In this document: piece by piece, positions 1 to 64,000 of the stretch
Layout of the letters: every line of letters begins with the position of its first letter
Numbering within the stretch: position 1 is the stretch's first letter
Source: Novipirellula galeiformis
Lineage (GTDB): Bacteria > Planctomycetota > Planctomycetia > Pirellulales > Pirellulaceae
Length of the DNA stretch: 64,000 nt
Assembly: GCF_007860095.1 (NCBI RefSeq)
Contig: NZ_SJPT01000005.1
Span: 310,001-374,000, forward strand
Direction: 5' to 3'
Translations under genes and position numbers: made by a program
The notes under the pieces: model-generated
Seen by the model: only the letters and a program-made list of their open reading frames with translations
Told to the model about the DNA's origin: nothing
Database searches by the model: none

Positions 1-1026
1 GGCACGAACCACCGACGTCCCTTGGACTTCCGGCATCGGATCGCTATGGCCCGTCGCGGCGTGTTGACCGGCAAGTCGTCCGGCGCGATTTGCCGGCCCC
101 GCCAATGCCACCCGCATTCGTTGCCCGCTGGGGCCAAACCGATATTCCGCCGCATCCCCTACGGCATAAATATCAGCGTCACTCGTCTGCATGAAATCAT
201 TCGTCGCAATCCCGCCGCTGGCTCCAATTTCCAGCCCCGCATCGACCGCCAACTTTGTGTTCGGCCGAACTCCGATGCCCAACACGACTAAATCGGTCGC
301 AATCGTGCTGCCATCGCTCAGCACCACCTCGGTCACACGACCTTGGGAATCTTTCACCAATCGGGTGACCCCGCGACCACGGAACAACGCAACGCCGTTG
401 GCTTCGAGTTCCTGCGCCACCGGCTCGGCCATCTCGGGATCGAGCAGCGGCAACACTTGGGATTGCAATTCAACCAGCGAGGTTTTCAGCCCCCGATGGA
501 CCAATTGCTCGACCATCTCCAGCCCGATATAGCCAGCTCCGACCACGACCGCGGTGCGGGTCTGCTCTCGATCGACGATGGCTTTGATCCGATCGGTGTC
601 GCTCAAATTTCGTAGCGTCAACACATTGTCGGCATCGGTACCCTCGATGGGAGGCAATACGGGCGACGCGCCGGGAGCCAAAATCAATTTGTCGTAATCG
701 ATCCAGAAGGTTTCGGCGTTCTCACCGCCGCGCACCTCCACCCGTTTCCTCTCGCGATCAATGGAGATCACTTCGTGACGCGTCCGCACATCGAGCCGAA
801 ATCGACGGCGCAGAAATTCAGGCGTAGCGACAAGCAGCGAGTCGCGATTGGGAATTTCTTCGCCAATGTGATACGGCAACCCACAATTGGCAAACGACAC
901 GTCGGGATCTTTTTCGAGCAGAATGATCTGAGCGTTTTCATTCATACGGCGGGCTCGCGTTGCCGCCGACGCCCCTCCAGCGACTCCACCTACAATGACA
1001 ATCGTGGGCGGCTTGGTGGCATTCAT
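1..1026 (-). CDS. FAD/NAD(P)-dependent disulfide oxidoreductase, CoA-disulfide reductase/NADH oxidase type (3' end outside window)
   Basis: The translation opens with an FAD-binding Rossmann motif (VIVGGVAGGASAATRARR, residues 10-27). It is followed by SFANCGLPY, which carries the redox-active cysteine (about residue 48) typical of CoA-disulfide reductases and Cys-dependent NADH oxidases. A second nucleotide-binding motif (VVVGAGYIGLE) and the late FAD motif YAVGDAAE are also present. The family moves electrons from NAD(P)H through FAD and this cysteine to a disulfide or oxygen in the cytosol. The ATG at 1026 is preceded by AAGGA. The C-terminus, where some members carry a rhodanese domain, lies beyond position 1, so the exact subtype is open. 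Confidence 0.9.
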   Translation of the reverse strand, partial: MNATKPPTIVIVGGVAGGASAATRARRMNENAQIILLEKDPDVSFANCGLPYHIGEEIPNRDSLLVATPEFLRRRFRLDVRTRHEVISIDRERKRVEVRGGENAETFWIDYDKLILAPGASPVLPPIEGTDADNVLTLRNLSDTDRIKAIVDREQTRTAVVVGAGYIGLEMVEQLVHRGLKTSLVELQSQVLPLLDPEMAEPVAQELEANGVALFRGRGVTRLVKDSQGRVTEVVLSDGSTIATDLVVLGIGVRPNTKLAVDAGLEIGASGGIATNDFMQTSDADIYAVGDAAEYRFGPSGQRMRVALAGPANRAGRLAGQHAATGHSDPMPEVQGTSVVRA

Positions 1027-1216
1027 CGTGATCAGGTTCCTTCGTATCGCGGGAGCGGCAAATATCGTAAGTTAGAGAACTATCGACAATCGGGTGCCAT
1101 GGGAAGTCCGTTTTTTGGGCTCCCGCGTCGATCCAGCGCACCCGAATGTCATCCCGTTGGGGTCCGCTGCGGCGAGCTGTCGCAGCACGCGAGTCCAAGC
1201 CACCCTCATTTTGCCC

Positions 1217-1426
1217 ATGATTTCTTTCGCCCGCCGCGCCACGATCGCCAATGGCACGTTGGTTCTGGTGTTCTCGCTCGCTGCCTTGATTTTCGACGAG
1301 GCTTTCGCGTGGGGGATCGTGTTCATGGGCTGCAGTTTGATCTTCTCAGGAGCCAGCGGGTTTTGCGGCTTTGCCGTGATCTTTGCGAAGCTGGGAAAGC
1401 TCTCAGGAAAATCGAAGGCACCGTAA
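1217..1426 (+). CDS. Small DUF2892-like inner-membrane protein
   Basis: The 69-residue product has two hydrophobic segments separated by a short loop. The second, GCSLIFSGASGFCGFAVIFAKLG, matches the pattern of DUF2892 proteins (GxxLxFxGxxGxCGxxxLLxKxP), a membrane module often attached to rhodaneses. I chose the internal ATG at 1217 because the residues encoded from an upstream in-frame ATG at 1094 do not look like protein and the family starts near here. The gene diverges from the flavin disulfide reductase on its left, a plausible sulfur/redox partnership. The function of DUF2892 is unknown. An antisense reading frame of 153 residues exists here but has no recognisable domain. Confidence 0.6.
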   Translation: MISFARRATIANGTLVLVFSLAALIFDEAFAWGIVFMGCSLIFSGASGFCGFAVIFAKLGKLSGKSKAP

Positions 1427-1595
1427 ACCCAGGTCTCTTCGCAATACGATTGCCACTGACTCACGAAAAACGATCGATACAAGCTTCCAGCGATCGACAA
1501 GTCCGCATCGTCCTCGATGCGGCCCGTGATCACCGCTTAGACTGCGCGGCAATTTGGAATTGCGTCTTAGAAATACGTCAGCGCCGATTTGTCAG

Positions 1596-1640
1596 CCCTT
1601 TCGTCCTGACCCCTTTCGTCCTGAACCCTTTCGTCCTGAA
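1596..1640. repeat. 15-bp tandem repeat, three copies
   Basis: CCCTTTCGTCCTGA(C/A) occurs three times without spacers, 12 bp beyond the stop codon of the permease gene. It encodes nothing supported. Confidence 0.9.
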
Positions 1641-1651
1641 CCAAACGTAAC

Positions 1652-3022
1652 TTACTCGCCCACCGCTTCGCCGCGCTGCTTTTGTCGCCACGCGTACCAA
1701 GGATAAAGCAGCGCACCAAACGCAATCGTCCCCAATCCGACAGCGGCTTGCACCGGCGAATTCACTGCCGAAAGCGTCGCGGCCAACAACGTACCGCCGA
1801 CAAACACGACCGGAGTGATTGGGTACAGCAGCGGACGAATTCGTGCTCCCGATTTTCCTCGCACCCAAAACAGCAGACTTGCCGTTAACGCCGCACTGAC
1901 CGACAGCGTGAACCCGAGATAGCTCAGCAGTCGCTCGAGGTCCGAAGCGTGAATGACGAGGATTCCGAGAATCGCTTGAGCCCAGATCGCAGCGACCGGT
2001 GGTTTGCCCGCGATCCGTCCCGAGAAGCGGAACCAAGCGGGTAAAAATCCATCATCGGCCATTTTCGCGTAGACTCGCGGTCCGCTCATGATCATCGCGG
2101 AAACGGACGTAAAAAGTCCCAACAGGATCACCACTCTGACAAAACTCGCAAACGTTTCTCCGGCAATCGCCTCGGCTGCCTTGGTCGCGACATCGGGTTG
2201 CCCCACGATCACTTCGCTCGGTGCCGCTAAGACAAAGACCGCGTTCAACAGCAAGTAACAAAGCGTGACCAAGCACGTGCCCCACAGCATCGCACGTGGC
2301 ACATTCCGGCTTGCGTTATTCACCTCGCCCGCAATGTAAACGGCGGCGTTGAAGCCACTAAAACTAAGTGAGATGTACATCAACTGAGTCGCAAAGATTA
2401 ACGCAAACGCCGTCCAGGGCACTGCTTCGCTGACCGACGTTTCGACCGGCACGTCCGCTGCGGCATTGGAGTGCATTGCCACGGCGATCACCACAAATGC
2501 CGTGATCAATAGAAACTTCAAAATCACAACAAAATCTTGAACCCGAGCTCCCGGACGCACCCCCAGCGTGTGCAGGATCGCAGCCAGAACCACGACGAGC
2601 GTCGCGATGACGCCGGTGGGCATCGCGTCGTGCCAGCCGAGATAGGTTTCGAACGTGGTGGCCGCGAACGCGATCGCCCCGGTAAAACCCGCTAGCAGCG
2701 AGACCCAACCGGCCATCAAGCCGGCGATCGGGTGCAGTTTGCGAGAAAGGAACAAGTACTCGCCCCCCGACTCGGTCAATTCACGCGCCAACGCGCCGTA
2801 GCAAATCGCACCACAGATCGCGATCCCACCCCCGGTCGCCCAAGCTGCTAACACCCAAGCGGGCGAACCAAGTGCCGCCAGCGTAAATCCGCTGGTCGTA
2901 TAGACTCCCGCTCCGATCATGCTGGCCGCGACCAAAAACATCGCTGACCCCAAACCCAGCGGCGCATGCGGCTCGGAGCTAGGATTCACTGGATCACGGA
3001 CCTCAGCGTTTTCGTTATTCAT
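1652..3022 (-). CDS. APC-family amino-acid permease
   Basis: The 456-residue protein has about twelve hydrophobic segments. It opens with the APC signature LGLGSAMFLVAASMIGAGVY (GxG-type substrate loop of TM1), and ELTESGGEYLFL is the TM3 motif shared with amino acid-polyamine-organocation transporters. It should carry an amino acid or polyamine across the inner membrane; the substrate cannot be told. The frame is open upstream to 3196, but the ATG at 3022 is preferred: it overlaps the stop of the methyltransferase gene by 8 bp (ATGAATAA), a typical coupled junction, and homologous proteins begin near this point. Confidence 0.88.
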   Translation of the reverse strand: MNNENAEVRDPVNPSSEPHAPLGLGSAMFLVAASMIGAGVYTTSGFTLAALGSPAWVLAAWATGGGIAICGAICYGALARELTESGGEYLFLSRKLHPIAGLMAGWVSLLAGFTGAIAFAATTFETYLGWHDAMPTGVIATLVVVLAAILHTLGVRPGARVQDFVVILKFLLITAFVVIAVAMHSNAAADVPVETSVSEAVPWTAFALIFATQLMYISLSFSGFNAAVYIAGEVNNASRNVPRAMLWGTCLVTLCYLLLNAVFVLAAPSEVIVGQPDVATKAAEAIAGETFASFVRVVILLGLFTSVSAMIMSGPRVYAKMADDGFLPAWFRFSGRIAGKPPVAAIWAQAILGILVIHASDLERLLSYLGFTLSVSAALTASLLFWVRGKSGARIRPLLYPITPVVFVGGTLLAATLSAVNSPVQAAVGLGTIAFGALLYPWYAWRQKQRGEAVGE

Positions 3023-3791
3023 CGCCCGCCTGGTCTGGCTTGCGAAACTCGAGGTAATAGTTTTCCTTGAAACCTGGGATCGTCCGTTCGGCGGTGAGTT
3101 CAAAACCAACCGATTGCACTTCATCAATGAAGGTCGACTTCCCTGCGCGAACATGACCGATCGTCCACTCACGAGACACTCCGGGGATTCGCTCAAAATC
3201 GATCATGACCACACGACCTCCGCGGCGAAGCGACTTGAAGATCGATTTCATCGATTGCTGTGGGAATTCAAAGTGATGATAGACGTCACAGATGAATGCC
3301 AGATCAATCGAATTGGGCGGCAAACATATCGAGTCGTCATCGCACATCACCGTCGTTACGTTTTCGACCTCGCGCTGATCAAACTGGTCCGCCAGATATT
3401 GGACGAAGTTGGGCGAGATATCGATGGCGTAAACCCAACCTTGAGGGCCGACCGCATCGGACATCAGCAACGAATAAAAACCCGTTCCGGCCCCGACGTC
3501 GGCGACGCGATCTCCAGGCTTTAAATTGAGCTGTGACATGATCGCATCGCGAGCATGGTAGACCTCGCGGCTTTCGACCTCAAAACGTTCCACCCACGCT
3601 TGCACATCCAACTGCGGATCAAGAAAGCTGTCGTTAATGCCTGGGTTAACGCTCGGCTTTGCTTTGCCGGGCGTCCCCACCCCTGCCGATTTTTTGGTGC
3701 TAGTATCCTCGATCGTTGCGGTCTGTGCCCTCACTGGACTTGACGTTAGCAGGGCGAGCAGCGAGAGGGCGAGAATGTCAAAACGCTTCAT
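3015..3791 (-). CDS. Exported class I SAM-dependent methyltransferase
   Basis: The 258-residue product begins with a clear Sec signal peptide (KRFDILALSLLALLTSSPVRA, cleavage near residue 22). A class I methyltransferase fold follows: motif I is VADVGAGTGFYS (about residue 96), the acidic end of strand 2 is YAIDISPN, and the post-I motif is LAFICDVYHHF. The family transfers a methyl group from S-adenosylmethionine. A periplasmic location is odd because SAM is cytosolic, although planctomycetes encode many such proteins. The last codons overlap the permease start, so the two are probably co-transcribed. The substrate is unknown. Confidence 0.85.
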   Translation of the reverse strand: MKRFDILALSLLALLTSSPVRAQTATIEDTSTKKSAGVGTPGKAKPSVNPGINDSFLDPQLDVQAWVERFEVESREVYHARDAIMSQLNLKPGDRVADVGAGTGFYSLLMSDAVGPQGWVYAIDISPNFVQYLADQFDQREVENVTTVMCDDDSICLPPNSIDLAFICDVYHHFEFPQQSMKSIFKSLRRGGRVVMIDFERIPGVSREWTIGHVRAGKSTFIDEVQSVGFELTAERTIPGFKENYYLEFRKPDQAGDE

Positions 3792-3915
3792 TGGATCCTC
3801 GGTCGGGTAGGGACGTGAAAGAACGCGATGATTGTAGCGAAAACAAAAGAGACGAGTCTGAATTTGAGGGCATTCACCTAAGAGATGCAGTTGCTAGACT
3901 ATAGCGACCACTCCT

Positions 3916-3989
3916 GGGGGTGTAGCTCAGTCGGTTAGAGCAGGGAACTCATAATTCCTTGGCCGCGGGTTCGAGTCCTGCCACCCCTA
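3916..3989 (+). tRNA. tRNA with CAU anticodon (tRNA-Met or tRNA-Ile2)
   Basis: A complete cloverleaf can be drawn: acceptor GGGGGTG with CACCCCT (a G-U pair at the end), D arm GCTC/GAGC, anticodon stem GGGAA/TTCCT with loop CTCATAA, T arm GCGGG/CCTGC and discriminator A. CCA is not encoded. The anticodon stem lacks the three G-C pairs of initiator tRNA. The TTGGCCGC stretch after the anticodon arm resembles bacterial tRNA-Ile2 (lysidine-modified CAU) as much as elongator Met, so I leave the charging identity open. Confidence 0.95.
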
Positions 3990-4091
3990 CTTTCTTTTCC
4001 ATTGGGCTTTCTTTTCCATTGGGCTTTCTTTTCCATTGGGCTTTCTTTTCCATTGGGCTTTCTTTTCCATTGGCCTTTCTTTTCCATTGGC
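3990..4091. repeat. 17-bp minisatellite, six copies, directly on the tRNA 3' end
   Basis: CTTTCTTTTCCATTGGG is repeated six times head to tail; the last two copies end in GGC. The array starts at the first base after the tRNA discriminator. The unit is not a multiple of three, so the lysine-rich peptide readable on the minus strand repeats every 17 residues as an arithmetical consequence and is not evidence for a gene. Confidence 0.95.
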
Positions 4092-4095
4092 CAGT

Positions 4096-4620
4096 GCCTC
4101 GCGTGGTCGGCGCCTCGCGTGGTCGGCGCACCGTTTAACCTCGCTTCGAACGACCACCCCCATCCGTTACGGCCGTTTTTCCTGTTGCCATGCAATTCTC
4201 TGCCCGGCTGACGTTTCTAAGGCTTGATCAAAGGGGGCGGTGAGCCGGGTCCGGTGGTGGACTCACGCTCGCTGGTCAGCAACTCCAACGAGGGGACATG
4301 CAACCCTCTGGGCGAGCAGCCGAAGTGCATCCTCCTCCAACGCTTGCGACTGCGAGGATCGGGGGGAGAGTAACGCAGAAATGCATCTCGCGAGTCACGT
4401 TGCGCATCAACCTCCTTACCCTGGCGTCCCACGGCGCCCCCTCGGTTTGCTGCGCGCAGCAAGCCAGGTGCCCCCCGCTTCGCCTGCAAAGAGATCGCTC
4501 CAGTGCGGACCGTTGATGAGCACATCGCCCCCGTTCCTCGGCAGCGAACCACGCTGCCGACCCCACACAAACCTCCATCAGAGGGATAAAGTCGGCCCGA
4601 CCGAAAACAAGCATGCGTGG
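4096..4620. other. Non-coding stretch with short direct repeat and hairpin
   Basis: A 16-bp unit GCCTCGCGTGGTCGGC occurs twice in tandem (4096-4127). A perfect 8-bp stem CGGCAGCG/CGCTGCCG with a 5-nt loop lies at 4539-4559. Several overlapping open frames exist on both strands but none looks like protein. I see no gene here until the small peptide gene at 4630. Confidence 0.6.
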
Positions 4621-4629
4621 AGAAAATCT

Positions 4630-4767
4630 ATGGACTTTAACGATATATTTACGGAACCGATGAGTCTTGTGAGCCATTTAACGATTGCAATAAATTTTTG
4701 GATTATTCCATATTGGGGGGTTGTTTTAGTTAAAGCGTCGGACTTCAATGTAGAAGGTATTCAGTAG
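4630..4767 (+). CDS. Candidate small membrane peptide, 45 residues
   Basis: The reading frame starts at an ATG preceded by GGAGA with a 6-nt spacer, a good ribosome-binding site, and its stop codon touches a perfect hairpin. The peptide has an acidic N-terminus (MDFNDIFTEP) and one hydrophobic segment (about residues 15-34, rich in I, W, Y, V). A single-pass membrane peptide is therefore likely. The codons are clearly more AT-rich than the surroundings. It lies just upstream of the Gly-rich exported protein gene. I recognise no family; it could be a leader or a toxin-like peptide. Confidence 0.45.
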   Translation: MDFNDIFTEPMSLVSHLTIAINFWIIPYWGVVLVKASDFNVEGIQ

Positions 4768-4786
4768 GCCCTCTGCGGAGAGGGCC
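4767..4786 (+). terminator. 8-bp perfect hairpin after the 45-residue peptide gene
   Basis: GGCCCTCT and AGAGGGCC form a perfect stem around a GCGG loop, beginning on the last base of the stop codon. No T-run follows, so it could be an RNA-stabilising or attenuating hairpin instead of a classical terminator. Confidence 0.5.
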
Positions 4787-4829
4787 CCAGTTCGGTTTCG
4801 AGATGCTTTAACCTTTGAGGATGTAAAAG

Positions 4830-5231
4830 ATGAACTTGGTACTACGAATTTTGAGTGTTGCTGTTGTGTGTGCATTTTGCGTTGAGTCGCAAGCAGGCGA
4901 TCCGTTCCGCTCGGCCAGCAGCGGTGCGATCTCGCAATCGTCGATGAGTGCCATGGGCCTCAGTGACGTGACTCCAATGTCGCATCAAGAAGCGAGCGCA
5001 ATCCGCGGGCAAGGCGGAGTTGTCTGGGGAAGCTCATGGGCGGGTGTTAACCTTCCTCTAGCAGGTGCCGGCGGCGACAACGGCTACCGCTTCCGTGGAA
5101 ACTACTTTGCAGCAGGTGCTAACCAATCCTACGCCGACGGCTACCAAAGTTACGGCGGAGCTCCATTTGGGTTGGCTCCAGTCGCAGCTGGTGCTAGCGC
5201 TGGCGGATTCTCCATCGGCGGTAGCTTCTAA
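4830..5231 (+). CDS. Secreted Gly/Ala-rich protein with GQGG-type cleavage motif (candidate C39 substrate or fibre subunit)
   Basis: The 133-residue product has a Sec signal peptide (residues 1-22, ending ESQA-G). At residues 50-63 it carries MSHQEASAIRGQGG, which has the layout of double-glycine leaders processed by C39 peptidases (hydrophobic, S, x, x, E, then I/V-R-G-Q-G-G). The remaining 70 residues are rich in Gly, Ala, Ser, Asn, Tyr and Gln with no charge clusters, as in bacterial functional amyloids. An exported C39 protease and a FapF-like channel are encoded downstream. A terminator follows the gene. The role as fibre subunit is inference; I recognise no named family. Confidence 0.75.
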   Translation: MNLVLRILSVAVVCAFCVESQAGDPFRSASSGAISQSSMSAMGLSDVTPMSHQEASAIRGQGGVVWGSSWAGVNLPLAGAGGDNGYRFRGNYFAAGANQSYADGYQSYGGAPFGLAPVAAGASAGGFSIGGSF

Positions 5232-5288
5232 GGTCAATCCTTAAAGCCTAGCTACTAAACAAATCCGTTTGGTAAACATCAACTCAAC

Positions 5289-5320
5289 AGTGTCGATCTT
5301 GGTCGACGCTGTTTTTTTTT
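5289..5320 (+). terminator. Rho-independent terminator
   Basis: AGTGTCGA pairs with TCGACGCT around a 6-nt loop (one G-U pair) and is followed by G and nine T residues. It ends transcription of the Gly-rich secreted protein gene. Confidence 0.9.
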
Positions 5321-5711
5321 GCCCATTCGCCCCCTCCTAACACCCCCCCCAGCCTGCGGTCGATTCCTCCCGCTTTCTTGCTAGAATTGCAAAAAACCCT
5401 GCAATTCCAGCCTCTCTCTTCCCCCGCCTTGGGATTCCCACACGCCAACGCCCGTCACGTGGCGACAACATCGCGCTGGGCTGATTGCCCCGAACTTCCT
5501 GATTGCGCCTGTTAGAGCGACTTTAGCGACAGGTTCCTTTTTTCTCTCCATACCCCCCGCACAACCCGAATTTAGCATCAGGGCGATAGGCTACCGGCTC
5601 TCCAGAAGGAGGCTCAAGCGGCTCCGACTATTCCAAGGGGAAGAGGGGGACGAGATTTCCAGTCCCTCATTCGCCATTCAACGGTTTCCACAATGATCAA
5701 AGGACTGAAAG
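5321..5711. other. Intergenic region upstream of the outer-membrane barrel gene
   Basis: No protein-like frame is seen on either strand. The stretch must hold the promoter of the next gene; I cannot place it with confidence. Confidence 0.5.
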
Positions 5712-6851
5712 TTGAAAATCTTCAAATCAATGAAAACTCGCGTCTGTATGCTTGCAATTGCAGCAATGACGGGGGCTCCTTCGGCCCAGGCTGGCGGCGG
5801 ACTTCACTCGGAGCATGATGCTCACGATCACTCGGCCAGTTACTCAACCAACTTTGGAAGCAACTGCGACGAAATCGGCAAGTTCTGTGACAACGGATGC
5901 CAGACTTGCCAAAGTGACAACGGATGTGGCTGCAACCCTCGCCAATGGTACTTGGGTGTCGAAGCGACGTTCCTGGCACCACTGTATGACAATGGAGCTG
6001 CTCAATTCGGGCTGGCCGACACGTTCGGTGGGACCGGAGTGCTCTTCAATTCGACCCACGACAAAGCGGATGAATTGAGTGGGGCGCCGCGAATCACCTT
6101 GGGTTACGGCGGCAAGGATGGCATTGGAATCCAGGGCCGTTACTGGGAACTCGACAATGGCGTTTCCTCGTTCGGATTTGCACCTGCGATTACTACGGGC
6201 GTGAATGCCGGTCAACCACTCGGTGGCAGTGATTCGTTCAATGCGTACATTGTTGACTTGGAAGCGACCAAGGAATTTTCGCGTGGGCGATGGAGCCTGT
6301 TGGGAACCTTCGGTGCACGTTACGCCGAGTATGACCGCGAACGGACCGATTCGGTATTCGGTGTGGTCAATGGCGATGTGTTTTCGTTGAGCTCGCAACA
6401 GGGCAGCGCGTTCCACGGAACGGGTTTGACATCGAGCTTGGCAGGACTGCGTCCTTTGAAAAACCACCCCTGCTTGTCTCTGTACGGATCGGTTCGTGGT
6501 TCGGCGCTATTCGGTCAAGCCGAGTCGTCGGTCATCACCCACTCATCGTTTAGCGGCCCGCTGAGCAATGCCGGAAGCACAAACGGAGCAATCGGGTTTG
6601 ATGACGAGACGATGTTCATCACCGAATTGCAAGCCGGTTTGCAATGGTCGCGTTCAGTGCGTTCGTTCAACGGCCGCATGTTCGCACGAGCTGGGTTTGA
6701 ATACCAATTCTGGAACACCAAAGATCAAACGGCCATCGCTGGCTCGACCTCTGGCACCCCAGGATCGAGCGAAGGTTTCGCTCTAGCTCGTGGTGCGGGT
6801 AACGACTTTGACTTGATCGGTTTCAACATCTCGACCGGGTTCGCTTGGTAA
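5712..6851 (+). CDS. Outer-membrane beta-barrel protein (Lpg1974/BBP7-like)
   Basis: The 379-residue protein has a signal peptide (cleavage after PSAQA, near residue 27), a His/Asp-rich stretch, a Cys-rich linker (five cysteines within about 25 residues) and then alternating hydrophobic/aromatic strands to a C-terminal FNISTGFAW. A terminal aromatic residue is characteristic of outer-membrane barrels. The strand pattern (WYLGVEATFLAPLY, ITLGYGG, GIGIQGRYW) resembles planctomycete porin-like proteins. The start is a TTG at 5712 preceded by AAAGGA at good spacing; the alternative ATG at 5730 has no ribosome site. It sits between the candidate fibre subunit and the FapF-like channel. Confidence 0.75.
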   Translation: MKIFKSMKTRVCMLAIAAMTGAPSAQAGGGLHSEHDAHDHSASYSTNFGSNCDEIGKFCDNGCQTCQSDNGCGCNPRQWYLGVEATFLAPLYDNGAAQFGLADTFGGTGVLFNSTHDKADELSGAPRITLGYGGKDGIGIQGRYWELDNGVSSFGFAPAITTGVNAGQPLGGSDSFNAYIVDLEATKEFSRGRWSLLGTFGARYAEYDRERTDSVFGVVNGDVFSLSSQQGSAFHGTGLTSSLAGLRPLKNHPCLSLYGSVRGSALFGQAESSVITHSSFSGPLSNAGSTNGAIGFDDETMFITELQAGLQWSRSVRSFNGRMFARAGFEYQFWNTKDQTAIAGSTSGTPGSSEGFALARGAGNDFDLIGFNISTGFAW

Positions 6852-6901
6852 CAAGCGACGCCCCAAGGCAGAGCACTCGTAACCATCATCGGCATCTGAC
6901 G

Positions 6902-6925
6902 TTGCCGCGATCGTGATCGCGGCAA
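6902..6925. terminator. 11-bp perfect inverted repeat after the barrel gene
   Basis: TTGCCGCGATC and GATCGCGGCAA are separated by only GT. The hairpin lies 51 bp beyond the stop codon without a clear T-run. It probably ends or stabilises the barrel mRNA. The rest of the gap up to 7155 holds no gene. Confidence 0.6.
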
Positions 6926-7155
6926 TGATAGATCAGCTGCGATAAAAAGCCTGAAGCTAGACAGATGCTCGGGGCACGTGAGTCCGCAACTTGCGACCTC
7001 CGCGTCCCCCCCTCTTCTCCCTTCTTTGTCTGAAGACGAGAGGGTTCGTTTGCCTCACCGGCAACGAACCCCACGTCACACTCGGATTGGTGATCGCGAT
7101 TCGCTCTGTTTCCACCTAAAACACGTTCACAAATAACAAGCGGGAAGCAAACGCC

Positions 7156-8382
7156 ATGGACCGGCAAAGTATAACTTGGCTGTTCGGAAAAACGTTTTTG
7201 TTGCTATTGTTTGGCGCCATCATCATCCCGGAAGATGTCAACGCCGACGAATCGGCATTAATCGCTTCCGAGTCGCTGTTGATTCAGTCAGACGAAGACA
7301 ACTCAACCGATGCGCCACTACCATTGGATGCGCCCGTGCCATTAGAGGCCCCGGTGCCATCGAGTCGACTAGCGATGCTGATCCAACAGGAGTCGGAACA
7401 GCCAACTCCAGCACCGTTGCTGAACGAAAGCGACGCGTCGGGATTGAGCAGCGACCTCTCGGGCGACTCCAGTAGCGACCCGATCGGCACTGCGACTGGC
7501 GATGCGAGCGGCAGCGCAACGGGCGATTCACCCGAGTCTCCCATCGAGAGTTTCGGTGAAGCTCCGATCGACCGTACTCCTCAATTTCTCCGCTCGGTGA
7601 CCCCGTTGCTCAAGCCAGGTCAAATGCAGTTTGACTGGGGCGCGGTGTACTCGGTCCAGGAAACGAACTTTCCTGTGCTAGTCGGTGGCGGATCGATCCT
7701 GGCACGTGGTGACGTTGTGCGTCGCTCGCTGTTTGTGCCACTGGCAATGCGTTACGGTCTAAACGAACGCACGCAATTGTTCATCAATGCGCCGGTCGGT
7801 TGGTACGACACTCAATTCGCGACCGTCGCGGGCGACAGTAGTGATTCCGAAGGCGGGATCGGGGACACGACCTTCGGCTTCACGCGATTGCTTTCGCAAA
7901 ACAATCGCGCTGGCCGCTCGCTCGTCGGAACCGTGAGCGCGACGGCCCCCACGGGCAACCCGCTCAATCCATTGGTATTCAATGGCGGCGGAACGGGCAA
8001 TGGAGTTTGGCGTCTGGGCGGCGACTTGCTTGTCATTCAGAACTTGGACCCCGTCATCCTGTTTTACGGTGGGGGATACGCCTACAATTTCGAGAACGAG
8101 TTTAGTGGTTTCGACGTCGAATTGGGACATCAGATCTCCTATCGCATGGGACTTGGTTTCGCAGCCAACGAACGCGTGACTCTAAGCGGGGCATTCCAAG
8201 GTCTGTTTGTCACCGAAACGAAGGTCGACGACGTCCATATCCCTAACACGGAGCAAGACTTGATGCAGTTGCGTTTCGCGGCGACGATTGCCAAGTGCAA
8301 CAAGTTAACCGAACCGTTTGTGGCCTTCGGTTTGACTGACTCATCGCCCTCAGCAACCGTTGGCGTCGTGTTCACAAAGTAG
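7156..8382 (+). CDS. FapF-like outer-membrane channel (transporter family)
   Basis: The 408-residue protein has a signal peptide (to about residue 30) and a low-complexity Ser/Asp/Pro-rich region (30-140). A C-terminal barrel of about 250 residues follows, with the order seen in FapF-type proteins: RYGLNERTQLFINAPVGWY, a GGIGDTTFGF turn, a TGNP turn, GNGVW, DPVILFYGGGYAYNFE, GLGFAANERVTLSGAF and a closing SATVGVVF strand. FapF is the outer-membrane pore that exports amyloid subunits in Pseudomonas. Here the neighbours are a candidate subunit and a C39 protease, which supports the same job. The FapF assignment rests on my reading of the pattern and not on a search. Confidence 0.72.
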   Translation: MDRQSITWLFGKTFLLLLFGAIIIPEDVNADESALIASESLLIQSDEDNSTDAPLPLDAPVPLEAPVPSSRLAMLIQQESEQPTPAPLLNESDASGLSSDLSGDSSSDPIGTATGDASGSATGDSPESPIESFGEAPIDRTPQFLRSVTPLLKPGQMQFDWGAVYSVQETNFPVLVGGGSILARGDVVRRSLFVPLAMRYGLNERTQLFINAPVGWYDTQFATVAGDSSDSEGGIGDTTFGFTRLLSQNNRAGRSLVGTVSATAPTGNPLNPLVFNGGGTGNGVWRLGGDLLVIQNLDPVILFYGGGYAYNFENEFSGFDVELGHQISYRMGLGFAANERVTLSGAFQGLFVTETKVDDVHIPNTEQDLMQLRFAATIAKCNKLTEPFVAFGLTDSSPSATVGVVFTK

Positions 8383-8401
8383 TGGCCATGCTGCAAACTC
8401 A

Positions 8402-8449
8402 GGCTGCCTCTCGGATCCGACAGGCAGCCATGTTTTCACTTTTTTTCTT
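8402..8449 (+). terminator. Rho-independent terminator between channel and C39 protease genes
   Basis: GGCTGCCT pairs with AGGCAGCC around a 12-nt loop, followed by a T-rich tail (TTTTCACTTTTTTTCTT). It lies between the channel stop codon and the protease start, so downstream expression would depend on read-through or on a promoter inside the gap. Confidence 0.85.
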
Positions 8450-8468
8450 GCCATGGAGGGTAAGTTAC

Positions 8469-9179
8469 GTGATATCCAAGATTGCCGTCACGATCGCTTT
8501 GGCTTCCCTATGCTTGTCGGCAAGCATGGCGGAAGCCCAGCAGGTGTCGATTGCGGGTCGAAGCGTCGTCCGAGACCCCAAATTCATTTTCCAAAAACCG
8601 GTCGACAGTTGGAAAGAACGCAAGACGCGACACGTGGTCATGCAGCAGCGTGATTACAGTTGCGGTGCTGCGGCTTTAGCGACACTCGTGCGATACTATT
8701 GGGGGCACAATGTCACCGAAGAAATGGTATTGAACGTCGTGGAAAAAATGTTGACCCAAGAGGAGCTTCAGGACCGTGCCAAGGAAGGCTTGACCGTTGC
8801 CGATGTCGAAGCGGCTGCGGTTAAAATGGGTTACAAGACCATGGTGGGTAAAGTCACCTTGGCCAAATTATCCGAGAGCAAGGTACCCGTGATCATTGTG
8901 ATCAACCTGGGGGGCACAAACCATTTTGTCGTGGTTCGCGACATCATCGGAGGATGCGTTTTTCTTGCCGACCCGCTACGAGGCAACATCCGGATTTCGA
9001 CCGCAGGATTGCAGCAGAGCTGGGTGGAAAACGCGATTTTGGTCGTCGCTCCCGAAGGCGAAACCCAATCCTCACGTTCACAGATGGCAGTGACCGATAA
9101 CGAGCGAATCGAAGGCTATCTGAACCGACAAGTGATACGTCGAGAAGTTGCTGGCGGAGTGTCCGCGATTCAGCGATAA
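8469..9179 (+). CDS. Exported C39-family cysteine protease (FapD-like)
   Basis: From the GTG at 8469 the product is 236 residues with a textbook signal peptide ending SASMAEA-Q. GGAGGG lies 8 nt upstream of this start; a longer frame from 8382 would place a terminator inside the gene. The C39 catalytic triad is complete: Cys65 in DYSCGAAAL, His152 in GGTNHFVVV and Asp168 in LADP. Unlike bacteriocin exporters there is no ABC transporter attached, and the stand-alone secreted form matches FapD. The expected role is cleavage after a GG-type leader of an exported protein; the protein encoded at 4830 has such a site. Confidence 0.88.
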   Translation: MISKIAVTIALASLCLSASMAEAQQVSIAGRSVVRDPKFIFQKPVDSWKERKTRHVVMQQRDYSCGAAALATLVRYYWGHNVTEEMVLNVVEKMLTQEELQDRAKEGLTVADVEAAAVKMGYKTMVGKVTLAKLSESKVPVIIVINLGGTNHFVVVRDIIGGCVFLADPLRGNIRISTAGLQQSWVENAILVVAPEGETQSSRSQMAVTDNERIEGYLNRQVIRREVAGGVSAIQR

Positions 9180-9190
9180 TCCGAGCGAAT

Positions 9191-9220
9191 CCTTCATCGC
9201 CAAGCCTTTGGCGATGAAGG
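9191..9220 (+). terminator. 13-bp perfect hairpin after the C39 protease gene
   Basis: The stem CCTTCATCGCCAA/TTGGCGATGAAGG closes a 4-nt loop 12 bp beyond the stop codon. No T-run follows. Confidence 0.7.
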
Positions 9221-9416
9221 ACCGGTCGCTCCGCAAATGGAATTCGCCTAGGGTGACGATGGACTTGTCACCTGCAGAGCCCTGTTAATCTATCGCCTAG
9301 GTCTCCGCGTTCTTGCTCCTAGCCCCGCAGACTCGCGATGCCGATGCGAATTCTGCAAAATTCTAAACGCGATTATTCCAAAAGCTCTTCTTGCGGTCCG
9401 ACGTCAACCAGGATCG

Positions 9417-10826
9417 TCATGCCAAAATGTCGTGAATTACGCTTCCGTGAACATCGGTCAAGCGAAAATCACGGCCGGCATAACGATAGGTCAAACGTTC
9501 GTGATCGAGTCCCAAGCAATGGAGCATCGTGGCATGTAAATCATGAACACTGGTGCGATTCTGTTCCGCTCGGAAGCCAAATTCGTCGGTTGCGCCGTAA
9601 ACCGTTCCCCCTTTGATTCCCCCTCCAGCCATCCAGACACTGAATCCCCAGTGATTGTGGTCGCGTCCCAGCAACGAGGCCCCACCGGCCCCCAGTTCGA
9701 CAGTCGGCGTGCGTCCAAATTCGCCGCCCCAAAGCACCAGCGTGTCGTCCAACATACCTCGCTGCTTCAAGTCCGTAAGCAGTGCAGCAATCGGTTGGTC
9801 CAACTCGCCGGCCAGTTTGCGGTGGCTGTCTTCAATCTTTTCGTGGTTGTCCCACGGTTGCCCAGCACCGTGCCACAATTGCACATATCGCACTCCACGT
9901 TCGAGCAATCGCCGCGCGATCAAGGTTTGACGACCGTGTACGCCGGAGCCATAAAGATCCAAAATGTGCTGCGGTTCGTCCGCCAGCTCAAACGCTTCCC
10001 TGGCATCCCGCTGCATGCGAAACGCCAGCTCATACGATTGAATCCTGGCTTGCAATTGAGCATCGTGGCGGGGCTGAAGGTGTTGGTCGTTCCAGCGGCG
10101 AAGTAGATCCAATTGCCGTCGTTGAACATCGCTTGACACCTGAGGATGTTCAATATTTTCAATGAGCTTATGAAACTCACGATGCTGTGAATCGATGTAG
10201 GTGCCCTGAAACGCGCCCGGCAGAAACGCGGATTGCCAGTTCTCGTTGTCCTTGATGGGCAAACCTCCGGGGCACATGGAAATGAATCCGGGTAGGTTCT
10301 GGTTTTCGGTCCCCAGACCATACATCAGCCACGATCCCATGCTGGGCCGAGTTTGAACGGAGTCGCCACAATTCATCAGCATCAGCGACGGTTCATGATT
10401 GGGGACCTGGGCGTACATCGAGCGGATGACGGCGATATCATCGATGTGCTGTGCCGTTCGTGAGAACAATTCGCTCACTTCGATCCCCGATTCTCCATAT
10501 CGCTTAAACGAAAAGGGGGATGGAAACGCGGCACCGGTTTTGCGTTCGGTCGTCAGCGTGTTCGCGAGCGGTTGGCCGGCGTATTTCGCCAACGCAGGTT
10601 TCGGGTCAAAGGTATCGACATGCGACGGCCCTCCATTAAGAAAAAAGTGAATGACACGCTTCGCACGCCCAGGAAAATGAGGCGATCGCGCAGCCAACGC
10701 CCCCGGCGCGCCTGATTCGGATGCCAACAAATGGTCGTCGCCCAGCACGCCCGCCAGCGCCAGTGAGCCCAGACCAAGGGCGGATCGCGACAGCAAATCG
10801 CGGCGGTTGATATTCGGGTTTGTCAT
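9417..10826 (-). CDS. DUF1501 secreted protein (alkaline-phosphatase/sulfatase-like fold)
   Basis: From the ATG at 10826 the product is 469 residues. It starts with a Tat signal: NRRDLLSRSALGLGSLALAG. The DUF1501 hallmarks follow: FFLNGGPSHVDTFDPKP near the start of the mature part, LMLMNCGD, RGVRYVQLWHGAGQPWDNH, LVLWGGEFGRTP and DHNHWGFSVWMAGGGIKGG. In planctomycetes DUF1501 proteins are almost always paired with a DUF1549/DUF1553 cytochrome, and the same pairing is seen here (gene at 10948). They are thought to act in the periplasm in breakdown of complex polysaccharides, but no activity is proven. Confidence 0.93.
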   Translation of the reverse strand: MTNPNINRRDLLSRSALGLGSLALAGVLGDDHLLASESGAPGALAARSPHFPGRAKRVIHFFLNGGPSHVDTFDPKPALAKYAGQPLANTLTTERKTGAAFPSPFSFKRYGESGIEVSELFSRTAQHIDDIAVIRSMYAQVPNHEPSLMLMNCGDSVQTRPSMGSWLMYGLGTENQNLPGFISMCPGGLPIKDNENWQSAFLPGAFQGTYIDSQHREFHKLIENIEHPQVSSDVQRRQLDLLRRWNDQHLQPRHDAQLQARIQSYELAFRMQRDAREAFELADEPQHILDLYGSGVHGRQTLIARRLLERGVRYVQLWHGAGQPWDNHEKIEDSHRKLAGELDQPIAALLTDLKQRGMLDDTLVLWGGEFGRTPTVELGAGGASLLGRDHNHWGFSVWMAGGGIKGGTVYGATDEFGFRAEQNRTSVHDLHATMLHCLGLDHERLTYRYAGRDFRLTDVHGSVIHDILA

Positions 10827-10947
10827 CACCAATTCCAGTCTCAATAAAGTGCATTCGCCGGTTCAGGCTGATGAGAGCGATGCCTGATGGAGTATCAAAA
10901 TCGCCATATCACGACGGAGTTGTCCGAGGTGCGCGATCGTACTCAAT

Positions 10948-13900
10948 TTAATCCACAAACAAAAATTCGTTGGTGCAAATCAATACCTGAGCAAGCTGCT
11001 CGAGTTCGTCGAGTTGTAAGCGGGTATCTTTCGGAAAATCCGATTCGGCATTCCAGCTTTCGTCTGGCGAGCCTTCGAGCGTGATCTCCCAGAGGTACTG
11101 ATCGCTATGAAGCACCTTGTTGATATCCACGATGAAATCGATTGTTTCGCCTGGCTGCACTCTCAACATGTCGACATTCAAATCGGCGATGTCCTTGTGA
11201 AGACTGGTCGATGTGAGCAGCCCGCCAATCGAGCTGAAGATACTGGCGCGAATTCCATCACCTGGGGTTGCTTGGTGGGTGACTTTGGAACGAATCGAAA
11301 CCGTCATCGCACGTGGAGCGGTCCAGCGACGAACCGCGGCATGCTGAACATCGTTCCCCGGATGGCCTCCGGTCGCGGTGAGTTGAACCCAGCCGAGTTT
11401 GTCATCAGGCCAAGCGGGGCCGCCCTGCCAGGCCTCGCCCGTGAAATGCGGCAATTCCGTAAACCCCTCAAGCCGCTGTGTTGCTGAATCGTAGTGTCCA
11501 AAACCATAACTCCACTCAAGTTCTCTGGACTCGGCTTTTGTCGCCTTTGCGGAAATCGGATGGGTTAACAACGCCATGGCGTCGGCCATCTCGGCTTCAC
11601 TCGGAGCCCGCTGGTAGGCGAGCTGGAACATTTGGGTGATCGCTTGCGGTGGCGGTTCATCTCGCACAAGATTCGCCAGAGCTCGAGCACGCTGGAGCAC
11701 CAACGGATGATTCATGAAGAACAATGCCTGTTGAGGAACCGTCGTCTGATTTCGTTGGGGGACATGTAAGTCCGGGTTAGCAAAATCGAACATCCGCAAC
11801 GCTGTTGGAAAGTACTGTCGATCGATTTGTCCATAGAGGCTGCGGCGGTTCGGAAACGGAGCCACAAACATGTCTACGGGTTTGCCACCGACGCTTCGAT
11901 CCAACGCCCCAGAAGCTTGCAGTAGCGAATCACGCAGTTCTTCGAAGGAAACCCGTCGCGGATTCATTCTCGATAGCAAGCGATTTTCTGGATCGACTCG
12001 GGTCACACGTTGCCGATGTTCGGCGTTTTCAGGCATCGTCGAGCTTTGTCGATACGTTGCCGACAACACGATCAAACGATGCAGTGCCTTGAGGCTCCAA
12101 TCTTTCCGTATCCATTCCGCGGCCAGCCAATCGAGCAATTGCGGATGCGAGGGAGGATCCGCACGCACGCCAAAATCGCTGGGCGTCAACACTAGGCCCG
12201 TGCCAAAATGATGCATCCAAACGCGGTTGACCATCACTCGTGCTGTTAGCGGATTTTGTGGATCGATGATGGCTTGGGCTAGTTCCAATCGTCCGCTGCC
12301 AATTTGGAAAGGTTGCCGCGTCGGCTCGCTGATCACGCTCAGAAATTGACGCGGAACGTTGTCGCCCCGTTTTAAAGGATTGCCGCGCAGAAAGATACGT
12401 GGTTCGACCGGCGTCGCGAGGTCCACGAGCGACACGGCCACGGGAATCGGTTCGGCGGCACCAATCAACCAGCGGTCGACATCACCTTGAAGCTTCCACA
12501 GCGTCGTCACGCTGCTACTATCAAAGAACGTTTCACAGTGCGAGATGGGGCTCTTCGGGACGCGGCACATCGGCGAATTCAACACCGCCCGCAGGGCTTC
12601 GGTATCGGCATCACACGACATCACCTCTGGATCGATTTGGGCAAACACTTCACCGTATCGATCACAAACATCACGGAACGTTAGCGGCGGAGTACAAAAG
12701 GCAGCGGCAATTTCGGAGTTGACGTTTTGATCCCTCACGGACGACTCGTGCCAACGCCGAGTGACATTTTCAGCCTCGGTGGCAAACGTGACCGGGTCGA
12801 GATCAGCGTATGCATGCCACAGTGCAAAGACTGAATCGCGGTTCGGTTTCACAGCACGTAAATAACCTTCCCACTGACGCACGAACGCCGGCAGCAGGTC
12901 CGATTTCTGGAAAATTTGATCAAAGCCATCGGCCGGATATTTGTGCAGTTCGGTTTGTGCGAACAAGTAATCCGCAATGCGTTCACGGGCGCGTTGTGAA
13001 GATTCGCTAGCCAGTTGCTGCATGGTTTCCTGCAGCGTCGACTGTCGCTTTGCTAACTCGGCTTGAAACGCTTCGTCACCAGGATGATCCCTCAGCACGG
13101 TTTGTTTCTCGTAACAGCTGTCGAAAACACCGTAGAGCGAATAGTAGTCGGCGGTCGGAATCGCGTCATATTTGTGGTCGTGACAGCGAGCACAGGCGAC
13201 TGTCAAACCCATCGTGCCACGGGTGACGACATCGATGCGGTCATCAATCACATCACGTCGCACGCCCAGAAAGCGGCGTCCCAATGTCAGTAGCCCCATT
13301 GCCGCCAAGTCCTCCGGTTGGCTGTCGGTGACTTGGTCCGCTGCGATTTGCAGCAACAAAAATCGATCGTAAGGCAGGTCGTCGCGAATCGCTTTGACAA
13401 CCCAATCCCGATACGTCCAAGCCTGGGTCCAGAATCGTTCTTCCCGCGCATACACGTAGCCTTTGGTATCTGAATAGCGAGCGACATCGAGCCAGTGGCG
13501 CCCCCAATGTTCGGCATAGTGCGGCGATTGCAACAGTCGTTCCACGACTTTTTCGTACGCCAAAGGATCGTCATCGTGAATGAACGCAGCAACCTCGTCG
13601 GGCGTCGGTGGCAAACCGGTCAATGAGTACGTCACTCGGCGGATCAACGTGCGACGATCCGCAGGCGGCGATGGCGGCAAGCCTTGCTCGTTCCGCTTGG
13701 CTGCGATAAACGCGTCAAGCGGCGTCTGAATCCATTCCGCATCAGCAAGGTTTTGAACCTCGGGAATGGCGGTCGGCTCAACCGCTTGAAACGCCCAGTG
13801 ATCCTGGCTGTGGTGCGGCGTTTGTTCGGCGGGCAGCATCGACTCCGCGGGCCACCGAGCACCACTGTCAATCCAGGCCTCGATGGAACGTATTTCGTGT

Positions 13901-14280
13901 TCCACCAACGCTTTGTTGGGCGGCATTTCCAAGCCGCCTTCACGTCGGATCGCCGAAACGAGCAAACTGGCTGCGGCATCCCCTGGCACGATGGCCGCGT
14001 CACTATCTCCACCGGCCAATAGCGATTGAAGCGAATCGACTCGCAGACCTCCTTGCTGCTTTTTTGCGCCGTGACATTCGCCGCAACGTTCAATCAGCAC
14101 CGGTCGCACGTGTTGCTCGAAAAAATGCTCTTCCTGTTCTGTCATCACTACTGTGTTTTCATCACCAAACGCAGTGGTAACCAACAGCAATGTCGACAGC
14201 GCCGCAAATCCGGACAAGCAGATTGCACCGGAGCGGCAAAGGTTCCCAAACAACAATCTCGAGGGGGTCACGAGAAGCAT
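10948..14280 (-). CDS. Planctomycete cytochrome C (PSCyt1) / DUF1549 / DUF1553 protein
   Basis: The 1110-residue protein starts at the ATG at 14280, followed by a signal segment (CRSGAICLSGFAALSTLLL). A cytochrome-type CGECHG motif lies at about residues 66-71 in the PSCyt1 domain. DUF1549 follows (FIAAKRNEQGLPPSPPADRRTLIRRVTYSLTGLPPT in pieces, then HYAEHWGRHWLDVARYSDT and ARCHDHKYDAIPTADYY). DUF1553 comes near the end (NPLTARVMVNRVWMHHFGTG, SDFGVRADPPSHPQLLDWLA). An extra C-terminal portion of about 170 residues resembles a beta-sandwich. It forms a probable two-gene unit with the DUF1501 gene downstream. Confidence 0.93.
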   Translation of the reverse strand: MLLVTPSRLLFGNLCRSGAICLSGFAALSTLLLVTTAFGDENTVVMTEQEEHFFEQHVRPVLIERCGECHGAKKQQGGLRVDSLQSLLAGGDSDAAIVPGDAAASLLVSAIRREGGLEMPPNKALVEHEIRSIEAWIDSGARWPAESMLPAEQTPHHSQDHWAFQAVEPTAIPEVQNLADAEWIQTPLDAFIAAKRNEQGLPPSPPADRRTLIRRVTYSLTGLPPTPDEVAAFIHDDDPLAYEKVVERLLQSPHYAEHWGRHWLDVARYSDTKGYVYAREERFWTQAWTYRDWVVKAIRDDLPYDRFLLLQIAADQVTDSQPEDLAAMGLLTLGRRFLGVRRDVIDDRIDVVTRGTMGLTVACARCHDHKYDAIPTADYYSLYGVFDSCYEKQTVLRDHPGDEAFQAELAKRQSTLQETMQQLASESSQRARERIADYLFAQTELHKYPADGFDQIFQKSDLLPAFVRQWEGYLRAVKPNRDSVFALWHAYADLDPVTFATEAENVTRRWHESSVRDQNVNSEIAAAFCTPPLTFRDVCDRYGEVFAQIDPEVMSCDADTEALRAVLNSPMCRVPKSPISHCETFFDSSSVTTLWKLQGDVDRWLIGAAEPIPVAVSLVDLATPVEPRIFLRGNPLKRGDNVPRQFLSVISEPTRQPFQIGSGRLELAQAIIDPQNPLTARVMVNRVWMHHFGTGLVLTPSDFGVRADPPSHPQLLDWLAAEWIRKDWSLKALHRLIVLSATYRQSSTMPENAEHRQRVTRVDPENRLLSRMNPRRVSFEELRDSLLQASGALDRSVGGKPVDMFVAPFPNRRSLYGQIDRQYFPTALRMFDFANPDLHVPQRNQTTVPQQALFFMNHPLVLQRARALANLVRDEPPPQAITQMFQLAYQRAPSEAEMADAMALLTHPISAKATKAESRELEWSYGFGHYDSATQRLEGFTELPHFTGEAWQGGPAWPDDKLGWVQLTATGGHPGNDVQHAAVRRWTAPRAMTVSIRSKVTHQATPGDGIRASIFSSIGGLLTSTSLHKDIADLNVDMLRVQPGETIDFIVDINKVLHSDQYLWEITLEGSPDESWNAESDFPKDTRLQLDELEQLAQVLICTNEFLFVD

Positions 14281-14793
14281 GATTCGTAGATGGGGCGAGA
14301 GGCGGGGCAGGCAGATAGCGAGCAGGTTCCGAATATACCCGATGCGGGGCGGCAATGCTAAGTTTTTAGTATTCCCCCTCCAGACTGAAGGTATTGTAAT
14401 GCCGTAGGCCGCCCCCAAGAGCCTAAGCAAAGGCATTCCGGCAAATGCACTTTCGCGAGAAAAAACAGCTGCTCAGACTCACTGAGTCGAAAACACAGAG
14501 CGGCGTACGACGATGGTGATTGCATTCACCCGTGCCCATCACAGGCCCAAAACAAGAAGAGTCCAGGTGCGGTTTCCATCGCGTTAAACGATCGGTGGAC
14601 GATCGAGCCCGCTCAAATGCAGGTCGTCCGCATGCCATTTGCTTACTACCCATAGCGAACGATTGCCCCCCAGACACCGTCGACAATCGATAGATTTTGC
14701 ATTTTCTTCGGTGTACACTAATCCGTCTCGCACCCAGCGTGTCCTGCCCCGGCGATTCGCCCCTCTCTTTCCCTCCATCCCAGCAGAACTTCG
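14281..14793. other. Divergent intergenic region
   Basis: This 513-bp gap separates the start of the DUF1553 gene (leftward) from that of the DUF1080 fusion (rightward) and must hold both promoters. No convincing gene or repeat is seen in it. Confidence 0.6.
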
Positions 14794-17700
14794 ATGCCGC
14801 TGCACTCTTTTTTCCCCTCGTTGTTATTTCTGTTGCTCGCGGTCACGCAGTCGTTCGCGGCCGAGCCACCCCAAAACAGCTCCCCGGGTACTGAAAAGTT
14901 TAGGATCCTGTTCAACGGGAATGACCTTTCGGGATGGAAGGGAGTCGATGGTTTTTGGTCGGTCTCGCAAGGGGCGATCGTAGGACAAACGACCCCGGAA
15001 AATCCAACCAAAGGCAACACCTTTTTGGTGTGGCAAGACGGCGAAGTCGCCGATTTTGAATTCCGCTGTAAAGTCCGTTTCGAGGGCAATAACTCGGGCG
15101 TCCAATACCGCAGCAACATCGTCGATGCGGACCGATTTGTGCTGGCGGGATACCAGGCGGATCTGCATCCCAGCCAGAACTACTTTGGCATGATGTACGG
15201 CGAAAAGTTTGCCGACCGTGGCATCATTGCAACTCGCGGTCAAAAAATTCAGATCCAATCTGATGGCGAAAAGCAAGTGCTTGCCCAACTGCCGAGTAGT
15301 GAGCAACTCACCGACACTCAGTGGAACGACCTGCGGATCGTTGCCGTCGGCAACCGCATCATCCATCAAGTTAATGGCGTGACCACCGTCGACGTGACCG
15401 ACGATCACCCCAAAGCGTTGCACAAAGGAGTGCTCGGATTGCAACTGCACGCTGGACCTGCGATGAAAGTCGAGTTCCGTAACCTGTTGCTGCGAAACCT
15501 TGATGCGGAATCGGGCAAGCAGCTTGTTCGCAAGCTCTCGGAATCCGCTACGACACCAAGCAAAGACGACGCGGCAGCGAATCCACAATCACCCGATGCG
15601 AAGAAGAAGTGGCTGACGAGCGCCCCCGAAGCTCAGTGGATTTGGAGCAAACAATCGACCAAGAATCAAAAGCGGTTCTTTCGAAAATCGTTCTCGCTCG
15701 CTGCGGCCGCGAAATCAGCTCGTCTGTACACCACTTGCGATAACCACGTCAAAATTTGGATCAACGGGCAACAGGTAGGTCAAAGTGATGCATGGCAGGA
15801 GCCGGTCGAAGCCGATGTCGCAAAACAGCTAAAAGTCGGCGAGAACGTGATCGCGATCGAAGGGCAGAACGACGAAGGCGTCGCGGCGTTGGTGCTGAAG
15901 ATGACTGCGGAATTGGCCAATCAGACCGAGACGACCGTCATTACAGATGCGTCATGGCAGATCGCCGAAAGCGTCACCGACGGCTGGCAAACCGGGGCGA
16001 CTGACGCTGCGACTTGGGCCACCGGGACGCTGCACGTGGCTGGCAAATTGGGTGTCGGTCCTTGGAACGTTCCTAACTACACCGCATCCGGTGGCAACAA
16101 CGATCCACTGAATCCGCGTCACATCATCACTCCACCTGGTTTTGTGATCGATCGCTTGTACGAGGTCCCGAAATCCGAAGGAAGCTGGGTTTGCATCACC
16201 ACCGATGCAAACGGCGGCTTCTACGCCAGCGACCAAGCCGACAAGGGACTGTTTCATATCACCTTGGCCGACGGACAAACCAAGGTTGAACCGATCGTCG
16301 TCAAAGATCCCGAGAACGGCCAAGTCCTCTCGGGGGCTCAAGGCTTATTGTGGGCGTTTGATTCATTGTGGGTGCACCGCAACGGCGGCCACTTGTATCG
16401 CGTCACCGATAGCGATCAAGACGGCAAACTCGATACCGCCGAGCGTTACCCGAGTAAAACCGGGGGCGGTGAGCATGGTAACCATGCTCTGATTTTAACC
16501 GAAGACGGTAAAGGCATTTACATGGTCGGCGGGAACCATGCCCCGATGGGTAACATTGCGTCCAAGCGAGTTCAATCATGGGACGAAGATTTTCTATTGC
16601 CACGAATGTGGGACGCTCGCGGGCATGCCCGTGGCTTGATGGCGCCCGGTGGCTGGGTCACACGGCTGGATCCTGAAACGAAAAAACAAGAGCTGATCTG
16701 TATCGGCTTCCGCAACGAGTACGACGTCGCACTGAACCGCTTCGGTGACATGTTCACCTTTGATGCCGACATGGAATGGGACATGGGCATGCCGTGGTAC
16801 CGCCCCACTCGAATTTGCCAAGTCGTCAGCGGTGGCGACTACGGTTGGCGCAGCGGCAGCGGGAAATGGCGTCCGTATTTCGAAGACAGTCTGCCACCCG
16901 TCGTGGACATCGGTCCCGGCTCGCCCACGGGCGTCGCCTCAGGAATCGGAGCCGCGTTTCCAACGAAGTACCAAGAGGCACTGTATGCACTCGATTGGAC
17001 GTTTGGAACGATTTACGCCGTTCACATGACGCCCAACGGCGCGGGATACAGCGGGGAAAGTGAGCCGTTTGTGTACGGCACACCGCTCCCTGTGACGGAC
17101 GCGGTGGTCGGTTCGGATGGACACTTTTACTTTGCCGTCGGCGGCCGTGGCGCGGATTCGGCTTTCTTTCGCGTCCGATATGTCGGTGACCAATCGACGG
17201 CGGCACCCGCGACCAATGCAAACGACGCGAGTGCGAAAGCACGCCAGACGCGGCGCATGCTCGAAGCCTTCCACGGCCACGTCGATGCCAAAGCAATCGA
17301 GACCGCGTGGCCCTATTTGGCCAGCGAAGACCGTTTCATTCGCGCCGCAGCACGAGTTGCGATCGAATCACAACCGGTCGCCCAGTGGGCCGATCGCGTG
17401 CTAAGCGAATCGGATTTGCAAACCAAAATCACCTCGGCCGTGGCACTTGCACGACTCGGTGATGCGAGTCACCAAGGGCCGCTGCTAAACAGCTTGTTGG
17501 CAATGGAACCGACCGAACTTTCCGAAATGCAACTGCTAGGATTATTGCGAGCCTATGAATTGACCTTCATCCGCTTGGGCAAGCCGAGCGAAGAGCAGCG
17601 AAAACAAGTCATTGCGGAACTGGATAGTTTGCTGCCCAATCAATCCTCCGACGTGAATCGCGAATTGGTTACGATCCTGGTTTATTTGCGTTCGCCGGGC

Positions 17701-18576
17701 GTGATTGACAAGGCAATGAAATTGATCACTGACGGCTCCGAACCGGTGATCCCCGATTGGGAAGAGTTGGCCAGCCGAAACCAGGGCTACGGAGCGAGCA
17801 TTAATAAAATGCGTGAGAACCCGCCACCGTCGCAAGAAATCGCACTGGCGTTTGAACTGCGAAATATGGCAACCGGATGGACCCTAAGCCAGCGAAGGGC
17901 TTACTTCGAATTCCTGAATCGAGCCGCCAAAGCCTCCGGCGGCGCCAGCTATCCTGGATTCCTGGAAAACATGCGAACCGAGTCACTCGAAACCTGTTCC
18001 AACGAAGAGCGAGCGGCGTTACAGGATATCACGGGCGAGGATTTCAATCCGGTTCCGGACTTTGAGATCAGCCCGCCCAAGGGGCCTGGGAAAAAATGGA
18101 AGCTCGACGAAGCGCTGGCTGCCGCAAGCGGCAAACCTAATTTCGAGCGCGGCCGAAGTTTGTTCTTTGCCGCCGAGTGTGGCAAATGTCATCGTTTGGC
18201 CGGCCTAGGCGGCGGCGTCGGCCCCGACTTGACCAGCATTCCCAACAAGTTTGACCAACGCTACGTGGTCGAAGCGATCGTCCATCCCAGCAAGGATATT
18301 TCGGACCAATACGGTTCGACCAATGTGCTCGTCGACAGCGGCCAAGTCGTCACGGGAATCGTGGTGGACAAGGGTGACAAGATCGAGGTCTATCCGATCA
18401 AGGCGACCGACAAACCGGTGGTGGTCTCGAAAGACGAGATCGAATCGATGGAGCCAGCGGCGGTGTCCCAGATGCCCGAAGGCTTGCTCGATGCGTTGAG
18501 CCAAGAAGAGATTCGCGATTTAATCGCCTACCTGATGTCGGCGGGCAACGCCAACGATCGTCGCTACCAAAAGTAG
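14794..18576 (+). CDS. DUF1080 / beta-propeller / HEAT / cytochrome c fusion protein
   Basis: This 1260-residue secreted protein has a signal peptide (to about 23). A DUF1080 (3-keto-disaccharide hydrolase-like) domain covers roughly 30-235 (FNGNDLSGWKGVDGFWSV, NSGVQYRS, GYQADL). A galactose-binding-like beta-sandwich follows (about 270-430, KIWINGQQVGQS). A sorbosone-dehydrogenase-type propeller covers about 440-800 (PPGFVIDRLYEVP, DADMEWDMG, GGDYGWRSG). A HEAT-like helical region covers about 820-1050. The C-terminal haem c domain has CGKCH at about 1129-1133 and GVGPDLTSI. Such proteins are typical of planctomycete periplasmic sugar oxidation. DUF1080 is often a separate gene; here it is fused. 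Confidence 0.92.
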   Translation: MPLHSFFPSLLFLLLAVTQSFAAEPPQNSSPGTEKFRILFNGNDLSGWKGVDGFWSVSQGAIVGQTTPENPTKGNTFLVWQDGEVADFEFRCKVRFEGNNSGVQYRSNIVDADRFVLAGYQADLHPSQNYFGMMYGEKFADRGIIATRGQKIQIQSDGEKQVLAQLPSSEQLTDTQWNDLRIVAVGNRIIHQVNGVTTVDVTDDHPKALHKGVLGLQLHAGPAMKVEFRNLLLRNLDAESGKQLVRKLSESATTPSKDDAAANPQSPDAKKKWLTSAPEAQWIWSKQSTKNQKRFFRKSFSLAAAAKSARLYTTCDNHVKIWINGQQVGQSDAWQEPVEADVAKQLKVGENVIAIEGQNDEGVAALVLKMTAELANQTETTVITDASWQIAESVTDGWQTGATDAATWATGTLHVAGKLGVGPWNVPNYTASGGNNDPLNPRHIITPPGFVIDRLYEVPKSEGSWVCITTDANGGFYASDQADKGLFHITLADGQTKVEPIVVKDPENGQVLSGAQGLLWAFDSLWVHRNGGHLYRVTDSDQDGKLDTAERYPSKTGGGEHGNHALILTEDGKGIYMVGGNHAPMGNIASKRVQSWDEDFLLPRMWDARGHARGLMAPGGWVTRLDPETKKQELICIGFRNEYDVALNRFGDMFTFDADMEWDMGMPWYRPTRICQVVSGGDYGWRSGSGKWRPYFEDSLPPVVDIGPGSPTGVASGIGAAFPTKYQEALYALDWTFGTIYAVHMTPNGAGYSGESEPFVYGTPLPVTDAVVGSDGHFYFAVGGRGADSAFFRVRYVGDQSTAAPATNANDASAKARQTRRMLEAFHGHVDAKAIETAWPYLASEDRFIRAAARVAIESQPVAQWADRVLSESDLQTKITSAVALARLGDASHQGPLLNSLLAMEPTELSEMQLLGLLRAYELTFIRLGKPSEEQRKQVIAELDSLLPNQSSDVNRELVTILVYLRSPGVIDKAMKLITDGSEPVIPDWEELASRNQGYGASINKMRENPPPSQEIALAFELRNMATGWTLSQRRAYFEFLNRAAKASGGASYPGFLENMRTESLETCSNEERAALQDITGEDFNPVPDFEISPPKGPGKKWKLDEALAAASGKPNFERGRSLFFAAECGKCHRLAGLGGGVGPDLTSIPNKFDQRYVVEAIVHPSKDISDQYGSTNVLVDSGQVVTGIVVDKGDKIEVYPIKATDKPVVVSKDEIESMEPAAVSQMPEGLLDALSQEEIRDLIAYLMSAGNANDRRYQK

Positions 18577-18597
18577 CGACAGCTTTACCGCGATGCA

Positions 18598-18635
18598 AAA
18601 TGCGGCGTCCGTCCGCTTGGAGGGACGTCGCATTT
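18598..18635. terminator. 13-bp hairpin between convergent genes
   Basis: AAATGCGGCGTCC pairs with GGACGTCGCATTT (one G-U), a likely bidirectional terminator between the cytochrome fusion and the phosphatase. A second small stem, TCGCTAC/GTAGCGA (18561-18579), overlaps the upstream stop codon. Confidence 0.65.
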
Positions 18636-18721
18636 GCGCGGCTTACCGCTTCGCTGCCACGCCAACGCCCCCACGCCAACGCCCCCGCAGCGATCTCTTT
18701 GTGAGCGTCCCTTTTTATGCG

Positions 18722-19741
18722 TCACGTTGACGAAGAGCGATCGATCGTGGTGTCAAACTCACTCAGCATCGCCAAGGTACCGTCATCGACTTCGATGGAA
18801 CCGTAGGTCTCTTCCACCACCGTCTCCTCCTGGATCGCGGTCCTGCCCGTTTCATCGCCTGTATCTAGCAACATTTGCGCGACGATCACCGTGATATTGT
18901 CTTCGCCTCCGGCAGCGTTCGCGACCCGCACCAATTCTCGGCAAATCGATTGCGAATCGCCTTCCTCGCTAATGATGGATGCCAACAACTCGTCTCCCAC
19001 ATAGCGATACAAACCATCGCTGCAAAGCACGACGACATCCCCTAAGTGCAACTCTACCGTTTCCACCTGAGCGACAAGTTCGCCCTCCAATCGCCCGCCG
19101 AGGACATTCCAAAGCACGTTACTCCAGCGACTCTCAGGCTCGTCTTCGTGGTTCAAATCACCTGACTCGACCATGCGTCGCGCCAGCGTGTGGTCGGTTG
19201 TTAGCCGTATCGGAACTCCGTCTCGGATCAAATAACAGCGACTATCGCCAGCGTGCAGTACGGACATCCGTGGCCAAACGATTTCAGCCATGGTCAACGT
19301 CGTCCCCATCCCAAATCGCTCAGGATGCGATTCCGCTTCCTGTAAAATCTGTAAATGAGTGTCCCTCAGCACGCCTTGCAGCCATTCCTCATGCGCACTC
19401 GGGTCGGCGACATCGGGCGCGGTGCTGGGCCATGATTGTTCGGCGAGCCTTTGGACAAGATACTCCACCGCTAACTGACTCGCCCTTTCCCCGGCGGCAT
19501 GCCCCCCCATCCCATCGGCGACGATCAAAATATCGCTCTGCTTCTCGCCAAAAAACGGATGGCTCCCCTCCGCCCCCAAACTGCTTGAAGCGGCATGAAC
19601 ACAAGGGCGCAGCGTCCCAATCAAAAACTGGTCCTGGTTCGAATCACGAACATTCCCCCGATCGCTCAATCCATGGGTGACAATGCCGACCTCATGCTTC
19701 GGCTTGGTGTCTTTGAAAGCATCACTGTTAGAACCATTCAT
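18722..19741 (-). CDS. PP2C-family serine/threonine protein phosphatase
   Basis: The 339-residue protein carries the metal-binding PP2C motifs in order: RDSNQDQFL, VADGMGGHAAGERAS, GMGTTLTM, LHAGDSRCYLIRDG, LCSDGLYRYVGDE and GGEDNITVIVA. The Asp residues in QDQ, DGMGG, SDG and EDN are the Mn/Mg ligands, so it should be active. It dephosphorylates Ser/Thr in the cytosol. It has a 60-residue acidic C-terminal tail without a membrane anchor. No kinase gene is adjacent in this window. Confidence 0.95.
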   Translation of the reverse strand: MNGSNSDAFKDTKPKHEVGIVTHGLSDRGNVRDSNQDQFLIGTLRPCVHAASSSLGAEGSHPFFGEKQSDILIVADGMGGHAAGERASQLAVEYLVQRLAEQSWPSTAPDVADPSAHEEWLQGVLRDTHLQILQEAESHPERFGMGTTLTMAEIVWPRMSVLHAGDSRCYLIRDGVPIRLTTDHTLARRMVESGDLNHEDEPESRWSNVLWNVLGGRLEGELVAQVETVELHLGDVVVLCSDGLYRYVGDELLASIISEEGDSQSICRELVRVANAAGGEDNITVIVAQMLLDTGDETGRTAIQEETVVEETYGSIEVDDGTLAMLSEFDTTIDRSSST

Positions 19742-20003
19742 TTTGATCGCGACTCACCGTCGAAGATTGCATTTTGACTCGCACCGATGGCGTTTGTGGT
19801 GAAGCCCCATACTAAAATACCAGAATGTCGAGGCGGTGTCGCTCAAGGAAACCTCCGCTACACGCGATTGGATCGAGATCGGGTAAGATGAAGCGGGTAT
19901 GATGGAATGGAGACGATCGACGCGTCGGCGACACGAGGGACTTTGCGAAGAACGCTCGGCAATCGATCGGCCGTACTTTTCTTCTGTGAATACCGAGGCT
20001 CTC

Positions 20004-21545
20004 ATGCTCGCGCGGCTAAAAACGTTCACGTTGCTAGGGATCGAGGCGATGCCGGTCGATGTCGAAGTCGACATCTCACCCGCCGCACTGCCCAAGACCC
20101 TGCTGGTCGGATTGCCCGACGCCGCGGTCAAAGAGAGCACTCACCGCGTGGAACGCGCAATCGTCAACAGTGGATTCACGCGTCCTCAAGACCGCATCGT
20201 GATCAACTTGGCCCCCGGTGATCTCCCCAAACAAGCGGCCTCGTTTGACCTACCGGTTGCCCTTGGCGTCTTAGCGGCCAGCGGTCAATTGTCGCTCGAA
20301 CGACTCGAAGACTACGCCGTCGTCGGCGAACTGGCGCTCGAAGGGCTGACCCGGCCCATCCGAGGCGCCCTTTCGATCGCGATCGAAGCGTCCAAGAACC
20401 CAAACTTAAAAGGACTAGTGGTCCCCGCCGAAAACGCGCACGAGGCAGCCGTCGTGGACGGCATCGAGGTGATTCCGGTATGCAGCTTGGCGCAAGCGGT
20501 TGCTTTTTTTGCAGGCGAGCTCGAGATCGAACCGGTCCCAAGTTGTGTCAACCAGCTATTCGAAGAGTTCAGTACCTACGAAGTCGACTTTGGTGACGTC
20601 CGTGGCCAAGAATCGGCTAAACGAGCGATGACACTCGCCGCGGCCGGCAACCACAACCTAATCATGGTCGGCCCGCCCGGCAGCGGCAAAACGATGCTGG
20701 CCAAACGGATGCCCACGATCCTGCCGCCATTGACGGCTGCCGAGTCGATTGCCACGACGCGGATTTACAGCGCCTTGGGACAATTACCCGCCGGCCAACC
20801 GCTACTGGCGTGTCGTCCGTTTCGCAGTCCGCATCATACGATCAGCGATGCGGGACTCGTCGGTGGCGGAAGCCCTCCATCGCCGGGCGAAATCAGCAAG
20901 GCGCACAACGGGATTTTGTTCCTGGATGAATTGCCTGAGTTCAACCGCAAAACCCTCGAGGTGATGCGGCAACCACTAGAGGACGGCGTTGTCACGATCT
21001 CGCGTGCGATCCGCAGCACCACGTTCCCAGCCACATTTATGTTGATCGCGGCGGCCAACCCCTGTCCCTGTGGCTACCGCAGCGACCCACGTCGGACTTG
21101 CAACTGCTTGCCATCGCAGATCGAAAAGTACATGGGAAAGATTTCGGGTCCATTGATGGATCGTATCGACATCCATATCGAAGTCCCTGCGGTACCGTTT
21201 GATGAACTCGCTTCCGCATCGGGTGCTGGAACCACCAGCGCCCAGATGCGAGCGGATGTCATGCAAGCTCGCCAAGGCCAGTTGGCTCGTTTCGGTAACG
21301 GAGCGGTTCAGTACAATGCGCAAATGAGCAGCCGCCAAGTGCGTCAATTCTGTAGACTCAACAAACCGTGCCAGCACATGTTGCGTCACAGTGTCGAGGA
21401 GATGGGGTTATCGGCGCGAGCGCACGACAAGATCCTACGAGTCGCTCGAACGATCGCCGACGTCGCTGGCGATGAGTCGATCGATGAAACGCACCTCGCC
21501 GAAGCGATCGGCTACCGCAGCCTGGACCGCGATTTTTGGAGCTAA
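20004..21545 (+). CDS. YifB/ComM-family Mg-chelatase-like AAA+ ATPase
   Basis: The 513-residue protein has the ComM layout. The N-terminal ChlI domain (to about 170) has VGLPDAAVKESTHRVERAI and FDLPVALGVLAASG. The AAA+ module has Walker [14 protein letters not shown] (about 223) and Walker B GILFLDELPEF. The Cys-rich insertion NPCPCGYRSDPRRTCNC and the C-terminal Mg-chelatase domain follow ([20 protein letters not shown]-like, [11 protein letters not shown]). ComM is a hexameric helicase that extends recombination during natural transformation. The ATG at 20004 has GAGG 5 nt upstream. Two fragments of a diverged second copy lie further right. Confidence 0.95.
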   Translation: MLARLKTFTLLGIEAMPVDVEVDISPAALPKTLLVGLPDAAVKESTHRVERAIVNSGFTRPQDRIVINLAPGDLPKQAASFDLPVALGVLAASGQLSLERLEDYAVVGELALEGLTRPIRGALSIAIEASKNPNLKGLVVPAENAHEAAVVDGIEVIPVCSLAQAVAFFAGELEIEPVPSCVNQLFEEFSTYEVDFGDVRGQESAKRAMTLAAAGNHNLIMVGPPGSGKTMLAKRMPTILPPLTAAESIATTRIYSALGQLPAGQPLLACRPFRSPHHTISDAGLVGGGSPPSPGEISKAHNGILFLDELPEFNRKTLEVMRQPLEDGVVTISRAIRSTTFPATFMLIAAANPCPCGYRSDPRRTCNCLPSQIEKYMGKISGPLMDRIDIHIEVPAVPFDELASASGAGTTSAQMRADVMQARQGQLARFGNGAVQYNAQMSSRQVRQFCRLNKPCQHMLRHSVEEMGLSARAHDKILRVARTIADVAGDESIDETHLAEAIGYRSLDRDFWS

Positions 21546-22289
21546 CGCTCCATTGCCGCTCGGCTTTCCAAGCCGACTCACGTCCAACATTCACTCCCCA
21601 CTATGAATGTCGTGCTGCACGTAAACCCACTTATAGCAACCGCGTGCACCACCCGCCCAGCGAAGCAGGGAGGGTCGAAGTACGAGCCTTTAGCGAGTTT
21701 TCCGGGGAGGGCCCAAACGCAAATCTAAGTGCCTGACACCGATTGCCGTAACGGCTCGTCCCCCCGGACGCCTTTTGTCCGCCCCTGTGGCGCCCCCTGC
21801 CTGCGTCCAACCGCCGAACACGCCCAAACGGGTGCCGGGGCTGGGCTGGCAACGCGAGACAGAGGCATACGGGCCGACACGCGTTCGACCTGCGTTGCCA
21901 AACGGTTGGGCGACGATTCGCCCGGAGACTTTCTGGCAACAAGGACAGCAGGCGTACCAAGGGCAACGGCATCGCCAGCGTGCCGAATGACGGTAGAGTA
22001 TTTAGCATCGCACGAACGGCGTGTCGTAGAAGTTTTAGTTTTCATGAGATTGCCTTGGCTACAAGGGCGCCCTCCGCCCGCCGTGGTTCAAAGCATAAAA
22101 TCACGGCGGGAGGTGGCTGCGATGGCCGCTGAACCACCCACCGCTCTAGGCTCAAACACGCTTGCTCAATGCATGCTGTATGTTCGTCCCATGGTTTACC
22201 ATCGGTTTGACCCGCGGTCACCACTTGCTTCCCCGTATCGTTGCGCCAGACGAAGTCCTGTGAAATTGCTAACCCAAGCTAAATAGCAT
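21546..22289. other. Non-coding stretch downstream of yifB
   Basis: No protein-like frame is seen. It contains the REP-like motif at 21721 and a GC-rich segment (about 21780-21860, containing GGGGCTGGGCTGGCAA) that has a loosely similar partner at about 23330-23405. The two lie on either side of the AbiC-like gene. Confidence 0.55.
21721..21747. repeat. REP-like 27-bp motif, copy 1
   Basis: AAATCT-AA-GTGCCTGACACC followed by GATTGCC. The core is a near-palindrome. Related copies are at 23868-23894, 41378-41404 and 41883-41909. All are on the same strand and all are linked to yifB or DUF4956 fragments. Confidence 0.7.
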
Positions 22290-23234
22290 CTACCCGTCAG
22301 GCAATCGCTCCTTAAACGCATCGTCACCAATCCAGGTCGCATGGCTTTCGTCAAGAAACATATCCTCCTCCATGTGTTCCAACAGGGCGTACTTTTCAAC
22401 AAGTGGAGCAAAACATATCACGCCGAGACCGCACGTACAGTTGTAAAACAGCAACGCCAACTCGTATGCTGACAACTGAGCTCGAAGAATGTTGACATAG
22501 GTCTGAGCCGTGCCTCCGCCATGCTCGTCTGCGTATTTCACGATCGTATACAAATTGCGGAAATAGTGGCCGAGGTCCGAAGAATGATCCTGATAGAATG
22601 AATCGTACTCACCATCAAAATGCCCCCGACCATCCGGCGTTTGTGTTTCGCTTTCCAGGCCTCTTGTTTGAAGGCGCAACTGCTCGTAGAAAACCTCGAA
22701 TACGTCCCGACCTCTAACAATTTCCGTCGTGAAGTTTGATTCTGTATCCCCTGAGTTCTGCCCCGTATTACGCTGAAACACTTTCGTCATTGCCTTCGCG
22801 AATTTAACCGTGCTCTTTGGAGTGTCTAAGTCATTAACGATTTGATTGTGCAGAGACACCATTTGAAAGAACATGCTTTCAAACTGCTGTTTTCCAAATG
22901 CTGCGTTTTGTAACTTCATTTCGTTACGTTGCTCTTTCAGAACTTCCCGTGTCTCCCTTAGCTCCTGCCGCTGTAACGCCAGTTCCTGACTTTGCAGGAT
23001 AATGGCAATCACAACGCCGAGGAGTGCGAGGCCGGAAAACAGGGCGTTTGCAGCGCCGAACATGTCACCAAATTCACCTGCTGTTTCTGGCTCCATGCCT
23101 GTCGCCAATTTCACGACTGCCGGCGTCATCAAAATCGCGATAACGATTGCGATTGCAATGCAAGAAAATAGTACCCATTGAACCCAGGCGAATTTGGACT
23201 CGGGGCTGGGATCAGATTTGTCTGTTTCTGTCAT
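22290..23234 (-). CDS. Putative phage abortive infection protein (AbiC-like membrane protein)
   Basis: The 314-residue protein has two N-terminal membrane segments (about 18-40 and 65-85) and a coiled-coil QSQELALQRQELRETREVLKEQ. The cytosolic domain has ESMFFQMVSLHNQIVNDL, GRDVFEVFYEQL, LGHYFRNLYTIVKYAD, ILRAQLSAYELALLFYNC and PLVEKYALLEHM. This order is that of the putative AbiC family, whose members are linked to stopping phage growth by host-cell arrest. The gene stands alone, is less GC-rich than its neighbours and lies in a repeat-filled accessory region, all consistent with transfer. The mechanism is unknown. Confidence 0.82.
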   Translation of the reverse strand: MTETDKSDPSPESKFAWVQWVLFSCIAIAIVIAILMTPAVVKLATGMEPETAGEFGDMFGAANALFSGLALLGVVIAIILQSQELALQRQELRETREVLKEQRNEMKLQNAAFGKQQFESMFFQMVSLHNQIVNDLDTPKSTVKFAKAMTKVFQRNTGQNSGDTESNFTTEIVRGRDVFEVFYEQLRLQTRGLESETQTPDGRGHFDGEYDSFYQDHSSDLGHYFRNLYTIVKYADEHGGGTAQTYVNILRAQLSAYELALLFYNCTCGLGVICFAPLVEKYALLEHMEEDMFLDESHATWIGDDAFKERLPDG

Positions 23235-23487
23235 TCTTACTTTACCGCACGATGTTTAATCAGAGTGCCGTGATTGTAACTGCATCATAGGGCTGCGGTG
23301 AGATGCCACTCTTGCCCCCATCTCATCGCCTGTCCCGTTCCCTGCCAGCGTTCAACCACCCAGCACGTCGAACGTGCCGGGCTGGGCTGGCAAACGGGTG
23401 AACCGGTGAGCCTAGCCGCGACCGTTCGGCTCTTGGATTCGATCACACGGCGACGGGCCAGCAATGGGCGGAACCTGCTAGATCGTT

Positions 23488-23718
23488 ATCATGGTCGGCC
23501 CGCCCGGCAGCGGCAAAACGATGCTGGCCAAACGGATGCCCACGATCCTGCCGCCGCTGACGGCTCCCGAATCGATCGCCACGACGCGGATCTACAGTGC
23601 GCTGGGGCAATTGCCCGCCGGGCAACCGCTACTGGCGTGTCGTCCGTTTCGCAGCCCGCATCATACGATCAGCGACGCGGGACTCGTCGGTGGCGGAAGC
23701 CCTCCATCGCCGGACGAA
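23488..23718 (+). pseudogene. yifB fragment 1 (Walker A region)
   Basis: These 231 bp align without gaps to 20661-20891 inside the intact yifB gene. I count 15 differences, 13 of them synonymous; the two amino-acid changes are Ala to Pro and, at the very end, Gly to Asp. The fragment begins just before the Walker A motif and ends after the SPPSP segment, then runs into unrelated sequence. It has no start of its own and cannot be functional. Confidence 0.9.
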
Positions 23719-23737
23719 GAAAAGCACTGTCATGGCC

Positions 23738-24123
23738 GGGCTTAGTTCCTCGAGGCACTTAAGTGCGTGGGTTTGGCAGAATGATTTTCAGGGTCGAGGC
23801 GGTTTGGTTTTTAATCATTTTGCCCGTCAATCATTTTGCCAATTTTTATTGCAGGGTCACCAAGAGGAAATCTAGGTGATTGGCACCGCCGGTCAAATTG
23901 CCAAGACACGTCCAACGATTTAGTAGCCCAGGCGTAGAGCACTTTGGCAGCAGCGGATTCAACGGTGGGGATCGCGTTGAGCGAAGCGATCAATTGAACC
24001 GCGTCGCCATCCGCCTTGGGAACCAACCGATAGACCAACTCTATCGCGCCCCCGCGACGAGCCGTTTCTGCGGATGCCAGTTGATAACTCTCGCAAAACT
24101 GCTTCAGTTCCGATTCCCAACCC
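23738..24123. repeat. 386-bp direct repeat, copy A
   Basis: It aligns without gaps to 41248-41633 with 13 mismatches (about 97% identical), same orientation, 17,510 bp apart. It includes a 12-bp palindrome (GCACTTAAGTGC), REP-like motif copy 2 (23868-23894) and the end of a DUF4956-like reading frame. The pair brackets the TpsB/TpsA/TPR locus. Confidence 0.92.
23811..24123 (-). pseudogene. DUF4956-like C-terminal fragment, copy A
   Basis: On the minus strand the residues WESELKQFCESYQLAS, GGAIELVYRLVPKADGD and SLNAIPTVESAAAKVLYAW look like the C-terminal cytosolic part of DUF4956 membrane proteins. Upstream of WESELKQ the similarity to the copy at 41.6 kb stops abruptly, so the membrane part is missing. 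An open frame continues upstream to 24212 but that portion is not protein-like. Confidence 0.6.
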
Positions 24124-24133
24124 TCGTGCCATT

Positions 24134-24591
24134 CGTGCCACCCACCTATCGCTTTGCTAGCTTTACCTATGTGTGCTAGCAAGATTTTGGTGGGTAGCGT
24201 CAATTCCGCCACACTTGGGGTCGCTCCACGAGCTCGAACCCGCCGACGCGGGCTACGACAGTGGCGCTGATTCGCGCCAGCTACTGATTGCTCTCATTGC
24301 TTCTGATCGCTTTGCGACCACGAGCGCCCTGGTTCTGAATCCCTTGTTTGCAGCTGAGTCCTAGAAGACATTGTCGCGCTATTGAGATCGCAACCACAAG
24401 CCTACGATCGCCCGGTTGCGCTGCGAGCGGTCCATGAACTGTCATCGTTTCGCGATTCGCCTCCCCAGCCACGGTAGCGGCGCCAGCATCTAGCATTGGG
24501 CGTGAGCCCGCAGACGAACTCCGACCGGCCCCCTCCGCCCTACCCAGGCAATCAAGAATCGCCGAAACGCCAATAAACCTTAGCGGTTGCA
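24134..24591. other. Non-coding stretch with a short dispersed repeat
   Basis: The segment about 24133-24250 (GTGCCACCCACCTATCGC, then TGCTAGCAAGATTTTGGTGG and ACGAGCTCGAACCCGC) has a close partner at about 41065-41190. In copy A it lies to the right of the 386-bp repeat and in copy B to the left. No gene is seen in the remainder. Confidence 0.6.
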
Positions 24592-26343
24592 CTACGGCCG
24601 CGGTCCCATCAAAGACACGAGCCCGATGTGGACGCGGTCGCGGGAGGCGATACCGGGAACGTCTTCGAATCCGTGACCGTATTCCGCTCTCAATGAGACC
24701 CGGTCATTGATCGATGCACGAATACCGACACCTGCGCTAATCAAAAATTGGTCTGGGACTTCACCCGGCTGCGCGTTCAAGACAAAGCCTTGTCCCGCAT
24801 CGACAAAACCAAACATTCGAAAGATGTTCGGATGGGCCCGATCACCCCAGCGATAGGGCTGCGGGCCAACTTCGAGATTCGCGATCCATCCGTTGTCTGC
24901 GTTGTAAGTCCTTTGGTCGTAACCGCGAATTGAATCAAAGCCACCGTAGCCCAGCGTTTCGCTGTACAACAATCGCTCCGACGACAGCTGACCGGCGAAC
25001 CGACCGATGACTTGATAGTCATTCTTGACATTCCACAAACGCTCCATCCGCAAACGCGAATAGACGAAAGTCGGATCGGTGTCGGCACGAATCGTATCGA
25101 AAGCGGCGGTCGTGTTGTCTTTAGTGAATCCATCCCCCGGTCCAACAAACGTGTCACTGTTGATATAGAGATACTCCGTTCCACAGAAACGTCGCAGATA
25201 GCTGAGCCCCAGTCGAATTTCGACAAGGTCTGCGGTCGAGTCCTGCACTTGCACGCCGCCAAACTCCAGGTTGTTGTTGGTCGACTTGAAGTCGAGCCCC
25301 AGCGAGGTGTTAAAGTCGACGTATCGATTCTTTTTCCAGTGCCGTGTCACGGCGGTACCAAGCTGCCAGCTTTCGCCATCCTGGTTGAACCCAGGAACGC
25401 TTGGACGGACGCCTGCCCAACTGCCGTAGGAATTGAAACTCCACTCGCGATTGATCGGCTGCGAATAGCTGACAGCATGAGCTTCCAACAACGAAAAATC
25501 ACCGTCGGCAGTATATTGGTAACTCAGGATTCCGTCGCGGTGAAGGAAGTTGCCATAGATGATCCCGGCGTTAAAACGTTCCAAACCAAGGCTTTGGACG
25601 CCAGTGTCGTCGTATCCCAGATAGGTTCGAATCGGGAAGACATCCTTGACTTCAAAGATCACGTCCGTCGTGCCATCTTCTTTGCCGGCCTTTAAATCGA
25701 CACCCACGATGCGGAAAGGATTTTGATTCAACCAAAACAGATCGTTACTGATGTTCGATTCATAGATCCGATTGCCGCTTTGGGTGCACTGGACCCAACG
25801 GCACAATTCCTTGGCATTGAAGTAACGTCCCCCCTTGACTTGCACCCGATCGATTCGCGATTCGATCACGACGATCTGCACGACACCGGCCGTAATTTTC
25901 TGCTCGGGGATAACGACATCAACGACGGGCTGTCCGCACTTGCGATAATACAAAATGATGTCGCGGGACATCTGGTTCAGATTCCGTAGCGTAACCTGAC
26001 CACCGATGTAGCCACGGACGATGCCCTGAACCCCCGAACGGTAGACCAGCGAATCGCGTGCTGCAAACCGGACATCGATCCCGGTGATCCCTTCGTGCGC
26101 TTCTTCCGGATCGATCTGTTGGGCGTCATCCCAAATGATCACCGCCTTCAATTCATCGACGAGCACCTTATCGCTGCCTTCGACTTCAGCAAGCGGTTCT
26201 CGCTCAACTCTCGGGATCGATTGAGGGCGAAGTTCGTCGACTCGAAGCGGCCGATACCGCTGGTAGTCTTGAGACAACACGCTCGAACTCGTTGCGCAAA
26301 TCGCTAACGCAACGGTCGCTGTCCACGTGCAAAAAGACCTCAT
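24592..26343 (-). CDS. TpsB: ShlB/FhaC-family two-partner secretion outer-membrane transporter
   Basis: The 583-residue protein has a signal peptide (cleavage near residue 24). A POTRA-type domain lies at about 105-180 (VRGYIGGQVTLRNLNQMSRDI, QPVVDVVIPEQKITAGVVQI) and a second at about 180-240. A C-terminal barrel of roughly 340 residues follows. SIRGYDQ in the late barrel is the (V/I)RGY motif of loop L6 conserved in the Omp85/TpsB superfamily. TpsB proteins recognise the N-terminal TPS domain of their partner in the periplasm and thread it through the outer membrane. The partner gene is divergently oriented 455 bp away, an uncommon arrangement since most tpsBA pairs are co-directional. Confidence 0.93.
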   Translation of the reverse strand: MRSFCTWTATVALAICATSSSVLSQDYQRYRPLRVDELRPQSIPRVEREPLAEVEGSDKVLVDELKAVIIWDDAQQIDPEEAHEGITGIDVRFAARDSLVYRSGVQGIVRGYIGGQVTLRNLNQMSRDIILYYRKCGQPVVDVVIPEQKITAGVVQIVVIESRIDRVQVKGGRYFNAKELCRWVQCTQSGNRIYESNISNDLFWLNQNPFRIVGVDLKAGKEDGTTDVIFEVKDVFPIRTYLGYDDTGVQSLGLERFNAGIIYGNFLHRDGILSYQYTADGDFSLLEAHAVSYSQPINREWSFNSYGSWAGVRPSVPGFNQDGESWQLGTAVTRHWKKNRYVDFNTSLGLDFKSTNNNLEFGGVQVQDSTADLVEIRLGLSYLRRFCGTEYLYINSDTFVGPGDGFTKDNTTAAFDTIRADTDPTFVYSRLRMERLWNVKNDYQVIGRFAGQLSSERLLYSETLGYGGFDSIRGYDQRTYNADNGWIANLEVGPQPYRWGDRAHPNIFRMFGFVDAGQGFVLNAQPGEVPDQFLISAGVGIRASINDRVSLRAEYGHGFEDVPGIASRDRVHIGLVSLMGPRP

Positions 26344-26798
26344 CTCGGGCGCCTTGTATTGAATTCCATTTCAGTAAATCGCGATGCATCATTCCGTAGG
26401 CGACCGCTTCCTAAGAGTCTGGTTCGACCAGATGTTACGTGCCCGCGCAGGCAAAGTGCACGGGCGCCCCTTAACTGATCACAGCGGCCCATCCAACCAC
26501 TGCGATCCCTCCATCCCGTCGCCCCCGCCCCATGGTTGTCAACCATGCTCTGCCGTCCCACCAGCAGCGGGTGAACCCCCTGTCGAAAACGCTAACTCCT
26601 TAAAAATCAAGCCGCGTCCTAATCGGAAAAGATGAAGCTAATCGAAAAAGATGAAGCAATCCGCACAATCGCCACTTCCACTATTGCCCACCCCTTCTGT
26701 CGGTGTATTCTGGGCACCGCCCCATCTTCGTGAATACGCAGGTTTCGATATCGTTTGGGGAAGTGAATAAGCCAGTTTGAGTTTGGAGTTTACCGAAG
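26344..26798. promoter_or_regulatory. Divergent tpsB/tpsA control region with palindrome and tandem direct repeat
   Basis: A 17-bp palindrome CATGGTTG-T-CAACCATG lies at 26531-26547. A 19-bp unit CTAATCG(G/A)AAAAGATGAAG is repeated in tandem at 26619-26656. Both are good operator candidates for coordinating the two divergent genes. No bound regulator is known and promoter boxes cannot be fixed by eye. Confidence 0.45.
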
Positions 26799-29700
26799 AT
26801 GCGCCGTACCCAGTCCTATGCTCTCGTTTGCCAGAACGTTGCGCGAGTGGCTTTATGCCTTCTAATCGTCTTTCAACCATGCGCCGCACCGCTTGTCCGC
26901 GCCCAAAACCCCACTGGCGGGACGGTCGTTGCGGGTGCGGCCACGATCTCCACCTCCGGGTCGACGCTGAACGTGAACTCGACCACCGATCGGGCGATCA
27001 TTAATTGGCAAGGTTTTAACATTGGTGCCGGCAACACCACCAACTTCAACCAACCCGGTGCCAACTCCGCCGTCCTAAACCGAGTGACGACGCCGGGCAG
27101 CCCATCGTCGATCTACGGCAATCTGAATTCCAACGGCAACGTCTATCTGGTCAATCCCAGTGGTGTGTTGGTCGGGCCATCGGGCGTGATCACGACCAAC
27201 GGATTTACCGCGTCGACCTTTGATATCGGCAACCGTGAGTTCATGAACGGCGGGCCGCTGAATTTTAGCGGTTCTTCCAATGCCAGCGTGATCAACCAAG
27301 GGACGATCAACACCGGCAGCGGCGGGGCGCACCTGATCGGCAACGAGGTTTACAACCAAGGCATCATCAACAGCCTTGGCGGAAGCGTCCGATTAAGCAA
27401 CGGGGCGACCTACGTTCAGGCCGATAACGCGACAATTCAAAATGGGGTCAGTGAATACGCCAGCGTGATCGGCAACAGTGGCACCGTGCGCGCCACCGGA
27501 GCGTTGATGAGCGGCGGCGATGTGTACCTGACCGCTCCGGGGGGCCGCGTGATGAACAGCGGAACGATTCACGCCTCCAGTGGCTCTCAGACGCCAGCAG
27601 ACCCGCAAGTCATCCAGTCCACTGCGCCATCGGCTTCGTCCGGCGGCAACGTTTACCTTAACGGCAGTTCGGTTCAGCACAGCGGACAGATCACCGCATC
27701 CAGCCCCGGCGGCGGCGCCGTCGTGATGCATGGAACGCAGCAGGCCACCGTTTCGGGTTCGGTCGTGGCGACCAATACATCGCCGCAAACGGAATCGAGC
27801 TCGGCGGGAACCCGCGTCGCCGGACCACAGGTCACAATCACCGGCGACAGCGTGGAACTGTCCAACGCGACAATCGATGCATCGGCCATCGGCGGTGGAG
27901 GCTCGGTCAACATCGGCGGCGGCTACCAGGGTAACAACAGCTCGATCGCAAACTCACAATCGACCACCGTCGACGCGGCATCTGTCATCCAAGCCAACGC
28001 CATCGATTTCGGCGATGGGGGCACGGTGGTTCTGTGGTCCGATGGGAACACCGACTTTCACGGCACGATCTCAGCACGCGGCGTACCGCTGGGCAGCGGC
28101 GGACTTGTCGAAGTCTCGGGAAAACAGCAGCTGAACTTTGCCGGCAGCGTCGACACCGGCGGCGGCCATCTGCTGCTCGATCCGTTCAACTACGTCATTG
28201 GGGCGGCCCAGGCAACGAACATCATCAACGCCCTGACCAGCAACCACGTCACCATTCAAACCAGCGTTGACGACACTAACTTTGGTTCCTCCGGCAACAA
28301 CACCGACTTCGGCGATATCACGGTCAACAGCAACATTCTGTACGACTCCAGCTACGACCTAACCTTCCTGGCGCATCGCAACATCCACTTCAATGCCAGC
28401 GTACAAAACCGCAACGCCACCGGAGGCGACATCAACATCGTCGCAGGTTGGAATGGCACAACCGCCTTCAATGCCAGCACATTTGAGGCAGTGGATGTTA
28501 ACGCGGCAGCCACTTTCTTTGGAAACAACGCCGGCAGCATCTTCATCGGCGACGGCACTCAAACCACGGGCATCGCCGTCGGCAGCCGCAGCGGAACCAC
28601 TCGGGCCTTCGCCCATGACGTGGCGCTGCAAGGAAGCAACGGTACAGATCGGGCCTTCGCACAACTGGGCTTCCAGATCAGCAACGGCATCGCTTTGGGG
28701 GGATTTGATTTAGATCCAACGATTGACAACGGCAGCAATGTGACGGTCAACGGCGGGATCACGATCCACACCACGCAAAACCTGTCCGCGATCGGTGGAA
28801 ACCTTGCGCTCGCCTACGCGCAGGTCGGCCACGTCGGGACCGACTTGAACGGTGGTTCGAAAGTTGAAGCCGCCGCCGATGCGATCATCGAGATCGCCGT
28901 AGGGGGTGACATCCAATTCACAGGGGGCAATGGTACTGCTTCCTACGCGCAGCTGGGCCAAGGGGGATACCGGGCGTACGGCGACCACAGCGGCACGACG
29001 ACGATCACCAATACGGGAGACATCCACTTCACAGGAGGAGGTAGTTCGACTTCCTACGTACAACTGGGCCAGGGGGGATACTTTGCCCGTGGCGACCACA
29101 GCGGCACGACGACAATCACAAACAGCGGTGACATCAACTTCACAAGTTCCAATTCCTACGCGCAGCTAGGCCAAGGGGGATACAACGCCAATGGCAACCA
29201 CAGCGGGATAACGACGATCACCAACATGGGATACATTAACTTCCGGGGAGGGTATGATGCTTCCTACGCGCAGCTGGGCCAGGGGGGATACAACGCCGAT
29301 GGCGATCACAGCGGGACGACGACGATCACCAATGCTCTCGACATCAACTTCAAAGCTGGCAGCGGTCTCTATTCCTACGCACAGCTGGGCCAAGGGGGAT
29401 ACAAGGCCGATGGCAACCACAGCGGGACGACGACGATCACCAATGCTCTCGACATCAACTTCAAAGCTGGCAGCAGTCACTATTCCTACGCGCAGCTGGG
29501 CCAAGGGGGAAACCGGGCGTACGGCGACCACAGCGGCACGACGACGATCACGAACGCTCGCGACATCAACTTCCAGGGGGGCAATGGTTACGACCATACC
29601 TACGCGCAGCTGGGCCAAGGGGGATACGAAGCCTATGGCGACCACAGCGGGTCGATAACAATCACTAATGCCCGCGATATCAACTTCAAGGCGGGCAGTG

Positions 29701-32700
29701 GTGAAGCTGCCTACGCACAACTGGGCCAAGGGGGATACAACGCCGATGGCAACCACAGCGGGACGACAACGATCACCGATGCCCGAGATATCCAGTTCAT
29801 GGGAGACAGGGAAGCTGCGTACGCGCAACTGGGCCAGGGGGGGCACGAAGCCGAGGGCAACCACAGCGGAACGACAACGATCACCGCAACGGGCGACATC
29901 CATTTCACGGGTGGCAGTGAATTTTCCGCGTACGCGCAACTGGGCCAGGGGGGATACTATGCCCACGGCAGCCACAGCGGAACGACAACGATCACTGCAA
30001 CCGGCGACATCCAATTCACGGGTGGCAGGGAATCTTATGCCTACGCACAACTGGGTCAGGGGGGATACGGGGCCATTGGCGACCACAGCGGAACCACATT
30101 GATTACCGCAACGGGCAATATCCAATTCACGGGTGGCAGTGGTTACTTTACCTACGCACAGCTGGGCCAGGGAGGAACCTTTGCCCACGGCGACCACAGC
30201 GGGACGACGACGATCACGAACGCCGGCGATATCCAATTCACGGGAGGTGCTGGTGCCTATGCCTACGCGCAGCTGGGCCAAGGGGGATACACTGCCGTTG
30301 GCGACCACAGCGGGACGATCGACGTCACGATCGATGGGAACCTGACACTGACGGGCCAGGATCTGACCGGTCGCTACGCCTTGATCGGCCACGGAGACCA
30401 ACCGAATGACAGTGACGTCAACCAGACGGTCTCCGGTGACATCATGCTCCGTATCGGCGGCAGCGCGAACCTGACCAACGCAGTCATCGGACATCGCATC
30501 GACGCTGACGGCCTGTACTCCGACACCGACCCCGACGGCAACGTCATCGGCGCAGATACCTTCCTTGGCGTCCGAGGCGACATTACGACCGACACCAACA
30601 GCCAGTTGTTCTCCGGGGGCGTCGGTACCGGAGAGTTGCGTCTGTACGTCGGTGGGAATGACAACGTCGATTCGACTGCGTTGCTCAATGGCATCGCTCA
30701 CGGATCCAACGTGTTCCCGAATGATCAGGGAATGCACGTCTTTGGGACGGGGCCGTATGCTGTCGGTGGGGGAAGCAACGCTGTCGCCAGCGGCAACTTC
30801 AACTACTACCACATCAACCCCGATCTCTTCAACTACACCGTCAATGCGACCGAAGCGTCGGCGATTGCCTCGACGCTCGATGGAGGCACTGCCGTCACGT
30901 TGGAACGTTCGCTGAATCAGGCGAATTTTGGTGCCCATTACGACTGGGACGGCGGAACGCAGTTCATCGATATCAACTCCGATCTCCTGTACGACTCGAC
31001 CGCTGCCCTGACGCTGTTGGCGACCGGTGACGTGAACTTCAACGCCGCCGTACAAAACCGAAGCGGCGACGGGGGCGATCTCAACATCGTCGCCGGTTGG
31101 GATGGGACAACCCCCTTCAACGCAGCCACCTTTGCCGCGATCGACGTCAACGCCGTCCCCACCCTCTTTGGCCTCGACGGCGGAGCGGAAAGCACAGGCA
31201 GCATCTTCATCGGCGACGGAACTCAAACCACGGGCATCGCCGTCGGCAGCCGCAGCGGAACCACTCGGGCCTTCGCCCATGACGTGGCGCTGCAAGGGAG
31301 CAACGGTACAGATCGAGCTTTCGCACAACTGGGCTTCCAAATCAGCAACGGTATCGCATGGGGTGGATTTGATTTAGATCCGACGCTTGACAATGGCAGC
31401 AATGTGACGGTCAACGGCGGGATCAGCATCCACACCACGCAAAACCTGTCCGCGACCGGTGGTAACCGTACGTACGCCTACGCGCAGATCGGCCACGTCG
31501 GAGCCAACTTTACCGGTGATACGAAAGTCGAAGCCGCCGCCGAAGCGGTTATCGTGATCAACAATGCTGGCGACATCCACTTCACGGGGGGGTATGACTT
31601 GGCCTACGCGCAGCTGGGCCAGGGGGGATACGGGGCCCACGGCGACCACGGCGGGACGACGACGATCATCAACGCCGGCGACATCCACTTCACAGGTGGT
31701 GATTTTGCTGCCTACGCGCAGCTGGGCCAGGGGGGATACTCTGCCGATGGCAACCACAACGGGACGACGACGATCACCAACACCGGTGACATCAACTTCG
31801 AGGGTGGCAGTGATTACTATGCCTACGCGCAGCTGGGCCAAGGGGGCCCCGGTGTCAAAGGCAACCACAGCGGGACGACGACAATCACCAACGCCGGCGA
31901 CATCAACTTCACGGGGGGGAATTATGGTGCCTACGCGCAGCTGGGCCAGGGGGGATACTATGCCGATGGCAACCACAGCGGGACGACGACGATCACCAAC
32001 GCCCGCAACATCCACTTCACGGGGGGGGCTGGTGGATCGGCTTACGCGCAGCTGGGCCAGGGAGGATACAGGGCCGCTGGCAACCACAGCGGGACGACGA
32101 CGATCACCAACACCGGCGACATCCATTTCAAGGGGGGTACTGGTGAAGCTTCTTACGCGCAGCTGGGCCAAGGGGGAGCCTTTGCCGCTGGCGACCACAG
32201 CGGGACGACGACAGTCACCAACACCGGCGACATCCACTTCAGGGGGGGGTCTGGTGAAGCTGCCTACGCGCAGCTGGGCCAGGGGGGATATTATGCCAAT
32301 GGCAACCACAGCGGGACGACGACGATCACCAACACCGGTGACATCAACTTCACGGGTGGGAATTATTATGCCTACGCGCAGCTGGGCCAGGGGGGATACT
32401 CCGCCAGTGGCGACCACAGCGGGACGACGACGATCACCAACACCGGCGACATCAACTTCACGGGAGGTAATGGTGAAGCTGCCTACGCGCAACTGGGCCA
32501 GGGGGGATACTATGCCTATGGCGACCACCGCGGGATGACGACGATCACCAACGCCCGCGACACCAACTTCACGGGGGGTACTGGTGACGCTACTTACGCC
32601 CAGCTGGGCCAGGGGGGATACGCCGCCACTGGCAACCACAGCGGGACGACGACGATCACCAACGCCCGCGACATCCACTTCACAGGTGGTGGTGGTTTTG

Positions 32701-35700
32701 CTGCCTACACGCAGCTGGGCCAGGGGGGATTCAATGCCCGTGGCAACCATAGCGGGACGATCGACGTCACGATCGATGGGAACCTGACACTGACGGGCCA
32801 GGATCTGACCGGTCGCTACGCCTTGATCGGCCACGGAGACCAACCGAATGACAGTGACGTCAACCAGACGGTCTCCGGTGACATCATGCTCCGTATCGGC
32901 GGCAGCGCGAACCTGACCAACGCAGTCATCGGACATCGCATCGACGCTGACGGCATGTACTCCGACACCGACCCCGACGGCAACGTCATCGGCGCAGATA
33001 CCTTCCTGGGCGTCCGAGGCGACATTACAACCGACACCAACAGCCAGTTGTTCTCTGGGGGCGTCGGTACCGGAGAGTTGCGTCTGTACGTCGGTGGGAA
33101 TGACAACGTCGATTCGACTGCGTTGCTCAACGGCATCGCTCACGGATCCAACGTGTTCCCGAATGATCAGGGAATGCACGTCTTTGGGACGGGGCCGTAT
33201 GCTGTCGGTGGGGGAAGCAACGCTGTCGCCAGCGGCAACTTCAACTACTACCACATCAACCCCGATCTCTTCAACTACACCGTCAATGCGACCGAAGCAT
33301 CGGCGATTGCCGCGACGCTCGATGGAGGCACTGCCGTCACGTTGGAACGTTCGCTGAATCAGGCGAATTTTGGTGCCCATTACGACTGGGACGGCGGAAC
33401 GCAGTTCATCGATATCAACTCCGATCTCCTGTACGACTCGACCGCAGCCCTGACGCTGTTGGCGACCGGTGACGTGAACTTCAACGCCGCCGTACAAAAC
33501 CGAAGCGGCGACGGGGGCGATCTCAACATCGTCGCCGGTTGGGATGGGACAACCCCCTTCAACGCAGCCACCTTTGCCGCGATCGACGTCAACGCCGTCC
33601 CCACCCTCTTTGGCCTCGACGGCGGAGCGGAAAGCACAGGCAGCATCTTCATCGGCGACGGCACTCAAACCACGGGCATCGCCGTCGGCAGCCGCAGTGG
33701 GGCAACCAACGTGTTCGCCAACAATCTGAACATCACCGGTAGCGATGCGGCTCACTTCGCCTTCGCGCAGCTTGGTTTTCGGGCGACAGACCAAGGCGAC
33801 ACGTTCGCGATCACCGGCGGCCTCAACGCTCGCACGACCGGCGGCATTCGCGCATTGGCTGGATCGAAACAGTACGCTTATGCCCAACTGGGTCATGTCG
33901 GGGCAGACTTGAGTTCCAACGGCACGGTCGATGCGACCGTCGATGCGGCGATCACCATCGCGGCCGGGGGCGATCTGACTTTCACCGCGGGCGATGGCGA
34001 TTTCGCCTCCAGCCAGCTCGGCCACGGGGGAGCTTACGCCCTTAGCAAAAACCGCGGTGACATCACGCTCACCCACGCTGACAATCTCACCTTCAACGGC
34101 GGCAACGGCGAATATGCCTACAGTCAACTGGGCCACGGGGGACGTTCCGCCGCTTCCTTCTACCAATTGGGCGACATCCTAATCACAGCGGCAGATGATA
34201 TCGAGTTCTCTAGTGGCGCTGGCAGCGATGCCTATAGCCAGCTCGGCCATGGTGGCGTTTTGGCTGACGGTAATCGTACGGGGTCAATAGACATAACGGC
34301 CAGCGGCAATCTTACGCTTCAAGGTAAAGTTGGAGGTAATCGCTATGCCGTGATCGGACACGGTGACGAACTAGGCGACTCTGATACCGGCGAATCCGCT
34401 AACGGTGCTATTAAACTTCGCATCGGCGGAAGCGCGAACCTGACCGCCGGATTTATCGGTCACACCATCGAGTCTCATGAAAATTACTTTCTCGGCTCAA
34501 CTTCAATCGCCATCGGTTTGAATAACTACGTTCCCTCAAACACAACCGACACTCTGACCGCAGACGCCGATAGCCAATTCTTCAGTGGTCCTGGCGAGCT
34601 TCGATTCTACTTACCCAACCGTGACGCCTTCGCTGTGAACGATGGTGCAAAGTTGAACGGAGTTCTGCGGTCGGTCGCCGCTGGTAGCATTCCCTTTCAT
34701 AATGAGGTTGGCGCATTCGCTCCATTCGAAGGCGGTTATTTAGGCAGTTATCTTGGAACAAACCCTGACAATTATTCTTTCTACTTTTCAGCCCAGCAGA
34801 TCATTGAAATTTTTGTCAACGCTTTGGGAGGCTCATCAACGTATGGGACGGCACCCGTTGACCCAGGAATGGAACTGGTCAGTGGAACGCTCAGAATGGG
34901 CGACACGCTTGATTCGATCGGATTGACAACGAATTTCAATCTCACGCGCACATCCGCCGCAAACACCTACACGCTCCGAGTCGATGACTCTAATCTGGAC
35001 TCGCTCTACGTCCTGACTGGCACCACCGATAGCACCTTCACCATCAACCCAGCCGCATTGACGATCACCGCCAACGACCTGACCAAAACGTTTGGGGATG
35101 CCTTTGGCTTCGTGGGCGATGAGTTCAGCTCCAGCGGACTGCAGAACGACGAGACGATCGATCTGGTGACACTCGCAAGTGCCGGTGCACCGGCCGCAGC
35201 CGATGCCGGCAGCTACGGCATCACCGCTTCGGCTCCTACAGGTGGTGGAACCTTTGACGCCGCCAACTATGACATCACTTTCAATGACGGAACCTTCACC
35301 GTCGACAAAGCTGCTCTATCGATCGTCGCCTTGGCGCAGACCAAGACTTACGGTTCGAGCGCTCTCGATCCGACAGCCTTTCAAGCTTCCGGCTTACAGA
35401 ATGGCAACACGGTCGCACAGGTTTCATTCGACTCCACCGGACAACCTGCAACGGCAAGCGTTGGCAGTTACGAGATCGTCGCCGATGGCATCGTGCAAAG
35501 TGGCAACGGATTCAAAGCAACCAACTATGACATCGCGTTTACATCCCTCGCCAACGGTCTAACGATCAACCCCGCTGCATTGACGATCACCGCCAACGAC
35601 CTGACCAAAACGTTTGGGGATGCCTTTGGCTTCGTGGGCAATGAGTTTGCCGCGAGCGGACTGCAAAACGGCGAGACGATCGACTTGGTGACACTCGCAA

Positions 35701-38700
35701 GTGCCGGTGCACTGGGCACAGCCGATGCCGGCAGCTACGGCATCACCGCTTCGGCTCCTACAGGTGGTGGAACCTTTGACGCCACCAACTACGACATCAC
35801 TTTCAATGACGGAACCTTCACCGTCGACAAGGCTGCTCTATCGATCGCCGCCTTGGCGCAGGGCAAGACTTACGGTTCGAGCACTCTCGATCCAACTGCC
35901 TTCCAAGCTTCCGGGTTGCAGAACGGTAACACGGTCTCGCAGGTATCGTTCGATTCCATCGGACAACCGGCAACGGCTGGTGTCGGCAGTTACGACATCG
36001 TCGCCGATGGCATCGTGCAAAGTGGCAACGGATTCAAAGCAACTAACTACGACGTCACGTTTGTTCCGCTCACCAACGGCCTGACGATCAATCCCGCCGC
36101 ATTGACGATCACCGCCAACGACCAAACCAAAACGTTTGGGGATGCCTTTGGTTTCGTGGGCGACGAGTTCACCTCCAGCGGACTGCAAAACGGCGAGACG
36201 ATCGATGGGGTGACACTCGCAAGCGCCGGTGCTCCAGCCACAGCCGATGCCGGCAGCTACGGCATCACCGCTTCGGCTCCTACAGGTGGTGGCACCTTTG
36301 ACGCCACCAACTACGACATCACTTTCAATGACGGAACCTTCACCGTCGACAAAGCAGCTCTATCGATCGCCGCCTTGGCGCAGGGCAAGACTTACGGTTC
36401 GAACGTTCTCGATCCAACTGCCTTCCAAGCTTCCGGGTTGCAGAACGGTAACAGCATCTCGCAGGTATCATTCGACTCCACCGGACAACCCGCAACGGCA
36501 AGCGTTGGCAGTTACGACATCGTCGCCGATGGCATTGTGCAAAGCGGAAACGGATTCAAAGCAACCAACTATGACATCGCGTTTACATCCCTCGCCAACG
36601 GCCTGACGATCAATCCGGCCGCGCTGACGATCACCGCCAACGACCTAACCAAAACGTTTGGGGATGCCTTTGGCTTCGTGGGCGATGAGTTCAGCTCCAG
36701 CGGACTGCAGAATGGCGAGACGATCGATCTGGTGACACTCGCAAGTGCTGGTGCACCAGCCGCGGCCGATGCCGGCAGCTACGGCATCACCGCTTCGGCT
36801 CCTACAGGTGGTGGAACCTTTGACGCCACCAACTACGACATCACTTTCAACGACGGAACCTTCACCGTCGACAAGGCAGCTCTATCGATCGCCGCCTTGG
36901 CGCAGGGCAAGACTTACGGTTCGAGCACTCTCGATCCAACTGCCTTCGAAGTTTTTGGGCTACAAAACGGTAACACGGTCTCGCAGGTATCGTTCGATAC
37001 TGCCGGACAACCAGCAACGGCAAGCGTTGGCAGTTACGACATCGTCGCCGACGGCATTGTGCTAAGTGGCAACGGATTCAAAGCAACTAACTACGACATC
37101 GCGTTTACATCCCTCGCCAACGGCCTGACGATCAATCCGGCCGCGCTGACGATCACCGCCAACGACCTAACCAAAACGTTTGGTGATGCCTTTGGCTTCG
37201 TGGGCGATGAGTTCAGCTCAAACGGACTGCAAAACGGCGAGACGATCGATGCAGTGACACTCGCAAGTGCCGGTGCACCGGCCACAGCCGACGCCGGCAG
37301 CTACGGCATCACCGCTTCAAATCCAACGAGCGGTGGAACCTTTGACGCCGCTAACTATGACATCACTTTCAACGACGGCACGTTCACCGTCGGCAAGGCC
37401 GCTCTATCGATCGCCGCCTTGGCGCAGGGCAAGACTTACGGTTCGAGCACTCTCGATCCAACTGCCTTCGAAGCTTTTGGGTTGCAGAACGGTAACAGCG
37501 TCTCGCAGGTATCGTTCGATACTGCCGGACAACCTGCAACGGCAAGCGTTGGCAGTTACGACATCGTCGCCGATGGCATTGTGCAAAGCGGAAACGGATT
37601 CAAAGCAACCAACTATGACATCGCGTTTACATCCCTCGCCAACGGTCTGACGATCAACCCCGCTGCATTGACGATCACCGCCAACGATCAAACCAAAACG
37701 TTTGGGGATGCCTTTGGCTTCGTGGGCGATGAGTTCAGCTCCAGCGGACTGCAGAACGGCGAAACGATCGACTTGGTGACACTCGCAAGCGCCGGTGCAC
37801 CAGCCACAGCCGATGCCGGCAGCTACGGCATCACCGCTTCGGCTCCTACAGGTGGTGGAACCTTTGACGCCACCAACTACGACATCACTTTCAATGACGG
37901 AACCTTCACCGTCGACAAGGCAGCTCTATCGATCGCCGCCTTGGCGCAGGGCAAGACTTACGGTTCGAGCGTTCTCGATTCAACTGCCTTCCAAGCATCC
38001 GGGTTGCAGAACGGTAACACGGTCTCGCAGGTATCGTTCGATACCACCGGACAACCTGCAACGGCAAGCGTTGGCAGTTACGACATCGTAGCCGATGGCA
38101 TCCTGCAGAGTGGCAACGGATTCAAAGCAACTAACTATGACATCGCGTTTACATCCCTCGCCAACGGCCTGACGATCAACCCCGCCGCACTGACGATCAC
38201 CGCCAACGACCTAACCAAGACGTTTGGGGATGCCTTTGGCTTCGTGGGCGATGAGTTCAGCTCCAGCGGACTGCAGAACGGCGAGACGATCGATCTGGTG
38301 ACACTCGCAAGTGCTGGTGCTCCGGCCGCAGCCGATGCCGGCAGCTACGGCATCACCGCTTCGGCTCCTACAGGTGGTGGAACCTTTGACGCCACCAACT
38401 ACGACATCACTTTCAATGACGGAACCTTCACCGTCGACAAAGCAGCTCTATCGATCGCCGCCTTGGCGCAGGGCAAGACTTACGGTTCGAACGTTCTCGA
38501 TCCAACTGCCTTCCAAGCTTCCGGGTTGCAGAACGGTAACAGCATCTCGCAGGTATCATTCGACTCCACCGGACAACCCGCAACGGCAAGCGTTGGCAGT
38601 TACGACATCGTCGCCGATGGCATTGTGCAAAGCGGAAACGGATTCAAAGCAACCAACTATGACATCGCGTTTACATCCCTCGCCAACGGTCTGACGATCA

Positions 38701-39479
38701 ACCCCGCCGCATTGACGATCACCGCCAACGACCAAACCAAAACGTTTGGGGATGCCTTTGGCTTCGTAGGCAATGAGTTTGCCGCGAGCGGACTGCAGAA
38801 CGGCGAGACGATCGATGCAGTGACACTGGCAAGTGCTGGTGCTCCGGCCGCAGCCGATGCCGGCAGCTACGGCATCACCGCTTCGGCTCCTACAGGTGGT
38901 GGAACCTTTGACGCCGCTAACTATGACATCACTTTCAACGACGGAACCTTCACCGTCGGCAAGGCGGCTCTGATGATCACCGCGCTGAATCAATTCAAGC
39001 CGGTCGGCAACTCCATCACGCTCGATCCGTCGGCCATATCGACTGCGGGTTTAATGAATCACGACACGATCGATGGGGTGACGCTGGCCAGTCCTGGTAG
39101 CATCCATGACGCGCCGCTGGGTGTCTACGAGATCACACCCTCGGATCCTTTTGGTAACTTCGACGCGGACAACTACAACATCACGCTCGTGGAAGGGAAA
39201 CTGATCGTCAGCGGCATCGGTTCGGGGCAATACGCCTACGACCAATTCATCCGCTACGACGACTACAACCGATCCATCGAATCATTGATTCCAAGCGTCC
39301 AGCAAGGGGCGATCACTTTCAGTTATCCGCTGATCGGCGGACAGCCCCCGATCGAGTCTGAAGCGGGCGAGAATCTTAGCGACGGTGTTGAGGATACTGA
39401 GGGTGCAAACGACGCGGGAGACCTGGAAATTTCCGAGGTCTTCATCCAACAGGAAATACGTGTCCGCAGCCAAGATTAG
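26799..39479 (+). CDS. TpsA: giant filamentous-haemagglutinin-type adhesin, 4226 residues
   Basis: A signal peptide (residues 1-35, LCLLIVFQPCAAPLVRAQ) is followed by a TPS secretion domain (about 36-330). It shows the typical GTVVAGAATISTSGSTLNV, INWQGFNIGAGNTTNFNQP, NGNVYLVNPSGVLVGPSG and GGSVRLSNG strands. The stalk is a predicted beta-helix: LGQGG repeats (about 700-1180, 1587-1995 and 2387-2500) alternate with linker modules (LTLTGQDLTGRYALIGHGD, NQANFGAHYDWDGG). Eight MBG-type immunoglobulin-like modules (about 2750-4060) and a ninth divergent one follow, then a short acidic tail without an obvious anchor. It is secreted through the TpsB encoded divergently and should act as a long surface or released adhesin. 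Extreme repetitiveness makes length variation likely. Confidence 0.93.
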   Translation: MRRTQSYALVCQNVARVALCLLIVFQPCAAPLVRAQNPTGGTVVAGAATISTSGSTLNVNSTTDRAIINWQGFNIGAGNTTNFNQPGANSAVLNRVTTPGSPSSIYGNLNSNGNVYLVNPSGVLVGPSGVITTNGFTASTFDIGNREFMNGGPLNFSGSSNASVINQGTINTGSGGAHLIGNEVYNQGIINSLGGSVRLSNGATYVQADNATIQNGVSEYASVIGNSGTVRATGALMSGGDVYLTAPGGRVMNSGTIHASSGSQTPADPQVIQSTAPSASSGGNVYLNGSSVQHSGQITASSPGGGAVVMHGTQQATVSGSVVATNTSPQTESSSAGTRVAGPQVTITGDSVELSNATIDASAIGGGGSVNIGGGYQGNNSSIANSQSTTVDAASVIQANAIDFGDGGTVVLWSDGNTDFHGTISARGVPLGSGGLVEVSGKQQLNFAGSVDTGGGHLLLDPFNYVIGAAQATNIINALTSNHVTIQTSVDDTNFGSSGNNTDFGDITVNSNILYDSSYDLTFLAHRNIHFNASVQNRNATGGDINIVAGWNGTTAFNASTFEAVDVNAAATFFGNNAGSIFIGDGTQTTGIAVGSRSGTTRAFAHDVALQGSNGTDRAFAQLGFQISNGIALGGFDLDPTIDNGSNVTVNGGITIHTTQNLSAIGGNLALAYAQVGHVGTDLNGGSKVEAAADAIIEIAVGGDIQFTGGNGTASYAQLGQGGYRAYGDHSGTTTITNTGDIHFTGGGSSTSYVQLGQGGYFARGDHSGTTTITNSGDINFTSSNSYAQLGQGGYNANGNHSGITTITNMGYINFRGGYDASYAQLGQGGYNADGDHSGTTTITNALDINFKAGSGLYSYAQLGQGGYKADGNHSGTTTITNALDINFKAGSSHYSYAQLGQGGNRAYGDHSGTTTITNARDINFQGGNGYDHTYAQLGQGGYEAYGDHSGSITITNARDINFKAGSGEAAYAQLGQGGYNADGNHSGTTTITDARDIQFMGDREAAYAQLGQGGHEAEGNHSGTTTITATGDIHFTGGSEFSAYAQLGQGGYYAHGSHSGTTTITATGDIQFTGGRESYAYAQLGQGGYGAIGDHSGTTLITATGNIQFTGGSGYFTYAQLGQGGTFAHGDHSGTTTITNAGDIQFTGGAGAYAYAQLGQGGYTAVGDHSGTIDVTIDGNLTLTGQDLTGRYALIGHGDQPNDSDVNQTVSGDIMLRIGGSANLTNAVIGHRIDADGLYSDTDPDGNVIGADTFLGVRGDITTDTNSQLFSGGVGTGELRLYVGGNDNVDSTALLNGIAHGSNVFPNDQGMHVFGTGPYAVGGGSNAVASGNFNYYHINPDLFNYTVNATEASAIASTLDGGTAVTLERSLNQANFGAHYDWDGGTQFIDINSDLLYDSTAALTLLATGDVNFNAAVQNRSGDGGDLNIVAGWDGTTPFNAATFAAIDVNAVPTLFGLDGGAESTGSIFIGDGTQTTGIAVGSRSGTTRAFAHDVALQGSNGTDRAFAQLGFQISNGIAWGGFDLDPTLDNGSNVTVNGGISIHTTQNLSATGGNRTYAYAQIGHVGANFTGDTKVEAAAEAVIVINNAGDIHFTGGYDLAYAQLGQGGYGAHGDHGGTTTIINAGDIHFTGGDFAAYAQLGQGGYSADGNHNGTTTITNTGDINFEGGSDYYAYAQLGQGGPGVKGNHSGTTTITNAGDINFTGGNYGAYAQLGQGGYYADGNHSGTTTITNARNIHFTGGAGGSAYAQLGQGGYRAAGNHSGTTTITNTGDIHFKGGTGEASYAQLGQGGAFAAGDHSGTTTVTNTGDIHFRGGSGEAAYAQLGQGGYYANGNHSGTTTITNTGDINFTGGNYYAYAQLGQGGYSASGDHSGTTTITNTGDINFTGGNGEAAYAQLGQGGYYAYGDHRGMTTITNARDTNFTGGTGDATYAQLGQGGYAATGNHSGTTTITNARDIHFTGGGGFAAYTQLGQGGFNARGNHSGTIDVTIDGNLTLTGQDLTGRYALIGHGDQPNDSDVNQTVSGDIMLRIGGSANLTNAVIGHRIDADGMYSDTDPDGNVIGADTFLGVRGDITTDTNSQLFSGGVGTGELRLYVGGNDNVDSTALLNGIAHGSNVFPNDQGMHVFGTGPYAVGGGSNAVASGNFNYYHINPDLFNYTVNATEASAIAATLDGGTAVTLERSLNQANFGAHYDWDGGTQFIDINSDLLYDSTAALTLLATGDVNFNAAVQNRSGDGGDLNIVAGWDGTTPFNAATFAAIDVNAVPTLFGLDGGAESTGSIFIGDGTQTTGIAVGSRSGATNVFANNLNITGSDAAHFAFAQLGFRATDQGDTFAITGGLNARTTGGIRALAGSKQYAYAQLGHVGADLSSNGTVDATVDAAITIAAGGDLTFTAGDGDFASSQLGHGGAYALSKNRGDITLTHADNLTFNGGNGEYAYSQLGHGGRSAASFYQLGDILITAADDIEFSSGAGSDAYSQLGHGGVLADGNRTGSIDITASGNLTLQGKVGGNRYAVIGHGDELGDSDTGESANGAIKLRIGGSANLTAGFIGHTIESHENYFLGSTSIAIGLNNYVPSNTTDTLTADADSQFFSGPGELRFYLPNRDAFAVNDGAKLNGVLRSVAAGSIPFHNEVGAFAPFEGGYLGSYLGTNPDNYSFYFSAQQIIEIFVNALGGSSTYGTAPVDPGMELVSGTLRMGDTLDSIGLTTNFNLTRTSAANTYTLRVDDSNLDSLYVLTGTTDSTFTINPAALTITANDLTKTFGDAFGFVGDEFSSSGLQNDETIDLVTLASAGAPAAADAGSYGITASAPTGGGTFDAANYDITFNDGTFTVDKAALSIVALAQTKTYGSSALDPTAFQASGLQNGNTVAQVSFDSTGQPATASVGSYEIVADGIVQSGNGFKATNYDIAFTSLANGLTINPAALTITANDLTKTFGDAFGFVGNEFAASGLQNGETIDLVTLASAGALGTADAGSYGITASAPTGGGTFDATNYDITFNDGTFTVDKAALSIAALAQGKTYGSSTLDPTAFQASGLQNGNTVSQVSFDSIGQPATAGVGSYDIVADGIVQSGNGFKATNYDVTFVPLTNGLTINPAALTITANDQTKTFGDAFGFVGDEFTSSGLQNGETIDGVTLASAGAPATADAGSYGITASAPTGGGTFDATNYDITFNDGTFTVDKAALSIAALAQGKTYGSNVLDPTAFQASGLQNGNSISQVSFDSTGQPATASVGSYDIVADGIVQSGNGFKATNYDIAFTSLANGLTINPAALTITANDLTKTFGDAFGFVGDEFSSSGLQNGETIDLVTLASAGAPAAADAGSYGITASAPTGGGTFDATNYDITFNDGTFTVDKAALSIAALAQGKTYGSSTLDPTAFEVFGLQNGNTVSQVSFDTAGQPATASVGSYDIVADGIVLSGNGFKATNYDIAFTSLANGLTINPAALTITANDLTKTFGDAFGFVGDEFSSNGLQNGETIDAVTLASAGAPATADAGSYGITASNPTSGGTFDAANYDITFNDGTFTVGKAALSIAALAQGKTYGSSTLDPTAFEAFGLQNGNSVSQVSFDTAGQPATASVGSYDIVADGIVQSGNGFKATNYDIAFTSLANGLTINPAALTITANDQTKTFGDAFGFVGDEFSSSGLQNGETIDLVTLASAGAPATADAGSYGITASAPTGGGTFDATNYDITFNDGTFTVDKAALSIAALAQGKTYGSSVLDSTAFQASGLQNGNTVSQVSFDTTGQPATASVGSYDIVADGILQSGNGFKATNYDIAFTSLANGLTINPAALTITANDLTKTFGDAFGFVGDEFSSSGLQNGETIDLVTLASAGAPAAADAGSYGITASAPTGGGTFDATNYDITFNDGTFTVDKAALSIAALAQGKTYGSNVLDPTAFQASGLQNGNSISQVSFDSTGQPATASVGSYDIVADGIVQSGNGFKATNYDIAFTSLANGLTINPAALTITANDQTKTFGDAFGFVGNEFAASGLQNGETIDAVTLASAGAPAAADAGSYGITASAPTGGGTFDAANYDITFNDGTFTVGKAALMITALNQFKPVGNSITLDPSAISTAGLMNHDTIDGVTLASPGSIHDAPLGVYEITPSDPFGNFDADNYNITLVEGKLIVSGIGSGQYAYDQFIRYDDYNRSIESLIPSVQQGAITFSYPLIGGQPPIESEAGENLSDGVEDTEGANDAGDLEISEVFIQQEIRVRSQD
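28900..30340 (+). repeat. LGQGG repeat array 1 in TpsA, 13 copies of about 37 residues
   Basis: Each unit reads roughly I-x-F-T-G-G, a variable stretch of 4-6 residues, Y-A-Q-L-G-Q-G-G-Y-x-A-x-G-(D/N)-H-S-G-T-T-T-I-T-N-x-G-D. The invariant core is YAQLGQGG. Variation is confined to the same three short windows in every unit, and length varies by one to three residues in the first of them. This is consistent with turns of a beta-helix with exposed variable loops. Confidence 0.9.
30313..31246 (+). repeat. Long internal duplication in tpsA, copy 1 (partner 32755-33688)
   Basis: About 934 bp encoding the segment from GTIDVTIDGNLTLTGQD to the TTGIAVGSRSG strand recurs 2442 bp downstream with only a handful of substitutions. 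Together with the preceding LGQGG array it makes a super-module of about 2.4 kb. Confidence 0.88.
31560..32775 (+). repeat. LGQGG repeat array 2 in TpsA, 11 copies
   Basis: It has the same roughly 37-residue unit as array 1, again ended by a unit that switches to GTIDVTIDGN. The copies here are more alike in DNA than those of array 1, suggesting more recent spread. A degenerate third array of three units with LGHGG instead of LGQGG lies at about 33960-34300. Confidence 0.9.
32755..33688 (+). repeat. Long internal duplication in tpsA, copy 2
   Basis: Near-identical partner of 30313-31246. Among the few differences, Leu to Met in DADG(L/M)YSD and Ser to Ala in AIA(S/A)TLDGG are visible. Confidence 0.88.
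35050..38980 (+). repeat. Eight tandem MBG-type modules in TpsA, period about 522-525 bp
   Basis: The bipartite unit of about 174 residues consists of half A (LTITANDLTKTFGDAFGFVG to GTFTVDKAAL) and half B (KTYGSS...LDPTAFQASGLQNG to ANGLTINPAA). Half A occurs eight times and half B seven times, with a divergent final half (NQFKPVGNS). Each half matches the MBG pattern (YG/FGD near the start, NYDI near the end) of Ig-like modules in secreted bacterial adhesins. DNA identity between copies is very high and includes synonymous sites. Confidence 0.9.
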
Positions 39480-39572
39480 GCATTCTCCTTAAACCTCCAA
39501 TGTTTTGTGGCATCCTGCAAACTTCGTCGTAGGATTTGGAGCCCCCCCCTTTCTTCTGGCTACCCTGACCCA

Positions 39573-40970
39573 ATGAACGCCATGACCATTCAATCATCAT
39601 TCTCGCTTCCGATTCTCTTCCTCCTCGGCACGAGTGTGCTTGTCGCTCAAGATGACTCGGAGCCCGCGGTTGCCAGTGAACCTGCCATCACGGCCGAGAT
39701 TCAGAAATCGCATCCTGCTCAAGCTACTATCGGCGAGGCTCTGCAGCAGTACGGCCGCGGCAATGCGGAACAAGCTTTGAAGTTGTTGGTCGCTGCCCAC
39801 AAATCCCATCCCGACCTCGCCCCTGGCGAAGTCATCTTCGCACAACTGGCCTTTGCCACCAATCAACCCGTAGCGGGTCGCAAGGCACTAGAAATGGCCG
39901 CGATCCATCATGCCGATGATCCGGAACTATGGAACATTCTGGCCGACCTAGCGCTGCGTGGTGGACGACTGGCCGAATCCGAAGTCCTTTTCCAGCATGC
40001 GTTACAGGTAGCCGAAGGCTATTCGGACAACGAGGCTCGACGAGCAAAACAATCGATCAACGCCCAAGCCGGGTTGGCATCGATCTATGAACGGCGACAG
40101 CAATGGACGTCCGCCGAAGAGCATCTGCGAAAGTGGATCGATCTGGCCCCGAAGAACTCCCAGGCTTGGCAACGACTCGCGGGCGTCTTTTTCAAGACGC
40201 AGCAATACGATATCGCGGAGCAAACGCTGGTCAATCTCAGCTCATTTGACAAGGCCCAGCCGATTCCCGAAGTCGCGATGGGATTGATGTATCAACAGGC
40301 GGGTCAACACGAAAAGGCCGAACAAGCGATGCGATCGGCACTCGAGAAGGACGCCGAAGGATTTACAACGCAACTATCGGTCGCTCGATGGGCTCTGTCG
40401 GCAGGTGATCAGGAAACATTGCAGAACTGTGCCGCCAAGGCGAAGGAATTGAACCCCGAATCGCCAGCCGTCGATGCATTGCTAGGAATGGCCCAGCGTT
40501 TCGCCGGAAATCCAGCCCAAGCGGAAGCCATTTTCAGTGAGATGCTCGACAAAAATCCGGCCAGTTTTGACGCCACCAACGGATTGGCAATGGCTCTGTT
40601 GGAACAGGATGACGAGCCAAAGCACCACAAGGCTTTGCAGCACGCCCAAATGCTCGTGAAAAGCAACCCCGATCAACGTACCACGCGGGGCCGTGCAGCG
40701 GCGGCCACGTACGCTTGGGCACTCTTTCGTCTGAATCAATCCGAAGCGGCCGCCAAGGTCATCAACAGCGTGATCACCAGCGGCGAGATCTCGCCGGAAA
40801 CCAGCTACTTTGCTGCGGCTATCGCAAACCAAAATGGCGAACCACAATTAGCCCAAGAACTTCTCAAGGGCGCATTGAGCAGCCACATTGCGTTCGCTCA
40901 AAAAGCAGCTGCCGAGGAACTCTTGTTTGAGATTTCTAATCAAGGTCCCGACAGCGACAAAAAGGACTAA
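39573..40970 (+). CDS. Secreted TPR-repeat protein of the TPS locus
   Basis: The 465-residue product starts at ATG 39573 (the frame is open to 39507 but upstream codons are not protein-like). It has a signal peptide (FSLPILFLLGTSVLVAQ) and then at least eight tetratricopeptide-like helical pairs, for example GEALQQYGRGNAEQALKLL, WNILADLALRGGRLAESEVL, AWQRLAGVFFKTQQYDIAEQ and MGLMYQQAGQHEKAEQAM. TPR arrays bind other proteins. It begins 94 bp after tpsA on the same strand, so it may be a periplasmic partner in export or folding of the giant adhesin; that link is inferred from position only. Confidence 0.85.
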   Translation: MNAMTIQSSFSLPILFLLGTSVLVAQDDSEPAVASEPAITAEIQKSHPAQATIGEALQQYGRGNAEQALKLLVAAHKSHPDLAPGEVIFAQLAFATNQPVAGRKALEMAAIHHADDPELWNILADLALRGGRLAESEVLFQHALQVAEGYSDNEARRAKQSINAQAGLASIYERRQQWTSAEEHLRKWIDLAPKNSQAWQRLAGVFFKTQQYDIAEQTLVNLSSFDKAQPIPEVAMGLMYQQAGQHEKAEQAMRSALEKDAEGFTTQLSVARWALSAGDQETLQNCAAKAKELNPESPAVDALLGMAQRFAGNPAQAEAIFSEMLDKNPASFDATNGLAMALLEQDDEPKHHKALQHAQMLVKSNPDQRTTRGRAAAATYAWALFRLNQSEAAAKVINSVITSGEISPETSYFAAAIANQNGEPQLAQELLKGALSSHIAFAQKAAAEELLFEISNQGPDSDKKD

Positions 40971-41247
40971 CCTTTATCGCGGCAAACGTGCAGATTCCCC
41001 CCCATCGCGCACGCGTCAAATCCCGAATTAATGTGCGTATTGGCCGATTGGGCCGATTGGTGCCACCCACTTATCGCTCTTATCGCTTTCAACTATCGTT
41101 TTGCTAGCTTGACCTGCTCGTGCTAGCAAGATTTTGGTGGTAGCGTCAACTCCGCCACACTTGGGATCGCCCCACGAGCTCGAACCCGCTGGGGCGCGCT
41201 GAGGAACGAAAGCTTGACGAAGAAAAGGTGGCCGGTACGAATGGCAC

Positions 41248-41633
41248 GGGCTTAGTTCCTCGAGGCACTTAAGTGCGTGGGTTTGGCAGAATGACTTTCA
41301 GGGTCGAGGCGGTTTGGTTTTTAATCATTTTGCCCTTCAATCATTTTGCCAATTTTTATTGCAGGGTCACCAAGAGGAAATCTAGGTGATTGGCACCGAC
41401 TGTCACATTGCCAAGACACTTCCAACGATTTAGTAGCCCAGGCGTAGACCACTTTGGCAGCAGCAGATTCAACGGTGGGGATCGCGTTGAGCGTAGCGAT
41501 CAATTGAACCGCGTCGCCATCCGCCTTGGGAACAACCCGATAGACCAACTCGATCGCGCCCCCGCGACGAGCCATTTCTGCGGATGCCAGTTGATAACTC
41601 TCGCAAAACTGCTTCAGTTCCGATTCCCAACCC
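41248..41633. repeat. 386-bp direct repeat, copy B
   Basis: Gap-free partner of 23738-24123 with 13 mismatches. It contains REP-like motif copy 3 (41378-41404). It is followed at once by further DUF4956-like sequence that copy A lacks. Confidence 0.92.
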
Positions 41634-41880
41634 TGGGTGGCGCTCAACCCAACTAGTAACGTCAATCGCCATGCCTTCGGTTTATATCCGTTGCCATATA
41701 TCTCGTGACTTTCGGTTTCGGAACGATTGAACTGAGTCGCCAGTGCAACGACCAGCAATCCAAACCCGGCAACCCAATACTGTCCCGCGCCAACCGCCAT
41801 ACCGACAACCACCGCTGCCAATTCGAAAGCAACGTCACGTGTCGCCGGCACCGCGGTGCGGAAGCGGACGGTCGACAGCG
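41321..41880 (-). pseudogene. DUF4956-like fragment, copy B (longer, N-terminally truncated)
   Basis: The minus-strand translation reads [20 protein letters not shown], a hydrophobic stretch [20 protein letters not shown], then the WESELKQFCESYQLAS, GGAIELVYRVVPKADGD and TLNAIPTVESAAAKVVYAW segments also found in copy A. This is the central membrane and C-terminal part of a DUF4956-type protein. The N-terminus is replaced by REP-like motif 4 and a yifB fragment. An open frame continues upstream to 42151 through the antisense of that fragment, so an expressed chimaera is possible but unlikely. Confidence 0.6.
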
Positions 41881-41882
41881 GC

Positions 41883-41909
41883 AAATCTGGGTGCCTGGCA
41901 CCGATTGCC
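41883..41909. repeat. REP-like motif, copy 4
   Basis: AAATCT-GG-GTGCCTGGCACC followed by GATTGCC. The core GGTGCC-T-GGCACC is a perfect palindrome. It sits exactly between the DUF4956 fragment and the second yifB fragment. Confidence 0.75.
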
Positions 41910-41922
41910 CCGATTGCCCCCA

Positions 41923-42060
41923 TTATCGGCGCGAGCGCACGACAAGATCCTGCGAGTCGCTCGAACGATCGCCGACGTTGCTGGCGATGAGTCGATCGAT
42001 GAAACGCACCTCGCCGAAGCGATCGGCTACCGCAGCCTGGACCGCGACTTCTGGAGCTAA
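41923..42060 (+). pseudogene. yifB fragment 2 (last 45 codons and stop)
   Basis: These 138 bp align gap-free to 21408-21545, the 3' end of intact yifB. All four differences are synonymous. It starts in [17 protein letters not shown] and includes the stop codon. Confidence 0.92.
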
Positions 42061-42170
42061 CACGTAGCCCGCGTAGTAACGCGGACGCTCGATACTTTCT
42101 CGTCCATTTCGAAACGCGGATTCTCGCTGGCCAAACCAACAGAGGCCCCATCGCTGGTAACGGGATGGGA

Positions 42171-43340
42171 TCACTCTTGACCGCTGGTCAGGGCGTCTAA
42201 CTCAATCCGGGTGATCTGCGATTCGGCCAGTCCGTTGTTCTTGGTGCGGTCTCCGGCACAGTGGCCTAACAGGATTGCATCCTTGGTGAAGTCCATCGCG
42301 GTGTAACAGTACCATCCGTCGGGATTGTCAAACAGCGTGATCGATGGATGCCAGGTCTTGCCTTCATCCTCGCTGATGGCGAGCGACAGCGGAGTGCGTT
42401 TTCCGCGCAGCTCCGCTGCAATGTTCGCGTGATCATTCCATACGCAAACCAGTCGATCGCTGCCAGGAATGCGTTCGATGGTGGCGGGTGACGTGGGAGA
42501 CTGGAGCGTGGAAGGAGCGAGTGCCGACCAAGTTTCCCCACCATCGGATGAATGGCTGACCAGTTGGCTGCCGGCATTCGAGCGGACAAACATCATCACG
42601 CGACCATCGCGAAGTTCGACGACGCCGGGTTCCTGCGCAAGATTCCGCTTGCCGCTGTCGGGGGCATGCGCTTGCAAGATCGACTGACTTCTTCGCCACG
42701 TGCGGCCCGCATCGTCGCTTAGGTAACAGAGGACACGTCCTACCCAATCAGGCTTTTCCCATTCAGGTGAATTGTGCAGTGCCACGGGCGCCACCAACCG
42801 TCCATCCTTCAGCTGAATCACGCGATCGTTGTTCAACACATAGTAGCCAACATCTGCATCGGGAATCATCGCCACCGGTGGGCTCCAGGTCGCAGCCTCA
42901 TCCTTGCTGAAGCGAACCACGGGCCGACAATCCTCGAGTGAATGCTTGGTCAAATAGAACATCGCGATACGCCCATCGGCCAAACGCAGTAGCGACACCG
43001 ACATGACATTGAACCCCGCTTCGTTCTCCAAAATCCGAGTGTCCGTCGCATCCCACGACTTGCCTCCATCCGTCGAATATCGCCCCGCCAGAAAGGCCGA
43101 GGCATGATCGTCGCCGCCACCCGTGAAATGGGTATAAACAAATAGCACACGGCCATCTTTGAGCTCGATAAAATCGCCTTCGCTGTTTCGTGGATTGGAG
43201 GCCGTCGGCGGCAGCCGTAGCGTCACCTCAGGAGTGAGAGCCGCATCCTCCGCGAGCGCGCTGTTGGCGATCGACACGAACGCCAACGACAGGATCAATT
43301 TGAGTGAAAAACAGGAGAACACAGGGGATGGGAAACGCAT
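42171..43340 (-). CDS. Secreted BNR-repeat sialidase-like glycosidase
   Basis: From the ATG at 43340 the product is 389 residues with a signal peptide ending ANSALA-E. At least four Asp-box motifs (S-x-D-x-G-x-x-W) are visible: STDGGKSW, SDDAGRTW, SSDGGETW and SEDEGKTW, plus a degenerate SKDEAATW. They lie between strands of a six-bladed propeller. Planctomycete genomes hold many such exo-alpha-sialidase-like enzymes, thought to trim sialic or other acidic sugars from marine glycans outside the cytoplasm. The substrate is not determinable. The frame is open upstream through the CCCCACT repeat, which is non-coding. Confidence 0.87.
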   Translation of the reverse strand: MRFPSPVFSCFSLKLILSLAFVSIANSALAEDAALTPEVTLRLPPTASNPRNSEGDFIELKDGRVLFVYTHFTGGGDDHASAFLAGRYSTDGGKSWDATDTRILENEAGFNVMSVSLLRLADGRIAMFYLTKHSLEDCRPVVRFSKDEAATWSPPVAMIPDADVGYYVLNNDRVIQLKDGRLVAPVALHNSPEWEKPDWVGRVLCYLSDDAGRTWRRSQSILQAHAPDSGKRNLAQEPGVVELRDGRVMMFVRSNAGSQLVSHSSDGGETWSALAPSTLQSPTSPATIERIPGSDRLVCVWNDHANIAAELRGKRTPLSLAISEDEGKTWHPSITLFDNPDGWYCYTAMDFTKDAILLGHCAGDRTKNNGLAESQITRIELDALTSGQE

Positions 43341-43481
43341 GGGCGGGAGACCTCGTCTGATAAAGAGCGTTTGTGGAAGGGCAAGGGCAAGGGGCGGCAG
43401 AGAAGGGTGTCCACTCGGCGGAACTGCGAGCGGGATACCCTGTGACAATCTTAATCGCTTTTCATCCGAACCGGATAAAAT

Positions 43482-43530
43482 CCCCACTCCCCACTCCCCA
43501 CTCCCCACTCCCCACTCCCCACTCCCCACT
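43482..43530. repeat. Heptanucleotide CCCCACT repeat, seven copies
   Basis: Seven perfect units end 9 bp before the ATG of the nitrilase gene and lie between two divergent starts. Such short arrays slip during replication. The unit is not a multiple of three. Confidence 0.97.
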
Positions 43531-43539
43531 GAGCATCAA

Positions 43540-44526
43540 ATGACAACCCCCGCCCCACCCCAAGCAGGCCCAAGAACGCTTCGTGTTGCTTCGGTTCAAT
43601 TCGAGGCATCGCCAGCGGACAAGGAGGCCAACTTTGCCAAAATCGAAGCGTTCGTTCGCCAAGCCGCCGAGCGGGGCGTGCGATTGGTCGTTTTTCCGGA
43701 GTGCTGTATCACCGGCTATTGGTTCATCCGCAACGTCAGCGAAACGCAACTCGCCGAGATTGCCGAGCCGATCCCGAACGGGCCGAGCACCCAGCGGTTA
43801 ATCGCCTTGGCCCACAAATACGACATCACCGTGGCGGCGGGCTTGTTCGAAGCCGGCGAGCAAGGCGAATTCTACAACAGCTATGTGGTCGCGCTGCCGG
43901 ACGGAACCACCCATTGCCACCGCAAGCTACAAGCGTTCGAGCACCCCGCCATTCGCAGCGGCGCCGCGTACACCGTTTTCGACCTACCGGAGGGTTTCCG
44001 AGTGGGCGTCTTGATTTGCTACGACTGCAACCTGATCGAAAACGTCCGGATCACCGCATTGCGTGGCGCAGAAATCCTGATTGCTCCTCACCAAACGGGC
44101 GCAGTTCGCAGCAAAAATCCCCATTTGATGGGAATCATCGACCCGCAACTGTGGAACCGTCGGCATGAGGATCCCGATGCGATTGAACGCGAGTTTCGTG
44201 GCGACAAGGGGCGAGGATGGCTGATGCGATGGTTACCCAGTCGTGCGCACGACAACGGCATGTTTCTGATCTTCAGCAACGGCGTCGGCGTCGATGACGA
44301 CGAAATTCGCACCGGCAACGCGATGATCCTCGATCCCTACGGCCGCATCCTCAGTGAGACATGGAAGGCTGAAGAAACCATGGTCGTCGCCGACTTGGAT
44401 CACAGTCTGCTCGCCGATGCGACGGGCCGAGGTTGGATCCAGGCTCGTCGGCCTGAACTCTACACTCCGTTGACCGTTCCGACGGGGCTTGAACGCGATA
44501 CGCGCGAGTTGAAATTCAAGGAATAG
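43540..44526 (+). CDS. Nitrilase-superfamily carbon-nitrogen hydrolase
   Basis: From the ATG at 43540 the product is 328 residues. The catalytic triad is present: Glu54 in VVFPECCITGY, Lys129 in HCHRKLQAFEH and Cys160 in GVLICYDCNLIEN. The family hydrolyses nitriles, amides or carbamoyl groups in the cytosol. The amidase/N-carbamoylase type seems likelier than true nitrilase because the cysteine is followed by YD. Translation upstream of 43540 runs through the heptamer repeat (PHSPLPT units) and is not part of the protein. No Shine-Dalgarno is visible since the repeat occupies that place. Confidence 0.9.
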   Translation: MTTPAPPQAGPRTLRVASVQFEASPADKEANFAKIEAFVRQAAERGVRLVVFPECCITGYWFIRNVSETQLAEIAEPIPNGPSTQRLIALAHKYDITVAAGLFEAGEQGEFYNSYVVALPDGTTHCHRKLQAFEHPAIRSGAAYTVFDLPEGFRVGVLICYDCNLIENVRITALRGAEILIAPHQTGAVRSKNPHLMGIIDPQLWNRRHEDPDAIEREFRGDKGRGWLMRWLPSRAHDNGMFLIFSNGVGVDDDEIRTGNAMILDPYGRILSETWKAEETMVVADLDHSLLADATGRGWIQARRPELYTPLTVPTGLERDTRELKFKE

Positions 44527-44593
44527 CCGAGAACTTCACCGAGAACGAGGAGGAGAAGAAGAACGAGGAGAAGTTGGCCAACATCCAACACGA

Positions 44594-44623
44594 AAAGCCC
44601 TGGTGATGAATCACCAGGGCTTT
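44594..44623. terminator. Bidirectional terminator between nitrilase and rplL
   Basis: AAAGCCCTGGTGAT and ATCACCAGGGCTTT form a 14-bp perfect stem. T-rich tracts follow on both strands, so it can serve both convergent genes. Confidence 0.85.
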
Positions 44624-44653
44624 CGTTTATATAAAAAAGGGCTGAACCGCGAA

Positions 44654-45064
44654 CTACTTGAGTTCGATCGATCCACCAGCTTCTTCGATTTCAGCCTTGA
44701 TCTTGTCGCAATCTTCTTTCGAAGCTGCTTCCTTCAAGGTCGCTGGGCAGCTTTCAACCATCTTCTTGGCTTCCATCAGCGAAGCGCCGGTCAGGTTCTT
44801 AACGACCTTAACCACGTTCAGCTTCTTGTCGCCGAAACCGGTCAGGATGATGTCCCATTCGGTCTTTTCTTCGACAGCCGCACCACCACCATCGGCAGCA
44901 GCAGCCATGACGACTCCACCACCGGCAGCAGGCTCGATGCCGTGGACATCCTTCAAGTAGTCGCTTAGCTCTTTAGCTTGCTTCAGGGTCATACCGGCGA
45001 TCTTGTCGCCCATTTCTTTCGCTTCGGCGCTGAACTCGGCGACCGCGGTGCCTTCATCGGACAT
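44654..45064 (-). CDS. rplL: 50S ribosomal protein L7/L12
   Basis: The 136-residue protein has the usual N-terminal dimerisation region (MTLKQAKELSDYLKDVHGIE), an Ala/Gly-rich hinge and the highly conserved C-terminal domain (EEKTEWDIILTGFGDKKLNVVKVVK in pieces, then GASLMEAKKMVESCP). L7/L12 forms the ribosomal stalk and recruits translation factors. It follows rplJ by 57 bp in the same direction. No rpoB lies downstream; a terminator and the convergent nitrilase gene come instead. Confidence 0.97.
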   Translation of the reverse strand: MSDEGTAVAEFSAEAKEMGDKIAGMTLKQAKELSDYLKDVHGIEPAAGGGVVMAAAADGGGAAVEEKTEWDIILTGFGDKKLNVVKVVKNLTGASLMEAKKMVESCPATLKEAASKEDCDKIKAEIEEAGGSIELK

Positions 45065-45121
45065 TTCTAATACCTCAAAAACAGTTGGTGATTTGTTACG
45101 GAACGACTAACAAAAGAGCAA

Positions 45122-45646
45122 CTACTCGTCGCCTTCTGCGATTTTCTTAATTTGACTGTTAAGCTTCTTGCCCGGACCGAGAAGTGCGGCCGACAATTGC
45201 GATCCAGGACCAAGAATTTGACCTGACAACATCGAAATTTGCTCTTCACGATTTGGCCACTTGCTGACTTCCTTCAAGCGATCCGCATCTAGCTTTTCGC
45301 CATCCATGACACCGCCAGCAGCGGTAAACTTCGCATACTTGCTGCTGTCCTTGTCAAGTCGAACAAGCTCCTTGACAAGAGAGACGAAATCAGTCGCCCC
45401 CCAGCAAACAGCGACTTGCCCTTGAGTTCCCTCAAAAGCATTTGCCAGCGAAGACCCTTCGGTCGCTCGCCGAGCAAGAGAATTCTTGACGACCAGCATG
45501 CGAATATTTTTCGCATCGAGTTCGCCACGAAGTTCGTTGGTAGTGATGGCATCCATCCCGACATAGCTCACCAGGACAGCGTCTTCAACACCATCTAGTT
45601 CGCGTTTGATGTCGCGAGTCACCAATTCTTTGACGTATTTACTCAT
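45122..45646 (-). CDS. rplJ: 50S ribosomal protein L10
   Basis: The 174-residue protein opens with MSKYVKELVTRDIKRELDGV and has LRGELDAKNIRMLVVKNSLARRAT, the conserved rRNA-binding strand, and a C-terminal helix (LLGPGKKLNSQIKKIAEGDE) that carries L7/L12 dimers. It anchors the stalk to the 23S rRNA. It sits between rplA (73 bp upstream) and rplL. The canonical L10 leader regulation would act in the rplA-rplJ gap. Confidence 0.97.
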   Translation of the reverse strand: MSKYVKELVTRDIKRELDGVEDAVLVSYVGMDAITTNELRGELDAKNIRMLVVKNSLARRATEGSSLANAFEGTQGQVAVCWGATDFVSLVKELVRLDKDSSKYAKFTAAGGVMDGEKLDADRLKEVSKWPNREEQISMLSGQILGPGSQLSAALLGPGKKLNSQIKKIAEGDE

Positions 45647-45719
45647 CGGTTGGGTTCACTTAATTGCGATTTGTGCAACAGAACGTCTAGTTCAAAAGCC
45701 TGATAATCTAAAAGACTTG

Positions 45720-46397
45720 CTAGTACGCAACTCTCACACTGGGGCTCATCGTTGCACAGATGGCAACGCCTTTGATATAAGTGCCCTTTACGGATTGTGG
45801 TTTCATGCCAGAGACGAAATCAACGAACGCGGTAATGTTTTCAGATAGCTTCTCTGAATCGAAGCTCATCTTGCCAACCATCGCGTGAACGTTGCCGCCC
45901 TTGTCGTTACGAAACTCAACCTTACCCGCCTTGTACTCGCCAACAACCTTGGCAACATCGGGGGTAACCGTTCCGGCACGCGGGCTCGGCATCAAACCAC
46001 GAGGGCCAAGGACGCGTCCGAGCGGACCCACCAAACCCATCATGTCAGGGGCGGCGATACACACGTCGAAGTCGGTCCAACCGTCTTTGATTTTCTTGGC
46101 TAGGTCTTCTTGACCCACTTCGTCGGCACCGGCTTCTTCAGCAGCCTTCGCCGCGTCGCCTTTAGCGAACACAACGACGCGTTGAGTCTTTCCGATCCCG
46201 TTTGGCAAAACAATGCTGCCACGGATGATTTGATCAGCTTGGTTAGGATCGACGCCTAACCGCATATGAACTTCGACCGTTTGATCGAACTTGGTCAAAT
46301 CGTATTTCTTGAGTGCGTCGACTGCTTCGCCTAGCGGCAGCAGGTTAGCAGGCTGCTTAGCGAGTGACGCACGGTAACGCTTGGATTTCTTACCCAT
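45720..46397 (-). CDS. rplA: 50S ribosomal protein L1
   Basis: The 225-residue protein has the L1 hallmarks: [69 protein letters not shown] and [17 protein letters not shown]1 binds 23S rRNA at the exit-site stalk and often represses its own mRNA. Usually rplK precedes it, but here 267 bp of non-coding DNA and a divergent pterin dehydratase gene do. Confidence 0.97.
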
Positions 46398-46664
46398 AGG
46401 GTCTCGACTCTCATATATGTCGGGTGGTTCGGCGAGGTCACCTGGCCCTTCCGATGCTCACGGTGACCGCTAGTTGCGATTCACAGCACGCCGGATGGCG
46501 GCAAACTCTCCCACTTATAAAACGCGATGCTCTGATCTCGCGAAGCGGAAGAATGTCGCCAATTCACTTCGGGACGTCAACGGCAAACGATGCTTCTTGC
46601 GATAGTTTTTGTAAGATTCTTATAGAAACTTGCTCGACCAAACTCTCCGGATCGTCAAATCCCC
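46398..46664. other. Divergent promoter region of rplA and the pterin dehydratase gene
   Basis: No gene is supported between the two starts. The promoters of the ribosomal operon and of the dehydratase must lie here. Confidence 0.55.
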
Positions 46665-47060
46665 ATGTCAGAATCGAACCCAAAGCCCAATTTTGGCGAA
46701 GATTCCGCTATAAACGCGGTTTCACTCTGCACATCAAAATGCGTGCCATGCGAGGGGGGTATCCCCAAACTCGATCGCGTCCAAGCCACGCAATGGTGCC
46801 GCGCCACCCCGTCCTGGACACTCAGCAGCGATGCAAATCGAATCTCGCGGACGATGAAATGCAAAAACTTTGCCGAAGCGCTGACCCATCTGAATCAAAT
46901 CGCAGCCTTAGCCGAGACGGAACAACATCATCCCGACCTTCATCTGACGGGCTACCGGAACCTTGGCATTGAATTGACAACGCACGCGATCGACGGGTTA
47001 AGCATGAACGACTTCGTGTTGGCGGCAAAGATCGACCAAGCGCTGGACGCCGGCGGTTAA
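46665..47060 (+). CDS. 4a-hydroxytetrahydrobiopterin (pterin-4a-carbinolamine) dehydratase
   Basis: The C-terminal 95 residues of this 131-residue product show the PCD pattern: W-x-L near residue 44, CKNFAEALTHLNQIAALAE, the active-site HHPDL motif, GYRNLGIELTTHAIDGLSMNDFVLAAKID. The enzyme removes water from the 4a-hydroxy pterin made by aromatic amino-acid hydroxylases. The N-terminal 30 residues, with three cysteines, are longer than in most members. No hydroxylase gene is adjacent. Confidence 0.92.
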   Translation: MSESNPKPNFGEDSAINAVSLCTSKCVPCEGGIPKLDRVQATQWCRATPSWTLSSDANRISRTMKCKNFAEALTHLNQIAALAETEQHHPDLHLTGYRNLGIELTTHAIDGLSMNDFVLAAKIDQALDAGG

Positions 47061-47350
47061 AATACAAACGGTGCAATCGCAGCGGTGAGGTCAAACGGGG
47101 ACGCTCAAAACGGGATAGCTCGATACGGGCCGCTTAAAATGGGCCGCATAAAATGGGCCGCTTACGAAACACCCGGCCTTAACCAATCGCGGCACGGCCA
47201 CCACCGCGCTCAAAAACAGCGGCTTTTTACCATAAAAGCCGCCAGATTCAGCGAGCATCCGGACGATACCCCAAGCTTCGCTCGTAGCGCAATCGTCACC
47301 CTCGGTCTACCGCTTCACACGGATCCCTAACTCCCTTTCGCGACCCGACC
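47061..47350. other. Intergenic stretch with short repeats
   Basis: ATGGGCCGC and flanking bases recur near 47128-47170 (GGGCCGCTTAAAATGGGCCG, then once more with ATAAAA). No gene is seen. Confidence 0.5.
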
Positions 47351-47683
47351 ATGATCGAAATCGCCCGCCATCGAGCCCTTGCATTGCTTTCCGAATGCAC
47401 CGGAGACGAGATTTGGAGCGTCGAGCATTGTCATTTACGGCGTGTTCCGGAGCACTGGATCGAAGAGGACGCCACCCCACTGGAGTCGGGATTTCGCTCG
47501 GACAACCAGACGATTTACGTGGGAAAACAGCGGGTAAATCAATACCACGGCGTTCGCGATGTCGATTTGGCGGTCCGAATCGGGCGTGCACTGGGACTCG
47601 ATGTGGAACGAATCACGGCGAATTCCTTGAGTCGGCGTGGGATCGTTTTAGCGATCAAAGAGGCGATCATGGACGGCGAATAA
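47351..47683 (+). CDS. Hypothetical protein, 110 residues
   Basis: The product is soluble, mixed alpha/beta in appearance, with no signal peptide. Two recognisable stretches are GFRSDNQTIYVGKQRVNQY and VDLAVRIGRALGLDVERITA, the latter helix-like. I do not recognise a family. It lies 128 bp upstream of rpmG on the same strand and has protein-like composition throughout, so I believe it is real. Confidence 0.65.
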   Translation: MIEIARHRALALLSECTGDEIWSVEHCHLRRVPEHWIEEDATPLESGFRSDNQTIYVGKQRVNQYHGVRDVDLAVRIGRALGLDVERITANSLSRRGIVLAIKEAIMDGE

Positions 47684-47811
47684 GCTTTTTAGCCAAAAGC
47701 GACTTGCCGAGAAGGATAGGTTCCTGCCATAATCCCAGGCCCGAAAGACGTTTAAGCAACGATTTACTTTCGCACCCACACACATTGTGATTTAGATAAG
47801 AGAGAGCTCTG

Positions 47812-47979
47812 ATGGCTGGTCGTAGCAAGAAAAAAGCAGATACCGTGTTCCTCGTTTGCGAAGAAACCGGAGATTACAACTACACCCTTCAGCGTAAAGC
47901 TGGCGGCGAAAAGCTTCGCTTGAAGAAGTACAGCGCCCGTTTGCGCAAGCACACTTGGCACATCGAAAAGAAGAAATAG
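47812..47979 (+). CDS. rpmG: 50S ribosomal protein L33
   Basis: The 55-residue basic protein reads MAGRSKKKADTVFLVCEETG at its start and continues with YNYTLQRK, the GGEKLRLKKY strand and HTWHIEKKK. It retains only one of the zinc-ligand cysteines (Cys16), so it is a zinc-independent type L33. AGAGAG lies just upstream of the ATG. It lies 153 bp upstream of the recJ start. Confidence 0.93.
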   Translation: MAGRSKKKADTVFLVCEETGDYNYTLQRKAGGEKLRLKKYSARLRKHTWHIEKKK

Positions 47980-48132
47980 TCTTCGCCAGCAGCCGGGGCA
48001 GAGCGAAAGTCAGTCCGATTTTCGTGTCCGCCCCCCACAACCGAGGCCAATCGTGGTCGCATGGTCGAAAGTCCGTGCGACTTTTGCTATTTGGCACCAG
48101 GACACTCACTCCTCCTATTTGCGGAGTCAAGG

Positions 48133-49932
48133 ATGCAGCGCCGATGGCGGATCATTCCCCACGATGCTTCCCGCGTGGAGCAACTCGCAGCCTCCGCTAG
48201 GGTTCCCGCTGTGGTCGCACAGCTTCTCGTCAGCCGGGGCATCTACAACGCCCAGGACGCAGCCCAGTTTCTCAGCACGAAACTGAAGGACCTGCGAGAC
48301 CCCAAGGAATTGCCCGGGATCACGGACGCCACTCGGATCATCGCCGCTGCGATCGACGAGAAATTGCCGATCACGATCTATGGTGATTACGATTGCGACG
48401 GGATGACCGGAACCGCAATCCTCGTCAACGGTTTGCGATTGCTTCGCGCCGACGTCAGCTACCATGTCCCCAATCGACTCGAGGATGGGTACGGCTTAAA
48501 CGAAGCTGCGATTCGGAAACTTGCGGATCGCGGAAAGCGGTTGATCATTTCGGTCGACTGTGGGATCACGAGCCGCGAACACGCCGAACTGTGTCGCGAA
48601 CTCGGTGTCCAACTGATCATCACCGACCATCACACGATCGATGGCGAACTGCCTCGCGCGGATGCGGTTGTCCACCCACGACTTCCCGGCACAAACTATC
48701 CGTTTGGCGAACTGTGCGGGGCGGGCGTCGCCTTCAAACTGGCCTGGGCCCTTTGCCAACAAGTCGCCGGTAGCGACCAAGTCACCGAACCGATGCGGCG
48801 ATTCCTGAGACAATCACTTGCACTGGCGGCAATCGGCACCGTCGCCGACGTTGTCCCGCTGCTGGACGAAAACCGCGTCTTGGTTGAACACGGGCTGAAA
48901 ACACTCCGCGCCCAACCGTTGCCCGGGCTCGCCGAACTGATGAAGGTCACCAAGCTTGACCAAGCATCCTCGGTCACGTCCGACAGCATCGCGTTTACGA
49001 TTGCCCCCCGACTGAACGCCGCAGGCCGACTTGGACAAGCCCAGTTAGCGGTGGAACTGTTAACGACCCCCGGCGGCGAGCGTGCCGTTGCCCTAGCCGA
49101 CTACATCCACCAACTCAATAACGATCGCGACACGCTACAGCGGAGCGTTTATCTTGCCGCACAAAAACAAGCAAAAGATGAATTCGATACCGAAGCGGAC
49201 GCGGCTCTCGTCCTCGCCGGAGTCGGATGGCACCCCGGGGTGATCGGAGTCGTGGCTGGGCGTTTGGCCGAAAAACACGCCAAACCGGTACTGATTCTCT
49301 CCATGGACGCGACGGGCAAGGCCCAAGCGGTGGGCTCAGGCCGAGTCGGAGGAACGGGAATTGATTTACACGAAGCGCTAAGCGAATGCAGCGAGCGATT
49401 GCTCAAATTCGGAGGCCACCAAGCGGCCGCGGGATTGACCATCGCGGAAGACCAAATCGCGGCATTTCGAGGTGACTTCTGTGAAGCGGTCGCTCGCCAA
49501 TGGTCCGAGCGCGAGATTGTCCCAGAGATCGTCATCGACGCCGAAGCCTCGTTTGGTCAACTTAATCTCGAAACGGTCAAACAGATCGAGACGCTGGCAC
49601 CATTCGGAGCCGGCAATCCCCGCCCAACCTTGTTTTGCGGCAACATCGAACTCGATGAACCGGCCCGGCGGATGGGCGGCGGCGATCGGCACTTGACCGT
49701 CAAACTTCGCCAGGGCACCAAAACGATTCGGGGCGTTGCCTTTAGCGCGGGCGATTGGTGCGATCCGCTAAACGCCGTCGACGGACCGATTGAAATTGCC
49801 TATCGCCCGGTGATTAACGAGTTCCGTGGATTCCGCAAAGTGGAAATCCACCTGGTCGATTGGCGACTCGCCAACCAGCACGGAAGCACGGACCCGCAAG
49901 CGACAAACACCGACAGTCTAGTCGACGCTTAA
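48133..49932 (+). CDS. recJ: Single-stranded-DNA exonuclease RecJ
   Basis: From the ATG at 48133 (GGAG 6 nt upstream) the product is 599 residues. DHH-domain motifs are present: TIYGDYDCDGMTGTAIL (motif I/II), LIISVDCGI and LIITDHHT (motif III), and GTVADVVPL. The DHHA1 domain has GWHPGVIGVVAGRL and the glycine motif KFGGHQAAAGLTI, and an OB-fold follows (ETLAPFGAGNPRP, LTVKLRQG). RecJ degrades 5' single-stranded ends in RecF-pathway recombination and mismatch repair. All metal ligands seem intact. Confidence 0.95.
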   Translation: MQRRWRIIPHDASRVEQLAASARVPAVVAQLLVSRGIYNAQDAAQFLSTKLKDLRDPKELPGITDATRIIAAAIDEKLPITIYGDYDCDGMTGTAILVNGLRLLRADVSYHVPNRLEDGYGLNEAAIRKLADRGKRLIISVDCGITSREHAELCRELGVQLIITDHHTIDGELPRADAVVHPRLPGTNYPFGELCGAGVAFKLAWALCQQVAGSDQVTEPMRRFLRQSLALAAIGTVADVVPLLDENRVLVEHGLKTLRAQPLPGLAELMKVTKLDQASSVTSDSIAFTIAPRLNAAGRLGQAQLAVELLTTPGGERAVALADYIHQLNNDRDTLQRSVYLAAQKQAKDEFDTEADAALVLAGVGWHPGVIGVVAGRLAEKHAKPVLILSMDATGKAQAVGSGRVGGTGIDLHEALSECSERLLKFGGHQAAAGLTIAEDQIAAFRGDFCEAVARQWSEREIVPEIVIDAEASFGQLNLETVKQIETLAPFGAGNPRPTLFCGNIELDEPARRMGGGDRHLTVKLRQGTKTIRGVAFSAGDWCDPLNAVDGPIEIAYRPVINEFRGFRKVEIHLVDWRLANQHGSTDPQATNTDSLVDA

Positions 49933-50473
49933 GTCCGCACCGTTTCAGCGGAAACGTCTGGCGCTGGACGCCGCTGATTCTTGGCCTCGCGAACGATCAC
50001 CCCCGCCTGCCGACGCGCAAGCTTTGAAGTTGCGTTTTTCGATGTGCTCAGGGCTGCTTGATGTGCTCAGGGCTGCTTGATGTGCTCAGCGCTGCTCGAT
50101 GCGCTCAGGGCCGAAGGCCCCCAGCGATTCACTGAGTTCCCCGAACCCCGCTGGGCTCGGCTCGGCTGGGCTGGGCTGGGCTGGGCTGGGCTGGACAAAC
50201 TTCCGGCGCCTTACCCTAAATCGAAGAACGGCCCCTAGATACAAAAACGCAAATCCAAAGCTTGCGACTCGGGTTAGGTTTCAGCTAAGCCGGGTACGTT
50301 CGCACGTGCCGCGACAGGCGAAAACAACAGGTCGCTTTGAGACGAAACGAAAGCGGGGCAGACCCTTTACCAGAGCCTGCCCCTTTCGGCGCGACGGAGC
50401 GCTTCGCCGGCAACCGAAGCTTACGTTTCTTGACAGCTCCCTGGGATCCTAGACGTCCCGGAGCCGAGTGAGA
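49933..50473. repeat. Intergenic stretch with two simple tandem arrays
   Basis: A 19-bp unit GATGTGCTCAGGGCTGCTT runs from 50041 for three full copies and a partial fourth (to 50112). A pentamer GGGCT array with one GGCTC variant lies at about 50154-50194. No gene is supported in this 541-bp gap. Confidence 0.85.
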
Positions 50474-51319
50474 CTAGTTTGCGGATTCAGCCGATCGGCC
50501 ACCACGACCGCCGCGATCTCCGCGATCCCCACCACGATCTCCGCCGCGACCGCGACCACCACGGTCACCGCCCACTGCGCCGCCACCGCGAGGTCCGCCA
50601 CGCATGCCGCCTTGAAGCCCTTCGGGGAACTCAAACTTGGCGCCCTTCATTTTCTCGAACGCCGCTTTCTGGTCCGCAGTCAAAACAGCGAGCACTTTGC
50701 CTTCGATCTCTTCGCGAACCTCTCCGAATGCTTCTCGCATTTTGTCTCGATCGCCCGCGGCCATCAGCTCACGCATTTTCTCTCGCATTTCCGTCTGAAT
50801 CGTTTCACGAGTGGTCTCAAACTCCTTCTTCTGAGCGTCGGTGATCTTGAGCGTTTCTTGAACCTCTTCGCTACTGAGCGCTGCAATCCCTTGGACTTGA
50901 ATGGCGAGTTCGTTCAATCGCGAAAGCTGCTCGGGCAACAGCACCTCTTCGAGTTGTTCGCGCATCTTGCCGCTGCGTTCTTTCCGCTCGGCTTGCATCT
51001 TTTGGAAGAATTCAGCGCGTGCTTCTTCGCTGGCATTGCGGAAATCAAAGTCCGGCCGCCCTGCACGCTGACCGCCGTCTTCGCGAATTTTCTTGAGCGC
51101 CTCGACTTGCTCAGGCATCAACGCGATTTCCTCGCGAACCTTCTCATTCATCAACAGCCCCAACGTGGGATCACCTCCGCCGGGACCGCCGAAACCGCCG
51201 CCGCCGAATCCGCCACGATTACCACCGCGTCGACCTCCTTCTTGGGCCAACGAATCGCCAACTAACAATGCCGTTAACGATACCGCTACAAGGCAAGCCG
51301 CAATGTGTCTGATTTTCAT
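50474..51319 (-). CDS. Secreted Gly/Arg-rich protein with helical core
   Basis: The 281-residue product has a signal peptide (CLVAVSLTALLVGDSLAQ). Its Gly/Arg-rich arms at both ends (RRGGNRGGFGGGGFGG; GGDRGGRGRGGDRGGDRG) flank a charged helical core of about 190 residues. The core contains LTADQKAAFEKMKGAKFE and LLPEQLSRLNELAIQVQG. These LxxEQxxxL/LTxxQ elements resemble Spy/CpxP-like periplasmic helical proteins. The role is unknown; the RGG-like arms would suit nucleic-acid or polyanion binding outside the cytoplasm. Confidence 0.8.
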   Translation of the reverse strand: MKIRHIAACLVAVSLTALLVGDSLAQEGGRRGGNRGGFGGGGFGGPGGGDPTLGLLMNEKVREEIALMPEQVEALKKIREDGGQRAGRPDFDFRNASEEARAEFFQKMQAERKERSGKMREQLEEVLLPEQLSRLNELAIQVQGIAALSSEEVQETLKITDAQKKEFETTRETIQTEMREKMRELMAAGDRDKMREAFGEVREEIEGKVLAVLTADQKAAFEKMKGAKFEFPEGLQGGMRGGPRGGGAVGGDRGGRGRGGDRGGDRGDRGGRGGRSAESAN

Positions 51320-51577
51320 TTGAATCGATCCCCGAATGCTTAAGAGAAGTAACTCTGTGGTTTTGTGAATTCATAGCGGTCCTGTTACTCACAGCCAGGA
51401 TCCACCGCTACGAGCTTTGCGGGGAAACGAAGCCCGCCCCAGGGACAAGCAAGACCAACAAGGGGCAGACGATTTCTCAGAAAAGCTCTAAGACATGAAA
51501 CCAACGAAGCAGCCGAAGGTTTCGGTCGTTTCAAAAAACGACCGAAAAAGCAAGAAACCAGAGCCAAGACGCGGTTT

Positions 51578-52834
51578 TCAGTTCGCCGCGGAGGCCGCCG
51601 CACGCCAAGGACGGCGGAAGCGATCGCGAACCTCGCCGCCCAACAGCACACATTTGCCTTCGATAGCTTCCTCACCAAACGTCAACAAAAAGACGTGGCT
51701 CCCCTTGTCCGCCATCCCCGGCGACTGCAAAAACCAGCGATCGGTCTTGGGCGTGCGCTGCCCCACGCCAAGCCCTCCTTCGCCGATATACACAACGCCA
51801 CTCTCGTCGTGTTTGCCGTCACGAATGGGCACGGTCCGTTTGATGTTGTGACCATCGGCTTCGCAAACCAAATCCACGTCATACTTCTCAAACAACGGGA
51901 CCCAACTTTGCAGCGCCGAACTCGGCCCTTTCACTGCGGGAAAGACCGGGGTGTGATACTGCGCGACAAGCCAGCGATACTGAGCTCGCGAGGACGCCAG
52001 CTCTTTTTCGAGCCACTGGGCCTGATCCCCCGCCGTGCTGATCTCGGTGTTGAGCGTCACGAAGCGAGCGGCCGGCGTGATGTCGATCGCGTAGTAATTC
52101 GGGTCGTCATCGGGAAACCCAAAGACCTCATTGAACGGCTTGCCTCGGTCATGATTGCCGCGCGCCGGGATCACGGGCAACAAGCGGTTGTCCTCGGTGA
52201 CGGTCAATTCATGATCGGACAACCACATCGACCACTGGGCCACATTCGGCCCGCTGACGATGTAATCGCCGCCGTGAGCGAGCGCCAAAATATCATCCGC
52301 AGGATCCTCGTTGGCAAACGAGCGACTCAGCATTTGCGACATCATCTGATTCATGCTGCGGCGCTCTTTTTGATCACTTCGTGAATCACCCCCATGCATC
52401 ATCGAGAAGGGACGATCGTTATCCGGAGCGGTTAAAAAGTAGAATACCGGCGACGCTTCGCCGTCGCTGGTCATTTGAACTTCATAGTTCGTCGAGGGCT
52501 TCAGATCGGTCAGCCGCACATGGTGGTAATACAACTCGACTTGCCCGCCGGTAAACCGCCCGCTGATCGCCGCCACCACCCCCTCATCCTGATCGCTTCC
52601 TTTGACTCGGTAGCGAAGGGTGTGCTGCGATCCACTCTCGGCGGTGCTCCAAGAGATTGTTGCCGATGTCGCAGGATCGGAATTCCAAGTGACGCGCCAA
52701 TGCGCCGGCTTCGTCCCCTCTAGCGGAGCGTCGGCAGCAACATTGGAACTCACGCCGAAACAAAATAGGGCCCCCAACAGCGGAGCCAAGCAAAACGGCA
52801 TACGAAGCAACGAAAACAAGGGCTTACGAAACAT
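51578..52834 (-). CDS. Secreted metallophosphoesterase (purple-acid-phosphatase-like)
   Basis: The 418-residue protein has a signal peptide (to about residue 35), an N-terminal fibronectin-like domain (WRVTWNSDPATSATISWSTA, LKPSTNYEVQM) and a calcineurin-like core. Metal-binding blocks GGDSRSD, LALAHGGDYI, PARGNHDRG and AQYHTPVF are present. The last block reads EADGHNIKRT where purple acid phosphatases have GHxHxxxRT, so one His ligand appears to be Asp. It hydrolyses a phosphomonoester or diester in the periplasm; the substrate is unknown. The gene starts 4 bp after the stop of the membrane-protein gene, suggesting coupling. Confidence 0.87.
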   Translation of the reverse strand: MFRKPLFSLLRMPFCLAPLLGALFCFGVSSNVAADAPLEGTKPAHWRVTWNSDPATSATISWSTAESGSQHTLRYRVKGSDQDEGVVAAISGRFTGGQVELYYHHVRLTDLKPSTNYEVQMTSDGEASPVFYFLTAPDNDRPFSMMHGGDSRSDQKERRSMNQMMSQMLSRSFANEDPADDILALAHGGDYIVSGPNVAQWSMWLSDHELTVTEDNRLLPVIPARGNHDRGKPFNEVFGFPDDDPNYYAIDITPAARFVTLNTEISTAGDQAQWLEKELASSRAQYRWLVAQYHTPVFPAVKGPSSALQSWVPLFEKYDVDLVCEADGHNIKRTVPIRDGKHDESGVVYIGEGGLGVGQRTPKTDRWFLQSPGMADKGSHVFLLTFGEEAIEGKCVLLGGEVRDRFRRPWRAAASAAN

Positions 52835-52838
52835 GCGA

Positions 52839-53876
52839 TCAATCGTCTAAGTCAGAGGAAGCGAGGTCAGCAGAGAAGGTGCGATTGTACATCAAAGACT
52901 TACTCGCCGTAAAAATCAGCGGCGACAAAACCAACGCCAACGGCACCCCTCCGTTTGCCACTCGAATCAGCGATTCGGGCCAAGCGTTAAAACCAAAGGC
53001 CGTCATACGACTGAGCGCCGTGACCACCCCCCAACATGCCATATAGACTGCGATGGCACGCCAACGCGTGACCAACAATAACACGCCGGCGACAACATCG
53101 ATCACGCCAATCACCAATAACCCTCGCTCCGCCGCCGATTGATCGACGCTACTGCCCAACCATTTGGCGTCCGAAAGCAGGATCAAATCGGTGAACGGCC
53201 CATAGAATTGGATCGCTTTGTAACCGTGAACCATGAAGGTCGCCGCGACAGCGAACCGCAGCACCCACAGACCGATGAAGCGGATGCGCGGGATCGAAAA
53301 GACCAGCAACGCCATCGGCAATCCATAGCGCACCGCATGCTCGCCCAACGCAAGCTCCGAAAACGCGTCTCCACGAATCATAAAAATCAAGGCGAGCAAG
53401 AACATCCACAGGAGAATCCAAGCCAGCGAGGCACGAAAAACAAATCGGCTAACCCAAGGGAGCAAAGCCCCCGACTTCGCTTCGCCCGGACAAAGCGAGA
53501 GACGCGCCGTCAACGCGACAAAAAAAGCCGCAACACAACACCCCAATGTGCCAACGTCATCGATTCGCTGTGCGACCTCCTCCGACCAAGACCAATCAAA
53601 ATACAAGAGCCCGTAAACATCGCTCTCCATTTCGTTTGGCGACCAATAATAGCGTCCCGCCACCCCCACACACTGAAGCACCAACACGAGCAACAAGCAG
53701 CGATAAACCCCACTCATCGCGATACACCAAGCGGTGGACTGCTCTGACCCCGCAGGATCTGTCGACACCTCGTTTTCAAGCTGATTCACCTGACGCTGTT
53801 CCTTCGCTTCATAATGCGATGACCGGGTCGCCGGGCAACCATGCACGACGATGGTCGCCACTGGCGGATACACCAC
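52839..53876 (-). CDS. Integral membrane protein of unknown function
   Basis: About seven hydrophobic segments are visible in 345 residues, starting near residue 55 (VYRCLLLVLVLQCVGVAGRYY). The segment AAERGLLVIGVIDVVAGVLLL resembles the DoxX-type four-helix membrane family, but not convincingly. The true start may be the ATG at 53717 (residue 54), since the first 50 residues are hydrophilic and may be untranslated. It is immediately upstream of the metallophosphoesterase gene. Confidence 0.65.
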   Translation of the reverse strand: MVYPPVATIVVHGCPATRSSHYEAKEQRQVNQLENEVSTDPAGSEQSTAWCIAMSGVYRCLLLVLVLQCVGVAGRYYWSPNEMESDVYGLLYFDWSWSEEVAQRIDDVGTLGCCVAAFFVALTARLSLCPGEAKSGALLPWVSRFVFRASLAWILLWMFLLALIFMIRGDAFSELALGEHAVRYGLPMALLVFSIPRIRFIGLWVLRFAVAATFMVHGYKAIQFYGPFTDLILLSDAKWLGSSVDQSAAERGLLVIGVIDVVAGVLLLVTRWRAIAVYMACWGVVTALSRMTAFGFNAWPESLIRVANGGVPLALVLSPLIFTASKSLMYNRTFSADLASSDLDD

Positions 53877-54387
53877 GCTTCTATCGATAGCCTTCTCTCT
53901 ACCACCTTCTCTCTACCACCTTGTCTCTACCGACTTCTCTCTACCGCTCAAAAACATAAACCCTCTCAGCGCTCTTCGCTCCCCCCTCCTCTTGGCTCAC
54001 TTGCAAGCGCAATCACCCATGCGATCAATCGCGACACACAGCAAGCTCCCCCCAGAATGGCAACGAGCGGTGGACGCGCTGATCGAAAAACACGCTGGTG
54101 CAACCGCGATCCAATGAGACAAGCAGTGTACTCAATTCCCTCGACACGCCCCGAGCACACGCCCAAAGCACACCACCGGCGACTACCGGCATCGAGTTCA
54201 CCGCATCGAGTTCACCGCGACGAAAATGACGTGAGTCGCCCTAGCGGAGGCTCAAGCAACCGCCACCCACAAACTTACACCTTGCCGTACAGATTAAAGC
54301 TTTCTATGTTATGGGATAGCGTTTCAGCTACATCCCACCTGCCACAACCTGGCAACCTCTGCCCGCCTTCGACATTGAGAGGTCTAT
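53877..54387. repeat. Intergenic stretch with 14-bp tandem repeat
   Basis: TTCTCTCTACCACC is repeated four times at 53893-53948, with substitutions in copies 3 and 4. A short frame at 54018-54117 (MRSIATHSKLPPEWQRAVDA and on) looks slightly protein-like but has no ribosome site that I can defend. Nothing else is recognised. Confidence 0.7.
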
Positions 54388-55728
54388 ATGAACGTGACCA
54401 ACCGACATCGAATTGACTTCGATTTTCCCTATGTTCGGTGGTGCACGATGATGGCGATCGGGCTGTTTGGGTGCGTGGTCAGTCGCGCCCAAGACGCTTC
54501 GTTTGAATCTGCTCCGATCCATTACTTGAGCGCACCGGTGCACGATCCGGTGGCCGAATTAGCGGCGAAAGTCGACGCGGGCGATGTGAGCTTGAAATAC
54601 GACCCCAAGCATGGCTACTTGAAATCGGTTCTCGAGGCGCTCGAAGTTCCGGTCAGCTCACAAACGCTGGTGTTTTCCAAGACGAGTTTGCAACTGCGCC
54701 GCATCACTCCGCGCCGCCCCCGGGCGTTGTACTTCAACGACAACGTGTACGTGGGATGGTGCCAACGAGGCGATGTGATCGAGTTTGCGGCAACCGATGC
54801 GAAACAAGGGGCGATGTTTTATACGTTGAGCCAATCGCCCGATGAGACGCCAAAATTCGTGCGTGACCGAGGACAATGTTTGACCTGCCACGCCTCCAGC
54901 CGAACGCAGAACGTTCCGGGCTACCTAGTCCGCAGTGTATTTGCCGACCCCGCAGGTCATCCAATCCTTGGTAGCGGCACCTACACGACCGATCACACCA
55001 GCCCTTTCGAAGAACGCTGGGGCGGCTGGTACGTCACCGGCACCCACGGCGAGATGCGTCACATGGGCAACCAGACCTACCAACCCGAGGATCAGCAAGA
55101 CGACCTAGAACGAGGAGCCAATCGCGAGTCGCTCGACGGGATCGTCTCGACGACGCCGTACTTGTCGCCCCACAGCGATTTGGTTGCGTTGATGGTGCTG
55201 GAGCATCAGACGCAGATGCATAACGCGATCGCCGCGGCGAATTACGAAACCCGTCAAGCGACCCATCAATCGTACCAAATGAACGAATTTCTTGGTCGCG
55301 AACCAGATTTTTTGAGCGAGAGTGCCCAGCGCCGAATCGCCGCGTCGGTGGACCGGGTCGTCAAGCACCTGTTGATGTGCGACGAATTTCAATTGACCTC
55401 GCCCGTTTCGGGGACGAGCGGATTCGCCGAGGAGTTTAGCGGCGGCGGGATTCGCGATTCCAAGGGACGATCGCTTCGTGAACTCGAGCTCAACACGCGA
55501 CTGTTTCGCTATCCGTGCAGCTACCTGATCTACTCGGACGCGTTCGATGGATTGCCCGTTGAGGTCCGCAGCAGGATCATCACACGATTGACAGCGATCC
55601 TCAAAAACGAGGTGGACGATCCCGAGTTTGCTCATTTAACTCCCCCCTTGCGTTCGGAACTCCTGGAAATTCTGTGCGAGACAAAGCCCGGTTTTGCCGA
55701 AAACAAGGAACACGCGAGTTCCTTGTGA
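54388..55728 (+). CDS. Secreted protein with single haem-c motif, planctomycete type
   Basis: The 446-residue product has a short N-terminal extension and a signal-like segment (about 18-34, MMAIGLFGCVVSRAQ). A CLTCHAS motif at about residues 164-168 is the CxxCH haem-attachment site. A conserved pattern follows it (HPILGSGTYTTDHTSPFEERWGGWYVTGTHG, in two parts). No other domain is identified. It is probably a periplasmic cytochrome-like redox protein; the family resembles proteins common in planctomycetes with no assigned role. Confidence 0.75.
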   Translation: MNVTNRHRIDFDFPYVRWCTMMAIGLFGCVVSRAQDASFESAPIHYLSAPVHDPVAELAAKVDAGDVSLKYDPKHGYLKSVLEALEVPVSSQTLVFSKTSLQLRRITPRRPRALYFNDNVYVGWCQRGDVIEFAATDAKQGAMFYTLSQSPDETPKFVRDRGQCLTCHASSRTQNVPGYLVRSVFADPAGHPILGSGTYTTDHTSPFEERWGGWYVTGTHGEMRHMGNQTYQPEDQQDDLERGANRESLDGIVSTTPYLSPHSDLVALMVLEHQTQMHNAIAAANYETRQATHQSYQMNEFLGREPDFLSESAQRRIAASVDRVVKHLLMCDEFQLTSPVSGTSGFAEEFSGGGIRDSKGRSLRELELNTRLFRYPCSYLIYSDAFDGLPVEVRSRIITRLTAILKNEVDDPEFAHLTPPLRSELLEILCETKPGFAENKEHASSL

Positions 55729-56003
55729 GCAAGAAACTAACGTCGAGGACGCTAATCCCCCCCGACGGAAGTGCATGAATATCCATTCTGAGCTGGAAAA
55801 TCGGCTTAGCATGTAGCCAGGCGGGGCCGCTTTTCTCGATTTTGGAAGTAAAACGCGAAGTCAACTTGTCAAAAATCGCCAAAGCCGCTATTTTGCGATG
55901 CCCCTTTGCTAAAGTGCAAAGCCCCAACTCTTCGCTGAACCGCGAAGACCTGAATACCGTTTAACAATCTCCCTCTCTCGAATTTGACCGACTGAGCCGT
56001 AAT

Positions 56004-56225
56004 ATGACCATGGATCGCAGCCTCAAGGTGCAAGCCGGGGCAATTAAGTCGCGAAACGTGCTGACTCGGGCTGAGCGTATCGCTCGCCTGACAGAACTGG
56101 ACCGTTTTGACCCAGAAGCCAGCGTCGTTGGCATGGCGAAAGTACGCGTTCCTAAAGTTTCGCTGAAGAGAAAGAAAAAAGTGAAGAAGGAAGACGATCC
56201 GAAGGATGCCAAGAAGAAGAAGTAG
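56004..56225 (+). CDS. Small basic protein of planctomycetes and verrucomicrobia
   Basis: The 73-residue product MTMDRSLKVQAGAIKSRNVL begins as this family does. It continues with LTRAERIARLTELDRF, VVGMAKVRVPK and ends in a Lys-rich tail. The family is restricted to the PVC group; a ribosome-associated role has been suggested from composition but not shown. Confidence 0.88.
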   Translation: MTMDRSLKVQAGAIKSRNVLTRAERIARLTELDRFDPEASVVGMAKVRVPKVSLKRKKKVKKEDDPKDAKKKK

Positions 56226-56515
56226 AGTTGGGCTTCACCCCCGATCGATTTTGGGAGGGGTGTCCACATCGCTTCGGCATCTTATTCCAGCGGTTCCTTA
56301 GCTCATTGCATCGTGAATGGCTTCGTTTTGAGACGGAGTTCAGACAAGCAACTTCGCGATTTCGAGCTTCACAATCGCCGTCTGACCCATCCTGCCTTAC
56401 GCTTACAGTGAAAGCCGATCGAGTAACACCACGTGAACTCGGTCGGTTTTTTTTTGTCGATATAGAGCTCGATTTTCGGTGTCATCACTAGACCCGATGG
56501 GACAGTTGAAGAAAC
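56226..56515. other. Intergenic stretch
   Basis: No gene is supported. It separates the small basic protein gene from the desaturase gene and should hold the latter's promoter. Confidence 0.5.
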
Positions 56516-57613
56516 ATGGATGGAATGAACCCTCCTCAACAAACGCTCACGGGCTCGAATCCCGATTCGCCAGAACGCGATGACATCGAGAATCCTCGTT
56601 TGGGTAAGCAAGCTCCCCTTGCTCTACCGGGCGACGAAAGCAATGTGTGCGATTCAAGCTTGCCCGAAAGCGGGATTGATCCACAACGATTGCCGCGGCC
56701 CGACGAGACTCAACCTCTGAAGATTTTGTGGCAGTACGTGATCGTACTGGGCGCGGTCCACTTGGTTGCCCTGCTGGCATTTTTGCCCTTCAGCTTCAGC
56801 TACCTGTTCACTTGGTCAGGATTGATTTTCGGCATCCTGGGGCACTTTACCTTTGGGATGCTTGGAATCACGGTGGGTTATCACCGCTTGTTGACGCATC
56901 GCGGGTTCAGCTGTCCCAAATGGCTTGAGCACACATTCGCTATCCTTGGCATGTGCAACCTACAAGACAGCCCGTCGCGTTGGGTCGCCATCCATCGCAT
57001 GCATCATCAACACAGCGACCACCAACCCGATCCACACTCTCCTTTGGTGGGATTTCTATGGGGGCACATGGGTTGGGTGGTTTGTCGACACAAAGACCTC
57101 GACCGCACCAGCCACTATGAGCGATACGTTCGCGATTTGCTTCGCGACCCGTTCTATCTGAAACTTGAACGTCGTGGGGGATGGTTCTTTGTGTTCGTCG
57201 CTCATGCATTGATGATCGTGTTAGCCGGTGCGACGTTTGGTTACTTCGCCAGCGGCGGCTTGGCTTCGGAATCGCTACGCTACGCCTACAGCTGGGCGGT
57301 ATGGGCGATCGCGGTCCGAACGGTCTTCGTTCTGCATGGAACCTGGGCGGTGAACTCCCTCTCTCATGTGTTTGGCTATCGCAACTACCAAACGCGTGAC
57401 AACAGTCGCAACAATTGGTTGGTCGCCTTGTTTTCGCACGGCGAAGGTTGGCATAACAATCACCATGCCGAACCGCGTTCCGCCGCGCATGGCCACCGCT
57501 GGTACGAATTTGACATGTCTTGGCGCGTGATCCAATTGCTTGAAATGGTGGGATTGGCCAAGGATGTCGTTCGCCCCAAGGGCTCCGGAAAACGCAAACA
57601 ACCGACGGGTTAA
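56516..57613 (+). CDS. Acyl-CoA/acyl-lipid delta-9-type fatty acid desaturase
   Basis: The 365-residue membrane protein has four hydrophobic helices and the three His boxes: HRLLTH, HRMHHQHSD and GWHNNHH. Spacing fits the stearoyl-CoA-desaturase class, a di-iron enzyme that introduces a cis double bond into saturated acyl chains at the inner membrane. A hydrophilic N-terminal extension of about 70 residues precedes the catalytic core and contains no cytochrome b5 domain. It would adjust membrane fluidity. Confidence 0.93.
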   Translation: MDGMNPPQQTLTGSNPDSPERDDIENPRLGKQAPLALPGDESNVCDSSLPESGIDPQRLPRPDETQPLKILWQYVIVLGAVHLVALLAFLPFSFSYLFTWSGLIFGILGHFTFGMLGITVGYHRLLTHRGFSCPKWLEHTFAILGMCNLQDSPSRWVAIHRMHHQHSDHQPDPHSPLVGFLWGHMGWVVCRHKDLDRTSHYERYVRDLLRDPFYLKLERRGGWFFVFVAHALMIVLAGATFGYFASGGLASESLRYAYSWAVWAIAVRTVFVLHGTWAVNSLSHVFGYRNYQTRDNSRNNWLVALFSHGEGWHNNHHAEPRSAAHGHRWYEFDMSWRVIQLLEMVGLAKDVVRPKGSGKRKQPTG

Positions 57614-57832
57614 TCGATGAACGAATTTGCTTGCGAGCGTTGCGGATCCCATGCAAACCCGCAGCCTTGCATGCTCGTTTCTGCAGCCTGCTCGCAATTG
57701 TCACTGGCTCGGAAACCGCTTCGCTCGACGTTGAGAAAGCCCCCACCACCGAGCCCTTGACTGGGACATCGCCGCGAATCACCGCAACCTCTATGATCCC
57801 ATGCCTGTGACACGACGCCCGTGATCACAACG

Positions 57833-58135
57833 ATGGAAGCGAAACAAATGACTGACTCGACACCTCCAATGCCTGCCCCCGACTCACCCCACTCGAAGCC
57901 CACGGCCGCCGATACAGCGGGGGCAATCGATCGTGGTCCAATCATCCGGCTGGATGATTTCATGAAATGCCGAGGCCTTGTTGGCACCGGGGGCGAAGCC
58001 AAAATATTGATCCAAGCGGGCGATGTTTGCCTGAACGGCGAAGTCGAAACGCGGCGGCGAAAGCAGTTGGTGATTGGGGACGTCGTGGACTTTGACGACG
58101 AAACCTTGATTGTCAACGAAACCGACTTCGACTGA
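57833..58135 (+). CDS. S4-domain RNA-binding protein (YbcJ-like)
   Basis: The core IIRLDDFMKCRGLVGTGGEA, LIQAGDVCLNGEVETRRRKQ, VIGDVVDFDDE is a compact S4 RNA-binding fold of the YbcJ/YaaA-type small proteins. It has an N-terminal Pro/Ser-rich extension of about 35 residues. An upstream in-frame GTG at 57821 is also possible. It probably binds structured RNA, maybe on the ribosome. Confidence 0.85.
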   Translation: MEAKQMTDSTPPMPAPDSPHSKPTAADTAGAIDRGPIIRLDDFMKCRGLVGTGGEAKILIQAGDVCLNGEVETRRRKQLVIGDVVDFDDETLIVNETDFD

Positions 58136-58233
58136 GCCCTCGACTCAGCAGCCATCCTCGCTGCAGCCCCCGCCCAGTCGAGTCCTACGCGAAATCACGG
58201 AGCAGGACGATAGCGGATCAAACGCCCAAAAAC

Positions 58234-58542
58234 TTGTTTGCGGATCTGCCCAGCGAACTCCCCGCCGAACTCGTCCATGTCCTTGTCGAAACTCCATCGA
58301 TCCGGATCGAACGGATCGTTTCGACGGGGCAGCGCAGCGATGCTGGATTCTGGTACGACCAAAATGAATCGGAATGGGTCATCGTATTAAAAGGCCAAGC
58401 CGAACTTAGCTTTGCCGACGGCACGCCCCCAAAGTCAATGTGCCCAGGCGATCATGTGATGATCCCAGCGCACCAAAAGCACCGCATCGAATGGACCTCG
58501 CCGAGCGAACCCACCGTGTGGCTCGCGATCTTCTTTCCCTAG
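58234..58542 (+). CDS. Cupin-fold protein
   Basis: The 102 residues show a single cupin: GFWYDQNESEWVIVLKGQAE is motif 1 and MCPGDHVMIPAHQKHRIEW is motif 2. It retains E and two His that could bind a metal. The start is uncertain. TTG at 58234 has no ribosome site; the frame is open to an ATA at 58210 preceded by GGAGCAGG, and the residues between (DQTPKN) fit the family's usual N-terminal NLFADLP context. The function is unassigned. Confidence 0.85.
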   Translation: MFADLPSELPAELVHVLVETPSIRIERIVSTGQRSDAGFWYDQNESEWVIVLKGQAELSFADGTPPKSMCPGDHVMIPAHQKHRIEWTSPSEPTVWLAIFFP

Positions 58543-58609
58543 CGCAACATCGCCACGACGAAAGTCGCGTTGCCGAACAAAGGGGACACACCGGCAACGC
58601 GATGTCCGA

Positions 58610-58942
58610 CTATTCGGCGCCCAGACTGAATAACGAATCGCTGGGGGGACGTTTTCGGCACGAAAACGACACCGCATCATAGTCGTCGATGGCGATCGCA
58701 TTTGCATCCTTCGGATCCAACAACACACTTTGGCCGCGCCCAGCGTTGCCCTTGCTCTCCGCGTTTTCCGCCATTTCGGTCAGCAGCGATGCCAGAAATC
58801 GATAGGCTGCCGGAGTCCCGTCAAGTTCTAAATACTTGCGTTCGGCAGCTAACGGTTGGCCCCCTTGCTTGACCGTTTGTTGATGCGAATAGATTCGCAA
58901 ACTTCCGGTGGGTAACTCCGCAAGAAGTTGGTGAATTTTCAT
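58610..58942 (-). CDS. Hypothetical protein, 110 residues
   Basis: MKIHQLLAELPTGSLRIYSH begins a soluble product with a helical middle (AAYRFLASLLTEMAENAESK). It has ordinary codon use and no recognised domain. It is convergent with the cupin gene. Confidence 0.55.
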   Translation of the reverse strand: MKIHQLLAELPTGSLRIYSHQQTVKQGGQPLAAERKYLELDGTPAAYRFLASLLTEMAENAESKGNAGRGQSVLLDPKDANAIAIDDYDAVSFSCRKRPPSDSLFSLGAE

Positions 58943-59371
58943 TTGGTACCTTGAAGGTCAAAGAATGGAGAATCAGCGAGTCGTTTCGCTGATCGCAATG
59001 CGAGCCTGGGTTACATCGAGGAATCCGATCGGAACGTACCCCCACAGTCCCCCATCGACGAATGCGGTATTAGCGTCGGCATTATAGAGAGAAACGCAGC
59101 GAACGCTACGAAGGCAAAACGCCACGCTCAACAAGAGACATCACGCCCCTCGCTGGTGAATCGATTCCAGCCCTAACGCGGATCATCCGGCGTGAAACGA
59201 AGCTTCCCGCGTGACGCGGATCCCGCAAGCGAGAAAGGCTGTATTGGAAAGAAGGAACGTCCGCAGCTCGAAACGTCATCAAAGGGAGCATCACGCAAGG
59301 GCAATCGAACTGCGGACGTCATGCGACAAGTACCATTATGCGACCGGTGCCGTGATGGAGTTAGCGGGTTA
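58943..59371. other. Intergenic stretch without a supported gene
   Basis: Several short open frames exist but none looks like protein. Confidence 0.5.
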
Positions 59372-59545
59372 CTAGGTTGAGGAATTTCGCTTCATCGTTT
59401 CGATCCAATGCTTCAGCACCGACGCGTCAGATTCGAGGCAACCGACTCTTGTGCCAAGACAGCCGAGCGCCGTACGGTTGGCGTCTTTGCCTGTGGCCGC
59501 ATCGATGACCCAAGCCGTTCGGGCATTTTCGAAGTCGCGTGTCAT
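59372..59545 (-). CDS. 57-residue peptide coupled to the universal stress protein gene
   Basis: The ATG overlaps the USP stop as ATGA, a classic translational-coupling junction. The product MTRDFENARTAWVIDAATGK and on ends in MKRNSST, is soluble and contains two cysteines. No family is recognised. The overlap is the main evidence that it is real. Confidence 0.5.
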   Translation of the reverse strand: MTRDFENARTAWVIDAATGKDANRTALGCLGTRVGCLESDASVLKHWIETMKRNSST

Positions 59546-60441
59546 AGTGATGCCGTCTCGGGATGCGTTTTCCCGCTCGGTTTGCCTTGCATTATCCGAT
59601 TGCGTGTGATCCAAACGCTACAGGGGGCATGCCGCAATACAAACCGTGAGGTGCTGCCCATCAAGACTCGCCCTAGTCGAGTTCGCGGCGTTTCGCCTAC
59701 GACGACAATGTCACAACGATTTTCCTCAAGATAGCTCACCAAGCCTTCGCCAATGTGGCTGTGCACGATCGACTCAACATGCACATGCGAGGCCGTTTTG
59801 CGAAGCCACTCAGCTGCCTTGAGGGCGGTGCTTTCAGCCAAATTGCGTCGCGCTGATTCTTCAAATCCTCCCGAAAACAACACCGTGACGACACGTAAAT
59901 CGGGTTCGGCTCCCCACCCCACCTCCGCGATCTCTTGGAGCGCCGCTTCCGCCGCTTCGGAATCTTCATAGGCGATCGCAATCCGTATCGGATGATTTGC
60001 CTCGCGGATCTCGGTCGGACGAACGACCAATACGCTGCACGTGGCATGGGTGGCCACGTAATCGCTAGTGCTGCCTAAAACAATTCGCTCGACCAGCGAG
60101 TGTCCGCGGGCGCCGAGGACCACAAAGTCAACACGTTCACGGTTGGCCACATCCACGATGGTCTCGGCGACGTGACCTTCTTTGATGATGTGCTTCAACG
60201 TCACATTAGCGCCGTCGAACCTCGACTCTACCTTGGCAAAGGTGGCAACGGCCCGCTCGCGCTCGCGTTCTAAAATGATTTGCACCCAATCGCCCAACAA
60301 CGTCATACTTCCGGCCGTGGGCACGTACAGCACCGACAGCACTGTGATTTCGACTTTGTCCTCATGAGGCAAGTGAGCCAAGAACCAAGTCGCCTCATTC
60401 GCATGTGGCGAATCATCCGTGGCCAACAGAATTTTTCTCAT
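59542..60441 (-). CDS. Tandem universal stress protein (two UspA domains)
   Basis: From the ATG at 60441 (GGGAG upstream) the product is 299 residues with two Usp domains. Domain 1 (KILLATDDSPHANEATWFLA) has the ATP-binding pattern VLGARGHSLVERIVLGSTSD (G2xG9xGS/T). Domain 2 (IRIAIAYEDSEAAEAALQEI) has VVGETPRTRLGRVLMGSTSR, where the first Gly of the motif is kept but ARG is altered. Such proteins bind ATP or AMP and support survival in starvation or hypoxia. The frame is open to 60582 but the upstream residues do not belong to the domain. Confidence 0.93.
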   Translation of the reverse strand: MRKILLATDDSPHANEATWFLAHLPHEDKVEITVLSVLYVPTAGSMTLLGDWVQIILERERERAVATFAKVESRFDGANVTLKHIIKEGHVAETIVDVANRERVDFVVLGARGHSLVERIVLGSTSDYVATHATCSVLVVRPTEIREANHPIRIAIAYEDSEAAEAALQEIAEVGWGAEPDLRVVTVLFSGGFEESARRNLAESTALKAAEWLRKTASHVHVESIVHSHIGEGLVSYLEENRCDIVVVGETPRTRLGRVLMGSTSRFVLRHAPCSVWITRNRIMQGKPSGKTHPETASL

Positions 60442-61144
60442 CACAAAGTCTCCCAGGGAAGTTTCTTTCTGGATTGGCGAAATTGGCAAACGCTGTGCCA
60501 ACTTCGATTTACTTTGCCATGATGCCCGCTTTGGGATTTCCGAGCGAAGCAATCTTTGAGCCTCCACGTGCATCATCACCATGATCCCCCGCTCACGTTA
60601 CCGCGTGACGTGAGCCTGTGCAGGCGGGTGGCTTGCTTCTGAATCACCGCGAGATTGCGACCCTGTGGATCCATGCGGTGGCATGAAAGCAAGCGGCTGA
60701 TCCGAACCTCGCTTTGATTCGCCACAAACGAAGGTCGGATTGCAATCGTGATGCGACCCAACCGATGGACGTCTCGCAAAACCAGCCAACGCGCGAAGCC
60801 TATCTCAACGTTAGGTTGATGCGATTGAAATCTGGCCCATGCATTTGCTCAGCGCTGATATCCCATGGAGACAAGAGCGCGAACAGGATCAATCTGTCCC
60901 CTGGGTCTCGAGGTTTGCGTGCGATTGAATCCGAGTTCACAGACCGCTGACGCTCGTTCACCGCGATCGCAATTGACACACTCGCACACATGCGACGAAC
61001 CATGTCGCACAGTTGCGTCGGCCCCCTCTCGGCCAACACGCTGGGGCCCGACTCGCTGGGGTCCAACTCTACGAGATCGGCAAAGCTACGATGGAGGGGA
61101 AAAGGATTCAACGCAGCGAACCGTTGCTCAACAATCACCGTTGC
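60442..61144. other. 703-bp intergenic region
   Basis: No gene is supported. It holds the USP promoter and short direct repeats (CGTTGCTCAACAATCA and CGTTGCTTAACAATCA at about 61121-61155) at the end of the nitroreductase gene. Confidence 0.5.
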
Positions 61145-62146
61145 TTAACAATCATTCATGATCACGTCATCGAGTCGCCGCCGGGGCGTTGGTTGCACCT
61201 CGATGCCGTACCCCAATCGCATCAAGACTTGGGGGTGTTGGTCGGATCTCATCAGCTTCGCGAGCTTGGGGCGCAACGACGGCAGTTCAATCGGCTGGTT
61301 CATAAACGAGGCATCCACCGACCATGCCGCAGCACGCAGCAGGATCTTGCCGAGGGCTTGTCCACACGCAATCCAATCGGCGGGCATATCCGTTGAGGTG
61401 CTGATCAATGCGAGCAGAGGTGAACCTTCGGCGAGTTGGCGATCTTTGGCTGCTTGTTCCGCCCCCCAATCAAACGTGCGGACCATAAAGCTATCAAAAT
61501 TCGATGCAAAGTTGCTGGCGCCATGCGTGTAAGCGGGAAGTCCATCTCGCCGCCAACTGTGGTTCGAATGACTCCACTTGGCAAGTTCACGTCGAAAGTG
61601 ACGATCACTCGCCTGCAACCGGTCTCCCTCGGAAACCAGATCCGCGATCGCATGTTTCCCTTGGCTGGTACTCGCAAAATGAAGCCCAACATGCTCGGCT
61701 TTCGCATCATCGATCCATTCGGCTTGCAAGGCCGGGTCGACCTCGCGAGGCTCGAATGGGAAGCGATTGGTGCGTCGTTTGGGGATCGCCTCGAAGAGCA
61801 TCCGTTCGTCATCACACGTTTCGTGCGATCCGGCAACGAGTACGCGGGCGAGCCGATTGGGATTTGCGGGGTCGGGCAGGATCCGAACCAACGTCGCCAG
61901 CCCGTCAAACTTCATTGCCAACCGCAAGTGATACAGCGCCGCTCCGCAGCTGATCAGCAACTCACGCTGCTCGGGGTCGACGACGGGGCAAGCCCGCCGC
62001 CGATCCGCCATCAGCTCGACACCATCCTTCATGATGCGAAACAGCCAGGGCTGAGTGTTGTAGTTCGACGGCGCCTGGACCGCTTGCCCCACCGCATTGC
62101 GGAGTCGCCCAATCAGAGTGGTTTGTGATGTCGATTCCGTACTCAT
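61145..62146 (-). CDS. Acg-family nitroreductase-like flavoprotein
   Basis: From the ATG at 62146 the product is 333 residues. It has the nitroreductase opening AVQAPSNYNTQPWLFRI and ELLISCGAALYHLRLAM, RRTNRFPFEPREV, and the late ADWIACGQALGKILLRAA helix. This split, long form matches the Acg family, known from the mycobacterial dormancy regulon, which often binds FMN but may lack reductase activity. Its neighbours, a tandem Usp gene and a cardiolipin synthase gene, fit a stress or dormancy theme. Confidence 0.85.
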   Translation of the reverse strand: MSTESTSQTTLIGRLRNAVGQAVQAPSNYNTQPWLFRIMKDGVELMADRRRACPVVDPEQRELLISCGAALYHLRLAMKFDGLATLVRILPDPANPNRLARVLVAGSHETCDDERMLFEAIPKRRTNRFPFEPREVDPALQAEWIDDAKAEHVGLHFASTSQGKHAIADLVSEGDRLQASDRHFRRELAKWSHSNHSWRRDGLPAYTHGASNFASNFDSFMVRTFDWGAEQAAKDRQLAEGSPLLALISTSTDMPADWIACGQALGKILLRAAAWSVDASFMNQPIELPSLRPKLAKLMRSDQHPQVLMRLGYGIEVQPTPRRRLDDVIMNDC

Positions 62147-62311
62147 TGATTTGCCACACACTTAAATTGTTTTGTCACATACTTGGATGCGAAGGAAAGT
62201 TCGCTACGCCAACGGCGTACTCCAAAAAGGTGCAAACAGTGCGCCACGTCACGGCAATCGAAACATGCGCAGACACATTCCTCTCGCACCAGAATGATCG
62301 ACAACCGCTCG

Positions 62312-63793
62312 CTACAGCACGGGGCTGAACAAACGTGCGATGGCGGTACCAACGCGAGCCAACCAGGGTCGGAGTGGCCCGTCCAACGCATTGCTCCACT
62401 GAGATTCGGCAAAATCTTGCTCCAGCATGTTGGCGACTTCTGTGATCAAGCTTGGTTCTGCGATCGCCACCATCAATTCAAAGTTCAAGTGCAAGGAACG
62501 ATTGTCAAAGTTGGTCGACCCGATCAACACCAACTCATCATCGACCAAAACGCATTTTTGATGCAACACGCCTCCTTGATATCGATAAACCGGAATTCCA
62601 AGCTCCGCCAACTCTTGTTCGTAGTGGTACCCGGCCATGTAGACCGCCCATTGGTCGGCAACCGAGGGAATCAAGAGTCGCACATCCACCCCACGCGCCC
62701 GCGCCATCGACAACGCTACCATCAAGGCGTCATCGGGAACCAAATACGGCGTGCTAATCCACAATCGCTCTCTCGCCGCCCCCGCTACCGCCGCGAACAT
62801 CATCGTAGCGCGTGGCCGTGGATCGGCAGGTCCGGTGGCACACACCGCTGCTAACCCCGAGTCGTTTTGCGGGTTGGGATCGCGATCCCATCTTGCCTCC
62901 GGCAAATCGATCCGCGCCGCCCAGTAGTAGTCACCCGCAAACACGGCTTGAACTTTTCTTGCCAATTCGCCATGGATCTCCACCGCGGTGTCGCGCCACC
63001 GCGTCACCCAACTCGCCTTGCCAAGATACTCATCCCCTAAATTCAAACCGCCCACGATGGCGACCTTGCCGTCGACGATCACCAACTTGCGATGATTGCG
63101 AAAATTGATTTGAAATCGGTTCACGAATCCTTGCCGTGTGTTAAACGCACGGACGTCGACGCCTCCCTCGGCCAAGCGATCCAAGTAGGCTTGGCTCAGC
63201 CGCAAACACCCTACTTCGTCATACAACAATCGCACCACAACCCCACGCGCTGCGGATGCGACTAAGGCCTCGGCAACTCGATTCCCCAGCTCGTCATCGC
63301 GAATGATATAGAAAGCGAGGTAGAGATACTCTTGTGCCGCTTCAATCTGGGATAGCAACGTGTCGAAGAACGCTTCGCCGTCAATCAGTAGCCGAAAGGT
63401 ATTGCCCGTGCAGAGGGGCGTGTCCAAAACATCGGCCAAATACTCCAACGTCGTGTTGGCCGATGTCGTGCTGGCCGACGTTGACCGCGCGTTCACTTCG
63501 GTGACCAATTCTCGACGAACCAACTCGACCGATTGGACATACCGCTCGCCTACGGCACGAATCGCTTCTCGATAACCTTCGAAGCGGTGCCGCGCAAACA
63601 CCCAATACATCGGCAATACCAGGAACGGAATTGTGATCAAACCAATCACCCACGCCACCGCCGCCTGGGATGTACGAACATGACGTAGCGAGTGAAACGC
63701 AGATGCGATTGCCAACAGTTCGATCAAAATCACGATCGCGGGAATCACCGTGATGAACCACCACTGGTCGGTAAGTGAATCAAATATCGACAT
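62312..63793 (-). CDS. cls: Cardiolipin synthase (phospholipase D superfamily)
   Basis: The 493-residue protein has two N-terminal membrane helices (about 13-35 and 45-66) and two HKD motifs: HRKLVIVDGKVAIVGGLNLGD and HQKCVLVDDELVLIGSTNFD. It joins two phosphatidylglycerol molecules into cardiolipin at the inner membrane. A short Ser/Thr-rich insert (STSASTTSANTT) follows the membrane part. The length is typical. Confidence 0.95.
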   Translation of the reverse strand: MSIFDSLTDQWWFITVIPAIVILIELLAIASAFHSLRHVRTSQAAVAWVIGLITIPFLVLPMYWVFARHRFEGYREAIRAVGERYVQSVELVRRELVTEVNARSTSASTTSANTTLEYLADVLDTPLCTGNTFRLLIDGEAFFDTLLSQIEAAQEYLYLAFYIIRDDELGNRVAEALVASAARGVVVRLLYDEVGCLRLSQAYLDRLAEGGVDVRAFNTRQGFVNRFQINFRNHRKLVIVDGKVAIVGGLNLGDEYLGKASWVTRWRDTAVEIHGELARKVQAVFAGDYYWAARIDLPEARWDRDPNPQNDSGLAAVCATGPADPRPRATMMFAAVAGAARERLWISTPYLVPDDALMVALSMARARGVDVRLLIPSVADQWAVYMAGYHYEQELAELGIPVYRYQGGVLHQKCVLVDDELVLIGSTNFDNRSLHLNFELMVAIAEPSLITEVANMLEQDFAESQWSNALDGPLRPWLARVGTAIARLFSPVL

Positions 63794-64000
63794 AATAGAA
63801 CATTGTACCGCAATTAGTTGCCTCGACTCCCAGCCGAGCGCCCCCTCAGTTCGCTCCTTTCGCGTTGCAAACCATCGAAACTACGAGCGTCACAAGCCCA
63901 AAAACTCAATTCACCGGCTCGTGGATCCACCGGAGCCTGCATCTGCGGTGCTGTGCACATTGTCTCGCGTCGCCGTTAGCAATCGGTTCTGTTTGTCACG

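What the first reader, a model, noticed from the sequence alone, without database searches (positions are those of the whole stretch)
4630..9179. Candidate planctomycete Fap-like functional-amyloid or fibre export module
Seen: a secreted Gly/Ala/Tyr/Gln-rich protein with a GQGG motif of the double-glycine-leader type, an outer-membrane barrel, a channel whose strand order mirrors FapF, and a stand-alone exported C39 protease with intact Cys65/His152/Asp168, all on one strand. Known: Pseudomonas Fap uses a FapD C39 protease without ABC transporter and a FapF pore to export amyloid subunits. Inference: the 4830 product is processed after GQGG and exported through the 7156 channel. No subunit resembles FapB/FapC by sequence, so if real this is a distinct lineage.
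Basis: partly seen in the sequence, partly recalled or inferred. Interest (0 to 1): 0.8.

Follow-up and report, generated by a model that had tools for sequence, protein, structure and literature searches.

The report
Planctomycete Fap-like leader-guided export module
Planctomycete bacteria carry a relative of the Pseudomonas amyloid-export machine, next to small secreted proteins that share a short tag; a similar tag sits in a Fap partner protein (FapE), which suggests where the machine's protease cuts.

Summary
Window 4830-9179 encodes a secreted Gly/Ala-rich protein, a Legionella_OMP-type barrel, a predicted 12-strand channel whose 18 best PDB matches are all FapF, and a stand-alone exported C39 protease nearest FapD. 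Channel and protease genes sit together on one strand in 34 of 36 planctomycete loci. In 149 family genomes, 26 of 27 with the stand-alone C39 have leader proteins, against 2 of 122 without; in 392 phylum genomes leaders occur only in the five strongest FapD-profile genomes, one from an unseen family. Leaders precede varied cargos (15 clusters of 76), one matching curli CsgA. An equivalent leader, [LVI][STP]...[LM]...RG[RK], occurs in 12 of 12 FapE proteins of fap-type operons and 0 of 456 other ORFs there; RG[GRK] leaders occur in 10 of 16 held-out FapD-type loci. Best reading: Sec export, C39 cleavage at RG-x, exit through the FapF-like pore. Cleavage, export and amyloid formation are inferred. 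FapD-FapF pairs in other phyla were already reported.

The parts
4830..5231 (+). Precursor of a small exported cargo protein (133 aa)
   Evidence: ORF; relatives near C39 genes in other genomes; no Pfam/NCBIfam family; in a cluster of 17 cargos
4830..4895 (+). Putative Sec signal peptide, residues 1-22 (cleavage SQA|GDP)
   Evidence: hydrophobic N-terminus seen in the sequence; helix 3-15 in the model; cleavage site is inference
4944..5012 (+). Conserved C39-type leader, residues 39-61 (MSAMGLSDVTPMSHQEASAIRGQ); RG at 5004-5009
   Evidence: leader alignment A1, profile hit 1.6e-11 in own genome, position counts
5013..5228 (+). Predicted mature cargo, residues 62-133, Gly/Ala-rich, ending GGFSIGGSF
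   Evidence: alignment A5; model with four strands, pTM 0.37; no PDB fold match below E 2.8
5286..5313 (+). Intrinsic-terminator-like hairpin after the cargo gene, followed by a T run
   Evidence: number of such sites not above shuffles; z -4.6
5712..6851 (+). Outer-membrane barrel of Legionella_OMP type, role unknown
   Evidence: Pfam PF05150 4.6e-10; relatives in 23 of 36 planctomycete loci and 0 of 44 others; 3 PF05150 matches in the genome
7156..8382 (+). FapF-like outer-membrane export channel (barrel encoded at about 7603-8379; disordered N-terminal linker)
   Evidence: one match in the genome
8469..9179 (+). Exported stand-alone C39 protease, FapD-like (ORF open from 8382; start GTG 8469 with GGAGGG upstream is my choice); Cys codon 8661-8663, His 8922-8924, Asp 8970-8972

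Best explanation
A Fap-type two-step export module. (1) The small cargo is made with a Sec signal peptide and crosses the inner membrane (inferred from sequence). (2) In the periplasm its leader, ending ...MSHQEASAIRG-Q, docks as a short helix in the groove of the exported FapD-like C39 protease, which cuts at or one residue after the RG (inferred from the match in register to known C39-leader recognition). (3) The freed, low-complexity cargo leaves through the FapF-like 12-strand channel (fold supported by prediction, export inferred) and builds a surface fibre or coat, possibly amyloid (inferred). The Legionella_OMP-type barrel is a frequent fourth member of unknown role. The leader, not the cargo, defines the substrate: the same leader precedes varied cargos, and an equivalent RG-x leader sits in FapE of fap-type operons.
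For: Fold: FapF chains fill ranks 1-18 of the PDB search; the profile finds only FapF in the PDB, the next match having E 0.33. Protease: FapD is the best NCBIfam model; triad invariant in 21. Linkage: FapF-like gene on the same strand beside C39 in 34 of 36 planctomycete loci. Leader: 26 of 27 family genomes with stand-alone C39 against 2 of 122 others; in 392 phylum genomes only five, the five best FapD-profile genomes, including G514 of another family, which has all four genes. Register: with G of RG at -2, positions -12 (V/M/I/L in 64 of 67), -11 (S/T 62) and -8 (E/Q 52) coincide with those described for C39 leaders (paper passages); -4 V/I fits too but was part of my selection. Cargo: one leader protein matches CsgA 7.7e-7. 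Cross-check in Fap: FapE motif 12 of 12, 2 of 24000 shuffles, 0 of 456 other ORFs; FapD-type loci not examined before: 11 of 17, of which one proved to be DNA already seen, so 10 of 16.
Against: No cleavage, export or fibre data. Both machinery proteins fall well below the NCBIfam equivalog cut-offs. No coiled-coil helix is predicted in the channel's N-terminal region. Cargo model has low pTM and no fold match. The residue after RG is usually not Gly or Ala in planctomycete leaders, unlike classical C39 sites. G111 has C39 and channel matches but no leader hit, and the two other sampled genomes of the window's genus lack C39 and leader. In fap-type operons the leader is in FapE, and FapC lacks the motif. 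R-G at -3/-2 was imposed by my selection; G514 has VRA. Six of the 17 test loci lack the motif.
Confidence: 0.74

Rival explanations
1. The leader proteins are the counterparts of FapE: minor initiators, plugs or anchors whose cleavage opens the pore, while the real fibre subunits are other, unrecognised proteins.
For: In fap-type operons the leader is in FapE (12 of 12) and a similar site is seen in four FapA-like small proteins; no other ORF there, FapC included, has the motif.
Against: A CsgA-like repeat protein carries the leader itself; single genomes hold up to 8 leader matches, more than an initiator would need. I did not search systematically for other fibre candidates.
Confidence: 0.25
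2. The barrel is a COG4313-type (Phenol_MetA_deg) hydrophobic-compound channel and the C39 gene an unrelated neighbour.
For: Pfam PF13557 5e-5; the COG4313 channel 4rl8 is the next PDB match after FapF.
Against: Best FapF match is seven orders better in E than best 4rl8 match (the weakest FapF chain three orders), and the profile does not find 4rl8; tight gene pairing with C39 in 34 of 36 loci.
Confidence: 0.06
3. The C39 protease matures a secreted peptide signal or bacteriocin-like product, and the channel lets it out; no fibre is formed.
For: Leader register is that of bacteriocin and signal-peptide precursors (passages); cargos small and diverse.
Against: No ABC transporter domain in the C39 protein; FapF-type channel; Gly/Ser/Ala-rich cargos, 67 of 76 without Cys, and one curli-type repeat cargo.
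Confidence: 0.15

Closest known systems
Fap system of Pseudomonas (FapD, FapE, FapF)
   Same: Sec-exported stand-alone C39 protease next to a FapF-fold channel; an RG-x leader on a secreted partner (FapE in fap-type operons, the cargo here)
   Different: No FapC match in the genome; channel gene precedes protease gene; extra Legionella_OMP-type barrel; no coiled-coil helix predicted in the channel; leader shared by many cargos; leader has Gly/Ala at -7 and a GL box at -19/-18
Peptidase-containing ABC transporters (PCAT/AMS, ComA, LahT)
   Same: C39 fold and triad; leader with hydrophobic -12 and -4 and E at -8
   Different: Stand-alone and exported rather than fused to an ABC transporter; leader follows a Sec signal; variable -1 residue
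Acinetobacter Fil proteins (FilB C39, FilC channel)
   Same: FilB is the second-best NCBIfam match of the protease (4.9e-21)
   Different: Score far below the cut-off; no Fil partner model matched the four window proteins
Curli (CsgA)
   Same: One relative's leader-bearing cargo (L063) matches CsgA
   Different: The exporter gene next to it is FapF-like; the window cargo matches no NCBIfam family; CsgG not searched

Membership tests
Fap system | Stand-alone Sec-exported C39 protease of FapD type | tested here: met
   FapD best model 7e-28; but 97 bits against equivalog cut-off 330, so not the equivalog itself; Sec signal judged from sequence
Fap system | FapF 12-strand transporter barrel | tested here: met
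   but 57.6 bits against equivalog cut-off 700
Fap system | FapF N-terminal periplasmic coiled coil | tested here: inconclusive
   model shows only helix 7-20 before the barrel, but residues 23-148 are mostly low confidence
Fap system | FapC/FapB amyloid subunits with repeats | tested here: not met
   FapC profile: no match in own genome at E up to 1; cargo matches no NCBIfam family; FapB not searched genome-wide
Fap system | FapE | tested here: inconclusive
   no match in own genome, but no control genome rang either
Fap system | Single fapABCDEF operon with fapD before fapF | tested here: not met
   order here cargo - barrel - FapF-like - C39, with a terminator-like hairpin after the cargo gene
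Fap system | Extracellular amyloid fibres | not testable with these tools
   needs bench work
Double-glycine leader (C39 substrate) | Hydrophobic -12 and -4, E at -8, small residue at -2 | tested here: met
   compared with passages of PMC6363468; -4 and -2 were part of my selection
Double-glycine leader (C39 substrate) | Gly, Ala or Ser at -1 | tested here: not met
   commonest are Q 18, T 9, M 9, A 8, K 7 of 67
Type I secretion / PCAT | C39 fused to an ABC transporter | tested here: not met
   265-aa protein with a C39 domain and no ABC match
Legionella_OMP (PF05150) | Pfam gathering score | tested here: met
   39.4 bits against 25.4

The most novel reading that the evidence does not exclude
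FapD-family proteases define a general periplasmic leader pathway: Sec export, recognition of a double-glycine-type leader ending in RG-x, cleavage, and exit through a FapF-type pore. In planctomycetes it has become a general exporter, one protease and one pore serving a repertoire of varied leader-tagged cargos, some unlinked to the locus and including curli-type repeats; in fap operons the same signal marks FapE (and probably FapA) as FapD's substrates.
Probability: 0.55. Interest if true: 0.85.

Novelty: new variant of a known kind. Interest (0 to 1): 0.76.

Why it matters
FapD is needed for Fap amyloid secretion, but the papers seen here call its target unclear (2017) or undetermined (2018); the 2017 paper suspected FapE from GG and GA motifs and mass spectrometry, yet stated that Fap proteins lack canonical C39 sequences. 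The planctomycete loci reveal a signal by comparison, and an in-register counterpart then appears in FapE of all 12 fap-type operons examined. The question becomes testable with one point mutation. It also suggests how planctomycetes could export many different surface proteins through one pore.

Tried and rejected
GQGG as the conserved motif: rejected, since GG at residues 62-63 is not conserved among relatives. Cleavage one residue earlier (G60 as -1) cannot be excluded; the hydrophobic spacing favours G at -2. Homology of the cargo to FapB, FapC or FapE: none found by NCBIfam (in one search ten leader proteins were scanned, of the 77 distinct ones). Fold of the cargo: pTM 0.37, no PDB match below E 2.8, so not used. 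Curlin by Pfam: no match for the L063 cargo at E up to 1, although NCBIfam CsgA matches at 7.7e-7. G089 leader hit: rejected as chance, inside a 1071-aa frame. The planctomycete leader matrix is only moderately discriminating on single FapE proteins: 7 of 12 FapE leader sites are in the top 25 of 468 ORFs (P 3.4e-7); of the other five, one has its leader site at rank 34 and four score best elsewhere; only one FapE exceeds the shuffle 99% level of 9.4. The FapE motif was written after seeing these sequences, so the later test is fairer; there 6 of 17 loci had no motif ORF, and one of the 11 positives (L255) is the same DNA as L191, which I had already seen. A first, stricter leader pattern in non-planctomycete loci found only 5 of 784 ORFs. 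Leader presence by profile is not complete: 26 of 36 planctomycete loci of the named scan had a hit at E 0.01. Literature: 8 searches.
Full report
The window lies in an unnamed 7.4 Mb genome (G000). The closest protease relatives in a scan of named genomes are from planctomycetes (Rubripirellula 60%, a Planctomycetota bacterium 63%, which may leave out very near records).

Machinery. The 7156 product has NCBIfam FapF as its only match (9.7e-16; 57.6 bits against a cut-off of 700) and a weak Pfam Phenol_MetA_deg match. AlphaFold with 33 sequences gives 12 strands, residues about 150-408 mostly above pLDDT 90. In Foldseek against the PDB, ranks 1 to 18 are FapF chains (5o65, 5o67, 5o68; E 2.2e-19 to 1.4e-15; TM by target 0.74-0.80), followed by the COG4313 channel 4rl8 at 2.4e-12. 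A profile of 20 relatives finds only FapF in the PDB (1.2e-33; the next, a ribosomal protein, 0.33). No coiled-coil helix is predicted before the barrel, in a low-confidence region. The protease is best matched by FapD (7e-28), then FilB (4.9e-21), both well below their cut-offs; catalytic Cys, His and Asp are invariant in the 21 aligned sequences.

Linkage. In 149 genomes of the family, 31 match the protease; 27 of these hold a stand-alone type (E 4.4e-29 or better), and G019, G032, G033 and G044 only weak matches in long frames of 726-791 aa, read here as ABC-type. G104, counted as stand-alone, also lies in a long open frame (721 aa), but an ORF of 249 aa starts just after its FapF-like gene. 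Among 29 fetched C39 loci the FapF-like gene lies beside it on the same strand in 25; the exceptions are L060, L065, L068 and L072, of which L068 and L072 are at contig ends. In the 36 planctomycete loci of the named scan it does so in 34; the exceptions are L158 and L167. The two sets overlap in part, since some assemblies are the same. The Legionella_OMP-type barrel has relatives in 23 of these 36 loci and in 0 of 44 non-planctomycete loci, and PF05150 has three matches in the window's genome.

The leader. Relatives of the 4830 protein were found in 11 of 149 genomes (the window's own included); in 9 of the 11 they lie near the protease gene, in G146 on another contig, and in G127 no protease was found. 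Inspection of neighbouring ORFs showed that different small proteins share one stretch after the Sec signal. In 67 non-redundant leaders the counts are L at -23 in 59, G at -19 in 63, L at -18 in 52, V/M/I/L at -12 in 64, S/T at -11 in 62, E/Q at -8 in 52, A/G at -7 in 66. The hydrophobic-R/K-G at -4 to -2 was required by my selection and is not counted as evidence; G514 has VRA. The numbering puts G of RG at -2, because hydrophobic -12 and -4 and Glu -8 then fall on the positions described for C39 substrates (Leu -12, Glu -8, Leu -7, Val -4; passages of PMC6363468).

Association. A profile of 32 leaders run over the same 149 genomes (E up to 0.01) hits 28: 26 of the 27 with the stand-alone protease, and 2 of the 122 others, G127 (a 78% complete genome that has the FapF-like gene) and G089 (a chance hit in a 1071-aa frame). 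The profile was built on neighbours of the protease, so the informative parts are its silence elsewhere; hits away from the locus (of 12 regions fetched, 9 on other contigs and 2 on the same contig of genomes with the protease hold a signal-plus-leader protein, and the twelfth is G089); and an independent test. Over 392 genomes of the phylum (E up to 1e-4) it hits five, exactly the five with the strongest FapD-profile matches. Four of them were in the training family; G514 belongs to another family and was in no training set. It holds cargo, barrel, FapF-like and C39 genes together. In some genomes not all first-look candidates were scored. Exceptions: G111, whose protease match has an internal stop and whose channel ORF is only 207 aa, has no leader hit, which fits decay of the module, though an assembly fault is possible; and the two other sampled genomes of the window's genus lack protease and leader.

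Cargos. 76 cargos of at least 30 aa fall into 15 clusters at E 1e-3 (41, 17, 4, 2, 2 and ten single); the window's is in the cluster of 17. They are Gly, Ser, Ala and Thr rich, and 67 of 76 have no Cys. One, L063:6730-7338, matches CsgA at 7.7e-7 (Pfam silent). The window cargo and its relatives share an AGG.S.A-type C-terminus; its model is not reliable.

The same signal in Fap. In proteobacterial FapF/C39 loci of the scan, secreted ORFs directly beside the protease gene carry leaders such as LSHQELDKIRGG and VSLSELEESRGK. I then fetched 12 of the 13 loci with the strongest FapD matches among 321 genomes of the class of L205 (Zobellella); none passes the equivalog cut-off. A FapF-profile match follows on the same strand in 11 of the 12, the exception being L274. 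Eight of their proteins, from three loci, were scanned with NCBIfam: one FapC passes its cut-off, one FapB and one FapF match below theirs, three FapE match at 1e-22 to 9e-35, also below cut-off, and two small FapA-like proteins match nothing. FapE, taken elsewhere by position after fapD, has [LVI][STP]...[LM]...RG[RK] in 12 of 12, in 2 of 24000 shuffled sequences and in 0 of 456 other ORFs of these loci; R and G are invariant in the FapE alignment. Small FapA-like proteins with a VILWDE or VTLWDE motif were seen in 4 loci, each with a site of similar shape by eye (VRGL, ISGK, IRAR, VNGR; the name FapA is my inference). In 17 further loci that I had not looked at, a motif fixed before the run, [LVIMF][STPDNAE]...[LM]...RG[RKG], occurs in 11, in 12 of 189 ORFs against 0.35 expected from shuffles; one positive, L255, proved to be the same DNA as L191, so the clean count is 10 of 16. 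The six without it have the weakest FapD matches of the 17 and may be another branch; weaker matches without a returned locus were not examined.

What is in print. PMC5557850 (2017; passages and the whole Discussion): FapD is periplasmic, its Cys is needed for FapC secretion, its target 'remains unclear', Fap proteins lack canonical C39 sequences, FapE alone looked fully N-terminally processed (no peptides in the first ~70 residues) and was suspected as the substrate from GG and GA motifs. PMC6173800 (2018; passages): co-located fapD and fapF homologues in five additional phyla, which the passages do not name, and FapD's substrate 'yet to be determined'. PMC12822426 (2025; one passage): FapD is 'thought to process' FapE's N-terminus and the periplasmic region of FapF. 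PMC3792158 (2013; passages, part of the abstract among them): Fap restricted to Beta-, Gamma- and Deltaproteobacteria. No held paper has FapF, FapD and planctomycetes together; the seven with planctomycetes and functional amyloid have neither term in title or abstract (listing only). So the FapD-FapF pair outside Proteobacteria and the suspicion of FapE are not new; the leader-cargo repertoire and the in-register RG-[RK] leader of FapE were not found in these eight searches.

Conclusion. What computation supports is a FapF-fold channel, a FapD-type protease, their linkage, and a shared leader closely tied to them. What is inferred is cleavage at RG-x, exit through the channel, and fibre or amyloid formation.

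Noticed in passing
L063:6730-7338 (G042): A leader-bearing protein matching curli CsgA (7.7e-7; Pfam silent) next to a FapF-like and C39 gene pair: a curli-like subunit apparently paired with a Fap-like exporter.
   Followed up: partly
L046 (G111:C2 around 335782): Closest relative of the window protease in the family sample (68% identity) has an internal stop, the channel ORF beside it is only 207 aa and no leader hit was found: the module may be decaying there.
   Followed up: partly
L161, L166, L168 and similar loci: Families of short Ser/Gly-rich leader proteins with motifs such as DP.TGS or SGMLIDP, up to 8 leader matches in one genome; no Pfam family for the six proteins tested.
   Followed up: partly
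window 3990-4129: Tandem arrays of 17 bases (5.9 copies, 98% matches) and 16 bases (2.1 copies) between the methyltransferase gene and the cargo gene.
   Followed up: no
window 9417-14436, - strand: A DUF1501 gene next to a long gene (10948-14436), a kind of pair common in planctomycetes (the last remark is recalled).
   Followed up: no
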